A stretch of DNA of 64,000 nt. Origin: Heterostelium album PN500. Its lineage: Eukaryota > Evosea > Eumycetozoa > Acytosteliales > Acytosteliaceae. Under the pieces are notes generated by a model that saw only the letters and a program-made list of their open reading frames with translations, was not told the origin of the DNA and made no database searches. The position numbers and the translations under genes were made by a program. The DNA lies in assembly GCF_000004825.1 (NCBI RefSeq), contig NW_008805075.1, positions 1,788-65,787 of the forward strand. The letters are read 5' to 3'. Numbering within the stretch: the first letter of the stretch is position 1; each line of letters starts with the position of its first letter. Shown one piece after another: positions 1 through 64,000 of this stretch.

Positions 1-2065
1 TACTGATCTATTATCTAAAAACTGGAAACGATGATACTCTGTAAAACCAGGAAAGATCTTTATTTCTTTCTGTTTCAATTCCTTTGGGTTATGAATTTCG
101 ACTGTTACTTTGATGGTAACAGCCTCCTTCTCTGATTCAGAAGTCAATTTGTATGTTCTTTGATAGTTGTTGTTGTCAGTGGTACTCTTGATTGCATTGA
201 TAACATCTTGATCTGTATAGATTGAATCTTTGAAACTCGACTTGTCTGCTATCGCTCTAGAAACCATTGAAAAATGTTGATCGCATTCACTCTTTCCGTG
301 ATAGGGTGCAAAAGTATTCAATTCGACGAGATACTTTCTTTTGGTTTTGTTTGGAGTGTTTGGATCAGCTACTTGCAACTTTGACAATGTATGCATATAT
401 GAAAGTATTTCATTTGACTTGAAGTGTCTAGCATTATCACACCAAAATGTAATTTTGTTGATATTTAGACTGGTGAATAATGGATCATTGATTAATTTGT
501 CGAGACATGAAATTGCAAATGTCGAACAGTGATTAAGTACTTGTGAAAGACAGTCATAGTAGTGAATCTTCAGCTTGTCACCTTGCTTATAGAAGAGGAC
601 CATTCCAAAGAAGGTACGAGCAGGTTGTTGGTAAAATTCATGGCTTACTTGCACTTTGGATTTACCTAATGATATATTCTCTTTAAAATCACAGAGAATA
701 ATACACTCTCCTACCTTTAACTCATTTTTCTAAATAAAAAAAAAAAAAAATTTTCATTAATAAATCATTAGCTAAATGTATTAATAAAATTATAATTACA
801 CATGTCAAATAATCATTCTTTCTTTGCTGAACAAACATCTTGTGAATAGTCAAGATTTCAAACAGTTTATGATCTTGATCTGAAAGTTGCCCAAACTTAA
901 TTCGTTTTGACTCGAGAGCCTGATACTGAACACACATTGGACACATGTCGGTTCGATTCTTCATTTCTCTGACATACTCTGGTACGAAACTGTAAAATGC
1001 ACTTCTACCCATGAGTGGATACTTGACTTGATCAACTTCACTCTTCTTGAGGTAATCTGTAAAGCAGGTATTTATGTTTCCTAAAGCAAGGTTCTTGATT
1101 GGCACCAACTCGAAAGCTCGTTTACCATCTGCGTCGAGTTCTTTGCTGTACAACCTCATGTTTTTACTTGATTCTTCAGTTATATCTTTCATATTGAAGT
1201 AACCTTCGACGGCTGTCCTTAGCATCGTGGTTCTTTGTCTTCTTGTCATTTGTCCATTGTGTGTAAATTTAGATCTCCAATTGCTGATCTCTTCTGCATT
1301 AATCAGTCTACCTGCACCATACTTGTGTACGTGTTGAATTGCACGATTCCACGCATTATTATCTATTGTGATTCCAAACTCTCTGATTTCCTTAGAAGTG
1401 TAAAAAGGAACTAAACTTGATAACAATCTAGATTGGGAATATTAGTATCAATGATATACAAAATCGCGAGCATTACAAAACACTTACCTTGTTTTTTCAT
1501 ATCCATCTCTATCTGTATATTGGCCACTCTGAAGTGATGAAATAACATATGACAACGCAACAGCATGTGTGGTTGCTCCAGGTATCTCTTCATATATCTC
1601 CTTATATCGCTTTCTGAATTCTTCTGTTGCAGCTATACTACCATCTTTCTTTAATTCTTCAAGAACCTGAATATATTTATAGTTAAAATATGAACAATAA
1701 TCATTCAAAACAACAGTTTATGATATGTATAGTAGTCAATAGTGTACCTGCTTTCCAGTGGTATTCTTTGTTAACCAATCTTTCATTAAATGTGTCTGTT
1801 GATCAATCGTTACTTTGTTATGTTTTTTTGGTGATGCTATTACATTTACTGAAGTTGTTATTAAATTTAAAACTTTACTTTTATTACCAGACCTCTCTGA
1901 TAATTTACTATAGTCCTTATAACGATTACTCTTGACTGGTTTAGTGTTTGGATCACTAACTGATTTTATTGAATTCAACACTCCTTGTGTATAATTATTG
2001 AAAGAGGGAGCCAATGATCGACTATTATTACTCTTATTTTGTTGTGTAGTTAATCTGCTTGCCAT
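1..2065 (-). CDS. DDE-type transposase-like protein (partial, runs off left edge)
   Basis: Four exons can be read: 2065-1748, 1666-1488, 1427-800 and 729 to the window edge. All three introns have GT-AG borders and keep the frame. Exon 3 carries a CxxC pair (DMCPMCVQY) and a downstream His. Exon 4 has three spaced acidic motifs: IILCDFKENISLG (about 690-660), FWCDNARHFKSNE (about 450-400) and YHGKSECDQHFS (about 302-268). This order (DFxEN, D-N-A-x-x-F-K, HGKxxCD) resembles transposon-derived proteins of arthropods and cnidarians with a DFxENxS / HGKGPCDG signature, probably RNase H-fold DDE enzymes. That comparison is from memory and the family name is unsure. No terminal repeat is visible because the 3' end lies outside the window. 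The first three exons look intact, so I see no sign of decay. Confidence 0.6.
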
Positions 2066-3462
2066 TTTAAAATAAAACTTAATTAAAATAACGAATCAAA
2101 AATCAAATATAAATAATTAAAAAGAATCACTAACTTTAAATTTTTTTTTTTTTTAAAAAAAGCAAAACACAAAAAAGCATAGCCACATGATAATAAGTAT
2201 TAGTTTGATGCACCTCTTTAACAATATTTCTATTAATGATTAAATCTATAGATTGTTTTATTTTTTCTTTATTATTAAATTTTAATATATATATTGTGTT
2301 TTGTTTTTTAAATAACTAACTTTTGATCCATGTATAACCACATTACCAACAGTCTACCTGTTTGTAGAATACCAAAGAGGTTACGAGGGGTCATAATGTT
2401 CACGAATTGATTGAACATTATATTTTCTCGATATATTTTCTTTGACAATCGAAACAATGTTGAATTGCTCTAAGCATTATTAGTTAGCTAAAATAAAACC
2501 ATTGGTTTTCACCATATCTTGACAATAATTAAAAGGTTCACGTTTCTCAGCTGCTCTTCTCCTATAGAATTCTCTGAATGATGATGATGGTTTAACCAGT
2601 CAGTTAATAGTTGTTTAAAAGTGAAAAAATAAAATAAATCTATACCTTTATAAATATTACATCCACTATCCTTTTTAGCCAATCTATGATTACATGTGCT
2701 TGTTTATATGTTTATTTTACTTTTTAGTTGAGCAATAGAACTAATTCTGTTATTAAACTCAAACTTTGTAATTGTTTCTGTTATTGAAACGCATGCTAAT
2801 CGGTCATTGTCCAGTAATTAACCTTTATTTACTAATTTACTACATGTATATCTTGGTGATAAATATTCAAATAATAATTAAATTATAACTATATTTTAAA
2901 AGAATGAATTAAGATGTCTGTTTTCTTTTGTTTTTATTGCAAAAAAAAAACCAAACCAAAATATAATTAAAAAAAAATATTATTTTCAAATTCAACATTT
3001 TTTTTGCAAAACTTAGTTTTCATATGATCCAAACACAAAGTTTGGAAGAAAATTATAAAAATATCCCGATTTAGAATGTTTGCTAAATATATTGGTATAA
3101 TCATACCAATCATATTAGATATTAGAAAAAGATTCTTTTTTTTTTCTTGATCCTCAATTCTTTGTAAAAAACTTTTGGAATTAAGTTTTCAACCTTTCTT
3201 TGTTAATACGGAGAGAATTTGCCTCAATACAACAAAACTATGCTTTTTTGTTTTGATCAAAACCAAATTTTTTCATTTTAATTTTTTTACTTTACAACCT
3301 TCAAATTTAACAACAAATACAATCTTCAAATTTATATAATAGTTATTATTTCTTTTATTTTTAAAATATTATTTTTTATATATTTATCTATTTTTATTAT
3401 ACTTATTAGATTTCTTTTTATTTGTTTACATTTTACTCTTACTTATTTTTTTGTTTAGTTTT
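2066..3462. other. Intergenic, 1.4 kb between two mobile-element genes
   Basis: No credible coding exon is seen. It is a divergent promoter region between the transposase-like gene (minus) and the Fanzor gene (plus). It holds long A and T tracts and one perfect 9-bp inverted repeat at 2394-2402 and 2412-2420. The stretch 2330-2600 is somewhat less AT-rich than its surroundings and may be remnant element DNA. I found no terminal inverted repeat matching the right side of the Fanzor gene. Confidence 0.5.
2394..2420. repeat. Short inverted repeat (9-bp arms)
   Basis: TAATGTTCA at 2394-2402 is followed, after nine bases, by its exact reverse complement TGAACATTA at 2412-2420. It could form a hairpin or a dimer-binding site. 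Its role is unknown. Confidence 0.5.
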
Positions 3463-6400
3463 ATGAAAAACCTTTTTTTTAATAATTTTTTATTATTTTT
3501 TTATATAATATTTATTGTTTGTTTAAATATGAAATATGTATATTCCAATAATCAACATCTATCTGAAAATGAGATCAAATCGGAAACTATCGTTTATCCG
3601 TATAATCATTTATATAGAAATGTCAATAATAATAATAATCATCTCCAAAAAATTTTTATTCAATTATCGCAAATTAGTGGATTACTTTCCTATTGTTTTT
3701 CATTAATATATCACGACATTGTAAATAAAATCGATTTTGATATGAAAATGTTTAGTCAAACATTTAAAAAATCGGATATCCCAGAGGAATGGGTGGATAT
3801 TAGGAAAGATGAAGCGAGCATTAGTAAATTTAGATTGCTTTTTGCAAAAAGTAAAATTTCACACAATACTGACCTTTGTGAGGTGATTCTTTTGCAGTTC
3901 CTCTCTGACAGTAAATTGTATGATTTGAAAGATAAGGAAAAAAAAGTAAGATTTAAAATTATAAATTATTCTTATTTCTATAAACTAATCAATTTTATTA
4001 TTTACTCTAATTTAGATTATTAAAGAGTTAAAAGAAAGTGAAATTGCTAAAGATAAATTCATTTTGAAACCAGAAGTTCAAAAGTTAGTTGACAAGTAAG
4101 TTTGTTTTTGTTTTTCGTATTTTTTAAACAATTAAATTAATAAGAAATTTTTTTTTTTTTTAAAAAGATTTTTTAATTTTGTAGTTGTTCTACCATTACT
4201 GAGAGACGAGGAGAATGAGAATTACAAGTTTCTAAGAAAACTTTATCAAGATGTTTATCTGGCATTTCTCAAGGAACATGGTTTGGGAAAGAACAGACTT
4301 GGAAGTTTGAATAGAGACTGGTTCAACGAGATGGTCAACCAAATAGTACGAGACCACATGAAGAATCAATCCAATTTGAATCTGTTGAATATCGAAAGGA
4401 TAAGTAAACACATTATGGAGCTGAATGGTTTTGGTCCGATCGTAACATCCATCAAGAAGTACCTTCTTGCAAAGCCAGAGGAAACCGTAGACTCGGCCTT
4501 GAGAGAGCCTTCAATTTTAATATGGTTACGACAACATGACGCCACAATCACCAAAGAATCGTTCGACCGATTCAAATCTTTCAAAAATGATTTTGAAACA
4601 TACTTGGTGCCAGTGACAAAATCTAGTGAAACGAATTGTACGAGTGCATTGGAATTCATTCAATCTATTCTGAATCATCCAACTATTATTTGTATGTATA
4701 CTTTAATTTTATTTAAAATTTTATTTATTATTTTTATTTATTTTCTAATTTATATAATTTTATAAATCACTTTAGTGCATAATCAAAGAGTACTTCAAAA
4801 TATGGAGGAGAAGAAGAAGAAGAAAGAGAAAGAGAAAGAGAAAGAGAAAGAGAAAGAGAAAGAGAAAGAGGAAGAGGAGGAGAAGAAGAATCAACACAAT
4901 AAAGTCAATTGGAATCAACACACAATTAATCAATTTCAAAATATTGAAAAAGAATTTGGAAAATATTACAATGAAGACAATTATAAAACTGAATCTCAAG
5001 CATGGATCAACTCAATCAAACAACCAACTTCACCAATTCCACTCAAAAATAATAATTCGCAATGGATAAAAGCCAATGACAACTACAACAAACTAATCAT
5101 GATAAATGAATTTATACCAAAGTTTAAATTGGCACCACGCAACTTTATTTTATCTACAAAGTTTCTCCAACAGTTTCTTCTACAATTCTATAACGGTTCC
5201 GATTTCAATCGAGAAGGAAGTTATCTGGATCATCTTTCATTATTAATCAACATACCGGAACAGTTCAAACAAAATTTTTATACGTTTAAACATCCTCTTA
5301 CCGTTTGTCAATTCAATTTGGATCGTGTATCACATTGTGGACACGTGCCACCAGTAGATTCAGTCGACCACACCAATGCACACACAATATGTATGTTTGC
5401 AGCATCCAACAATTTAACTCTAACTGTCCCGAAGCAAAAGAAAGTTGGTGCTATGCTTTGCCCTGAGCACTCTACATTCTCGAAGAAGTGCAAGCTAAGT
5501 AAATGTGGGAGCCGCTGCATTTCTAAATTCAAGGAGTCGGAATGGCGTATCCAGAGTATACGATGTGGATCACTGGATTCCGAACCTCATATTGAAAAGA
5601 AGAACCAATGGATTAGAGACCTATCAAAGCCAAATTCAATCATAGAGGTTACGTCTCAAAAACAAACGTCTATCAATTGGACATCAACCAACGCTTCAAC
5701 CGCCTCTGTGAAACCCAACCAAGAACATTTCAATTCACCATTTTTTGTTGGCTGTGATATAAACTATCAAGGAATGGAATCAATTCCACCGAATTGTGAT
5801 ATAGGTGTCATATTCAGCGATCCAACCAGTAAATGGCATGTTGGACTTACCGCAGATGACACTGATTTCAATTCATCTTTTAAAAAGCTCGGTAAAATTA
5901 TTAATACGGTGTTTAAAGATAAAAAGGTACTTCCAAAACTCTTTATAACCAATAGTTACTCCTCTACAAATTATTCACCTTTTGGAATTCCGGAGCAATC
6001 ACTACCTCATATATTGGCATGGTTGGATCAGATAATTGAAGGGAACCACAAAGTGATTATATTGGCAGATTGGGAATCTCAGAGCTTCATCTTACATCTT
6101 TTCTCGGGCAAGCCAATTCAAAATTCACTCTATAACATCTCAAATCAGAACTCTGGTAATATCGAATCCTACATCCTTTACCACTCTGGACGACCAACAA
6201 CATTGTTCATATTTGCCAACCATCCGACCCCAGGAGTTATGAAGCCTGAGTTGGAATTGGCAAGCAGACTATTGGCGAAGTATGATGGAGATTCCAAACA
6301 TTTCATACTAGATCCAGCCAAGGAAAAGAAACTGAATTTTAAAACCAAACCATCGGATGCTACCAACACAGTCAGTTACGATTATGATGGTAATATTAAT

Positions 6401-8026
6401 TAGAATCTATTGATTTTAGGATGATTTTATATTAATATTATTTTATCAAAACTATATATAGGACCGACTGTATCTTTGAATGGAATCACTTTCTCCATTA
6501 CGTATAAGAAACCAAAGACACGAGAAGATGATGAAAGTATTCATCCCTCCAAACAGCCGTATCATTCATCGCTTAACGTGGATCTTAAAGAATTCCAATA
6601 CATTCAAGATATGGTAAAGGAGTACAAATCTCCACCACCACCACCACCACCCTCAACAACTAAAACAACAACCACCACCTCAACAACATCTTTATCACCA
6701 CCAATAACTTCTCCAAGTGCAGTTTCACCTTTAATTCCAACCATTCCAACATTATCATCATCATCATCCAAGCCAATACAATTCAACTATAACAAATTGT
6801 CGGCTGATACATCAGCAACAAGTAATAATAATAATACATATGATAAAGATTTCAAAATGGATATTGATTCTCAATCTACTTTGGCACATGTGTTTCCTTC
6901 ACCCAAGACATCAATGGCATCATCTTCACAATCTAGCACTACCATTCATTCAACAGCATCCACTACAAACAGTGACAGCAGTACTCATTATTACAATGAT
7001 AGTGATGAAGAATTCAATTTATTGGATTACTACCAGTATTGTCTTGAGAATAAATTGGAAGATCAGGCTTTTACAACACCATCAAAGTCAACACTACAAA
7101 AGAATTGTGAGAGTTTTTTGCCAGATATATCCTTTGAACTGGAGAGGTCGTCTTTTTCCAATAGTGGCTCTCTCTATATTCCACCACCACCACCTATTCC
7201 CGAGAAAACTTCTAAATTTGCATTTGTAATTCCCAATTCATCATCATCATCAACAAAATCATTGATATTACCAACATCCTCATTGTCAGCACCATCATCA
7301 TCTAATCCCTCACCATCAACATCTAATCCCCCACCATCTACAACATCACCAACAACAACCATTTCATCTACAAAACCACAATCATCCAATACCTTACCAA
7401 AACTATTAAAACTCAAACCATCAGCAACAACAAAATCATTGATATTACCAACATCTTCTTTATCAGCACCATCACCAATCTCTAATTCTTTATCAGCACC
7501 ATCATCATCTTCTAATTCTTTATCAGCACCATCACCAACCTCTAATTTTTTATCAGCACCATCATCATCTTCTAATTCTTTATCAGCACCATCATCATCT
7601 AATCCCTCACCATCAACATCTAATCCCCCACCATCTACAACATCACCAACAACAACCATTTCATCTACAAAACCACAATCATCCAATACCTTACCAAAAC
7701 TATTAAAACTCAAACCATCAGCAACAACGAAATCATTGATATTACCAACATCTTCTTTATCAGCACCATCACCATCCTCTAATTTTTTATCAGCACCATC
7801 ACCAACCTCTAATCCATCACCATCTACAACATCTACAACAACAACATCCACTACCGATAGTAGCCGTAGTAGAATTGAAACATACAATCATGTCGACAAG
7901 CGACCAAGAACGACGAATTATATTTTCCAGGGGAGGTAGATTCGTCAAGGAAAGAGACGAATATAGCCTTCAGTCCAATAACAACTCCACGGCTTTAGAA
8001 ATGGAAATGGATATAGATTATCCTTC

Positions 8027-8060
<34 letters not shown>

Positions 8061-9299
8061 ACAACTACTACTACAACAACTCCTAATAATAATAATATTA
8101 ATAATAAATATATATTTGGAATCGATTGCGGAAGATCATCACATGTATCCATCGATGAACACGGTAAAACTCACTCATTCTCTGTCCATGAACATTATCT
8201 TAACTTAAGAAGTCGTTTCAACTCGGAAGCTCAAAAGAAAATGTTGGGTCCAGCCATGTTAAAGTTTGAAAGTCTAATTCCACCTAGTAAGAGTAAGTAA
8301 ACTATCACCTTTTATTTTTAATATAGATTGATATTAATTTATTATATTATTTATTATTTTTTCTTTAGATATCAATGATATCTGTTTGGATAGATCACTG
8401 ATTAGTAACAGGATTAGTTATCTTAGATTACACCCAACAACAACAAAAAACTATGTCAACATTAGATTAGATGAGTACAACCTAATAATGAAGAAGAATA
8501 ACTACTACAATAAGCGTAAATCCTACAATTCAATGGTGGACAAACTGGTTCCAATCAAAAATAGTATAGTCTTTATTGGTTCTGCCAAGTTCAGCCACAA
8601 CAGTCGTGGCCAATCTTCTTTCATTTCTTCAGCCACTCTCTACAAGTGGGTGAAGAAAAAAAAACATAAAGCATTGTGGATCAATGAATGCTACACCTCA
8701 AAAGTAAGTACAACTTAAATTGTCACAAATTATAAATATATTTTTTAATAATTAAATAATTAATCTTTTTTTTTTTTATATTTATAATATAGGTTCATAA
8801 TGCATGTTGGAACAAGACGGAAAAGGAAATTCTTGCTAAACTTAACAACAAAGTTAGCAATATGAAAGATCCTCCGCCATGTGCTCTTTCAAGTGGACCA
8901 TACTCCAAATCAGTTAGCATCGATAGAAATCAAGTAGCTGAGTGTCACAAGCAACTATCAACACTACACCAGACAGTCACAGGATACATAGATGGTACGA
9001 ATAAAGTCAATAGTTCTACTAATAAAAGTAATGAACGATTTGACTATATGAAACACCACTCTTTGTATTCCAATCAAATGTCTGGAAACAATGTAAATGT
9101 TGATGGCTTGGCTAAGGATCATCCGATCCTGAAAGTATTCCAAGAGAAAAAATGGAAAAGGCCACTCTGTCGCTGCTGTGGTCACTTCTACCACCGGGAT
9201 AAGAACGCTTCTAGAAACATCTTACTTCTTGGGTTACTCAGTGTTCGATATCAATTCCGACCAGTCGTGTTCCAATACATCAAATTTATTAACAAATAG
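3463..9299 (+). CDS. Fanzor-family (eukaryotic TnpB-like) RuvC nuclease with long N-terminal extension
   Basis: Proposed exons: 3463-3945, 4016-4095, 4168-4691, 4776-6389, 6462-7935, 7967-8292, 8369-8703 and 8793-9299, giving 1,780 codons in frame. The C-terminal ~390 residues match Fanzor: RuvC-I FGIDCGRSS (Asp ~1445), the helical HPTTTKNYVNIRL region, IVFIGSAKFSHNSRGQ, RuvC-II WINECYTSK (Glu ~1607), then HNAC and CRCCG as a zinc knuckle and RuvC-III HRDKNASRNI (Asp ~1748). The first zinc ligand is His rather than Cys, and about 120 residues separate the two zinc pairs. The first ~900 residues have no domain I recognise; they include a Lys/Glu hexamer tract, a Cys-rich patch and an alpha/beta-looking stretch. 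Residues ~900-1390 are Ser/Thr/Pro-rich linker. The family is known as RNA-guided DNA nucleases carried by transposons. Joining exons 5 and 6 needs a 31-nt intron or a frame jump; otherwise the nuclease would start at the ATG at 7890 as a separate gene of ~415 residues. Confidence 0.8.
4818..4870 (+). repeat. GAGAAA hexamer tandem repeat encoding (KE)n
   Basis: A run of AGAGAA units inside exon 4 of the Fanzor gene encodes alternating Lys-Glu, followed by a short Glu run. It is likely a charged single alpha-helix and a slippage-prone tract. Confidence 0.8.
7287..7790 (+). repeat. Tandem duplication (297-bp period) in the Fanzor linker
   Basis: About 190 bp starting near 7298 recur starting near 7595 with very few differences (for example GCAACAACAAAA versus GCAACAACGAAA). 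The offset is 297 bp, 99 codons, so the frame is kept. The shared protein contains KSLILPTSSLSAPS and SNTLPKLLKLKP. Shorter SLSAPS(P/S)xSN units lie between the copies. The near-identity points to a recent in-frame duplication. Confidence 0.85.
8025..8082 (+). repeat. ACA-type trinucleotide run encoding poly-Thr
   Basis: ACA/ACG/ACT codons encode 18 consecutive Thr just before the RuvC-I motif of the Fanzor protein. It is a typical dictyostelid homopolymer tract. Confidence 0.85.
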
Positions 9300-9456
9300 A
9301 ATTTTACATTCTAACAACAAGTAAGTTAATTATTTTTTTTTAGAAAAAATTTTTGACACTAACCTTCAATTAAATTTTTTTTCACATTTTTTTTTCATAA
9401 TTTCTCTGTCATTCAAAAAATAGTTTCATATTGGAAGAGATAAAATAACAATTTTA

Positions 9457-9460
9457 TTAT
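9457..9460. repeat. Left target-site duplication TTAT
   Basis: TTAT directly precedes the left terminal repeat and matches the TTAT right after the right repeat (12173-12176). It departs by one base from the piggyBac consensus TTAA. Confidence 0.7.
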
Positions 9461-9473
9461 CCCCTAAAGTGTG
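9461..9473 (+). repeat. Left terminal inverted repeat of piggyBac
   Basis: CCCCTAAAGTGTG is the exact inverse of 12160-12172. A palindrome, TTGGGATTTTTCCCAA, lies just inside at 9505-9520 and may be part of the subterminal transposase-binding region. Confidence 0.85.
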
Positions 9474-9584
9474 CTAAATTCGCGTAACTAACAAAAGTTC
9501 ATTCTTGGGATTTTTCCCAAACCAAATGTTGTGTAAAAAAATTAAAAAAAACGTTATTTCTAGTCAAAAAAAATTGAGTATTTA

Positions 9585-11953
9585 TTAAATGTGTTTTAAA
9601 TTATTAAATTTGAATAATGGATTGTGGAAATACATATTGCAATCTTTGTGAAGAGCGATGTTGTGGCAAAAGCATTTTTGTTTGGTTCTTTTTTCTTTAT
9701 AGTTCGTGTTGACGTTATTTAAACAGTAAAAACAATACTCTTGTCCTCCTTCAATGTCTATTAGATCTGGTGTGACAATGGTGTATCTTGTGTTTCTTTC
9801 AATGCTTGGGTTTTTGAGTAGAATTTTGTTAACCACTTCCAAAAGATAGTTTTTGAATCTTAGCGAATTCTCCTTTTCTGACGTTGAGGAGCTGGTGCAA
9901 TTATGTTCTAAAGATTGGAATGCCACAAATGAATTGTATAGAATTGCATAGAAAATATCATTTAATACGACTCTTGAATATGTGCGTGCACGATGGATAT
10001 TTCTTAACGGATTGATGATCATCTTTGTTGAATCTACATAATTGTGGCAGTTATTATACACCCAGACGACTCTTGGTGTTGTTAACTGTTTTGTTGTGTA
10101 GGTTACTTCTCCTTTTACTGTTTTTTTAGTCCTAGAAACTCTCCTCAATTCATGTGTTTTATCTTGGCAGATTGGTTTTGGAATGTTGGTAAAGAAAAAT
10201 ACTGTTTTATCTTTCTTGGCCTGCCATGCTATTGCTGTGTGAAACTTATTGGAACCAAATGACATCTCTCCTTCAGTTGAAAAGTCATTTTTCTTTCGAT
10301 TGCCTCCTTTTCTTGACGGGATGATTTGATCCATAACCTCCTTGCACTTATTCTTAGCAACTGAGACAATGAATGAATAACCTTTGCTTTGGAGGTGCTT
10401 AATATTGTCCATACTGCCAAGAATACCAGCATCAATTATAATACATGTACCAAAGTTAACAGGACAACCTAAATGTTTATCCAGTGCCTCTTCAGTTCTC
10501 TTGAGGATCTCTTGGTTTAAATTTACTGGAATGTTCTGAGACTTAATGATGTTCTTTACATAGTGCTCCAATTCGAAATGGTAAATATATGTAAAAGAGT
10601 CCACCAGTTTCCATAATATGTTGCCAACAGAGTCTGCTTTACCAGCTATGATCTTTTTGCTTCCACCCTTGCCAGTCCACTTGTACAAGTCATCGTCAAA
10701 AGAAAAAGTATCTCCTGGGGTCCAATTAGCTTTGAATATATCATTTACAGCATCCACAATTGGTTGGAAATCGGTACTTGTCAACTTTCCATCTTTGTCA
10801 ATGGTTCCAAAGCCTTTATAGTGCAAACAACGATGAATAGCCTTGAATTTAGAGAATGATAGAATATTGAATACTGAATGGTTGTAAAATGAGATGTTAT
10901 CATCTTTTTTCCACAACTCCTCCATATTCGGGGTCCTAACGAGGCCAGCATAAATGAATATAGCAAGGTATTGCTTAATATCATTTAAACTGAAGTAGGT
11001 GTAGCGTGTATACCATGGAGGTTGCTTTCTGTTTCTCAGAGCTACCAATTTATAATGTTCTTGATATTCATTAGTTGATATGTGTAGCTGTGATAGAAAC
11101 TCTTTAAAGTAGGTATCAAAAACAATTTCTATTCTTTCGTGGAGAGAAAGGGTATTGTAGTTCGCGGGAACCTTAAACTTGACACCTTGGCTATTGCTAG
11201 TCTTCGGAAATGGATTATTCTTGAGGAAATCGATGTTCTCCATTTGTTCTGGTGTAAATCTCATTCCATTGGGCAAGTATTCAATATTTTGCTGATAGAC
11301 AGAGCCATCGCCATCATTACTTGGCACTGCAGTGGAGCCACCATCACCATCACCACCATCACTACCATCTTCTTCTTCTTCTTTCTCCTCTTCTTCTTCA
11401 CCAATGTATTCTTCGAACTCCATATCCATCAAATGAGAATAGCTCTCCTCTTGGTAAACTACCTCTTCTTGGTTTATAAATTCTCTAAGTATAATTCTAC
11501 TTGATTTATTTATGTCAAAGTTCTGGAATGTCATAGGTTCGGGAACGAGTTTAAGTAGTTTAAATAATCGATCCAATGCCACTATATCATTCCATCCATC
11601 TCTGACAAAACTGATGATTTCGTTTAGTGGTATATCATATTTTCTCACCCAGTTTCCAAAGTTGGGATCAAAATAAACATTGTGATCTATCTTTCCTGTT
11701 GACACATCTTTGTTATGCTGTAAAGTAATTATAATATCTTTAAAACATTAACAATTTTGATAGAGATTTATTAATTAATTGATAAATTACCTTTTACTTC
11801 AACAAGTTTCTGTTTTTTATTACTACTTTGATTCTTTTGACTATTTGATTTTTTAGCCACAGCAACTCCACCTAAAAATGCAATTAAAACAAGTCCAAAT
11901 ATAAGATATAAATCGGTTATCGTAAAACCATTATGATTATAAGTGTAGTTCAT
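9585..11953 (-). CDS. piggyBac transposase with predicted N-terminal transmembrane exon
   Basis: The long exon (11717 to 9585) has the DDE_Tnp_1_7 core. The three expected Asp are in FSFDDDLYKW, CIIIDAGILGS and NNCHNYVDSTK. A C-terminal Cys/His zinc finger follows (YCFYCLNN, CFCHNIALHKDC). This frame has no ATG upstream of the core: the open frame begins just after an in-frame stop, and its first ATG (in LVPEPMTFQ) is well inside. A 52-codon exon with ATG at 11953 lies upstream inside the same element. It contains a hydrophobic stretch, LYLIFGLVLIAFLGGVAVA, followed by a Lys-rich segment. Joining it by 11797-11718 (GTAAAA...TTACAG, phase 0) or by 11790-11738 restores one frame of about 762 residues. 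Residues ~90-130 of the long exon are an acidic/Gly-rich tract. The membrane exon is unusual for this family; which splice is used is uncertain. Confidence 0.8.
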
Positions 11954-12159
11954 TGTGAAAAAAGGTCAAAAAAAGAACAGAAATGATGATTTGGTAAAAA
12001 AAAAACAAATTTTTGTGTTCGCGTGTTGAAAGATCAAAAATCAAAAAAAAATTCTCAAATTTGTTTCAAAAGGGTTGATTTAAAAAAATTCAATTTTTTT
12101 TTTTATTTTTCCAACTGGTTTCTTGACGGCAACTGTGTCTGGGATAAAAACACGGTACA

Positions 12160-12172
12160 CACACTTTAGGGG
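12160..12172 (-). repeat. Right terminal inverted repeat of piggyBac
   Basis: CACACTTTAGGGG is the reverse complement of the left repeat at 9461-9473. TTAT follows directly. Confidence 0.85.
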
Positions 12173-12187
12173 TTATTGGTGAAGCAA

Positions 12188-13037
12188 TTATTTTTTGAAA
12201 TTTACAGAATATCCACCAGAGTTTGGATCTTTAATGAATTGAAAGTTATCTGTGCTCAATCCAAATTTACCAAGAAAAGTATTACCAAGATCTTTTAGTT
12301 TCGACATCATCTCTTCACGTTCACGATCCTCTTTGGCTTTGATTATGGGTGGTAGACGTTGTGCTGCCTGTAGAGCGGGTTGGAATCGTGGGTCGATCTC
12401 CAAGCATGCTTTGTAGTCGCTGAGTGCATCCGTCAGTTTCTCTGTTGCTTCGTATGCTTGTGCACGACGGTGTCTCGACTTCATTTGTATGGTATTGCTA
12501 GGTTGTAACTCGAGTGATTCGCTGCAGTCCGACACAACCAAATCATATTGTTTTAAAGCCAGATGTGATGCCGCCCTATTGCAATGGTAGACTGCTACCT
12601 CTTCATTGCAAAGCGAACGACTCTCTTGATGATCTTCATCTTGATCATCGACAATCTCTACAATCTTCTTTGGTTTTGTTAGCAACTCTATTGCTTTTGT
12701 ATAGATATCGATCGCTTCTTTATATTCAGTTGCACCATACAACATATTTCCTTGTGCTTTCAAATTGTTTGCTTTCTCTATATCCTCTTTATTTGCTTTA
12801 TATATCTTTTTCTCTTTGATTATCTCTTTCTTTTCATCTTTACTTGTATTTTTATTATCATTATCTTTATTTTGATTATCATTTTTTTGATCTTGACTAC
12901 CTATATCATTTGTATCATTATCTGTATTACAATTTGTATTTACTTTATTATTATCTATATCTGACTATAATGAAAAAAAGATAGTAAGTAAATATTTAAA
13001 AATTGAATTTATAAAAATAAATATCATTATTTACCAT
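12188..13037 (-). CDS. ttc1: TTC1-like tetratricopeptide co-chaperone
   Basis: The ATG alone forms the first coding exon (13037-13035). The intron 13034-12965 follows, then exon 12964-12188, for 259 residues. The N-terminus is Asp/Asn/Lys-rich. Three TPR units follow: KAQGNMLYGATEYKEAIDIY, CNRAASHLALKQYDLVVSDC and RRAQAYEATEKLTDALSDY. The C-terminus (LKDLGNTFLGKFGLSTDNF, then NSGGYSVNF) is the hallmark of TTC1. TTC1 is an Hsp70/Hsp90-binding TPR protein of the cytosol. Its 3' end lies 15 bp from the right end of the piggyBac element, so its 3' UTR or polyadenylation may now lie in transposon DNA. It shares a ~200-bp divergent promoter with the gene at 13240. Confidence 0.88.
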
Positions 13038-13239
13038 CTTTATTCTAATATAATATATATTATGTTTAAATAAAATTGAAAAACTGATTAATTAAAAAAA
13101 AAATAAGCATTAATCAAATTAAATACTAACACGATTATAAAAAAAAAGATAAATCTTTTTTTTTTTTTTTTTTTGTTGTTAGATTGATTTTAAAAAAAAA
13201 GAGTCAGTGTGATTGTATTCAGACAATCATCTAATTAAT

Positions 13240-13700
13240 ATGAGTAGTATCGATGAAATAGATATCTATTCTGATTTAGCGGGTACTTCAAATGTATCTT
13301 TGTCATATGAACAATTGGAAGAGAAACTTGATCAATTACAGTCAGAGTTTGATAAACTTAAACAAGATTCTCTAAATTCAAATCAATTATTAAATACAAC
13401 TAAACAACAGGTAACTAGCTATCAATCTATTAATAATATTTAATAAACAAGAATAACTTTATTAACCTTTTTTTTTGTTCAAAAAAGTTACAACAAACAA
13501 CAGTACAAAGAGATAATCTTCAAAAAATAAATGAAATTCTAATGAAGAATATCTCATCACTCTACAAAACAGCGTTAGCAGAGTCACAGAGAAAAGATAG
13601 AGAAATAGAATCACTCAGAGAGCAACTTGCAAACAACAACAGTGCAAGAAAACAACCATCATTACCAAAAATCAACATCAAGATAATGAATGGAAAGTAG
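13240..13700 (+). CDS. Small coiled-coil protein resembling the N-terminus of FLASH (CASP8AP2)
   Basis: Exons 13240-13410 and 13488-13700 encode 127 residues. The ATG is the first after an AT-rich leader. Features are EIDIYSDLAG near the start, a heptad coiled coil (YEQLEEKLDQLQSEFDKLKQ), then MKNISSLYKTALAESQRKDR EIESLR. FLASH, which joins histone pre-mRNA 3' processing through Lsm11, has an LDIY motif, a coiled coil and a [22 protein letters not shown] segment in the same order. The likeness is by eye and over a short region. If right, the amoeba protein is a minimal FLASH lacking the long C-terminal part of animal proteins. Otherwise it is an unassigned coiled-coil protein. Confidence 0.5.
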
Positions 13701-13954
13701 TACTTTTCTTTATTTATAATCATTAAAAGATATCTAAAATGTACATAAATACAAAGTAAAATTAAAAATTAATCTTATTGTTGTTTTTTATTTTATTTTA
13801 TTTTTAAAAGTGAAAGTGGTATACAATATCATCAAATCGTCATAATACTTTATTATTATAATGTTGTTATTATTATTATGATTTGATTATTTTTATGTTA
13901 TTATTATTGTTGTTGTTATATAAAGTTGTCGAATGATATGCTATGTTGATTTTT

Positions 13955-14987
13955 TTAATTTAATTTGATGTCGGCTGGAGCGTTGTAGAAGAAACCAGCG
14001 TTAACCAATTCCTTTACGCTACTCTCCAAGACGATAACCGATTTGAAACCTTTGCTTTGCAATTTCAAAGCGGCTTCACATGCAACTGGGTAACCTTTCT
14101 CCTTTGGACCGAGTAAGAGCACCATCGATGACTTGTCGAGTTGCTCCGATGATTTGTCGAGGTGTTCGACTGGGTGACTGACTGAACCGACAACCGACTC
14201 TGCAGCAAACTCGGCGGCAGGACGGATATCGAGCAAATAGAAATCGAATCCCATCATTGCGATACGGTGGAGACCGGCAGTGGCCAGACGTGGGATATGT
14301 GCATACTGTGGGAACGATGGTGATTTCTGCTTGTTTGGACGACGACCTCTCTGTGGTGATGGTCTGGCAACCGATGCCTTGTATACATCCTCTTTGGTTG
14401 CAGTGGTGGTGGTGGTAGTCGATGTTGCTGTTGAATATGACTTGATTGCACTGTAGTTGTTACATTTCAACAGAGATGTTGGAACAACAACTGAATTAAT
14501 TGTACTGTTCAACAAACAATTGCTATATGATGTTCTATTTAATCTAACCTATAATTATATTAATGAAAATCATTAATTTTGTTGTTCAACCTATGAGCAC
14601 TCAATCAATCAACCAATCACAATCAAATTTCCAAAAAAAAAAAAAAAAAGAGGTAGTAAATATCTATTCCATCTCTTGTTTTAAAATGAAATGAATCAAA
14701 CTGTGGTGCATCCATTTCAATATGTATCTATTGTTTAACATTAATATTGTCTACATTTTGTTGTGTGATTTAAGATTATATTATTTTATTGTTTATTGGA
14801 TATTTCTGCTATAATAATGTTTTAATGTGTTCTATTTGTCTGTTTAAGTTCTCTCACTAATCAATAGTTGATTTGAGATTACTAGTGATAATGATGAATT
14901 CTTGAACGTTTGCTGATTGACTGATTGATTGCCTGATTGATTGATTGACTATATTAAAACTAAACATACCAATTGTCTACCAAACAT
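13955..14987 (-). CDS. Rhodanese-like domain protein, probably mitochondrial
   Basis: Exon 1 is 14987-14970 (MFGRQL), then a 421-nt intron, then exon 14548-13955; 203 residues in all. The N-terminus MFGRQLVRLNRTSYSNCLLN is basic and free of acidic residues, as in a mitochondrial presequence. A Thr run and a basic linker follow. The rhodanese-like part starts at about residue 100: FDFYLLDIRPAAEFAAESVV, then SMVLLLGPKEKGYPVACEAA, with LKLQSKGFKSVIVLESSVKE at the end. No active-site Cys is seen at the usual loop position (the loop reads LLGPKEKG), so sulfurtransferase activity is doubtful. Confidence 0.7.
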
Positions 14988-15483
14988 TTTGATTATTATT
15001 ATTAAAGTTATTAAATTATATAAAAATTAAAAAGAGATGCTAATCTGATGGTATGAGTAACAATGATCAAAGTCGAATCTCATTAAAAAAAAAAAAAAAA
15101 ATTAAAAATTAAAAATTATTTTTTGAAAAAAAAATTGTGGTTTTAAAAAACATCACAAACAAATAATAGGTTTAAACACCAACTTATACAATCACATCCA
15201 ACGTACACCTTATAAAGAAAATCAAATAGAGATTAACTTTAGTAGTTATCTCTCATTGTTATTTTAATTTTATTTTTTTGTTTTTGTTTTCATAACAAAT
15301 TAGTTTTTTTTTTTTTTTTTTTGGTCAACAAATACATTTTTTTTTTCAACTATTTTATAAAACTAAAGTACGAGGGAATCGAGTCGATCGATTCACATTA
15401 TATATATATATATACAAGTTCAAAATAATATCATATAGCATAATATTCGACTATTCTTATTATTTTAATTATATAGTATCGAT
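14988..15483. promoter_or_regulatory. Divergent intergenic region between rhodanese-like and ZFC3H1 genes
   Basis: About 500 bp of AT-rich DNA between two head-to-head genes, with A and T tracts at 15083-15100 and 15306-15322, and a TA run (15401-15415) about 70 bp before the ZFC3H1 start. No coding sequence is seen. Confidence 0.5.
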
Positions 15484-15660
15484 ATGGATGCATTGGCATC
15501 TCTGAGATTGAAGGTTTTGTCTTCAAAGAAGAAAAAGAATGATGACGATAAAGAAGATGGTGAAATAGATGATAATACTCCTTTACAGCAGCACCAGCAG
15601 CACCAGCAGCACCAGCAGCAACATCAGCAACATCAGCAACATCAGCACCAGCAATTTAGA

Positions 15661-15742
<82 letters not shown>

Positions 15743-16454
15743 GCAATACATCATTTCATCCTTTTCATGGTGGTGGTATGCCACCACTGCCACCTCCCCC
15801 ACCTCCTCCTTTAAATCAATCAAACAACAATATTCATAGTCATCATAATTTAAATCATAGCCATAATCATCTATTTGTAAGTTTCTATGCATCGCTAGAA
15901 CAATAGTCTATCATCTCCCTCTAGTTACTAATGATAAATTGATTTTTAGATACAAGATAGTATCATCGATAAAGGACCCGTTGATATGGATTTAACGAAT
16001 GAATCTGATATCAATATGTTACATCATATTCAACAACAACACATAATGCAACAACAACAACAGCAACAATCAAATCAATTCTTTAATCAAGGATTTCCAC
16101 AGAATATGTTGTTTAAACAATCAAACTTTGTTACACCACTGCCTATTCCACCACCTCCTTTCATCCCACCACCACTGCCATCTTTCCAACCTGGCAATGG
16201 AATGTCTTCACAGTTTATTTCACCAACAATGGTCGACAATTTAAATATACAGCAACAAATTCAACAACAACAACAGCAACATCAACATATGAATGGTTAC
16301 CTAAATGGATCGAGCAATAATATTAATAGCAATAATAATATGAATATGAACAACAGTAACAATGGTATGAATCAAGTCGAAAACTTACAATTACAACAGT
16401 TGTTGCAACGACAACAACAATTACATTTATTACAGCAGATTCAACAGCAGCAGC

Positions 16455-16524
<70 letters not shown>

Positions 16525-17917
16525 GCAACAACAGCAACAACAGCAACAACAACAACAGCAACAACAGCAACAACAGCAAAATCAACAACTAGTTGGTGTT
16601 ACACCAAAGAAACAAAAATTAGATAACAAGCGTGATTTACCATCACCACCTTCTACATTGTCGGTGTCAGCTACTTCTCCTTCTTCTGTTACTCCACCTA
16701 CAGTTTCAACTCCACCAATAACGACGATCACCTCTGTAAACATGACAAAGAAAAAGGTAAAGAAATCGATAAAGGGATCATCTGGTTCTGTACCACCTGT
16801 ATTGAACAAGACATCAGTTATCAGTACAAACAGTATTACACAACACAGCAAGAATATACCTAGTATGATTATCAATGTTGGTGAGGAAGATACTGACGAT
16901 GATAACGACGACCTCAATCATCGACCTCAATCCAATCAACAAACAAACAATAGCATCAGCACCGCCGATCTGCTTGAAAATGATGTTAGCAACTATGAGG
17001 TTGAAGCCGCCCAAACAGGTCATTTTGATATTGCCACCGACGACTTGGTGGACAGCCTCGCTATGGCAAAGAAGAAAGAGTACACCAGCGAGATGGAGGA
17101 TCTGAAACGACAGATCGCTGCCAAGGAAGAAGCTCTATTGCGAAAGAAGTTGGAGGAGAGAAAGAAATCAAAGTTATCCACCACCAATACACCATCGATG
17201 TCATCAGTCGCCACCGAGCCAAGCGGGTTGTCGCCAATGAATACAGCACCAACCAACGCATCTGCCACCCTTATGCTCTCGTCAGACGACGGTTCTCAGT
17301 CCTATGACAATCACAACAACAACAACAACCACACAACCAATATAGCTAGCGATAACAACATCAATAATAACAGCAGCAGCAACGATGCACCCTTTGAGAG
17401 TATAGACAACAGTCCTCTGACGAACGACGCATTGGCCGAAGAAAAGTCTGCTATGAAAAAGTTAACAACCGATCTTGTTGAAACCAATCGAATGATGGTC
17501 AAGAGTGAAGGTGAGATATTCAGAATCGAACTAGAGTTGGCCGGTGTCGAGTGTCACCGTAAGGAGTTGGAGATAAAGATCAACCAACTCAAGCAGACAC
17601 TCGAGATTTACCAAGCTGACTTGGAGTCAACAGAGAAACAAGCTGAGGAATTCCAATCCAAATTGGAATCACTACGATCAACTTCTACTCTGTTACTCAA
17701 AGCATACAACAACAAGATTAAGACAATCAATCAAAAGAAACGTAAATTCGATGAACTAAGAGAATCATTCACAATGGATCCATTTTTATTGTCCGTAGTA
17801 GACAGAACAACCAACTCAATCATCCTAACTCCACACAATCAGAAAATAATAGACGAAATTTCAACCACCCCAATTTTATCACATTCAAGATTATCTAGAT
17901 TTACCAACAACAACAAC

Positions 17918-17974
<57 letters not shown>

Positions 17975-20900
17975 CATCAATCTTTAATAACTTCAACTTC
18001 TCTACCCTCCAATACAACAACAACTACATCAACCACAACAACTACTTCAAATAATAATAATGATATTAATAGTCCAGAGTTAAATATTGTAAGTAGAACA
18101 GCTGATGATAGTAATAGTTTGACAAATGTTTCTAGACCTAAACGTGTTATCTCGGTGGTAATGAATCCATCTATAAAGAAATCTAGTAATGTTATAGATT
18201 TATTACTTCAGGGCAAAACATTGGATCAATTTATCGATAGAATGATAAAGTATAGTGAAATCATAGTGCTGCCTAAAGTACCAGCTGGTAGCGGTGAGGC
18301 TGATTCAATGGACATAGACAATGCACTCACAGTTTATGTTGCCGAGCAGCCAACCTCTGTTTGGTGTAGCAATGATGGTTCCACAGATTTACACAAACCC
18401 ATTATGAAGAGTATACTGCATGGTGTAGTTCCCGAAAAGTTAGAGACCATCTTGAATCCGATGACCATCACCAATACCTACGTCGGAAACAAGCCAATGC
18501 CCAAAGGGAAATACCAGTCGCCTCTTATGTGTCTCCGATCCTACCGATTCTCCCATACCTACACCAAGTTTTGTCCATTTACACTGACCTCCTCTATGTA
18601 CTCGTCCAAGTTGAATCCAAAGAAGAAACTCTGCATGTATGAACTTGATGGTGTCTGCCGTGATCCTAAATGTACATTCCAACATCAACGTGATTATTCA
18701 ATGTCCAGTAAGTAACTCTGAAAAGATGAGACATTATCAACTGATCAACTAACCCTATCTATCTATTTCTAGATAAGGAAATTATTGAGGATATTATTTC
18801 CTATGCCAACGATAAGGTAGTAGCTGTTCGAAAGGAATGTATGATGTTGTTGGATCAAAAGAAAGAGGATTCATTCCCTCAATCATTGAAGAAAGCATTT
18901 TTTAATGTGATCACAGAGAACAAACAACTCATTCTTCAAGTTGGACCATCACGTCAGAAGGTATTGGATCAAAGAAATCAACAGTTCTTGTCTGAATCGA
19001 TTGCCAAGAGTAAAAAGAAAAAGAAGGAAGCTGTCGTTTATCAACCAATCAATCGTTTGCCTCAGGTTCGCACTGTTGTCAGTTCAACGGTAGTAGAAAA
19101 ACCAGAGACAGAAGACTTCCTCAACATTGAGAAATATGTTGAGATTGTCAGACGTGAGAAGCACAACACTTCTAATTCACATAAAGATGAAATGAGTGAT
19201 GATGAAGCACCGCCTCCCTCCGTTCCGCTCAGCTCAACAACTCGATCGATCACCACTGGCGATGACAAATCAGCTGAAGAGCCTGTCGATTCACATTGTC
19301 ATGACTCGGAGGATCCAAGAGTAGAAGAGTTGGTTCATAGTTTTGGTGAGTTTGACGAGGAAGTCAGAGCTCGTTATGGAGTCACCAACGTTAGCTCCAT
19401 CGAATATATGTCGAATCCAACAAGTCTGATGCTCTGCTTTGGTTATCTATGCTCATCGTCAGTCACAGACATTCTCAACAACTCTGACAAACGACAAGAA
19501 ATCCTCGATAAACTCTATGACATTGTCAGTCATAATCCACACTCTGAGATCTTTTGGAAGATCTACATTGAGGTCTACTCTAGAAAGTACAGTAATTCCT
19601 CTACAGAGATCGACGAACTCATCAATGCCGCTCTCAGAACTTGCAACTCTATTGTTCTGATCTTGATGAAGCTGCAACTACCAAACACTCTGAGCCAAAA
19701 GATTTCTATAGCCACTCATACACTCACACAGATCTTCAACAAATCAGGACCATTCGAATCGCTTCCAGCGAATGAACTGTCATTCTGGTGTTTGGAGATC
19801 ATTCTTACCTACTTGCGTGTCGTTCTTGAAGCTGGATGGCGTGACTCACTCATCATGGACTTCCTTCTCTTCTTTGAGCTCGACAGTAGCAAGTATGCAA
19901 ATGTGTTCATGCCCAACTATAACCATTTCAAACAACGCGAACCATTCCTTCCAACCAATAGCAATGACTTGGAGTCGACACTGATGCCTCAAGAGCAGAG
20001 TTTTCTCAAGATGATATTCTTCTCGTTGGTCGTCTTCAATGAGATACCAGATGCCACTCAACTCTATGAGAATCAATCGGTCAATACGCTGGCGCCGAAG
20101 CTATTCATCATGAAATGGAAGTCTTACTTTGATGGCACTGCCTATCTTAAAGTGAGCAAAGAATATTCGGAAGCCATTGATTCAATGTTTACTGAACTCA
20201 GTGATGACACTGAAAACTATACGTTGAATCATCTTTACTTCCAATCATATGTAATACCTCAGGAGAAGTTAGTTTTTTCGGTGCAAACCAACCTTAAACA
20301 ACACCCAAATCACACAAAGACTTGGTTGTTTTTAGCAAGAAGATACAGAGAGGTTAACACTCTGAAAAAGGCACTCAAAATCAATCAGGATTCATTCGAA
20401 CTATTGAAAGAGTATGTTGTATCTTTAACTTTTATGAATAATACTGTAAACGCGATTGCAGCCATCGATAATAAGATATTAAAACTATTCTCAACAGATA
20501 AGGTATGTTATTTCTAAATGCATATTTAAAATTTAAAAAATATTTATTTATTTATTTATTTTTAATAATAGTCACAGGAACTATTAATTAAAGATGAAAA
20601 GATAACTACAAACTCATTATTTAATATAATACTTGGTAGAAATGATTTAACTGTATCTATAAATGCTCTGTCAATGAATTGTAAGTTAAACTAAAAAATA
20701 TTTTTTATTTTTAAATTTTCTAATTTTTTTTAATTTGTTTTAAATTCATTAAAGATAAAACTATAAATGAAGATCAATATGTACACTTTTGGCTAGTCTA
20801 TATAATTTATTTATATTTACAAAAGAACTACAATGATATTATACCTACAATGAAGCAAGCACTCACCCGTTTAACTTCGTTATCCGATAAGAAGTTAGTT

Positions 20901-21919
20901 TGGAAAGAGTATGATAAATTTATTTATTTAAATAATTACATCTTAATAACATCTCTCTATACTATTTAAGGTTACTCTATTTATCTATCAATTGTTTAAA
21001 TACACCAGATATAGATTCATTGGTTGATCAATATTTCCAAGAGGTCCCAACTGAATTCAACTATCCACTGGAGAAGTATCTAAATATGGTGCCACATGAA
21101 ACACCTCATATCTTTAGGAATGCACTTAAACCACCAGTTTTAAAGGTAAGTTATTGATTTTTGCGATAATGTATTTTTACATCAAACTTTAACTATTTTT
21201 TATATCCTAGGATTATCATTTACACAATGAGATATTGGAGCAATATATTGGAATCAAAAACTCCTCTGTACCACTGTTGAGAAAATGTGTTTTGCTTTTC
21301 CCAGATAACCATTTCATTTTTTCAAAGTTTGTCTTTTGTTTAATTTTTTTTGCTAAGATTTTCTTTTATAATCCATCCATCTCGATTAACCTATATATAC
21401 TATTTCTATTTCTAAAAATTTCTACTTTTAGGTATATCAAGTCGATCGCTGAGAGTAAAAAACTTTGAAAATATAAAGAATATTCTGACGACCATCACAC
21501 CAAAGCGAGACATTTCTCTGTCCATATGGAAACTGTATGGTCTCCACCTAACTCTATCCAGATGCCCCATAGCATCTCTACCTAAATTGAGTTCATCAAT
21601 GAATTCTAAATTTCGGGTATATAGTTAAATGATTTTAACTAATTTGTTTTTTTTTTTCTTTTATATCTTTCTTTTTTTTTTTTTTTTATTTGTAAATTTC
21701 AGATCACTCCAAGCAGCCATTGAATTTAACCAGTCCAACCAACAGATATTGAAATTGTACAAGAATGTATTAAGTTACCATCCTTACAACTATGATATTT
21801 GGATCAAGAGAATTTTGTTTGAAAAGAAAATCAATCCTACCAGCTACCATTCCATAGTTTCGACAAGTATCGAGAGCGCACAACAATATGGGGTCAACCT
21901 TTGGATATCTAATAATTAA
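15484..21919 (+). CDS. zfc3h1: ZFC3H1-like nuclear exosome adaptor (zf-C3H1 and HAT-type repeats)
   Basis: Multi-exon gene; clear exons are 15484-15876, 15950-18707, 18773-20502, 20572-20681, 20755-20908, 20971-21145 and 21211 onward. The N-terminus has the KEDGEIDD motif shared with animal ZFC3H1, then polyN, polyP and polyQ tracts. A coiled coil lies around 17400-17770. The signature is YQSPLMCLRSYRFSHTY, then the C3H1 zinc finger CMYELDGVCRDPKCTFQHQRDYS (split here), which matches human FxSYRFSPYYR ... CRFDLTGTCNDDDCQWQH. The last third is HAT/TPR-like helical repeats (HSEIFWKIYIEVYSRKYS). In animals ZFC3H1 scaffolds the PAXT connection to the exosome in the nucleus. Near the 3' end the repeat frame breaks at 21466 (CTT TGA) and the next junction (21614-21704) is unclear. 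Confidence 0.85.
15659..15742 (+). repeat. (AAT)n tract encoding poly-Asn
   Basis: Nearly pure AAT triplets, about 27 codons of Asn, in the first exon of the ZFC3H1-like gene. Confidence 0.95.
16438..16580 (+). repeat. CAA/CAG tract encoding poly-Gln
   Basis: About 45 nearly uninterrupted Gln codons, mostly CAA with interspersed CAG, in exon 2 of the ZFC3H1-like gene. Confidence 0.95.
17907..17974 (+). repeat. AAC/AAT tract encoding poly-Asn
   Basis: About 23 Asn codons between the coiled coil and the conserved C-terminal part of the ZFC3H1-like protein. Confidence 0.95.
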
Positions 21920-22228
21920 ATCTTTTTTTGATTATTAAATTAATATTATTAACTTTAGATTATTTTCTTTTTTCTCTCTCTTCCTTTCTCACAGAGCACT
22001 TTCATCCACAACACACCTCCTTATTTTTCACTATCTCTTATTTTAGATATTTTATTTAAATATTTTAAAACAATGTATTCTTTAAAGAAAAAAAAAAATA
22101 AATAAAAAATTATATAATTTAGAATAAATAATTAGGTTTTTATTGTTATGGAGAAAGATATTAACAAAAAAAGAACAATTAATTGTTTTTTAACTCTATT
22201 GTTGATTAATAATTCTGAAGACAATTAT
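21920..22228. other. Convergent 3' intergenic region
   Basis: About 310 bp of AT-rich DNA between the convergent ZFC3H1-like and kinase genes. AATAAA-like signals occur near 22097 and 22120. Nothing else is visible. Confidence 0.4.
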
Positions 22229-25004
22229 TTATTTAACTGAAGAAAAGATACGTGACTCTTCATGTGCTATGTGATCAGAAAGATCGGTAATTGATTTATC
22301 GATCATTGGTTTCCAATAAATATTATCGTAGGATTGTGAAGTCTGTGGGTTTGATATACCAATAAATACCGCTCTTCTCCAAGATCTGCTGACTCGTGTA
22401 CATATCATTAGTGATCGGAAATCTAAAAGTTTAAAGATTTTTTCTAGAGTTGCATTATCTGTACGTAGGTGGATGTCCACCATAGGGATTACCGTTAGAC
22501 AAGATTCAAGAGGTGCAGGATGTGATAAAACATAAAGTGTTTGTAAAATTTTTTTGAAATTTGGTCTAACCAACGGATTGGCATTCCAACACTTTTGTAT
22601 GAGATCGGAAATGATATTTGGGACTGAATCTGGTATTTTAGGTCTACCTCCCTGTAATACGAAATTTACTCTTGCAAATTCGTGCATATCTGCAAATGGT
22701 GTTTGTCTTGTAAACTAAAAGATCATTAAAATTGATTAATAAATGAAATGAGATAATGATAACATTTGAATGTCAACTTACCAACTCCCATAAAACTATA
22801 CCAAATGAATATACGTCGGCAGATTGAGTATACTTTTCACCTTTGATAACTTCCTCTGCCATATAGACTGGTGTACCTATGACAGTCATATTCAATTGAT
22901 TCTGGAATATCTTGGAGGTACCGAAATCAATCAACTTGACGCTATAGTCTTCTTTCACCAAGAAGTTGGCTGATTTCACGTCACGATGAATAAGAGATTT
23001 CGAATGGAGGAAATCGAGTGATTGTGCTGCCTCCACTGCCATATTATGAATAAGATAGAGTGGTGGTGGACTGTTGTTCTCCCTAACATAGGACTCCAGT
23101 GCTTGCATCAGATTACCACGACTGCAATATTCTGTGACAATGAATGGCGTCCCTGTGTTTTGTGTATGAGCACCCAAGCATTTGACAACACGTGGATGCT
23201 GAGATACACAAGCAATGGTTACCTCCTTGAAAAACAATGGCCACTCAAAGCCAAGACCCTCGATCGATAGCTGTTTGATAGCAACATCATTACCTTCGAA
23301 ACGACCTTGATAGACTGTACACAACGGTGATTCATACAACATTTCACCGAAAATAACCTGTTGAGGATCCAACTCACGATGAACATTACAATTCCTTGTG
23401 GACGCTTTCAATATTAACTCTAACCAATCTGGATGTTTTTCAATAATACTTCTACATGGTTCTATTATATAACAAACACAGTATTAATAAATTGTGCCAA
23501 CATCTTAAACCTACAGATACTCATTACCTTTTTTAAAATATGTGCCAAGAAGAGTAACAATACCATCACTACTACTAATTTCATCGACCTGTAACTTTTC
23601 AGATAGATTATCCTTCTCTACACATAATGTCGCCAATGCTTCAATAATTCTTGAACTAAAATATAAAGGTAATAATGTTTCTTGATATTATTTTTGTAAG
23701 TAAGCTATAAAAAGTAGGTTTCAATTAATTATACATACCATTTTCAAATAATTTTAATAGTATTGCAAATAATTTAAGTGATAATGTATTTAATATTGCT
23801 ATTGTTTGTTGATTTATACTTTGATGACTGTTATTATTATTATTATTATTATTATTGTTGTTGTTGTTGTTATTATTTTGACTACTACTTAGTATAGGTG
23901 ATAATGGTGTTGATTTTATAGTTTTTAAATAGAAAATGTACAGTGTGGATAGTGTATTAAGTGTTTCTTGATCGGCAAAATGAATGATATTCTCTGATGT
24001 GAACATCAGACGATAGAGAATCGATAGCATTATGAACTGTCCAATGTCATTCCTCGATGTTATACTGTAGTGAAGATCAGCACTGACCTTCATTTCACCG
24101 AGTATCTTTGATGATTTAGTATGTGTTTCTTTTGTCATTGACTTACTATGTATCTCTGTAGTAGTACCTATTTGACATGAATTAATAGTTGTTCCACTAC
24201 CACCAAGTGTACTACCACTACCACCTCCGACTACACTATCCGCTGATCCAAATGATTCATATTGCAACGATAATATATATCTGAATGTTGTATCATCTAC
24301 TCTCACCTTACTAGAATAGAATGAATGAATAAAGAATAATATTAATAAGTTGATCAATAAATATAATACTTATTGTTTAACGATATCAAATCAAACCTAC
24401 TTGAATATATCATAGTATTTCTTATTATAAATTTTCTTGATTGTATCTTCAGCGGTGATCATCTTTATCCATGTTTTTAAGTTATCTTTTAGAAGCTGTC
24501 CAGACTGTACCATTGTCTCACCATATTTTACAAATAGATCTAAATTGTTTTTGATACCAATATAATTGCCAATAAGATATTTTGATTGCAATGCCTCTAT
24601 TGTTATTCTAATAATACATACGTTTTGAAGACTTTGAAAACATCTTTTTAAATTTATTTGACAATCCAGATGATTTCTTTTGGTGTTTTGAAACGGTACC
24701 ACCACAATGATGATTACTATACTCCTTTAATTGTATACATTTATTATGAACAACAATCTGACATTCTATTTGATAAAGTAGATATTGAGTGTTAATACAA
24801 GTAGAGTTAGATTGATAGTAGTAAGAAAATGACAAATGATAGATTACTTGAACACATTGCTATTTGATTTGGTAATGATAGAACAGGCCCACCAGATTGA
24901 CAGAATTTACATTCTGTAGGCTCGCTCAATACTGGATTGGGTACAAATTGATGATTTGCATGTTGTAATTGTAATTGTGATGAACTATTACTTTGTTGCA
25001 TCAT
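22229..25004 (-). CDS. TKL-type protein kinase with N-terminal C1 zinc finger and C-terminal F-box-like motif
   Basis: The ATG is at 25004. Exons 25004-24848 and 24765 on form a C1-like zinc domain: HQFVPN, ECKFC, CSKCQIVVHNKC, HHC. A middle region around 24610-23740 has polyN. The kinase exon (about 23465-22782) has VAIKQ, HRDVKSANFL, DFGTSK and GTPVYMAEEV, with AEE where APE is usual. Exon 22714-22229 ends the kinase fold (CWNANPLVRPNFKKI) and then carries an F-box-like segment, LEKIFKLLDFRSLMICTRVS. The kinase core fits the tyrosine-kinase-like group common in dictyostelids, with Ser/Thr specificity (HRDVKSAN). Joining exon 2 to the next coding block near 24615 needs a 25-nt intron or an indel, and the junction 23739-23650 is also ambiguous. 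Confidence 0.8.
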
Positions 25005-25628
25005 CTTTGCCTATTGTGTCAATAAACAAAAAAAAAAAACTAAATTTATTTCTTTTTCTTTTCTCTCTATTCTATTTATTGTTGTTTCTAAACTATACAA
25101 AATGTTATGCCTTCTATGCTGAATAATCGATAAATTAAATGTAAGGAAAATAATAATAAACTAAACTCTGTAAGATGATTTTGAAAAAAAAGGTTGACAG
25201 GTGAAGTGAAACAAATCAAAATTATTTGAAATTTTAAAAAAAAAAATGACATGATTTATTCAGTGTGAAATAAAACAAAACAAAAAAAAAAAGTTAAAAA
25301 TGGAATCCAAAAATATTAATGCTTGTATATTAAAAGATAAATGATCTTTTATTTTTAAATTATTATGATTTTAAAGACAACATTGATCTTTTGCTTTTTT
25401 TGGGTACAAATAAATCAAGCATAATTATATTATGTTTGAGTATAAATTATTTTAATATAGTATAATTAAATTATTTTAATTGATATTAATACATAATAAA
25501 ATTAATATTATAATTTATTTTTGGTTTTTTTTGATTTTTTTTACAAATTTATATAGATATATATTGAAGTCTGTCATTTTTTTAAAAGGTTAAAAAAAAA
25601 ACTGACATCTTATTATAAGCTTGATAAT
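25005..25628. other. Intergenic region, nothing coding
   Basis: About 620 bp of AT-rich sequence between the kinase start and the actobindin stop (both genes on the minus strand). It holds the kinase promoter and the actobindin 3' UTR. No structured element was recognised. Confidence 0.4.
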
Positions 25629-26031
25629 TTAATCTTGGTTCTTCTTGATCTCACTGAGCAAAGCTGGACGAGCACTTGGTTTGATGTGAACCTCTTTGTC
25701 GATGACTGGAGCAGAAGCATCCTTGGTTGGCTCGACGTGAGTCAAGTTGTGGCTTCCTTGGATCTCATTGAGCAAGGCACCATGTTGATTTGGCTTGATG
25801 GTGACACCGGCTAAAAATTAATTAATTGGAAATAATAATAATAATAAGAAACAATTAGAAAAATGTCTAATCTAATATTATTGATGATGGTTTGTAGATA
25901 AAAAAAAAATAGAAATGTAAAGACAAGAACTACATACCATCAATCTTTGGGGCAGAGGCATCTTTGGTCTCGACATGGGCCAAACCGGATGGTCCCTTTT
26001 GGATTTCGTTGAATAAAGCAGCGTTGGACAT
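25629..26031 (-). CDS. Actobindin (two thymosin-beta/WH2-like actin-binding repeats)
   Basis: Exons 26031-25938 and 25810-25629 encode 91 residues, close to the length of known amoebal actobindins. It has two parallel repeats, LFNEIQKGPSGLAHVETKDA and LLNEIQGSHNLTHVEPTKDA, plus a third partial LLSEIKK at the C-terminus. Each contains the LxxEI...L-x-H-V-E core of thymosin-beta/WH2 actin binding. Actobindin sequesters G-actin and slows nucleation in the cytosol. The coding sequence is richer in C at third positions than its neighbours (AAG, GCC, ATC), a sign of high expression. D. discoideum has several near-identical copies; only one is seen here. Confidence 0.92.
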
Positions 26032-26773
26032 TGTTATAAGTATAATTAAATTTAATATATGATTAGATTATTATGAAATTGAATTGAAAGCTTAAGCTTT
26101 GAACCACTCAATTTAATATAAACCAAAAATAAAAAAGTAATTTAAAAAATAAATAAATTTTAATTAAATTTTGGTGGCTCAGAGCCACCCATCAAAGCCT
26201 AAAATGTGAAAAAAATCAAAAACAAATTTAATATTAATTATTTAATATCAACAAAAAAAAAAACAAATTATTTCTTTTAAAAGAAAATCACATTAATAAT
26301 GATATTTTTAATTTTTGGGTTAAAAATTGGGTTTTTATTCACTATTCACAAAGTGATAATGTATTCACACCAAAAACAAACTATCATCATTTTAATTATT
26401 TGATTATTATTTAATTTTAAATTTGTTTTTGAACTTACCCCACCAAATGAAACTGAATGGGTTTGAAAAAAAAAAAAAAAACAAAAACAAAACAACATTT
26501 TTTCACATAAAATTGGGCATCTTTGGCAATTTTATATTAAATCATTGAAAAAAATATCATAAACAGAAAGTGATCATAGATAAATCGAGATTATTAATAG
26601 AGTTTTTTTTTCTTATACAATCAAAATGAGTCCATTTTTAAAACAACCCAAAAATGAAAATTAAAACTTTCAAAAAAAGGTTAAAAGACAATACAGATGT
26701 GTTGGAATCAATTAATGTTGACCTATCATATGATGTTTATCAACGTTTTTTTTTTTTTTTTGTTAATTAATAT
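26032..26773. promoter_or_regulatory. Actobindin upstream region
   Basis: About 740 bp between the actobindin start and the Vms1 stop (both minus strand). It contains several A/T tracts and a small AAGCTTAAGCTT repeat near 26090. No coding sequence. Confidence 0.4.
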
Positions 26774-28950
26774 TTATTTTTTAATTGGTTTATCTAAAGT
26801 TGATTCCAACTGTTTCTTATGTGCCAATACACACGCAGTTGAGCAATAGGTGAACGAAAGTCTTTCAAATGGAGTCGATAGTATGTTGGTGAAACATTGT
26901 GTACATTTTTTGACTGGACCGCTGTATCCACCCAGTCTGGCCTCAGCAGCAAGTGCACGACGCTCTCTATCGGTTAGCAATGAGTCTTTTGCCTGTCGTT
27001 CGGCCTTGACCGACTCTAGCAGCTTGAGTTCCGCCAGTTTGGCTTGCTTTGCCTTCTCTTCCTCGACAGCACGCTGTTGCTCATCGAGCTTCGCTTGTCT
27101 CTCTGCGGCTTTCTTTGCCTTCTCCTTCTCTTTCTGATTCTTTTTCTTTTTCTTTTTGTTTTCCTCACGCTCGACCAACATCTCTTTGGTCAGTGGTGGT
27201 ATTCTTGCTTTTAAATAATCCCATTCGTCGAGATGATCTCCTGCCCACTCTCTGAGCAAATCTCTAGCCTGATTGGATGCCACCTCATAGACAGTTTCCT
27301 TTCTGAAACCCTCAACGGTTGGATCGGCACCATTATCCATCAACAGCTTGACAATCTCCAAACTACCATCTGCAGCAGCTCTGTGTAATGCAGTTCTAAA
27401 ATGCCAACTTGGAATGCAAACATCAATATCATCTGGTAATGCTCTTACTAAATATTCTACCATTTTAAAATCTTTTTTCTGTTGAAATCAAATTGATTAG
27501 ATATAAATATAACATTGAAAATAATAATCAAAAAACATACTTGAACTGCAATAAATAATGGTGTCATTAATGAATCTGATTGAGTTGGTATTGGTAATTC
27601 ATATTGATCGTCTTCCTCCAATAAATGTATAACTTTATCCAAATCCTTGTTTCTTGTTGCTTCAAACAATGGATCTTTTTCATATTCACTATGAACCACC
27701 TCGGTTGGTTCCACTGGTTTCTCTGGCTCTGCGGTTGTTGTAGTGGTGGTGGTGATGGTGTCCTGTGATTCTTGTTGTGGTGTAATTGGTGTCAGTGGTA
27801 CCTCTTCAAACAATCCGATATCAACAGAGTACAGCCAGTTTGATACACGCTGATTCTCGGCAAACGTTGGTCTGATAATTGGGAATGGAACGACTTGAAT
27901 ACGTGGGTCGTTTGTTGGTATTGGACCGCTGTTATCGGGCGGCAGCAAAATATCACGAGTATTTCCTTTTGGCGCAAAGATATAGATCTTTTTGCACTCT
28001 TTGAGATGTGCATTCCAACCACGCATAATGCCAATCACTTCTTCACGTAGACGCTTCTCGTTGTAACGACGCAAGAACGATCCTGCCGATCCTGCAACTC
28101 CACCCTCCTGATCCTTCTTGGCCTGACTACCACCCTGTCCCTTACGCACCGTGTATCGGTGGAGTGTCTTGTGCTCGATCGCTTTGGGTGCTTGGCCGCC
28201 AGCGACCAACTGGTAGACAGCACCACTGAACCTACCACCGGAACACAAAAGAATAGCCCACTTTCCAGTGGTCTCTGTACAGATCGCTTTGAATTGAGCG
28301 AGTTGTACGTCCTCTTGGTGAGTAGTACTATCCTGTAGAATGGCACGCCAGATGGTGAATTCCAACTTTAGCTCCTTGTGAATGAACGACAGCTTTGGAG
28401 TGTATGCATCGTTTGCGCTTGTGAATAGGTAGTTCTGCATTGTTGGATCGGAAATATCGATCTTATCGACATCACGTGCAATTCTCTTGAGCAACTTCTC
28501 CTCGTCTCCGACGCTGTCGTTGGTGTTGTCGTCATCGGAACTGTCATAGTCTGAACTGTCGTCAGAGCTACTGTCTGCAGCCTGTGCAGCGGCTGCCTCC
28601 ATCATCGCTGAGAACTCCTCGGATGTCACTGGAGTCATCGAAGCCAACTTTAACTTTATATTGTATCTGTGTAGTGCCGATCTGTAATGTTGATTTCTCA
28701 ACTCACGATCATTAAATCTCATTATACAGGTATTACAAACATGATCAAATTCATTATTATTACTCTCACCACTAGTTTTGCTATCTTGTTGTGGTGTTGC
28801 TAGTTGTTGTGGTGCAGCTGGTTGTTGTGGTAATTGATATATAGGTGTATTTGGTTGATGTACTTTCGATGATAGTACCTCTAAACTCTTGTGTGTATCA
28901 CCTTTAAACAAAGCAGATGATGCTAATTGGAATATACTGACTCTTTTCAT
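26774..28950 (-). CDS. vms1: Vms1/ANKZF1 peptidyl-tRNA hydrolase of ribosome quality control
   Basis: Exons 28950-27541 and 27478-26774 give 704 residues. In order: a C2H2-type finger (VCNTCIMRFNDRELRNQHYRS), an acidic Ser/Asp run, the VLRF1 catalytic domain (WAILLCSGGRFSGAVYQLVA, RYTVRKGQGGSQAKKD, LREEVIGIMRGW) with the conserved GGSQ glutamine, an ankyrin pair (TALHRAAADGSLEIVKLLMD), a Lys/Glu coiled coil, and a C-terminal zinc motif (CTQCFTNIL, YCSTACVLAHK). The family cuts nascent chains from tRNA on stalled 60S subunits and works with Cdc48. All expected parts are present. Confidence 0.92.
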
Positions 28951-30316
28951 TTTTAAAATATATATATAAATAAGAATCTAATTAAAAAAATGTGAAACTT
29001 TCTTTTGTTTTGTTTTTTTTTTTGTTTATAAAAATTGATTTATAAATGTAAAAATAGATATAGAAAGATTGATTAAATATTTATAATGTTTAAATATTCA
29101 ATGATATATACTGTTTAAAATAAAGAATTATAGAAAATATATATTAAACTAAACTTTATAAATATAAATAAATCTTAAGTATAATTTTTGTGCTTAAAAA
29201 AACGAATAAATTTCAAATTCTCAATTACATTGTTATAGTCTCAAAGAAAGAAAATTGTTATCAAAAGATTCATAATGGGAATAAAAACAGAATCATTATG
29301 TTTCTCTGTTTTCAAGCACAATTGTTCTGTTTTGGTTTTTTTCTATTTTTTTTTACAAAATTTTTAACTTATTTTTGAAAAACGAGACCAAAGTGAAAAA
29401 GTAAAAAAAAAATTTGTGAAAAAAAAAAAACAAAAAAAAAAAAAAAACTTTTAAAATTGTTGGTTGGAGTGAAATAAAATAAACGAAAATGTCCCCAATT
29501 AATTAACTTAGATTTTATTCTCAGCTTTATATGAATAGAATAAAATCAATATTTGTTATAAATATATATTTTTTCGATGTATACATATTCGATACTCTCA
29601 ACTCATTCGTTCGTTCGTTTTTTAAAATTAATTTTATATTTTATAATATAAAAAAAAATAATAATTTGTATGTAAAGTTTTTTTTTTTTTATATACTTTA
29701 TATATTTATACAAATACTTATATACCCTATATATATATATATATTTTTATTTTTATTTTTATTTTTATTTATATTTATATGTTTATTATTTATTTATTTA
29801 TTTTTATTATATTATATAATAATTTAAATGTTGTTTGTTTTATTTATTTTATTTGGTTGGTTGATTTGTTAGATATTTAAATTGGGTAAGATATGCTTAT
29901 TTTTGCTGGCATGTATATATAGTTTAGATCGTTTAACTGTATATATACATACCAGTAAAGGTAGGCATTAATATTCAATATTATATAAAGTTTTTACTCA
30001 ATTTAAATATTCTCCAATTCCAACAACAAATACAAAAATGTTAAAACAACGTATGTTGGAATTGTCGAATAGTGTGTTGCAAATATTTGAAATTTTAATT
30101 TGCTTAGGAAAGCAATACGACAATTGTCCATTCTTTCTCTTTTATATATATTAAAACCAACCACTCTTTATCCTCATGAGTAAAGTTAAGCTGGAATCTG
30201 TAGCCGTGCCAAATGGAAACTCAAAAGCGCCACCAAAACACTTTTATTACCTGAAGTTCTTTTTTTCAAACAAAAAAAAAACCGGTGGGAAGTGTTAATT
30301 TTTTTTCTGTTGTTTT

Positions 30317-30347
<31 letters not shown>

Positions 30348-31348
30348 TTGAATTCAAAAAAAAAAAAAAAAATTGCTAATGGGCTGGTAAATATTGAGGT
30401 GGGGTGAAAAAACAAAATAGAAAACAAAATTTTGAAAAATAAAAATTAAATTTTTGGTTTTTTTTTTCCAAGCAATGTGTGTCACAGAAAAAAAAAAGAA
30501 CAAAAATTCCCTCACAATAATCAATTTTCTCACATATAAAAACCACCTCACTCTAGATACATATAATAATAATAATAATATAAGTTTAATTTTTTCAGTG
30601 TTCAATTCATTTATTAATTAATAATTAAAAATAACAATACAAAGAGAAAGAAAGAAATAAATATTATTTTATTTGATGTGTGTTTTTTTTTGTTTTGTTG
30701 TGTGTTTGTGAGAAAATAATAAAAGAAATTTGTGAAAATATAACAAATAAATAAATAACAAATCAGTTAAGCAAACAAAACAAAAACAGAGACAAAAATT
30801 AAAATAAATTCAAAATTTGAAAGCAAATATACATAATTATAATTATTTAAAAGTTAGTTTAGTAGTAGTTAAGTTTTTATTAGTACAGAAAGAAAATAGA
30901 TTATTTAGACAATTAATTATTATTAGCTTTTAATTCTTGTTTGTCAATATCATTTTCGAAAAAAAAAAAAAAAAAAAAAGACAGTTGTTTATATACATTT
31001 AGCAGTTCAATTATTTATTTATTTATCGATTATTTTTATATATTTAGTTTTTTTTTGTATATTAGATTTTTAGTTTTATATTATTTGATATTTTTTTTCA
31101 AACAAATAATATTATCACATACAGTCAAAATTAGAGGCATGCAGTAGTAATAGCAACAATAAGTTTTATACAGCAAAATTCAATACCAAGAAGAAATAAA
31201 AACATAAAATATAAACAACTCTATTACACTATATAACAATAGATAAATAACGTATATCATATATAATAGTTGGTAGTTAGATAGATAGCTAGTTAGTAAT
31301 TAGTAAAGTGTAAAGATCCTACCTCAATTTGTTGAGTACACTCCAATT
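28951..31348. other. Large intergenic region (2.4 kb) with possible structured RNA
   Basis: Divergent promoter region between Vms1 (minus) and Cfp1 (plus), mostly homopolymeric A/T. Two departures stand out: a 16-bp hairpin at 29906-29955 and a GC-richer island at about 30165-30250. No long conserved reading frame is visible; open frames here are low-complexity Phe/Ile/Lys runs. Confidence 0.5.
29906..29955. repeat. Strong hairpin, 16-bp stem
   Basis: CTGGCATGTATATATA (29906-29921) pairs with TATATATACATACCAG (29940-29955) with one mismatch around an 18-nt loop. It may be an RNA structure or a cruciform-forming promoter element. Confidence 0.55.
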
Positions 31349-33873
31349 ATGGTGGTTCAGTATACAGAAAGTGAATTCGTTCCCTCGGTCAAGAATCCAT
31401 ATGAAGGTAAATGTAGAACAATCGTTATCTTATACTCTATATATTAATAATTATATATTTTTTTGGATTATATATATTTAGATATGAATTATAATGATTG
31501 TGATTTATTCACACCAAATCTTTCCATTTTGATCGATGCCATTTCAACTCAAGGCAAAATGGAGGATGCACAGAACGATGAAGAAAATGTAGACATCAAT
31601 GCGATCGACAACGAACCTTCACCCATTTTAAATAGTAACAACAATAACAATAGTCATCGTCATATCAGTAACAACAATAACGATGTCGAAGATGACGATG
31701 GTTTTGTTATCAATCATTCCTATGATTTAAATAATAATAGTATCCATATAAATTCAAAAGGTAATATCGAATCATACATTTCATCATAAAACTTCATTTA
31801 TTAATTATATATGACTATAATTTCTATAAACAGATCAAAAGAATCAGATTCCATGTTCATCTTTGAAAGACTATGAGATATCAAAGTTGCCGCTTAGAAA
31901 GAGACATCTGGTGCCAGATAGTGCCTATTATAATATACATCAGTGCTTGTCATCCCCGCAGTCTCCGCCAACACCAAAGCAATCATTGTTGAATCCTTTT
32001 GGCAATGGTACTATCATGGGAGAATGCACCGAGCAGAGAGTGCCTTCTCCAAATAGCAGTGGCACCAGCAATAATGTTGTGATGAGATCTTCGATGAAAC
32101 TCACTGAAGAAGACGATGTCGATGTCGAGGGAGTCGAGGACGAAGAGCAAAAGATTGCCCAACAACACCAAACCATAGTAGAAACCACCACAACCACCTC
32201 GAACAACGTAGAGATCAATAATTCTAATCACACAGTAGTAAAGGCCGAGAATACTTTAGTTAAAGTCGAGAGTGATCAAGAGTTAGAAGTTGATATTTTA
32301 ATGGATGATGAAGACAACCGAGTCAAAGAGATCCCACAACAGCAACAACAACAACAACAACAACAACAACAAAACCATCACCATGTAAAGAGAGAAAGAG
32401 AAAGAGAAAGAGACAATCACAGAGAAAGAGAAAGAGAAAAAGATAAATCATCACATAGCAATAATCATAACCATCACCATAACATCAACAACAACTCTAG
32501 TAGTAACAACAATAACAACAATAATAATAATAATAATAATAATGATAATACAAAGAAAAGATTGAAACCTTCATCCAAGAAAGAACACCGCGATGGTCAC
32601 AAGAAGTTAAAGGTTCACCATGGAATTAAATCACAACACCACAGAGACAACACAAATATATTAGATGACTCTGATTCTGATTCATCCATGTCCGAGGCCG
32701 AAGAAGATCGTTCCCGCGACAACAGACTTTACTGTATATGTAGAAAGAAGTACGATTCCAACTCCTTTATGATTGCCTGTGACAAGTGCGATGAGTGGTA
32801 TCACGGAGAGTGCGTAAACATCTCTGAGAAAGACGCCAAGAGAATCGACAGATATGTGTGCATGAAATGTAAAAAGAAAGATAAATCATTATCAATCCCA
32901 ACCAGTAACCTCAATAACAACACCAATAATAATAATAACCACAACTCACCAAGACTCTCACCCAACCAGATATCACAAAAAACCTCGCCAACCCTCACCA
33001 ATTCACCGTTTATAGATATAAATTCTCCATCCACTCCACCCAAGAACATTATTACCAACTCACCACCTCACTCATCGTCGTCGTCGTCGACATACCAAAC
33101 CATTAACAACCGTCCAAAGTGTGCCTATTCCAAGTGTAATAGTTTCCCAACTGGTACCTCCAAGTACTGCTCCAAAGAGTGTGGAGTAGCCAATGCCAAG
33201 GAACTCCTCCACAAGAATCCGTCACTCCATAGATCCATCCTATCCTCAGGAAACCATCCCATCAACCCCTCTGCCTCCCCCCAAAAGGTGTTGCCTACCA
33301 ACTCTGACAATCCACTTACACAGAAGCTCATGTCGACCTCCAACTGCGACGACATCAGCAAGCTCCAGGCCATCACCCTGAAGCGTTCAGAGATAGAATC
33401 AAAACTCAAAAAACTCGAGATGAAGTGTTCAGAGTTTGAGAAAACCATTCAAATGACTAAATTCAAAGTTGAATCATTGTCAACACCAGATATGTACAGT
33501 ATTAACAATCATAACAATCAAAGCAACTCGCCTCCAACCAATACACCCTGCACATTCCCCCTCAAAGAATCACCCAATGGAATATGTGGTGTTTTAAATT
33601 GTACAAATCACACCAACTGGGAGAAGAGAAAGAGAGATTTATTTTCAAAAGAACAATCTTATTATGTTAAGTTTTTTTTTTTATTAACTATGTTCCAATA
33701 ATTAAATTATTAACAAAAATTGTTTTTTTAATTTTTTTTTTTTTTCTTTTACACAGACAAAAGCCTTAAGAGACATTGCACTTGAAGAAAAACAAATACA
33801 CCAAAGAATAGCCAGAAGAAACAAAATCGCTAATTTGTCAACGATTGCGATTGGTGGTGAACCAGAATATTGA
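31349..33873 (+). CDS. cfp1: Cfp1/Spp1-like PHD finger subunit of the Set1/COMPASS complex
   Basis: Exons 31349-31406, 31482-31760, 31834-33665 and 33757-33873, 761 residues. The PHD finger is RLYCICRKKYDSNSFMIACD then KCDEWYHGECVNISEKDAKR and YVCMKCKKK, with the aromatic Trp used to read H3K4me. The C-terminal CFP1 zinc domain starts CAYSKCNSFPTGTSKYCSKE and continues with a coiled coil (LKRSEIESKLKKLEMKCSEF) and a final CGVLNCTNHTNWEKRKRDLF segment. Long Asn, Gln, Arg/Glu and acidic low-complexity stretches precede the PHD. No CXXC DNA-binding finger is seen, as in yeast Spp1 and unlike vertebrate CXXC1. Confidence 0.88.
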
Positions 33874-34904
33874 TCGATATTATAATATTGTTTATTAAAA
33901 TTCTTACAATAATTTGTAAACACTTCTAATCAACCTTAAAATATTTGCATATTTGCTTTTTTTTTTATTTATTATTCTGGTACAAAATCTTTACATCCTC
34001 TTTTTTTTTTTTTTCTTTTTTGATCTTAACTGTTTGCTTTTGAGTAATTGCGTATCTACAAATATTTATTGGGCATTTATATTTGCACTTACATTTTTAT
34101 AATTAGGTTTTTTTTTGGCCTGGTACAAAAAATGTTTTACAAAAAAAACAAATCATATTACACAAAGAGATGGAGGTTGGATAATCGTGAGAATTGGTTG
34201 TTTTTTTTGATTGTATTGTTTTTTGATATTTTGAGTTTTTTTTTTTGGAAAAATGTGTTGAGATATTTGGTCGTTTTTAGAACAAAAATCTAGACTATCG
34301 GGTGAGAGAACGACCAAATTTTTGATTTCATGGGCTCAACCACCTCTTAGATTGTTTTGATTTTTTGATTATCATAAAATTCATCAACAACTATGATTGC
34401 GTGAATCAATATTTATCATGTAGGCGAACCATTTTTGGTTTTAGATAGTAGATGCGAAACACTTTTTTGACTAGCAATATTTGTTTAATGACTTTAACGG
34501 TTTCGTAAATAAAACAACAACATTTAGATACGTTTATTAATGGGAATGAGCAACAAGGTATGTTTTTGAATCTTGTTTAGGACCTGAGGCACACAATGAA
34601 ACTCAACAGTGTTATAAATTCGAAAGCGGTCCACCCTATACCAAAAAACCATTTAAAGATGATCATATTTTTGTTGATGTTATTTACAATCCACTGGTGT
34701 TCCTAAAGATTTTATTTTTCGAAATTAAATGTATTTTTACTTTTAGATTAGACATCTTTGTGGTTTTTTGTAGAGCATCTAGTGGAACACAAATCTAGGA
34801 AAGATTCGTATTTTTCACTTCATTTCTTTTTCGGTTCCCATTTTGTTCATATATTTATATTTATATATTTATTTTCTGTATATATATATATTTAAAAAAA
34901 AACA
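33874..34904. other. Intergenic region with an orphan open frame
   Basis: About 1 kb. The first part is T-rich. A 10-bp inverted repeat (TTTGGTCGTT near 34266 and AACGACCAAA near 34310) is present. From 34541 to 34795 a less AT-rich stretch has coding character (see the separate entry). The last 100 bp are a T/A-rich promoter for the next gene. Confidence 0.4.
34541..34795 (+). pseudogene. Possible small gene or gene fragment
   Basis: ATG at 34541 opens MGMSNK, then GTATGT...TTTAG forms a 23-nt intron-like gap (34559-34581), followed by an open frame of about 70 codons. It contains ETQQCYKFESGPPYTKKPFK then DDHIFVDVIYNPLVF and stops at 34795. The composition is like real protein, not AT noise. 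I do not recognise a family. It may be a fragment of a larger duplicated gene. Confidence 0.25.
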
Positions 34905-37900
34905 ATGTTAAAATTATTTATTATATTATTTTTTGTATTCTTTCCTATTAATGCTGTCCGTAAGGATTGGAATTCCTTAAACGGTGGTGTTTTCCACAAT
35001 GATGCATTCTGGACCCCCGCTGGTCAGCCAGGTGGTCTTGATGCTGCTTTTATTAATCAAAAAAATCCAAACGGTAACTTTGTTTATGCCACTCAATTGG
35101 TAAATGCGTCATCAATTACCCTCGGTCCAAACCCTTTAAATATTTTGATCTCAAATACAACTGTGGTTGCTGATTCCATTACAATCAATGATCAAAATCT
35201 GTTTGCAACAGATAATGATCCAACTGAAGTTGTGCTTGTCAAACAAATTAACAATTTTGGTGAGTTGGAAACTCATGGCAGTTTTTTATCAAATTCAGTA
35301 ATTTACAACAAAGCTCCAAATGGTTTATATAGATCATGTATGTATAGATTTTTATTTTTATTAAATTATTACTTTGGTACTTATTAAAATTTTAAAATAG
35401 ATGGAAATGCTTTGGTAGCCGGTGTATTTAATTATGCAAACTTTGGTATTTATGGAAGATATCAAGCTCTTTTAATTGATAACTATTATTTTCTCTTGGT
35501 CAATCACGATCTTACTCTTAATGGTGGTGTAAGTATTAGTTTTTTATTTTAAATATATCATCAAATTCTAATATACTTCTAAATTTTTAGGCTGATTTTG
35601 GATCCAATGTTTGGGGAGTTGATCAATTTGATTACTCTATTACCAATATCAATTCAGATTTTACTGTCCAAAAGAAAGCTCTCTTACAACTCACTAACCA
35701 AACTGAATTTTATATGACTACTGATGTTGATTCTGTAAATGAAAGATTGTTAACCTCTGCTGGTGATGTTGAAGCCTCCAATTCTCTTTTACATTTAAAT
35801 AGGACTCAATATTACCAATTAGTAAGTCATTAATTTAAAAAATATTTATTTCTTTCCTTTATTAATTATTTTTTAAATAGATGAACTCTACAAACACATT
35901 CAACAATAGTTATTTCATGATGGAGAGAAAGTCAGTCTACAATCTACAAGACAACTCCATTTCTACTTTCCAAAGCAATACAGTAATGATATTGGATGGT
36001 TCTATTTTATTAAATGTAAGTTTTAAATTAAATTAAAATAATATGGATTATCAATTTTAATTTTAATTTTTTACCATAGAATAAAGCTAAAATCGATATT
36101 ATTGATTCTTCCTGCCAAATTCAAGGTGAAACCAATCTCGTAGGGTTGTTTGGAGATTCTAGCCTCAGACTTTCAAACTCAACCTTTAATACTACCCAAC
36201 ATGCTGGATTTGTAACTTATGTATGATATTATTTTTAAAAAAACAAAAAAAACAAACAAATTAATATTAATATAATTTTTTTTCTAATTAGAATAATTCC
36301 GATATTGTTTTCGAAGACAACTCATTCTTCTTAATGAATGGAAGTTATTTAATGGATCACAACAGTAGTTTGACAATAAAGAATTCAAAATTGATCCAAT
36401 TAGATCAATTCTTGGGTGCTGGTACTTCTCAAATGAAAGCTTATGAATCTGGTTTTGGTTTATTTGGAAAATTAAATTACTATGTAAGTGTTTTTTAATT
36501 TTTTAATTTTATCAAATCTAACTTTTTTTTTTCCTTTTTATAGAATGATTCAAGTTTACAAACCTTCAATTCCAATGTTACAGTATACGGAGCAATCGCT
36601 TTCCTTGATAACTCTACCTTTTATTTCGACAATACATTATTGTACACTGGTTTAAATTTCATGACTGACAAAGATACCAATGGTTATTTTGTTGACTCTC
36701 AAATTGTTGCTAGAAATTGTATTTTCAATGGAAATGCTACTTTCCAAAATTCATCTGTCTTGGTTTATGAGGACATGTTTGTAGGAGGTGGTGTCTTGAC
36801 TTCAAACAACTCTTTTATGTATTTAAATTCTTCATTGAACGTAAGTATTAATTAATAATATTATTTTTTGTTAAATTATGATTTTTTCTAACTAAACAAA
36901 TTAATAGATTGGATATGGAGGAAAATTCCTTTTGAATAGTTCAGTTGTTTTAATTCTTACTCAAAGTATCGTAGTCCTTGATTCAACTTTCTCCGCCGAG
37001 AATACTGTAATTCGAATTGAATCTGGTTCCCTTTACTACACTGGTGCCTCTAGTGTTTCCTTAAAGAACACGACTTTGCTTAACACCAACGGTGTGATTG
37101 TCGCTTCTTCCGATCTTTACATTTATGAAGGTACCTCTCTTTCCAACAATGCCAAATTCGATTTGTCATCCAACATCTACCCAGCCAACTCTGCTTCCAA
37201 TTTGAAGATCTCCAATCAAGAGCAAGGTATCCTCAATGTTGAATCCAAACACTCATTTATCCAAGTTGGTTTAGAGAATGCTGGTAAGATCAACATTGCC
37301 AACAATGCCACAATGTTTAACTATACCCAAACATCTGGTTCTCTCAAAATCAATGGTGGAGTTGTCAACTCTTCGAATCCATTGAGTATCCAAGGTGGTT
37401 CCGTTGCCGGAAGTGGTACCATTGAAACATCCGTTGAGAATGCCGGTTCCATCGGTAGTGCCACTGAAGTAACCAAATTCCAAATCGTCGGAAACTTTAC
37501 TCAATCCGCAGACGGAAAGATTGTGCTCACCATCAACTCTGAAGATGAAATTCCATTGATCGATATCTCAGAGGTTGCCAACCTCAACGGTACCCTTGTT
37601 ATCCGTGTCGCCAATACCATTAACAACAAGAGTCTCACTCTCATGAGCTATGGTAGTTCGATTGGAGGATTCTCCAATACCGAACTCCGTGTTTTCAACC
37701 CAAAGACTGGAGAAGACGTAGACCACGACAAATGTCAATACAAAGTAAACCAAGGTCAAACTTCAATGTCCATGTTGGTTGGACGTGACAGTTGTACTGG
37801 TGACGTTGGATCGTTTGGTAACTCCAAACTCTCGAGTGGAGCTATTGCTGGTATCGTCGTTGGAGGTGTTGTTGTCGCCGCAGTGATTGGTGGTTTCATC

Positions 37901-37999
37901 CTTCACAAAACCAACCGTATCCCCAAGAGTATGAGACTTTCCCATAGATTAAAGTCACTCCAAAAGGAAGTGGATGCCGCCGAAGCTGACAAAGCCTAA
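34905..37999 (+). CDS. Asn-rich type I membrane glycoprotein (adhesin-like), unassigned family
   Basis: Eight exons (34905-35337, 35401-35528, 35591-35821, 35881-36015, 36080-36220, 36292-36483, 36544-36840, 36908-37999), 882 residues. It has a signal peptide (MLKLFIILFFVFFPINA), a long ectodomain full of N-x-S/T sites and short beta-rich repeats (ITINDQNL, LTLNGG, DSSLRLSNSTFN), and then one membrane helix, SGAIAGIVVGGVVVAAVIGG, followed by a ~40-residue basic tail (LHKTNRIPKSMRLSHRLKSL). The repeated S/N-rich strand pattern suggests a right-handed beta-helix like those of dictyostelid surface proteins. A cell-surface adhesion or recognition role is inference. Exon 8 is richer in C-ending codons than the first exons. 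Confidence 0.8.
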
Positions 38000-38362
38000 A
38001 CAAAAATCGAAAAAAACAAAGCAAAACAAACCGAACTACTTTTTCTAAATAACAAACAAATCGAACGACTTCTAAACCTGTAATACTATTAATAATCAAA
38101 ATTCTCGTAAACTATCACATATAGTTGCCATTAATACAACTAGTTGAAATAAAACTAAATAAAAAAGTCATAATTATAATTCATTAAAATTTTTTTAATG
38201 TTATTTTACAATTTCTTTTTAAATATTGTCATTTTCAATTGCAATTATAATAATAATAATAATAATAATAATAAGTTTAAGTTTATAATACTAATAATAA
38301 CTTGTTTTTGTTGTTGATTTTTTTAAAAGGTTTCTATATTATATATTTATATTGCTTTGATT
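38000..38362. other. Convergent 3' intergenic region
   Basis: About 360 bp between convergent genes. It has AATAAA signals near 38150-38162 and a short (AAT)n run at 38247-38272. No coding sequence. Confidence 0.4.
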
Positions 38363-38836
38363 TTACAATGTATTTAAATTTGATTTGCTCGATGATAAAG
38401 GTAGTAAATAAGTGTTTGGTTGTTTGAAAGTATATAGTTTGTTGTTGTTGATGTTGATTTGTTCGATGTCTAATTCTTCGCAACGCAATGCACTACCGAT
38501 TGACATGATACCACCAAAGAAACCAGTCATTTTCAAAACACTACCACCGGTGTACATCAAGAGTGACTTTCCTCTAAGATTTGACATATAACCACCGACC
38601 AAACCACCGAGTAGACCCATAGACGAACCGACGAGACCACCCATCATCATACCCATACCGATCTGTTGAAGACATGCATTACCACTGACTGCCGAGCCTG
38701 CTCTCTTTCTTGGTGGTGGTGGTGGAGGTAATCTATTTGATTGACTCGGTGAATTTATTATACTTTTTGATGATTGTGGGTAACCTGTTGTTGTTGTTGT
38801 TGTTGTTGTTGAAGGTGTTGATGAAGGTGATTCCAT
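38363..38836 (-). CDS. romo1: ROMO1/Mgr2-family inner mitochondrial membrane protein with extensions
   Basis: Single exon, 157 residues. The middle matches ROMO1: CLQQIGMGMMMGGLVGSSMG, then LLGGLVGGYMSNLRGKSLLM and MTGFFGGIMSIGSALRC, with two Gly-rich membrane helices and Cys at both ends as in the human protein. ROMO1/Mgr2 sits in the inner membrane, where the yeast form gates lateral release at TIM23. Unlike the ~80-residue human protein, this one has a ~50-residue Ser/Thr/Pro-rich N-terminal extension (with PPPPPPRKR) and a ~40-residue C-terminal tail. The 230-bp head-to-head spacing with ZZZ3 suggests a shared promoter. Confidence 0.82.
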   Translation of the reverse strand: MESPSSTPSTTTTTTTTGYPQSSKSIINSPSQSNRLPPPPPPRKRAGSAVSGNACLQQIGMGMMMGGLVGSSMGLLGGLVGGYMSNLRGKSLLMYTGGSVLKMTGFFGGIMSIGSALRCEELDIEQININNNKLYTFKQPNTYLLPLSSSKSNLNTL

Positions 38837-39068
38837 TTCTATATTCTATATTCTATATATATCTGTATCTTAATTAGATCTATTGAAAATTAAAAATGAA
38901 CAACTTATGATACGTGAATTGTAAAAAAATTATTAAAAAAAAAATTAACAGCTAAAGTTCACGAAAGTTCAATTTCATTGAGTAAATGAAATAATTATGT
39001 AGCTATTATTATTATTATTATTTTGTTATTTATATACGCAATCATTATAGAATTAAGTTCATATCTTA

Positions 39069-40460
39069 ATGGATTTTAATAATACCCCAATAAAAGATAC
39101 CGAAGAGTATGTATAAATAAATATCTTTTTTTTTTTTTTTATTTGTTAACAATATTAACATTGTTTGTTCTTCTTATTTTTTATTTACTTTCAAAGATAT
39201 AAACAACTTACAAAATCATTGGAGATATTGGAACAACAAAGAAAAACAAGAGAAGAAGATATAGAGAGATTGAAACGTTTACATAAGGATGCTTTAGAGA
39301 ATCCAATAGAGTTTCTTGAACGTTTGATTTCCGGTACTATAGTGCTTCCAACAAAACAACCGATTGAACCTATTCCAATACTTCCTAATCTAACTACAAA
39401 TCTTACAAAGAGGAAGTTATTAACAGATGATTTCTATACAACTTCATCAACTGTAGATAACAATAGCAATAGTAATAATAAATCAAAAGATGTAAATAAT
39501 AATAATATATTAGATAGTTCATTTGAAGATAATTTAGAAGCATCATCATCATCAACAACAACACCATCATCATCTACAAAGAAGAAGAATAAGAATAAAG
39601 ATGATTATGCTTCATTCAATAGACCTTGGTCAGAGGAAGAACAGAAACGATTGGAAGAGTTACTTGCAGAGTTCCCAGAGGAACCGGTGGCAGCACATCG
39701 TTGGACAAAGATTGCCAACGCTCTAAAGAACAGAACACCCAAACAAGTAGCAAGTCGTACTCAAAAGTATTTCGTAAAGCTTCATAAATTGGGATTACCA
39801 ATTCCAGGTAAACCTCCTAATCTACCTGTAACTATCACATTATTATCATTGAATTAAGCTATTAGATGAATTGATCGTGTTGTTAGACTAACTGTTAATA
39901 TTTAATTAATAAATTTTTAGTCTTTATTCCCTAAGCCACCGATGAAGAAAAAGAATAGAAACTCTACGGCTACCACTAAGGAACTAGATTCACCAACTGA
40001 TTATCCACCAACGAATTACAACATACCACCGGGTGTACCAATTTCACCACCTACAACACCATCACCAACAAAGAAGAGTAAGAACAAAAATAAGAATAGC
40101 AAAGAGTCGAATTCAACTACATCTACACCAAAGTCTAAATCTAAAAGTAAAGGTGGTTCTTCTTCATCTGCATCCAGCACAAAGTCGGAGGAATCTGCTT
40201 TGGTAGTACACGAAGGCTACAAGTGTGATGGATGCGATGAAGAGCCAATCATTGGAATTCGCTGGAGATGCGAAGAGTGTTTGGAGATAGATCTCTGTGA
40301 CGAGTGTAACAATACTTATGAGGAGATCGGTTCACATAAATCCACTCATCATATGCGTTCCTACACAACGGTGGATCCCGATTACTTTAGAGATGAAGAC
40401 TATCGATTTTCATATACAGGTGGAGAATCAAATTATTTAGATCCAAACTATACAAAATAA
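39069..40460 (+). CDS. zzz3: ZZZ3-like protein (Myb/SANT plus ZZ zinc finger)
   Basis: Exons 39069-39106, 39197-39827 and 39921-40460, 402 residues. A coiled coil ([20 protein letters not shown]) precedes a Myb/SANT domain, [20 protein letters not shown] then [20 protein letters not shown] with [13 protein letters not shown]. The C-terminal ZZ finger is [20 protein letters not shown] then [12 protein letters not shown] and ending GSHKSTHHM. This Myb-then-ZZ order is that of ZZZ3, the histone-H3-reading subunit of the ATAC acetyltransferase complex. A Lys/Ser-rich linker separates the domains. A nuclear role in histone acetylation is inferred from the family. Confidence 0.85.
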
Positions 40461-40549
40461 AAAATAAAAAAAACAAATGTATTTATATTTGAGAAGAATA
40501 TATATATATATTCTTTTTTTTTTTTTGGTATTGTTTTATTTATATTATT

Positions 40550-42229
40550 TTATTTCTTTGAATATTCCTTAAAGATAAGATTGATTGATTCATTGTTACC
40601 TGTCTTATTTCTTGGATCTGAAGAACTTGATGAATTATTAAGATGATATTCAAGTATAGTGTCGAGCAATTTCTTCTTCAAATCTAATGGGACATCGTCA
40701 GTCAAGATATTGTCAACACCATCTGTATCTTCATAATCATCATCATCATCATCATCATCTTCATCTTCATCTTCATCATCCTCTTCTTCATCCTCATCAG
40801 ATTCATCTTCTTCATCTTCATCTTCATCATCATCATCAACGATCTTGTTATTTCCATACTTCATCTTCATCTCCATCATATGTCTGTGGAGTGCAGAGAA
40901 ATTCTTGAGTGGATCCAAATGATCTTCATTGGAATCCGATGAATCATCGTCATCATCTTCATCGTCGTCATCAGAATCAGAGATATTATGACCGTGTGGA
41001 TGAATAACACCATTGATATGAGAATGTCCGTGACAACCACCGTTATCGTCAGAGTCATCCGAGTCGTTGGAACTAGCTTCTTCGTCGGAATCTTCGACAT
41101 TAAAGTGGAAACGTTTCATCATCTGTTGCATCATTCCAAAGATACCATCAAATGGTGCACCAGATTGTTCATTGTCAGAGTCATCACCTTTCTTGTTCTT
41201 CTTGGTGTCCTCACCAGAGACCAGTTGCAATGTGTATAAAAATGGTCCTCTCGAAGGTTTGACCAGGTGGAATGAAATCTTTCCATCTTTATCTATTTTC
41301 TTTACTTTTTCTATTTGTTTAGAACAGACTGGACAGAAGTTTGCATTCTATTATAATAATAATAGTACATCGATGATATCAAAGAAATATTAATATCTAT
41401 AATAATAAACTTATTATAGTGTTTGATTTGAAAGATTGCAACTTACATTGAGCCACTTTGAAATACAATCAAAACAGAATATATGGTCACATGAAACTGG
41501 ATTCGATGGAAGAGCAATATCTTCGAAACAGATTCCACAAGTTGGAATGAGCTTTGGTAGAGTGTCGTCGACATCAGCAACATTTTTCTTTGGTCTACCT
41601 CTTTTCTTTTCAGTTGCAGCTGATGAACTTGTTGTAGTAGATGGTGGTGTAGCTTTACTATCAGTAGTAGGGTTTGGGGTACCATCTTTCTGGAAAAAGC
41701 TTGTCAAAAAATTAAATGGATTAGCACCTGGATTGGCGGGATCTACAGGTGTTGTTGCTGCAGTACTAGCTGCAGTAGTGGTAGTTGTTGTTGTTGTTGT
41801 TGCTGGAGCACTTGATCTCTTTGGTGTTTTCTTCTTGGGTGCTGTTGATGGTACAGGATTCTTTGTTTCCTTTGGTTCAGGTGCTTTTGGTACTACAATA
41901 TCAATGAGATCTGGTAAACCACTATTGGATTTGTCAGAAGAAGCAGCAGCAGTGGTAGTTGTTTTTGCAGCAGCAGTTGTAGTTGTTTTTGCAGTAGGTT
42001 TTTGTGTTGATGCTGCAGGCGTTGTAGTTGGTTTTGGTGTTGGTGCAGCAGGTGCTTGTGCTGGTGCTGGTACAGATGAGAGTACAGGTGAAGCAACAAA
42101 AGGAGAAGCAGATTGTACTTCAGTTTGTACTTTGTTTGCAGTCACCTTTGTGACTCTCTTTCTCATTTGAAAGCCACCTGAACCGCTACTTCCACTATCA
42201 TCGTTACCAGTGGTTGAAACAAAACTCAT
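40550..42229 (-). CDS. RING-finger E3 ligase-like protein with acidic C-terminal tail
   Basis: Exons 42229-41447 and 41347-40550, 526 residues. The RING is split by the intron: CGICFEDIALPSNPVSCDHI then FCFDCISKWLNNANFCPVCS (C3HC4 type). Before it lies a low-complexity Ala/Pro/Thr region with an AT-hook-like KRGRPKKN. After it is PFLYTLQLVSGEDTKKNKKG, a His/Met-rich segment and a very long Asp/Glu run. The RING plus AT-hook-like motif suggests a nuclear ubiquitin ligase, but I know no clear orthologue. It is convergent with ZZZ3 (89 bp apart) and head-to-head with the next gene (245 bp). Confidence 0.78.
40730..40840 (-). repeat. GAT/GAA-type repeat encoding poly-Asp/Glu
   Basis: ATC/TTC triplets on the plus strand encode a ~35-residue acidic run in the RING protein on the minus strand. 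Confidence 0.9.
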
Positions 42230-42474
42230 TTCTTCTATCTATTATTTATTTAATTATTAATTTATCTATAATAATAAATTATTTATCTTTATCTAATAAT
42301 TATTGTTTTGAAGTTTGTTTATCTTAAAAATATAAAAACATTGAACTAAACACCCACAGTGAAAATAAATTAAAAAAAAAAAAAAAAAAAAAGAAAAATA
42401 AAAAAAAAAAACAATTTATTTTTTGTTTGCATTGTAAAATTGATATTTAGATAGATATATATTTAAAGATAGTG

Positions 42475-43446
42475 ATGAGTGAATCAATGGAATCAAGTAC
42501 ATATCCTTTGATAAATATTAGTGATACAACAAAAAAAGATACAGATATAGAGCAGCAACAATTAAATATACCTATCAAGCAAATGAAAGAGAAACAAAAG
42601 GAAAAGGATAGTTGTGAAATAAATGATTATAATAAAATGTTAATTGAAACAATATATAGAGATAATTTATTATCATATCAAGAAAAGTAAAGAAATAATA
42701 ATAATCTGAAGATTTTGAAAGTTAAAATAGAGAATAAACTTTATAACTAATATCTATCTATCTATTTGGTTGGTTGGTTGGTTGGTTGATTACAGATTAA
42801 GAAAAGAATATGAAGAAAGATATCAAAAGAGTATAGAGACATTCAAGTTGAATCATGAAAAGGAAATTAATTTAAAGTTGAAACAATTGGATAGGTCAAA
42901 CAAAAAGAGGATTCTAGATATGGCACTGCTGTACAAACAAAAATTGGAATACTTGGAAAAGGAACAAACAATACAACAGAATGAACTAATACAATTGAAA
43001 CAAGACGATGCAGATCGTTTGGCTCAGTTGCACAAGAGTGAACAACTCCTAGTAGAACAGCAGCAACAACATCAGAGTCTCATCGATCAGTTCAAAGAAC
43101 AAACCGAATCTAGCAATGTCATCTTGGAGCAACGACAACTAAAGATCGATAGTCTAGAACAAAAGCAACTGGAAAATCAACAGGAAATCACTCGTTTAAT
43201 TTCACAATTGGATATTGTATCCACAACAATTTCTGAACTTTTAGTTTCATCTGATAATGTAAGAAATAGATACCTCTTATTTTAAAAATGATTTTATTAA
43301 TATGAATATTTATAATATATCTTTAGATTGCATCTCAAAATCAAGTATTTCAGAAATTCATAGAATCATTAGAATCCAATGATGATGATGATGAATCAAA
43401 TAATCAAATTCAAACTCAAATCAAACTGGATAATAATAATAATTAG
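42475..43446 (+). CDS. Coiled-coil protein, unassigned
   Basis: Exons 42475-42686, 42796-43258 and 43327-43446, 264 residues. The N-terminus is polar. Residues ~70-220 are an almost continuous Gln/Glu/Lys/Leu coiled coil (KEYEERYQKSIETFKLNHEK, QLKQDDADRLAQLHKSEQLL). The C-terminus is acidic and Asn-rich. No enzyme motif is seen. The divergent partner is the RING gene. I do not recognise the family. Confidence 0.8.
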
Positions 43447-43564
43447 AAATTCCAACACCAATGTAATTTGAATCATTTTGTAATATTAAAGTAAAAAAAC
43501 TTAATTAATTTATAACAATTATTATTGTAATATTACTTTATTATTTATTAATTTCCAATGTTAT

Positions 43565-44359
43565 CTATGATTGAATTTGTGGTAAACTTATGAGTTGTGG
43601 GAATATCTTTACGAGATCATGAATCTCTTGTATGCAATAGTCTACTGCAGGACTATCGGAAGTACCTCCAACGAGTACCGTAATCATTCCAGCTTTTTTG
43701 GCACCTTCAAGATTCTCGACGACGTCGTCAAAGAAGACGACACCGTTGGCATCGTCAGTGCCAGCCTTCTTCAATGCCATCTGGTAGGATTGTGGGTGTG
43801 GCTTGCTGTAGTCGAGCATCTCGAGATACTCGAGGGTGGCATCGAAACACTGATTGATTCCAAGCTCCTTTGTGACACGCTCACAATGTCCCATATCGGC
43901 ATTGCTAAACAATAACTTCTTGACGTTTGGTTTGATCGAGCTGAGCACACCTACCAATCGGTCGTCTCTCGAGATGTGTGACTTCAAATCCAATCCACCG
44001 TGTACATAGTCCAAATATTGATGCATATCTACCTGATAGTTCATCATTAATCCTTTCAAAGTTAATCCATATGTTTTATAATAATGTCCTCTAATTTTAT
44101 CTACTTCTTCCTCTAATAAATTTGAATTTGAAAATATAAAATTAATTTTCCATTAAAAAATAATAATAATCTCTTAAAAAAAATTTTAGTTAAACATACC
44201 TGGTAAATTTAATTTAGATGACATATATTGTGTAATTCTTCTTGTTACTTGAGCAGCCAATCCACATGACTTTGGATATAAAGTATTGTCCAAATCGAAC
44301 AAAAGTGTATGAATTTGATGGTTTGGAATGGTTTCCTCTCTAATATTTCCTGGTGCCAT
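43565..44359 (-). CDS. HAD-family pyrimidine 5'-nucleotidase (SDT1/PHM8-like)
   Basis: Exons 44359-44200 and 44112-43565, 235 residues, the usual length. HAD motif I is LLFDLDNTLYP with the nucleophile Asp and the DxD acid/base. Motif II is LLFSNADMGH, motif III the Lys of DYSKPHPQSYQMAL, motif IV VVFFDDVVENLEGAKKAGM. The DLDNTLY start, the SNAD motif and the KPxP segment fit the SDT1/PHM8 group that dephosphorylates UMP/CMP or lysophosphatidate. Cytosolic, with no targeting signal. Substrate cannot be settled from sequence. Confidence 0.85.
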
Positions 44360-45780
44360 TTTTGTTATATATAATGTATTTTTATAGTTTTAAATTACAG
44401 AATGAATGAAGATTTGTTTGTTTGGATTTAAATATTTATACAATTTAGAATTAAACCTAAAATAAAATAAAATAAATAATATTTTTTAAAAATAATTAAT
44501 ATTAATATTTATATTAAAATAAATGATTTATAATGGATAAATAAAAATACTAAAAAAAATATATATTTATATAAAAACAAAATTTTATGAATAAGAATGT
44601 GATAATATAATAATTGTTGGAGATAAAGATAAAAATCAGCAAGAAGAATCACTATTTTGACTTTGTTAACATTTGTGGTTGTTATGACCACAGATTTAAA
44701 AAGACTATTTAGTGCGAATCAAATACAAAATGATAACACTGTACACAATAAAAACAACACACCTCTTTTACAGTAAGATAATATTATATTAAAAGTTTTA
44801 TCAAATCAACTGGTAATTCCCAAGCAATAAAGTTTTAAAAATGAATATATCTGCAGATTGTTTGTTTTTCCTTATTCTTTTTTTTTTTTTGTTCAACTTA
44901 TTTATGTTGTGCTGATATATATATATTCTATTTTATAACAACACCAATGGAAGGAATATGAATTGTGTTGTGGTGAGATTGAGTGGTGTTTATTTGTTAT
45001 AAAAAAACAACAACAATGTATTTTTTTACGTATTTGATGTGGTGATGGGTGTATGAATGATGGACAGATATGATAACAAAAATGTGATAGAGGGGAACAA
45101 TTATTTGGATTCGATGTGGTGGTGATTTGGTGAATTTGGTTTCTAGACAAAGGTGTCTTTTCAGATACGATGTGAAAGATTGAGTTGAGTTTGCTTGCTG
45201 TTGATTGTCAATATTATGATGCTTTGGTAAAACAACAACGAAAATAACAATATTTTATAAATAAATGGTAATAAATAGGTTTTATTTTAATAACCGGGAA
45301 ATAGGAAATATAATCATATTTTTAATAATACCGAATGATATGACATAAATAAAACTATCTTTTTATAGATAAATGATATGAAGTTTATGTTAATAATAAC
45401 GTTCAATACTACTTTTTATTGTATTTGTGAAATTAAGGTTGACTATCGCTGAAATTATATATAACTAATGAATAACTTTCTCGAAACTATATACAGTTTA
45501 TATTATAAATAATGATATATATCTATTAACAATAAAAAAAAATGAATAATTTAATAAGATCGCAGAGTGACCCATCCTTAAAAATATGAGTGGTTACATT
45601 TTTGATCAAAAAAAAATCAAAAAAATAAAATTTTAATTAATTTAATTGCAAACTACCTTTATTGAGAAATGATGTGTTTTCATAAAAATCATTGGTAGCG
45701 AATTTATAACTACCTAACAAAGCAACAATGCGATTGATTTTTTTTGATATTAGAATAGTGTTTGTTTTATTAACTTGCTA
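44360..45780. other. Intergenic, 1.4 kb
   Basis: AT-rich DNA between the HAD gene start and the 3' end of the hydrolase gene (both minus). One 30-codon open frame starts at 44684 (MTTDLKRLFSANQIQ...) on the plus strand with no visible continuation. Nothing else is supportable. Confidence 0.4.
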
Positions 45781-46651
45781 TTAAAGTAATATATTGTTTA
45801 TTATTTTTGTGTATTCTACTAATACTGAATCGGTAGGATCATGATAAGTATCTTCAAAGATAGTTAAATCAACATTTGCATGCTTTCTCTGGAAACACTC
45901 GAGAAGAGATTCAGCAAAGCTCAATAGAACGAGGTCGTCTTCTCTACCATGTAGCAGTTTCAGTGGTTGTTGTCTGTTTGGGTAGTCATCTCTTTCGTTT
46001 GCGAATATCTTTGTTGGAATACCAGCTCCAAATGGTATACAACCAGCAAGTCTATGCTTTGAGTTGTAGAAAGTAAACATTGCAGTTGATCCTCCTTGAC
46101 TATGACCACCCAACATAATTCTATCACTTGACAAACCATTTGCAATTTCAGATTCAATTAATGAATCAACTGTAATTTAATTAATATTAACAATTATTAT
46201 TATAAAGTCAAATTTATATATATTTATATAAAACATAACATACTTCTATTTCTAGATAGATTAAGTTGATCATTGTCAACCGTGGCAGTTTCATTTAAAA
46301 CATTAAAATTAAACCAAGATTGTGTTACTGATCCAATATAATCATTGTGTTGGCTTAGTCTTTTTTTTTTTAAAAAAGTAAGAAAAGGTCTTCATTACTT
46401 ACACCAAATAATAATACTTACGCATTTGGTAATATGAATTTGACATGTTCATTACCATTTCTTTGAATATTCTCAAATCTTTCTCTCCACACCTCAGCAG
46501 AGTATGTTAATCCATGACAAAATATAACTTTTTTAAAAAAAAAGAAAATGAATAAGAACTATTGAATAAAAATGATACTTGATAATAAATTAAACTCACA
46601 AGTTGCAGTGTGCTTTATCTTTGGTACTAATACAATTGTATTTGATATCAT
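45781..46651 (-). CDS. Acyl-protein thioesterase / phospholipase-carboxylesterase-like hydrolase
   Basis: Exons 46651-46600, 46527-46422, 46359-46244 and 46169-45781, 220 residues, the family size. The alpha/beta-hydrolase fold shows FCHGLTYSAEVW, the nucleophile elbow GGHSQGGSTAMF, the acid HGREDDLVLLSF and the final His in DTYHDPTDS. GCIPFGAGIP stands where APT enzymes have SG(W/F)LP. The family removes palmitate from proteins or cleaves lysophospholipids in the cytosol. Residues of the triad (Ser, Asp, His) are all present. Introns are 70-85 nt. Confidence 0.85.
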
Positions 46652-46702
46652 CTTCTATATGTTGTAAAAATTATTGAAAATTTTAAAGTAATGAATAAAC
46701 TA

Positions 46703-46759
46703 TGTATCCTATTCTAAAAACTAAGTTTATTTAAATAATTGTATCCTGTTCTAAAAACT
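46703..46759. repeat. 20-bp direct repeat upstream of the hydrolase gene
   Basis: TGTATCCTATTCTAAAAACT (46703-46722) recurs as TGTATCCTGTTCTAAAAACT (46740-46759), period 37 bp, about 50-110 bp upstream of the ATG. It may be a paired regulatory site. Confidence 0.55.
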
Positions 46760-46921
46760 TTTTGCATTTTTAAATAGTTGTCACTTCATCTCATTATTGA
46801 ATGGTTGACATGCACACATGTCATTGTTGATTCACAATGATTCATTTAAAAAAAAAAACAATTGGGGGTTACATTATCAATCATGAGTAACTATGTTCAA
46901 TTTTAAAACTAAAGAAAATAT

Positions 46922-48628
46922 CTAAATAAGATTTTTTTCTTTTATTATTTCAAGTCGTTTAATATAATAGAATTGAGGTGATCCATAGAGATTGTCAGAG
47001 TATCCTTCTGTCCTATTCTTCATTAGGAATTTGATTCTAGGTAAATCTTGATCTTCAATAGCCCTGCCTAGAGCTCTTGTGGTACAACCTTGAGTGGTGT
47101 TATGATGCAGGAATTCTAAAATCGAAAGATCTTTTGCTTGGTCCATAGCTTCGGTTGAACATGAAAGACCTGCATCATGAAGATATTTTACAATTTCCAA
47201 GTTGTTTAGAGATGCTGCCTTATCCAATAAATTATCTGTTGAGGTCAATGCGTGTGTTGTATTCGCCTGAACCCATTTCAATCCTTCCAAACTTTCGTGT
47301 TCCACCGCAACTCTATAGGCAAATTTCGAACACTTTAGAGTTGTATTATTCTTACACCATTCCAAACCGGCGGTATCTTTACACCTGGCAAAAAGATCCA
47401 TAACATTTTCACAATCACCTCTGTTTGGTGTATTTAAATATAGATATTGGAATACCTCTGGATTGCTATTCAATGAAGCTCTCTCCAATGTATCATAACA
47501 TCCACCTTCAGTTCTATTCTCTAGAAGGTAACGAACCACATCCAGGAAACCATTGATAGCAGCAAAGTGAACAGCATATCGATTGCATCCTTCACTCCGA
47601 TTTTCATGCAAGAATTTAACGCATTCGAGGAATCCTCCACTCGCCGCATTGTTAATTGCCTCAACTGTGCATCCTTCACTACGATTTTCATTTAAAAACC
47701 TTATAACATCCAAATGTCCATCAAGAGCTGCTCTATCCATGGCATCGGTTGTTACGTTTGCTTTTCCAGTTGCATGAAGTAGCTTTACAATCTCTAGAAA
47801 TCCTCTTCTCGAACTATTGCTAATAGCTTTCTCTGTGAATCCTTCGGTTCTATTTGCCAACAGGAACTGGACGATCTCCAGATGACCATTTCCAGCAGCT
47901 TGATCAATCGCATCTGTAGAACAACCCTCTGTCCTATGATTGTGTAACCACAAAACGATGTGCATGTATCCATTGGCACAAGCGGCATCTAATGCTCGTG
48001 TTGAACATCCTTCTGTCCGATTGTAATGTAAAAACATTAAGGATTCCATATCTCCTAAATCACAAATATAATCCATTGCCAGCTCCGAGCATCGTGAGAT
48101 GTCATTGAAGTGTAGGTATTTGATTATATGTAGGTGGCCATTTCTGGCAGCAATGTCAATATAATTACGATTTTTATTGAATAACCTGGGACATCCAACT
48201 TTGAAAATGTATTCTAATATTGGGAGCTGTCCATTTTCCAGAGCGGTTTCAGCTATCTGCGGCCAATAAACTTGATTTGGAAGCAATTGCACTAACTTTT
48301 CAAAGACCTGTAATTCACCTAGTCTCGCTGCAACATTTATACATTGACTAAAGAAATCTTTGAAATAACCAGTATCCTCTCTTTTGCTATTCTGATCTGT
48401 AAATCGATAATCTCTAACCAAAACATCCAATATCCTATTGAATCTATCGATCATATTCAATTGTAGTAGAATCTCTGGAAAGCAAGCTAGATCATTCCAA
48501 TCCATAATAAGAACTCTTTGTCGCTTACTTAATGCTCTATGGATTTCGTAGACATGTTGAAAAATCTTGTTTCTCAATACAATAGAATTAAATAATCTAC
48601 TTAGAATTTGATATTTATAATCTATCAT
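46922..48628 (-). CDS. Ankyrin-repeat protein (dictyostelid NRTEGC type)
   Basis: Single exon, 568 residues. After a ~150-residue helical N-terminus (FNSIVLRNKIFQHVYEIHRA) come about a dozen ankyrin-like units of ~30-34 residues. The units share an Asn-Arg-(T/S)-Glu-Gly-Cys motif: AIDQAAGNGHLEIVQFLLAN then RTEGF, and LDVIRFLNENRSEGCT. Such proteins form large families in dictyostelids, often with an F-box-like N-terminus, and probably act as binding scaffolds or substrate adaptors. No catalytic domain is visible. The lack of introns is typical of these expanded families. Confidence 0.85.
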   Translation of the reverse strand: MIDYKYQILSRLFNSIVLRNKIFQHVYEIHRALSKRQRVLIMDWNDLACFPEILLQLNMIDRFNRILDVLVRDYRFTDQNSKREDTGYFKDFFSQCINVAARLGELQVFEKLVQLLPNQVYWPQIAETALENGQLPILEYIFKVGCPRLFNKNRNYIDIAARNGHLHIIKYLHFNDISRCSELAMDYICDLGDMESLMFLHYNRTEGCSTRALDAACANGYMHIVLWLHNHRTEGCSTDAIDQAAGNGHLEIVQFLLANRTEGFTEKAISNSSRRGFLEIVKLLHATGKANVTTDAMDRAALDGHLDVIRFLNENRSEGCTVEAINNAASGGFLECVKFLHENRSEGCNRYAVHFAAINGFLDVVRYLLENRTEGGCYDTLERASLNSNPEVFQYLYLNTPNRGDCENVMDLFARCKDTAGLEWCKNNTTLKCSKFAYRVAVEHESLEGLKWVQANTTHALTSTDNLLDKAASLNNLEIVKYLHDAGLSCSTEAMDQAKDLSILEFLHHNTTQGCTTRALGRAIEDQDLPRIKFLMKNRTEGYSDNLYGSPQFYYIKRLEIIKEKNLI

Positions 48629-51055
<2,427 letters not shown>

Positions 51056-51712
51056 ATACTCAGCCATCAATTATATTACAACTTTATTCCAATTCAATGG
51101 AACATCGAAATTTTAAAACAAATAAACAAATATTCAAATAATTATTTTATTTTATTTTTTTTATAGGTGCCAAGGAAATGAGATAGGAGCGATGTTCTTT
51201 TGTTGATCTATTTTAACTTACAAAAGTAGTATATATATACAAACAGAATAACAAAAAAAAAAAAAGAAATTGTTGAAGAATTCTTCATTGGTATTAGTTA
51301 AAGAATTATATATTTTTATTTATTCCAACTGATGATTGAGAGGATTGTGGTTAATCTATAGAATATATTTTTACAATTACTTTTTTTTTTTCTTTTATTA
51401 TTAAATTATTTTTTAAAAACAAAACATCTTTTCTGTTTTGGTAGTGATAAACATTAATAGATCAATCATCGGTGGTGATTGTTGAATGATTGATTACTTT
51501 TTTTTTTTTTTTTTTTTTGTTGTTGTTGTTGTTTGACTGGAGAAATAACAAAGAATGTGAACCGGTTGTTTAAACTGAAGTTGGTTGATGGAGCAGGCTG
51601 TAAATTCAAACTCTAAGAAACTGAGTATTTAATCAACTGATATTGGTTGTTTTAGATTCAAATCGTTTTGCTATTGGTTTTTTTTTTTGGGGAGGTGGAG
51701 TTTGTTTGTTTG

Positions 51713-51745
<33 letters not shown>

Positions 51746-51822
51746 CGATTTAGTTGTTGAAAATGGTGATGTGGTGTTGTTGTTGTTAATATGAGTAAAA
51801 TATATCAATATCATTTTGGAGT
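51056..51822. other. Convergent 3' intergenic region with GATT tandem repeat
   Basis: About 770 bp between purA and the Rab gene. T/G-rich tracts include a (GATT)n run at about 51716-51744. No coding sequence. Confidence 0.45.
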
Positions 51823-53132
51823 TTACTTATTTACAGGAACACTCTTTTTGATATTGGCTGCTAGTTGTGTAAATGCATCATCAATTCCCGTTGAGTCTTT
51901 CGCACTTGTCTCCAGAATCGGAATATTCAAGTCATCAGAAAATTTCTATATAGAAAATAATAATCGATTGATTAGTCATACTGTATTAAAGAACCGTCAC
52001 GTAATGATGAATCGATAGGATGATTCATACCTTTGCTACTTTAAAATCAACGGCTCTCTTTGAATTTAGATCACATTTGTTTCCAACAATCAATTTGAGA
52101 ACAGATGGACTGGCGAATCTGTCGACATCGATCAACCATCTCTTTATACTGTTGAATGATTCCATTGAAGTGATGTCATAAACAATGATAAGACCATGTG
52201 CACCTCTATAATAACTGGTAGTGATTGTTTTAAATCTTTCTTGACCTGCAGTGTCCCACTATTAAATTATAATTTGAATATGAATATTAATATCATAAAG
52301 ATCATTCTATCATTATTTCCACTCCTATAAATCTAATATTTACAATTTGTAATTTAATTCTCTTTCCATCTAATTCGATTGTTCTGATGCACTATAGTTA
52401 TATTATATTATGAATAATACACAATGATGATAAAGAAAGTGTGAAATTTAAAAATTGAAAAAAAAAATTAAAAAAGTTAGTTTAGGTCAAATAAAATGAG
52501 TCCTCATCGATATATGTCCGATCGCTTCAATATTTTTTAATAGAGTGAATGATCGATCATTTCGTATATCGGTGGTGTCACATTTGATCAACTCATCATC
52601 CTATCCAATATACATACAAAATCTACACCAATGGTACTTATATAACTGTCGGTGAATCTATTATCGGCGAATCTCAATAACATACATGACTTTCCAACCT
52701 AAAAATAATAATATAAATAAATTTTTTGATTTGGTTAAAATTTTTTGTTATTTTTTTTTTTTTTGTCTATGGAATGTTCTGCATAAATATCTTTGCAGCA
52801 CATGTTTGTCAATGCTTACACCTGAATCACCGATAACCAAAATCTTTAATAACATATCACTGTTGATTGATTGATTAAAAAGTTTTTTTTTTTTTTTTTT
52901 GTTAGTTTATTATTATTGTTGTTGTTACTGTGAATGATGATTATACATACTATTCTGGGTGAGACTCTCCATGCATTGAAGTCGATGAAGTAACTGAAAA
53001 GGAACCTGATCCCTCTGTTGTGTTATTGATTGAATATAGTAATTTGATAAATAGATGTTAGTAACATTACTCATTTACTCTCTAACCATCGCAATAATCA
53101 ATGAATTTACCTTTTGAACCACCGCAACCCAT
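51823..53132 (-). CDS. Rab1-like small GTPase with acylation-type N-terminus and no C-terminal Cys
   Basis: Seven exons (53132-53111, 53014-52951, 52859-52820, 52698-52618, 52391-52344, 52258-52031, 51945-51823) give 201 residues. GTPase motifs: [14 protein letters not shown] (G1), YISTIGVDF (G2), [12 protein letters not shown] (G3), GNKCDL (G4) and ETSAKD (G5). The switch regions are nearly those of Rab1. The protein starts MGCGGSKEGSG, with Gly2 and Cys3 set up for N-myristoylation and palmitoylation. It ends KKSVPVNK with no Cys for geranylgeranylation. N-acylated Rabs without a prenyl site are known (Rab5b of apicomplexans), so membrane binding through the N-terminus is likely. The ~20-residue Ser-rich N-terminal extension replaces the usual short one. 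Confidence 0.88.
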
Positions 53133-54266
53133 TTTATCTATAAATTCTGTATAAGTGTTTGTGATTAATTAAAAACTATTACTATTTATTGTATGTAGTT
53201 TGTCTGTGATTGATTTGTTTGACTGATTGATTTTTACAATTAAAAAAATAAAACAAAAATTTGATTTGTTTTGATTTTGATTTGGTGAGGAATATAATGA
53301 ATGAATGTGATATTTTAATTTACTATGATGCTAAAAAAAAGGTGATAAACTGTTTAAATCTGAACTAAAGAAATTGTTATATAAATAATATAAATAGAAT
53401 AAATTTAAATTAAATTAAAAAAACAAATAAAACAAAAAATTGACTTAGTTTTTTAAGGTAATTACAAAAAAATAGAAAAAAATAAAAATTAAACTAATTG
53501 AAAAAAAATAGAAGAGAGAAGTATTTTCTTTGACCACACAGCAATTTTTTTGTCTATAAAATTTTGACAAAAATAAATAAAAACAAAAAAAATTTAAAGG
53601 GTTGTTGTAACTCTTAGTATCAATAATAATTCTCGTTTTATTGATATGATTGAACAAACACAAATTTTTAACTATGTAATATTAAAAAAAAATTCCAATA
53701 GATGAGAGATGGTGGTAACTATCGTTGTTGTTATTGTTATGTTATTGATGTTGCTGTAATAAATAATTTATTTATTTATATGTGAAAGCAATTAAAAAAA
53801 AAAGAAAGGGAATGGATTATTTAGGATTTTTGATTTATATTAAATTTATATTTATATATATTTGCTAACAATGTCAAAGAAAAGGAATAAATCTTTTAAT
53901 TAAATTCTTTTAAAAAATAAATTGAATTTTACTTTTACTTTTTTGTTTGTTAAACCATACGATGATGATAATAATAAAAACAACAACAATGCAACTAAAC
54001 TACTGACTGATAATACTATTTATTAATTGTTATTGTTTGTTTGATGTTGTTTTATTTTCAACGAAAAATTTTCCATAATTTCCTAAAAATCTAATAAAAA
54101 AATAAGACAACAAAAACTTATTCATACAATTTCTATTCTGTAATACAATTGTTGGATTAAAGATAAGATCATCGATCTACCTAATCTAATAACACACACT
54201 CACATCACACACATCAGTATATCGATATCATTATTATTGAGTTGGTTGTTAGGTCGGAAAACAAAG
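53133..54266. promoter_or_regulatory. Divergent promoter region of the Rab and GT41 genes
   Basis: About 1.1 kb of AT-rich DNA between head-to-head genes. A CACACTCACATCACACACAT stretch (54192-54212) lies just before the GT41 start. No coding sequence is supportable. Confidence 0.4.
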
Positions 54267-56534
54267 ATGTCGTCTAGTCAGAAGAATAGTAGTGGAAATG
54301 GTAGTGTCAACACTATTGTGGTACCAAAAGAGCAACAGACACTCGTCGATAAAGTCAGAACACTACTGTTGGAGACACCCAGTAAAGTGACAAAAGAAGA
54401 TCAAAAGATTCACTTTAAGACCTTGTTTGAATTGACCGCTAGACTGATCGAAATGGATCCTCTGAACAATCACTACCGTGAACTAAAAGCTGTATCTATC
54501 TTTAGTTTTGTAGATCATTGTGCATTACCTCCACAAGTATGTATTTAATACAAAGCTAATCTTAATATATATTAATATTAATCATAATTATAATTTAGAT
54601 GGCAATTGCAAAGTTAGAGGAAGCCGTTCAGATTGCACCGAATGTCAAGTTTATAAAGGATCGTTTGAATGCATTCAAACAAAATAATAAAATATCTACA
54701 TTTCCTCCTTCAAGTACCAATGATAACAACAATAACAACAATAATAATAGAAGTAAAGAAGTGGAATCCAATGGAAGCAAGAAACAGATGTCTATTCAAC
54801 TATTCGCTCGTGCAATTGAATCACATATGAAAGGTGATTTGAACATGTCATTTCACTACAGTGTTGGTATGTGTTATTGTTTATACATCATCAATGTTTT
54901 ACAATTTAGGAGTTATAATTGATTGATTTGTTATTAACAATTATTATATTATTATTTCAAAACAAAAGCTGCACATGAAAATGATCCAGAGAATAAAGAA
55001 GTAAATTTACATCTTGGTACACTCTATGCCAAACAAGGTAAGTTCCCACATGCCAACAAACATATCGATATGGCAATCAAGGGTAAACCAACATTGTACG
55101 ATGCACACGTGGAGAAAGCAAGTTTGGAACAAAAGGAGGGTGAGACTACCAACGCCATCAAACGACTGAGCGTACTCTTCAAATCGTCGGAAACCACTCA
55201 AGACCTAAAGAAACGAGCACTCCTCTTAAAAATATTCTTTATGAACTACGCCGAACAATATAACAACGAAAAAGATATCTACGAAGAATCTATATTATAT
55301 CATAAATTTCTAAATATAAAACCATATACATTGTAAGTAGTTAGTAACAGTAATAGAATATTAGAAGATACTAATGAACAAAACAAACAACAAACAACAA
55401 CTCAGTTCTCCTGAAAGTATAAAATCATATAGAAAACAATCATCTATTAAAGTTGCATATTTATCTTCACATTTCTGTGAACATCCGATTGCTTATTTTA
55501 TGGATGGTATATTGAAGTGTCACAATAAGGAGACATTTGAAATTCATTTGATATCGATGGGTACGCAGTTTGATGATTTCACCAAGAAATTCATTGGCTA
55601 CGTCGGTGAAAAGAATTTCCATGTGATGCGCGGATCCTGTGAGAAGGTGGCAGCGGCCATCCGTGACATGAAAATTACTATTCTCAATTGTTTGGATGTG
55701 CACACCGAGCGTGACGGTGAGATTGCTTCATACCGTCCGGCACCGATCATCGTCAACTACCTCGGATATCCAAATACCAGTGGCATTGCTGACCTGATAC
55801 AATATCGTATCACCGATCAGTATGCCGATCCGCTCGACACCAAGCAACTCTGGACTGAAAAACTCATCCGTATGCCATCGACCTTCCTCTGTTTCGACGC
55901 ATCGCATATCATCACACATCCGATCACCGCGCAATCTCCATTCGAAAAGAATGGATACATAACATTCGGTTGCTACAATACACTGTCGAAAGTTCAAAAG
56001 GGAACTTGGGCCGTTTGGAAACTCATTCTCGATAGACTGCCAACTGCTCGAATCGCTATTAAAGCACCGCTTTTCATTGTGGAGAGTGCAGCTCAGGCAT
56101 ATCTAAAGAAGCTGGCGGATATCGGTGTAGATACCACCAGGGTGTTGTTAAAGACCTATTCAATGGAGACCGGTAATCACTATGATAGCTACAATGAGAT
56201 GGATATCAGTTTGGATCCATTCCCATACAATGGAACAACGACATCGTTGGACTCGCTATGGATGGGTGTTCCTTTCGTAAGCATGTCAGGCGTGACACAT
56301 GTGCATAACGTAGGTCGTTCCATCCTCACCAATGTCGGATTGAAAGAACTGGTCGGCAGCAACCCCGAAGAGTATGTAAATATCGCAGTTCAACTGGCAA
56401 GTGACACTGAAAAACTCAAATATCTCAGAACCAACCTCAGAAACATCCTCTCAAAGTCACCAATTTCCAATCCCAAACAATTTACAATCGATCTTGAAGA
56501 TAAATATATTCTAATGTTTAATGAAGCACTTTAA
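54267..56534 (+). CDS. TPR-containing GT41 glycosyltransferase (OGT/SPINDLY family)
   Basis: Exons 54267-54536, 54599-54866, 54969-55332 and 55406-56534, 676 residues. N-terminal TPR-like helices include NLHLGTLYAKQGKFPHANKH. The catalytic domain shows VAYLSSHFCEHPIAYFMDGI (the HP(V/I) motif with catalytic His), PAPIIVNYLGYPNTSGIADL, YRITDQYADP, ITFGCYNTLSKVQKGTWAVW, MDISLDPFPYNGTTTSLDSL and GVTHVHNVGRSILTNVGL. GT41 enzymes transfer GlcNAc (OGT) or fucose (SPY) to Ser/Thr of nuclear and cytosolic proteins; dictyostelids may have both, and I cannot tell which this is. The TPR array is shorter than in animal OGT. Confidence 0.92.
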
Positions 56535-56905
56535 AATATTTTAATAAACTTTTAGCATTTCATTTTCACTTTCTCTTTAAAGAACAGGTGTTTTATTCTT
56601 AATATATTTAATAAACAATGTAGATTTTAACTATTATTATAAGATTTTTTGTGATCAATCTAAAGTATTTAGAAATTTGAATGATCACAAAAAATTGGAT
56701 AGAGAAGTACAATAAATATATTTTAAAATCATTGATATCAAAGTAATATTTATTCATCTCTTCAAGAATGATTTCCTTTAGCTGATAAAAAAATTCCAAA
56801 AAATTTATTTTTTTTTAATTTTTTTCTATTTTTTTGAAACGAACGAAAGTTTATTATTAAAACAATTGATTAAGTTTCTATTACTATTTAAATTATTAAT
56901 TAAAT
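56535..56905. other. Intergenic region with a 13-bp hairpin
   Basis: About 370 bp between tandem genes. TTTTTTGTGATCA (56645-56657) and TGATCACAAAAAA (56682-56694) form a perfect inverted repeat with a 24-nt loop. It may mark the 3' end of the GT41 transcript. No coding sequence. Confidence 0.5.
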
Positions 56906-59900
56906 ATGGGTAGATCAAAATCAAAGAAAACAAATCAACCATCATTAGATTTTAAAGTAAAGAAAAAGAAATTAGGAAAGAAACCACCCCCAAATCCAAA
57001 TGTAACAGTTACAACATTTAAATCAAAGAGTATTTATTATTTGATCTTTACAATTGAATAGAAATAGTCTGTTTACATTTATTATTATTATTTTAGCATT
57101 ATATATACCAGGACAATCAATTGGTGAAAAAGATGATCCTATAACCAATCAGAGAAATCTTACGTTGAAAGATTTGCTCTCGAAAACCAAACATTATAGT
57201 GAACAGATTCGTCGTGATTCTTTGAATGGATTGAAAGATTTGATTCAGATGCATCCTGTGGTCGTAAGTCAACATATTGGTGCGATTATGAATGGAATCG
57301 TCGAGTCGGTGAATGACACCGATAAGAATGTCAGACTGGCTGCACACTCGCTCATCGCAAAGGTATTGCCACTGGTCGACCCTATTATGATGTCACCGTT
57401 CCTCCCACTCTTTGCCATCTATATCACATCGGGAATGACTCATCTAAAGTCATCGATCCGTATGGATTCACTGCAACTCTTTGAGCTGCTGATCACCCAA
57501 TTCCCACAGATGATAGGCTTCTCTCACCAGATCCTACCGAACTACTTGGAGCTGTTGAAACGTGTTGGAATACATACAACTTCATCGTTGGTTCTATCGA
57601 ATACATCGGTAGGATCATCCACATCGCTCTCAGCAATTGCCAGCGCCACAAACACCGGTGGAGGAAATGCCGCTTCCGGTGCAAGTGGAATGAAGAACAA
57701 TCAACTGGGACAGAGAATTCAAATATTACAAAGTTTATTCAAGTTGTTGGAGCGACTGTTACCTAGTGAACAACAACATCAAAGACTGCTTAGTAAAGTT
57801 AAGAGTTCAAATAGTTTGACTAGACAATGGGCAGTGCAGACTCCTCTCGCATCGACATTCACCAACTACACAGAGCGTACTGTATTCACATCATTCTTTA
57901 GCCAGACTGGATCATCGACAGGAAAGATATCGTCACGCGCATTGGAATCCGCAACGGAAACACTTGACTTTACCGCTAGCGTTATGCCGATTCTCATTGA
58001 ATGTTGGTTGGAGTTGACCCCTGGCAATCCAGGATCACACTCGACCCTTCTCGATATGGAGTTAATAGTAAAGATGTTAATGCTTTTAATTACAAAGATC
58101 AGAGAAGATCCAAACATCGGTGGTTCAGCATCAAAGAGCAACCCAAACAATGAGAAATTCGATCGTATTCGTCAAGATTATCTCAAGTACTTTGCTGCAC
58201 ACTATCCAGTTTTGGTCGGTAGCTCCGACAACCCCGACTCCAAAGAGTACTCTGCCAGTCAAGAAATCAATGCTATTGTTACACAAACACTTGCATGGTT
58301 GTTACCAACATCAATAATTACCAATACTGTTGGTAGTGGTAGTAGTAAATCAATATTACCATCGTGGTTCGAACCAGCTATCGACTTTTTCGAAGATGCA
58401 TTGGATGGAAAGCTAGTAAAGGAAGGTGAAAGAGGTCAAGCCGTTAGAACATCGATATCATCGTACTTGTGGGTTGTCATTAAGGTGTTACCATCGTTGA
58501 GTCAAGAGAGAGCACAAAGTGTACTGGAATCGTTTATCAAATTCGATAATCAATGCAACCCACTCTCCACGGCCAAGAAAGCATGTGTATTCTTCATCAA
58601 AGAGCTTATCGATATTCAAGATTCTCTCAAAGATAAATCAATCAAGAAGATCATTGAATGGGGATTATCTTCACTTCCAAAGTTACTTTGGAGAATTGGT
58701 GCATCAGATTCAAATACATCATTGGTAAGTTTTAATTAATTAAACAATTATATTTATAAAATAAGATCAACTAACAACATAACTAATAATATTAATATAT
58801 ATAATTATAGATGATTATAACAATTTTGTTATCATTTGGTAAAGATAAGAATAAGAGAGGACAATATGAAAGTATTCAAAACTCATTGGTACCATTTTTA
58901 TTTACCATTTCAAAGCCAAGTGACAAGTTCCCTCAAGGTAAACATGTCTATGGTCCTTTCATTCACTTACCGATCGACCTACAGATTCAATCATTATATT
59001 TAATCTATTACTTTACATCTATCAATTTATTAACTATTAGAGCATTAATTGCAATTTGTAAATGTATGTTTATTATCTTTTTAATTTGTTATATCAAATA
59101 TATTTATTAATATCTATTTCTTTTTCTTTTAATAATAATAATAGCACCAAAGGTATCGATTGAAGTAAAAGAAAGAATATTCGATATTATCTATTATAAA
59201 TTTGATCAAGGTTTTGGATTAGATAACTATTTGGCATTCTGTATCTCAATTACTTTGGCAATGATTCATAAGGTTGAAGACAACGGCGATGAACAACAAC
59301 AAATAGATTTAGATGGTGTTACTGATTTGGATGCTGATAACAATAACAATAATAATAACAATTCATCATTAAAGAGAAAACATGATAAGATTATGAACAA
59401 TGATAGTTCATCCGTTGATATTCAACATAGAGACAGAGTATTAAATAGAATATTTAGAGATATCAATCATCTTCGATCAACAATCCCAATTAAGAAGGTT
59501 TTAAATCCATTATTAGCTTCAGTGTTAAGAGAATTGGTATGTTTATTACATCTAAATTAAATTTATATTTTAATTACATTCATTCTAATATCATTCTAAT
59601 GATAATAACAACAAACATCAATTAGGATAATCAAACATTGGACGGAAAGAAATATATATTACAATTGATATATTCATGCTTTAATAGTAAAGATCAAGAG
59701 GAATGGTCTAGCGTTCCAAAGAGTTTGGTTGATAGCTTACCAGCTATACTATCATCATATCTGTTAACGATCGAACAACAACAACTACAGCAGAAATCAT
59801 TAATAACCAACTTAAAGGATTCATATATCTCATTAGCTCATCAATATATTCAATTGGATCAATCAACTACTTTATTGGTAAATTTGCTTAAACAAATGTC

Positions 59901-60202
59901 AAGTATGTAAAAACAAAACAAAATAAGAGAGAGAAAGAGAAAGAGATTTAACAAATACTTTCTAATATTTAATTATAGGCGAGTTGAAGGCTGATAAATC
60001 GAAATTGGTTGTTATATCAATCATATTAATGGATATCATTAAGAACAAACAGATGGAATCTTTACTTCATCAACAAGAGGCTAAAGACCAACTACAATTG
60101 TTTGTAAATGAAATATCAACACAACCCAACATTCTTGAGGAAGAGAAACCAATCGTCGACAAACTTTTATCAGAGTTTAAAATGTCACACAATAAATTAT
60201 AA
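56906..60202 (+). CDS. tex10: TEX10/Ipi1-like ribosome assembly factor
   Basis: Exons 56906-57029, 57097-58724, 58811-59063, 59145-59536, 59626-59902 and 59979-60202, 965 residues. The N-terminus MGRSKSKKTNQPSLDFKVKK ... LGKKPPPNPNVT ... TFKSKS and the IPI1 domain (LTLKDLLSKTKHYSEQIRRD, SLNGLKDLIQMHPVVVSQHI, DKNVRLAAHSLIAKVLPLVD) match animal TEX10 and yeast Ipi1. HEAT-like helices run to the end. Ipi1/TEX10 with Rix1/PELP1 and WDR18/Ipi3 removes ITS2 and prepares pre-60S particles in the nucleus; in animals it also joins the 5FMC desumoylation complex. Length is close to human TEX10 (929). Confidence 0.88.
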
Positions 60203-60377
60203 TAATAGGGAATATATTCCATTCTCCTACAATGATAACTTGTGTATTTTATTTAATTATATAATAAGATCAAAGTTGAATTGAAAAACAAATGATAGAT
60301 AACTCTATGAAATCTAATGTTTCATTCAGTGTAACAGTATTTATTATACAAAATCTTTGCTTTATATGATATCATTT

Positions 60378-62125
60378 TTAAGTGATGATCTTAGCTATTC
60401 TTTCATTAATTATATGTCTTTTAAATACTCTGTTATTGATTAAATCTCTCAAGTGTTGAGTTGATTCTATGAATCCACCATTTACAAGATAGTCTCGATT
60501 GTAACCAATGAAAATGCTTGATTGGTTATATCTTCGAAGTTCTATATTACCATTGATCCTGATGATTTCAACAGAGATTGGTAGATCTTCCAATGTATTT
60601 TCTCTGAAAAATGAGGAATCTACATTCATTGTCAATCTTTGAGGTTGCTGGTGTGCACTATCTTCGCAAACATCTTTAACTAGAATAATCTGGTACAGTA
60701 TGAGATTCTTTAAGGTCGGTGGTAATGATGAATGTAATAACTGATTATTATTTCCAGTGAGTTTAAGTAATTCCAAATTCGGTGGAAATCTACTTATTTC
60801 TTTTTCAGTATCGAATGAAAGTTTCTTGATCGATGGCAGTGAAAGGATACCTAAAAATGCTGATTCCGATTCAGCGCCATCCGAATATTTCGAGAGTTTC
60901 AATGACTGAACAGTGTTTGGAATTGATCCAAATGAAATATTACTGAATGACAGAAAAGTATCCAATTCTCTCACACCAATCGGGATGACACCAGGTTCCA
61001 AAAAATATCCAAAGTAACCAAGTGATAGCTTTGTGACACTCAATGGAATACTCCCAGGTTTCAATCTGAATAATTTCATTCCACCAAAGTCGAGATTAGT
61101 TATTGTCGATGGAATGACACTTGGTTCAATATAAATACCACCTAGAGAGCACTTGGTAAAACGAAGGGTGGTGATCGATGGTGGAAGTGAGGAGAGCCAC
61201 TCGAAATTGCATTCAATTGTTGTCAGTCTTTGAAACTGAGAGAGAATCGATAGGTTCTCAATGTTATCGACAATTTTATAATCGAGTGTTAAGGTTTCAA
61301 GTGATCTAGGTAGTTGTCCAATATCTATCTTTGGAGCAACCATATTGAATGTACAGATATGCAGAACTTTCAGATTGTCAGGCAGTGGGTGTTCCTTCAA
61401 TGTATTACCGTTGAACAGTAGTGAGAGGCGTTCCAACGACTGTGGGAGTAATCCAGGAGCAAGCTCTTGCTGTCGATAATCGGCGGTCATATATTTAATA
61501 GTATTTGGCAGCACATGTGCATTAAATACAGGTCTTTGGTTGGAGTGATTTAGCGTTTCAAGAGTGTTTGGGAGTGAACCTGGTAATATCTTTAGATTAT
61601 CACATCTGATTTCGAGTTGACTTATTCTACTATCTGAAATGTCAAATGCAAGATTGTCTTGCCATTCGAAAATAGTAACACTCCTTACATTCAAAGGTAT
61701 TTTGCTGCTAAGATTCTCTGTATTATTAACTTTTGATACTTATAATTGGTAAATATATATATTTTTAGGTTAAAGTTGTATTAACATTAACATAACATAC
61801 TATCTATTATATAGTCAGAAAATGTTGGACCCATTTTTAGAGAGGCTGAGCTACCACAAATCAATAGACTACAAGATTGAATATCTGATATTCGTTGAAA
61901 TTGTGTTTGATATGATGTAAGTGTTACATGATTACTTCTATTGTAAATCAATTGTGATTGAGCGTGTGTAAGACCGTTGAATATCAAATATCTATCTCTA
62001 TTATTATATAACTTTTTACTTGTTAAACTAAAGCATATTGAATCTAAAACTGTCAGTTCTTTGAAACTTAATATTTTAGATAGCAACAGATATGGTAAAT
62101 CTTGAATGTTATAATTTATGTACAT
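60378..62125 (-). CDS. FNIP/LRR-like repeat protein of dictyostelids
   Basis: Exons 62125-61801 and 61717-60378, 554 residues. The N-terminus LPYLLLSKILSFKELTVLDS then ICFSLTSKKLYNNRDRYL is F-box-like. The rest consists of ~22-residue units of the form LPxSLxxLxLxxNxxLxPGxLP: ELAPGLLPQSLERLSLLFNG, GSIPLSVTKLSLGYFGYFLE, PGVIPIGVRELDTF. These FNIP-type repeats form a large dictyostelid family related to leucine-rich repeats. A ligand or substrate adaptor role is assumed from the F-box-like start. The intron is 83 nt. Confidence 0.82.
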
Positions 62126-62768
62126 CTAAATTCTATTAAATCAAAAAAATAAAAATGATCTTTAATTTTTTAAACACAAAAAAAAAAAGAAATTGTATTT
62201 CTAGTTCATCTCATCTAAATAAGCAACAGGACTTAGCTTTAGTCTTTATCCCGAGACCGCGGTAAATCTATGATCGAATGGTATAAACACATTCGAAACA
62301 TTTAAATTTGTAAAAAAAAAATCAACCTTCTTTTCATTTTCAATAGAAGCAATCAATTTCATCTTTATCAATACCAAAAAAAAATCAAAAAGTTTGTTCC
62401 AATGTATGATTTTTTCCAATCATCAATTTATACTAATTTTTTTAGAGGTTTGAAAACAACCAAAACAAATTTTACAGATTCTCACTAAACTTAGTTTAAG
62501 CCCCCTCAAAAAAATAAAAATAAAGTGAAAGCATTAAGTTTGGCGATGGTTGTTGTCAAACCTCTGAAAAAAAAGGATAACTTGATTGCCCAAAAAAACC
62601 AAACATCAGAACAACCTTTTTGATTTTTTTAGTTTTTTTAAAATAAAATAATATTCATAGTAATTCTTCAAAAATATCTTTACACCCTTATTCAAGTTTA
62701 TTATTGATCACTTAATACTTATATTTGTACATTTAAGTAAAAATCACAAACACTTCTTTCATTCAAAA
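62126..62768. other. Intergenic region with inverted repeat and GC-richer island
   Basis: About 640 bp between head-to-head genes. The stretch 62220-62300 (...CCCGAGACCGCGGTAA...) is much richer in G+C than its surroundings. An 18-bp inverted repeat with one mismatch lies at 62444-62461 and 62548-62565. It may hold a small RNA gene or a miniature element. No protein-coding sequence is seen. Confidence 0.45.
62444..62565. repeat. Inverted repeat, 18-bp arms, 86-bp spacer
   Basis: AGAGGTTTGAAAACAACC (62444-62461) and GGTTGTTGTCAAACCTCT (62548-62565) are reverse complements with one mismatch. Inside, AAACTTAG... and CATTAAGTTT may extend the pairing in part. Confidence 0.6.
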
Positions 62769-63877
62769 ATGATTCATTCTATTTCTTTTATTTTATTTTT
62801 ATTGTTTTCATTGTTTTTGTTGATGAGAATAGATTCGACAGGTGCTCAACCAACAATACTTTCTTGTGCTGAAGTCAACTTCACATCTATTAGTCTTACC
62901 AGTGGTAAATATCTTCAACAATATTATATGGATAGATCACATCTTATAAATGCTATGTTAAAATGTTCTGGTAACGATTATTATGTCTTGGAGTCTCAAT
63001 CCGAACTATATCCTGGTCAATACAATATTTCTATTCTCAATGCTGAAGTAAGTATTGTTTTCTCAAATAACATAAAAATTTCATTTCTAATACTTAAAAC
63101 ATTAATTGTCAATTTTATAGACAGGCGGATTTACCCCCAAAGCAAGTTTTTATATTCCTGAACAACCAAGGATTATTTGGCAATCCAACAGTATAGATCT
63201 TCAAAATGGATTGGCATTTGCAACATACTGTCCTTCTAATACATCATATCTCTCAATTTTCAATATGAATACTGAAACTGTGTAAGTTGAAATCGAAGTA
63301 CAATCAACAAGCAAAATTGATTTCAAATTATTAACAACCATCAATTCTCTATATCACAACTTGAAACAGTGAAACGATAGAATCATCAAGTTATTGTCAA
63401 TTGTATGCTTTAGGAGCCTATGATTCAGCGAATCAATTGTATTATCTTTATGGTTTTAATACCGGAACGCTTAAAGCTTTATCATTTGGAGTATATTCGA
63501 TGATTACCAAGAGTTTCACTTATCACGATATTCCATTCGAGATGCAACATTGGTCATATGTCCAATCAGTATTTGTTTATCAATCAACTGTTTATGTTGG
63601 TCTCTTCCAAAATTCTTATTATCAGCTTATTACAGTTGACTGTGATACAAAGACCACACGTAGTATTTTCAAAGCTGATTATTTCCCATTCGAGCAGTAT
63701 ACCCTAGATTTTGTTTTCGATTCCAATGGATATATTGTGATTATTGCAAAAAATCCACCTAATTATTCGATTTTCACAATCGATCTTCAAACAGAACAAT
63801 ACACTAACCACACAATTCCAAACATCGCAGCAGAACTCGCTGTCAATTTCGAAAGCAATAGTTGTTGTGCTCAATAA
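62769..63877 (+). CDS. Secreted protein of a dictyostelid family, function unknown
   Basis: Exons 62769-63047, 63121-63281 and 63370-63877, 315 residues. It has a signal peptide (SISFILFLLFSLFLLMRIDS then TGAQ), no other membrane segment, several N-glycosylation sites, and repeated aromatic strands of the type LYYLYGFNTGTLKALSF, STVYVGLFQNSYYQLITVDC and GYIVIIAKNPPNYSIFTIDL that suggest a beta-propeller. The Cys number is low. The family resembles secreted repeat proteins common in dictyostelids, but I cannot name it. The 3' end is followed by AATAAA-like signals. Confidence 0.75.
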
Positions 63878-64000
63878 TATCATGAATTTGTCTATTTAAA
63901 TAAAAATTTATCAGAATCAAAAGAAAATTAAGCAAAAAAAAATTTAATAAAAATACAATTTTGAATTAGAGTATTCCGGGATTTACATTGACTTTGAGGG

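Follow-up and report, generated by a model that had tools for sequence, protein, structure and literature searches.

The gene analysed here very probably encodes a Fanzor1-type nuclease that travels as the cargo of a DNA transposon, most probably one of the Sola2-Fanzor chimeras that were reported from strain PN500 in 2013. As assembled, the window's own copy is broken; its sister loci hold open frames. The window is the whole stretch of DNA that was analysed (64,000 nucleotides) and corresponds to C14:1788–65787 of the 32.9-Mb assembly of Heterostelium album PN500. Polysphondylium pallidum PN500 is presumably the older name of Heterostelium album PN500, and Fanzor1 was reportedly found by Bao and Jurka, in 2013, in Sola2 elements of that strain. 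Fanzors are eukaryotic relatives of TnpB and are under development as editing tools. In the following, the near-identical loci on contigs C4 and C2 are referred to as the sister copies and two diverged loci on contig C3 as the paralogs. The window, the C2 copy and the two paralogs make up the four-sequence alignment A1.

The family gene model, taken from the open C4 and C2 copies, has seven exons. In the window, the first three are located at 3529–3945, 4016–4095 and 4168–4691 on the plus strand, and the same spliced map was applied to the C4 and C2 copies. The fourth (4776–6389; 98% in both sister copies) holds the glycosylase-like domain discussed below. The fifth, as read in the window, spans 6462–7939 and ends in a premature stop at 7937–7939; in the sister copies this exon extends to the equivalent of 8292, and the window segment 7940–8292 is the remainder of this RuvC-I exon, in a frame other than that of exon 5. 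The RuvC-II exon (8369–8703) and the last exon (8793–9299), which contains the zinc-ligand-type residues, the RuvC-III Asp and the stop, follow on the same strand. The six introns of the gene are of the GT-AG type and 86–92% AT.

The RuvC core and its assignment to Fanzor1

The preliminary description had named FGIDCG, WINECYTSK, CRCCG and HRDKNASRNI as the signature of a Fanzor-type nuclease. These motifs are indeed present, in this order and in one frame after removal of the introns 8293–8368 and 8704–8792, both of which lie between RuvC motifs, are AT-rich and obey the GT-AG rule. The catalytic Asp of RuvC-I (FGIDCG) is encoded at 8124–8126. The canonical Glu position of RuvC-II (VFIGSAKF, 8578–8580) is occupied by Gly, as in the paralogs, and an alternative Glu (WINECYTSK) is found at 8686–8688. 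The last exon supplies His (8796–8798), Cys (8805–8807) and, within CRCCG, two further Cys (9168–9170 and 9177–9179) as residues of the zinc-ligand type, followed by the RuvC-III Asp (HRDKNASRNI) at 9198–9200; all of these lie on the plus strand. A six-frame search of the window finds the pattern CxxC-x(4-8)-RDxNAxxNI once, and 200 mononucleotide shuffles contain no instance of it.

The spacing of these residues points to Fanzor1. The published motif, as worded in the parts of the two sources available to us, is D-X(125,275)-[TS][TS]-X-X-[finger]-X(5,50)-RD with a C4 finger (PMC10711439; PMC3627910). Within the C-terminal 342 residues of the H. album product, Asp and Glu are 161 residues apart and Glu and His 6, the finger contains an interval of 120 residues, and Cys and Asp are 6 apart; the sequence reads D-X(164)-TS-KV-[HxxC...CxxC]-X(5)-RD and thus has the published order and spacing. 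In Fanzors, the Glu is described as standing six residues ahead of the finger, and DPG as near exclusive in RuvC-I (PMC10711439). The alternative Glu found here is six residues before the finger (E-CYTSKV-H). The same arrangement, with the canonical Glu lost, is described for the Ealt TnpBs (PMC10711439), from which the H. album gene differs in being eukaryotic and intron-bearing and in having a far longer N-terminal region. With SpuFz1 and other Fanzor1 proteins, as far as the consulted parts of the reports describe them, it shares the D-E-D of RuvC, a Glu placed after the fifth strand and ahead of the TNB domain, and a location inside a transposon with defined ends (PMC10432273, PMC11423790).

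Some features depart from the characterised Fanzor1 proteins as described in the same sources (PMC10432273, PMC11423790). One is that RuvC-I reads Asp-Cys-Gly in the window, C4 and C2 copies, instead of Asp-Pro-Gly; DPG is present in both paralogs. Since DPG is described as near exclusive, it is typical rather than strictly defining. Another is that the finger is His-Cys-Cys-Cys, with His as the first ligand, and is split by 120 residues.

The paralogs (C3:1362468–1366212 and C3:2562253–2565241) keep the three acids and DPG, but both cysteine pairs of their finger are gone; with them, the three RuvC acids are kept in all four A1 sequences. Against the C4 product, their C-terminal parts give blastp E values of 4e-32 and 5e-32, and separate upstream stretches match more weakly (E 5e-9 to 7e-7). 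The second of them matches the hypothetical protein PPL_02292 at 93%. The AlphaFold model of a 642-residue paralog frame had a mean pLDDT of 37.6 and was left out of fold matching. Short degenerate Fanzor fragments with stops were also observed at C25:240102, C10:152717 and C9:2061374, those on C10 and C9 being near matches to the 3′ end of the element.

The C4 zinc finger (TNB) domain, which is found in many TnpBs and Fanzors (PMC10711439), is represented by PF07282, and this model was matched at E ≤ 1 by all four A1 sequences, with the match restricted to its last third. The window scored 23.9 bits, under the curated cut-off of 26.3; among the scores seen, only that of the C2 copy (26.4 bits, E 7.7e-6) clears the cut-off, by 0.1 bit. 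The last exons alone gave 20.5 bits for the window (E 5.3e-4, under the cut-off) and 13.9 and 14.9 bits for the paralogs. A genome-wide six-frame scan with PF07282 returned nothing at E ≤ 0.001 among the five candidates scored. NCBIfam guided_TnpB matched one of the four A1 members weakly (E 0.0092) and did not match the C2 copy, and the transposase family phrog_506 of PHROGs was matched by one of the four (E 0.0076) and more weakly otherwise. In PDB, a single-sequence search gave one chance match to the low-complexity part (E 0.32) and no solved Fanzor, and a profile search gave no match. A large protein set, covered with gaps at certain protein lengths only, yielded no Fanzor outside the H. 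album genome, PPL_02292 being the one protein retrieved; among viral contigs, none of 32 pattern matches was a relative.

This weak database support outside the H. album genome speaks for a convergent likeness to Fanzor, the cargo then being an unrelated RNase H-like protein. We consider this reading highly improbable in view of the spacing of the alternative Glu, the TNB match and RDxNAxxNI, together with the transposon setting and the published Fanzor1 families from the same strain and element type. The Fanzor identity proposed in the preliminary description thus stands on the motifs, the alternative Glu, PF07282 and the 2013 families. Its description of the RuvC residues as intact does not hold for the window copy, whose frame breaks before RuvC-I.

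The frame break and the sister copies

The preliminary description had joined eight exons into a single 1,780-codon frame. Exons 1–5 of the window do form one frame, but it terminates at the stop 7937–7939, codon 1371, upstream of the RuvC core; the segments 7940–8292, 8369–8703 and 8793–9299, in which the RuvC motifs are located, are in a different frame. The long frame of the window copy therefore yields at most 1,370 residues, without RuvC. The break sits inside a low-complexity block (6629–8105, plus strand; window edges counted from the sequence), which lies between the WED-like strand and RuvC-I.

In the C4 and C2 copies, the region of the window break is uninterrupted coding sequence: spliced by the window's map, they show no internal stop over the seven exons and give 1,771 and 1,742 residues, respectively. 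In both paralogs, the corresponding region is within one continuous exon. The open state is therefore the state of the family, and the window copy is the exception. Two overlapping genes meeting at 7890 were ruled out because the sister copies read through; the ATG at 7890 is outside the frame used in these copies, so 7890 is not a gene start.

An unrecognised intron bridging the break, as had been assumed in the preliminary description, could in principle be sought in the frame overlap (7740–7939), where GT...AG pairs of the right length class are present. However, no AT-rich intron of suitable length was found there: the candidates listed are 53–60% AT, compared with 86–92% in the six introns of the gene. 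The region is also coding sequence in the two sister copies and in the uninterrupted exons of both paralogs, and this explanation is accordingly very unlikely. A distinct possibility, which we hold to be appreciable though short of probable, is that the window copy is intact and codes for a complete Fanzor of about 1,770 residues, the break having arisen through an error in assembly or base calling. The break is a single length difference, within a low-complexity exon, among copies that are 98–99% identical. Nevertheless, the assembly itself shows it, and genuine transposon copies do break. Such an error would leave untouched our preferred reading of the family, namely a Fanzor1-type transposon cargo. 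Short of an assembly error or some bypass of the break, the window copy cannot produce a nuclease from its long frame.

The window copy is 99.2% identical to the C4 copy and 98.1% to the C2 copy over 9.4 kb (window 1 to about 9431). Between C4 and C2, the structured parts carry 15 synonymous and 20 non-synonymous differences, with 6.9 synonymous ones expected (P 0.0016), while the low-complexity block carries 6 and 16 (P 0.49), these counts being small. Differences are fewer between C4 and the window, with 12 synonymous and 24 non-synonymous ones overall, and 0 and 1 in the RuvC part. The gene had been regarded as active or recently active. Recent activity fits the family, given three copies at 98–99% and the C4–C2 synonymous excess.

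These counts also bear on whether the protein cuts DNA. A Fanzor descendant might have kept its RuvC core for RNA or DNA binding, the work being done by the glycosylase-like domain or the low-complexity block, for example in regulating the transposase. The odd zinc finger, the Asp-Cys-Gly of RuvC-I, the long insertions and the loss of both cysteine pairs in the paralogs would suit such a protein. Its probability is nevertheless low: the four aligned sequences retain every one of the three acids, and the structured parts show the synonymous excess.

The transposon and its changing cargo

On the minus strand, a divergent gene of the same element occupies 1–2079 and runs off the window start, so that only part of it is seen. 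Its open frames are 1–729, 725–1441, 1487–1717 and 1739–2095, and the second of them recurs at 97–99% in C2, in C4 and in four more elements, along with weaker pieces. A Pfam search with this gene gave no convincing family. It is probably a Sola2 transposase, a label given because of the description of the PN500 elements: in the part of that report available to us, P. pallidum PN500 is credited with seven Fanzor1 families, of which three reside in Sola2 elements, and the elements PPa-1, PPa-4 and PPa-5 have a common 5′ region of 7 kb (98%) encoding Sola2 transposases and differing 3′ parts (PMC3627910).

The element in the window has a similar design. The intergenic stretch between the two divergent genes is 2080–3528. 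DNA similarity to four sister elements (C14:390103, C17:524888, C8:191463 and C25:975246), which is 81–98% in pieces, ends at 3452–3525, just 5′ of the ATG at 3529. Among the 56 matches listed, full copies aside, only C3:1672601 (3464–3584) extends beyond this boundary, and it lies beside a partial copy of the Fanzor gene. The cargo thus differs from element to element and the transposase side is retained, in agreement with the 2013 paper. The shared 5′ module is about 7.7 kb in the C4 copy, its start being judged from C17 alone. By description, PPa-1, PPa-4 and PPa-5 resemble the element in the window in strain, in Fanzor1 cargo, in having short AT-rich ends and in joining differing 3′ parts to a Sola2-type 5′ module that measures about 7 kb and is about 98% identical between elements, and the H. 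album gene is most likely one of the published PN500 families; the frame break, the low-complexity block and the glycosylase-like domain are without mention in the portion of that report consulted (PMC3627910).

In the sister cargo, a plus-strand pattern scan of three stretches (L061–L063) for Fanzor gave one DPAPN-like motif and no RDxN. By sight, reverse-transcriptase-like motifs were seen in a 1,390-residue frame shortly downstream of the cargo frame in the C8 element (C8:198326–202498, minus strand; L062 1326–5498), which is probably a retroelement insertion. By eye, a 600-residue frame beyond the sister cargo in L063 (4445–6247) has a WGR/BRCT-type look.

The 3′ tail of the element, defined by comparing three copies, is 9300–9431 on the plus strand. 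Its 132 bp show no substitution among the three copies and two one-base length differences in C2; about one substitution is expected at such divergence, so that the zero says little. The terminal 31 bp (9401–9431), TTTCTCTGTCATTCAAAAAATAGTTTCATAT, recur with small changes at presumed element ends at 10 loci (three full copies, one partial copy and six others), these loci being chosen by their match to the element 3′ end itself. Sola2 elements are characterised by an AT-rich target-site duplication of 4 bp and by short terminal inverted repeats. The three full copies end in ATAT, with no matching 5′ duplication seen, and no target-site duplications were found. The 5′ end is visible only from the comparison of C4 with C17, and the ends of the C4 element show an imperfect 21-bp match (14/21). 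The 5′ end of the window copy falls ahead of the window, where bases are masked or absent: the preceding 1,787 bases of the contig read N.

The gene had been said to sit next to two other transposase genes. One of them is the divergent gene of the same element. The other is a piggyBac-like gene at 9588–11747 on the minus strand (PF13843, E 1.6e-27; open frame of 720 residues; 98% copy at C27:1221866–1224028), and it lies outside the Fanzor element because the flanks of the copies diverge after about 9431. No tRNA was found in the window.

From work on TnpB, such nucleases are known to help maintain or spread their element. In the model taken from SpuFz1 and other Fanzors, as outlined in the consulted parts of the reports (PMC10432273, PMC11423790), an open copy would bind a guide RNA transcribed from the 3′ end of the element, with flanking DNA as the guide, recognise a target beside a short motif and make a double-strand cut by RuvC. 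By this analogy, the nuclease could cut matching DNA such as an empty site, and repair would restore or spread the element; the transposase would move the element while nuclease-triggered repair restores or spreads its copies. From the analogy we infer that the H. album Fanzor may cut DNA under RNA guidance. The 3′ tail gave no guide RNA signal by fold, where its z values against shuffled sequence were 0.35 and 1.22, or by Rfam, which returned nothing on 3000–9700.

Additions to the core: the low-complexity block and a possible glycosylase-like domain

Most Fz1 proteins have 600–700 residues, as stated in the consulted part of PMC11423790, against 1,771 in the C4 copy. Part of the excess is the low-complexity block, which in the C4 product spans residues 939–1428 (about 490) and consists of 24% Ser, 17% Thr and 13% Pro. 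The strand before RuvC-I reads GITFSIT in the window family, and similar strands, GISLSIT and GDTLSIT, are found in the paralogs.

Another addition is a stretch of 189 residues (5732–6298, plus strand; residues 664–852 of the C4 product), for which AlphaFold2, Foldseek and conservation suggest a predicted uracil-DNA-glycosylase-like fold. The AlphaFold2 model had a mean pLDDT of 62 and a pTM of 0.69. Its best Foldseek matches in PDB were uracil-DNA glycosylases (E 8.5e-4); the glycosylase rows among the first 21 had TM-scores of 0.33–0.44 and rmsd values of 6.5–9.3. In the VIA list, MoaB/Mog/gephyrin chains stood alongside the glycosylases, and the Z values of the glycosylases and the MoaB/Mog folds were equal; the match in fold is therefore not decisive by itself. 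Ranks 1–8 in a viral structure library were unnamed proteins, DNA polymerases and a Nudix hydrolase. The SDP and HP motifs of the domain, which we take to be the first (Asp-Pro) and second (His-Pro) motifs of uracil-DNA glycosylases, are conserved in both C3 paralogs. At the sequence level, PF03167 did not match the domain (Pfam, genome scan), hhalign gave a probability of 0.3%, and a PDB sequence search gave two unrelated matches at E about 1.

The domain thus resembles the uracil-DNA glycosylase superfamily in the predicted alternating order of strands and helices, the Asp-Pro and His-Pro positions and the best PDB matches, and differs in the sequence-level results, the low TM-scores and the Z tie; the resemblance in predicted fold is suggestive only. 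Stretches of the sister cargo in L063 (C14:393100–399500) and L062 (C8) were aligned by MAFFT onto this domain, at 22% and 14% identity to the window, respectively, and from this placement the domain may occur in several cargo families. We tentatively put forward, as a conjecture not far short of an even chance, a Fanzor1 lineage of dictyostelid transposons with a uracil-DNA-glycosylase-like domain upstream of the core, which would unite RNA-guided cutting and the recognition or repair of base damage in DNA within one cargo protein, in a cassette exchanged between elements just before the start codon. If this is true, a Fanzor with a glycosylase-like domain would be new within the literature and databases searched.

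The family itself is already essentially known; what marks it as a variant is its size, the form of its finger, the motif of RuvC-I and the possible glycosylase-like domain. A Fanzor of about 1,770 residues, with a moved Glu, a split finger and a very long Ser/Thr/Pro-rich block, would illustrate how much the RNA-guided core can take on, and an enlarged Fanzor with a possible glycosylase-like domain could hint at the role that Fanzors have for transposons.
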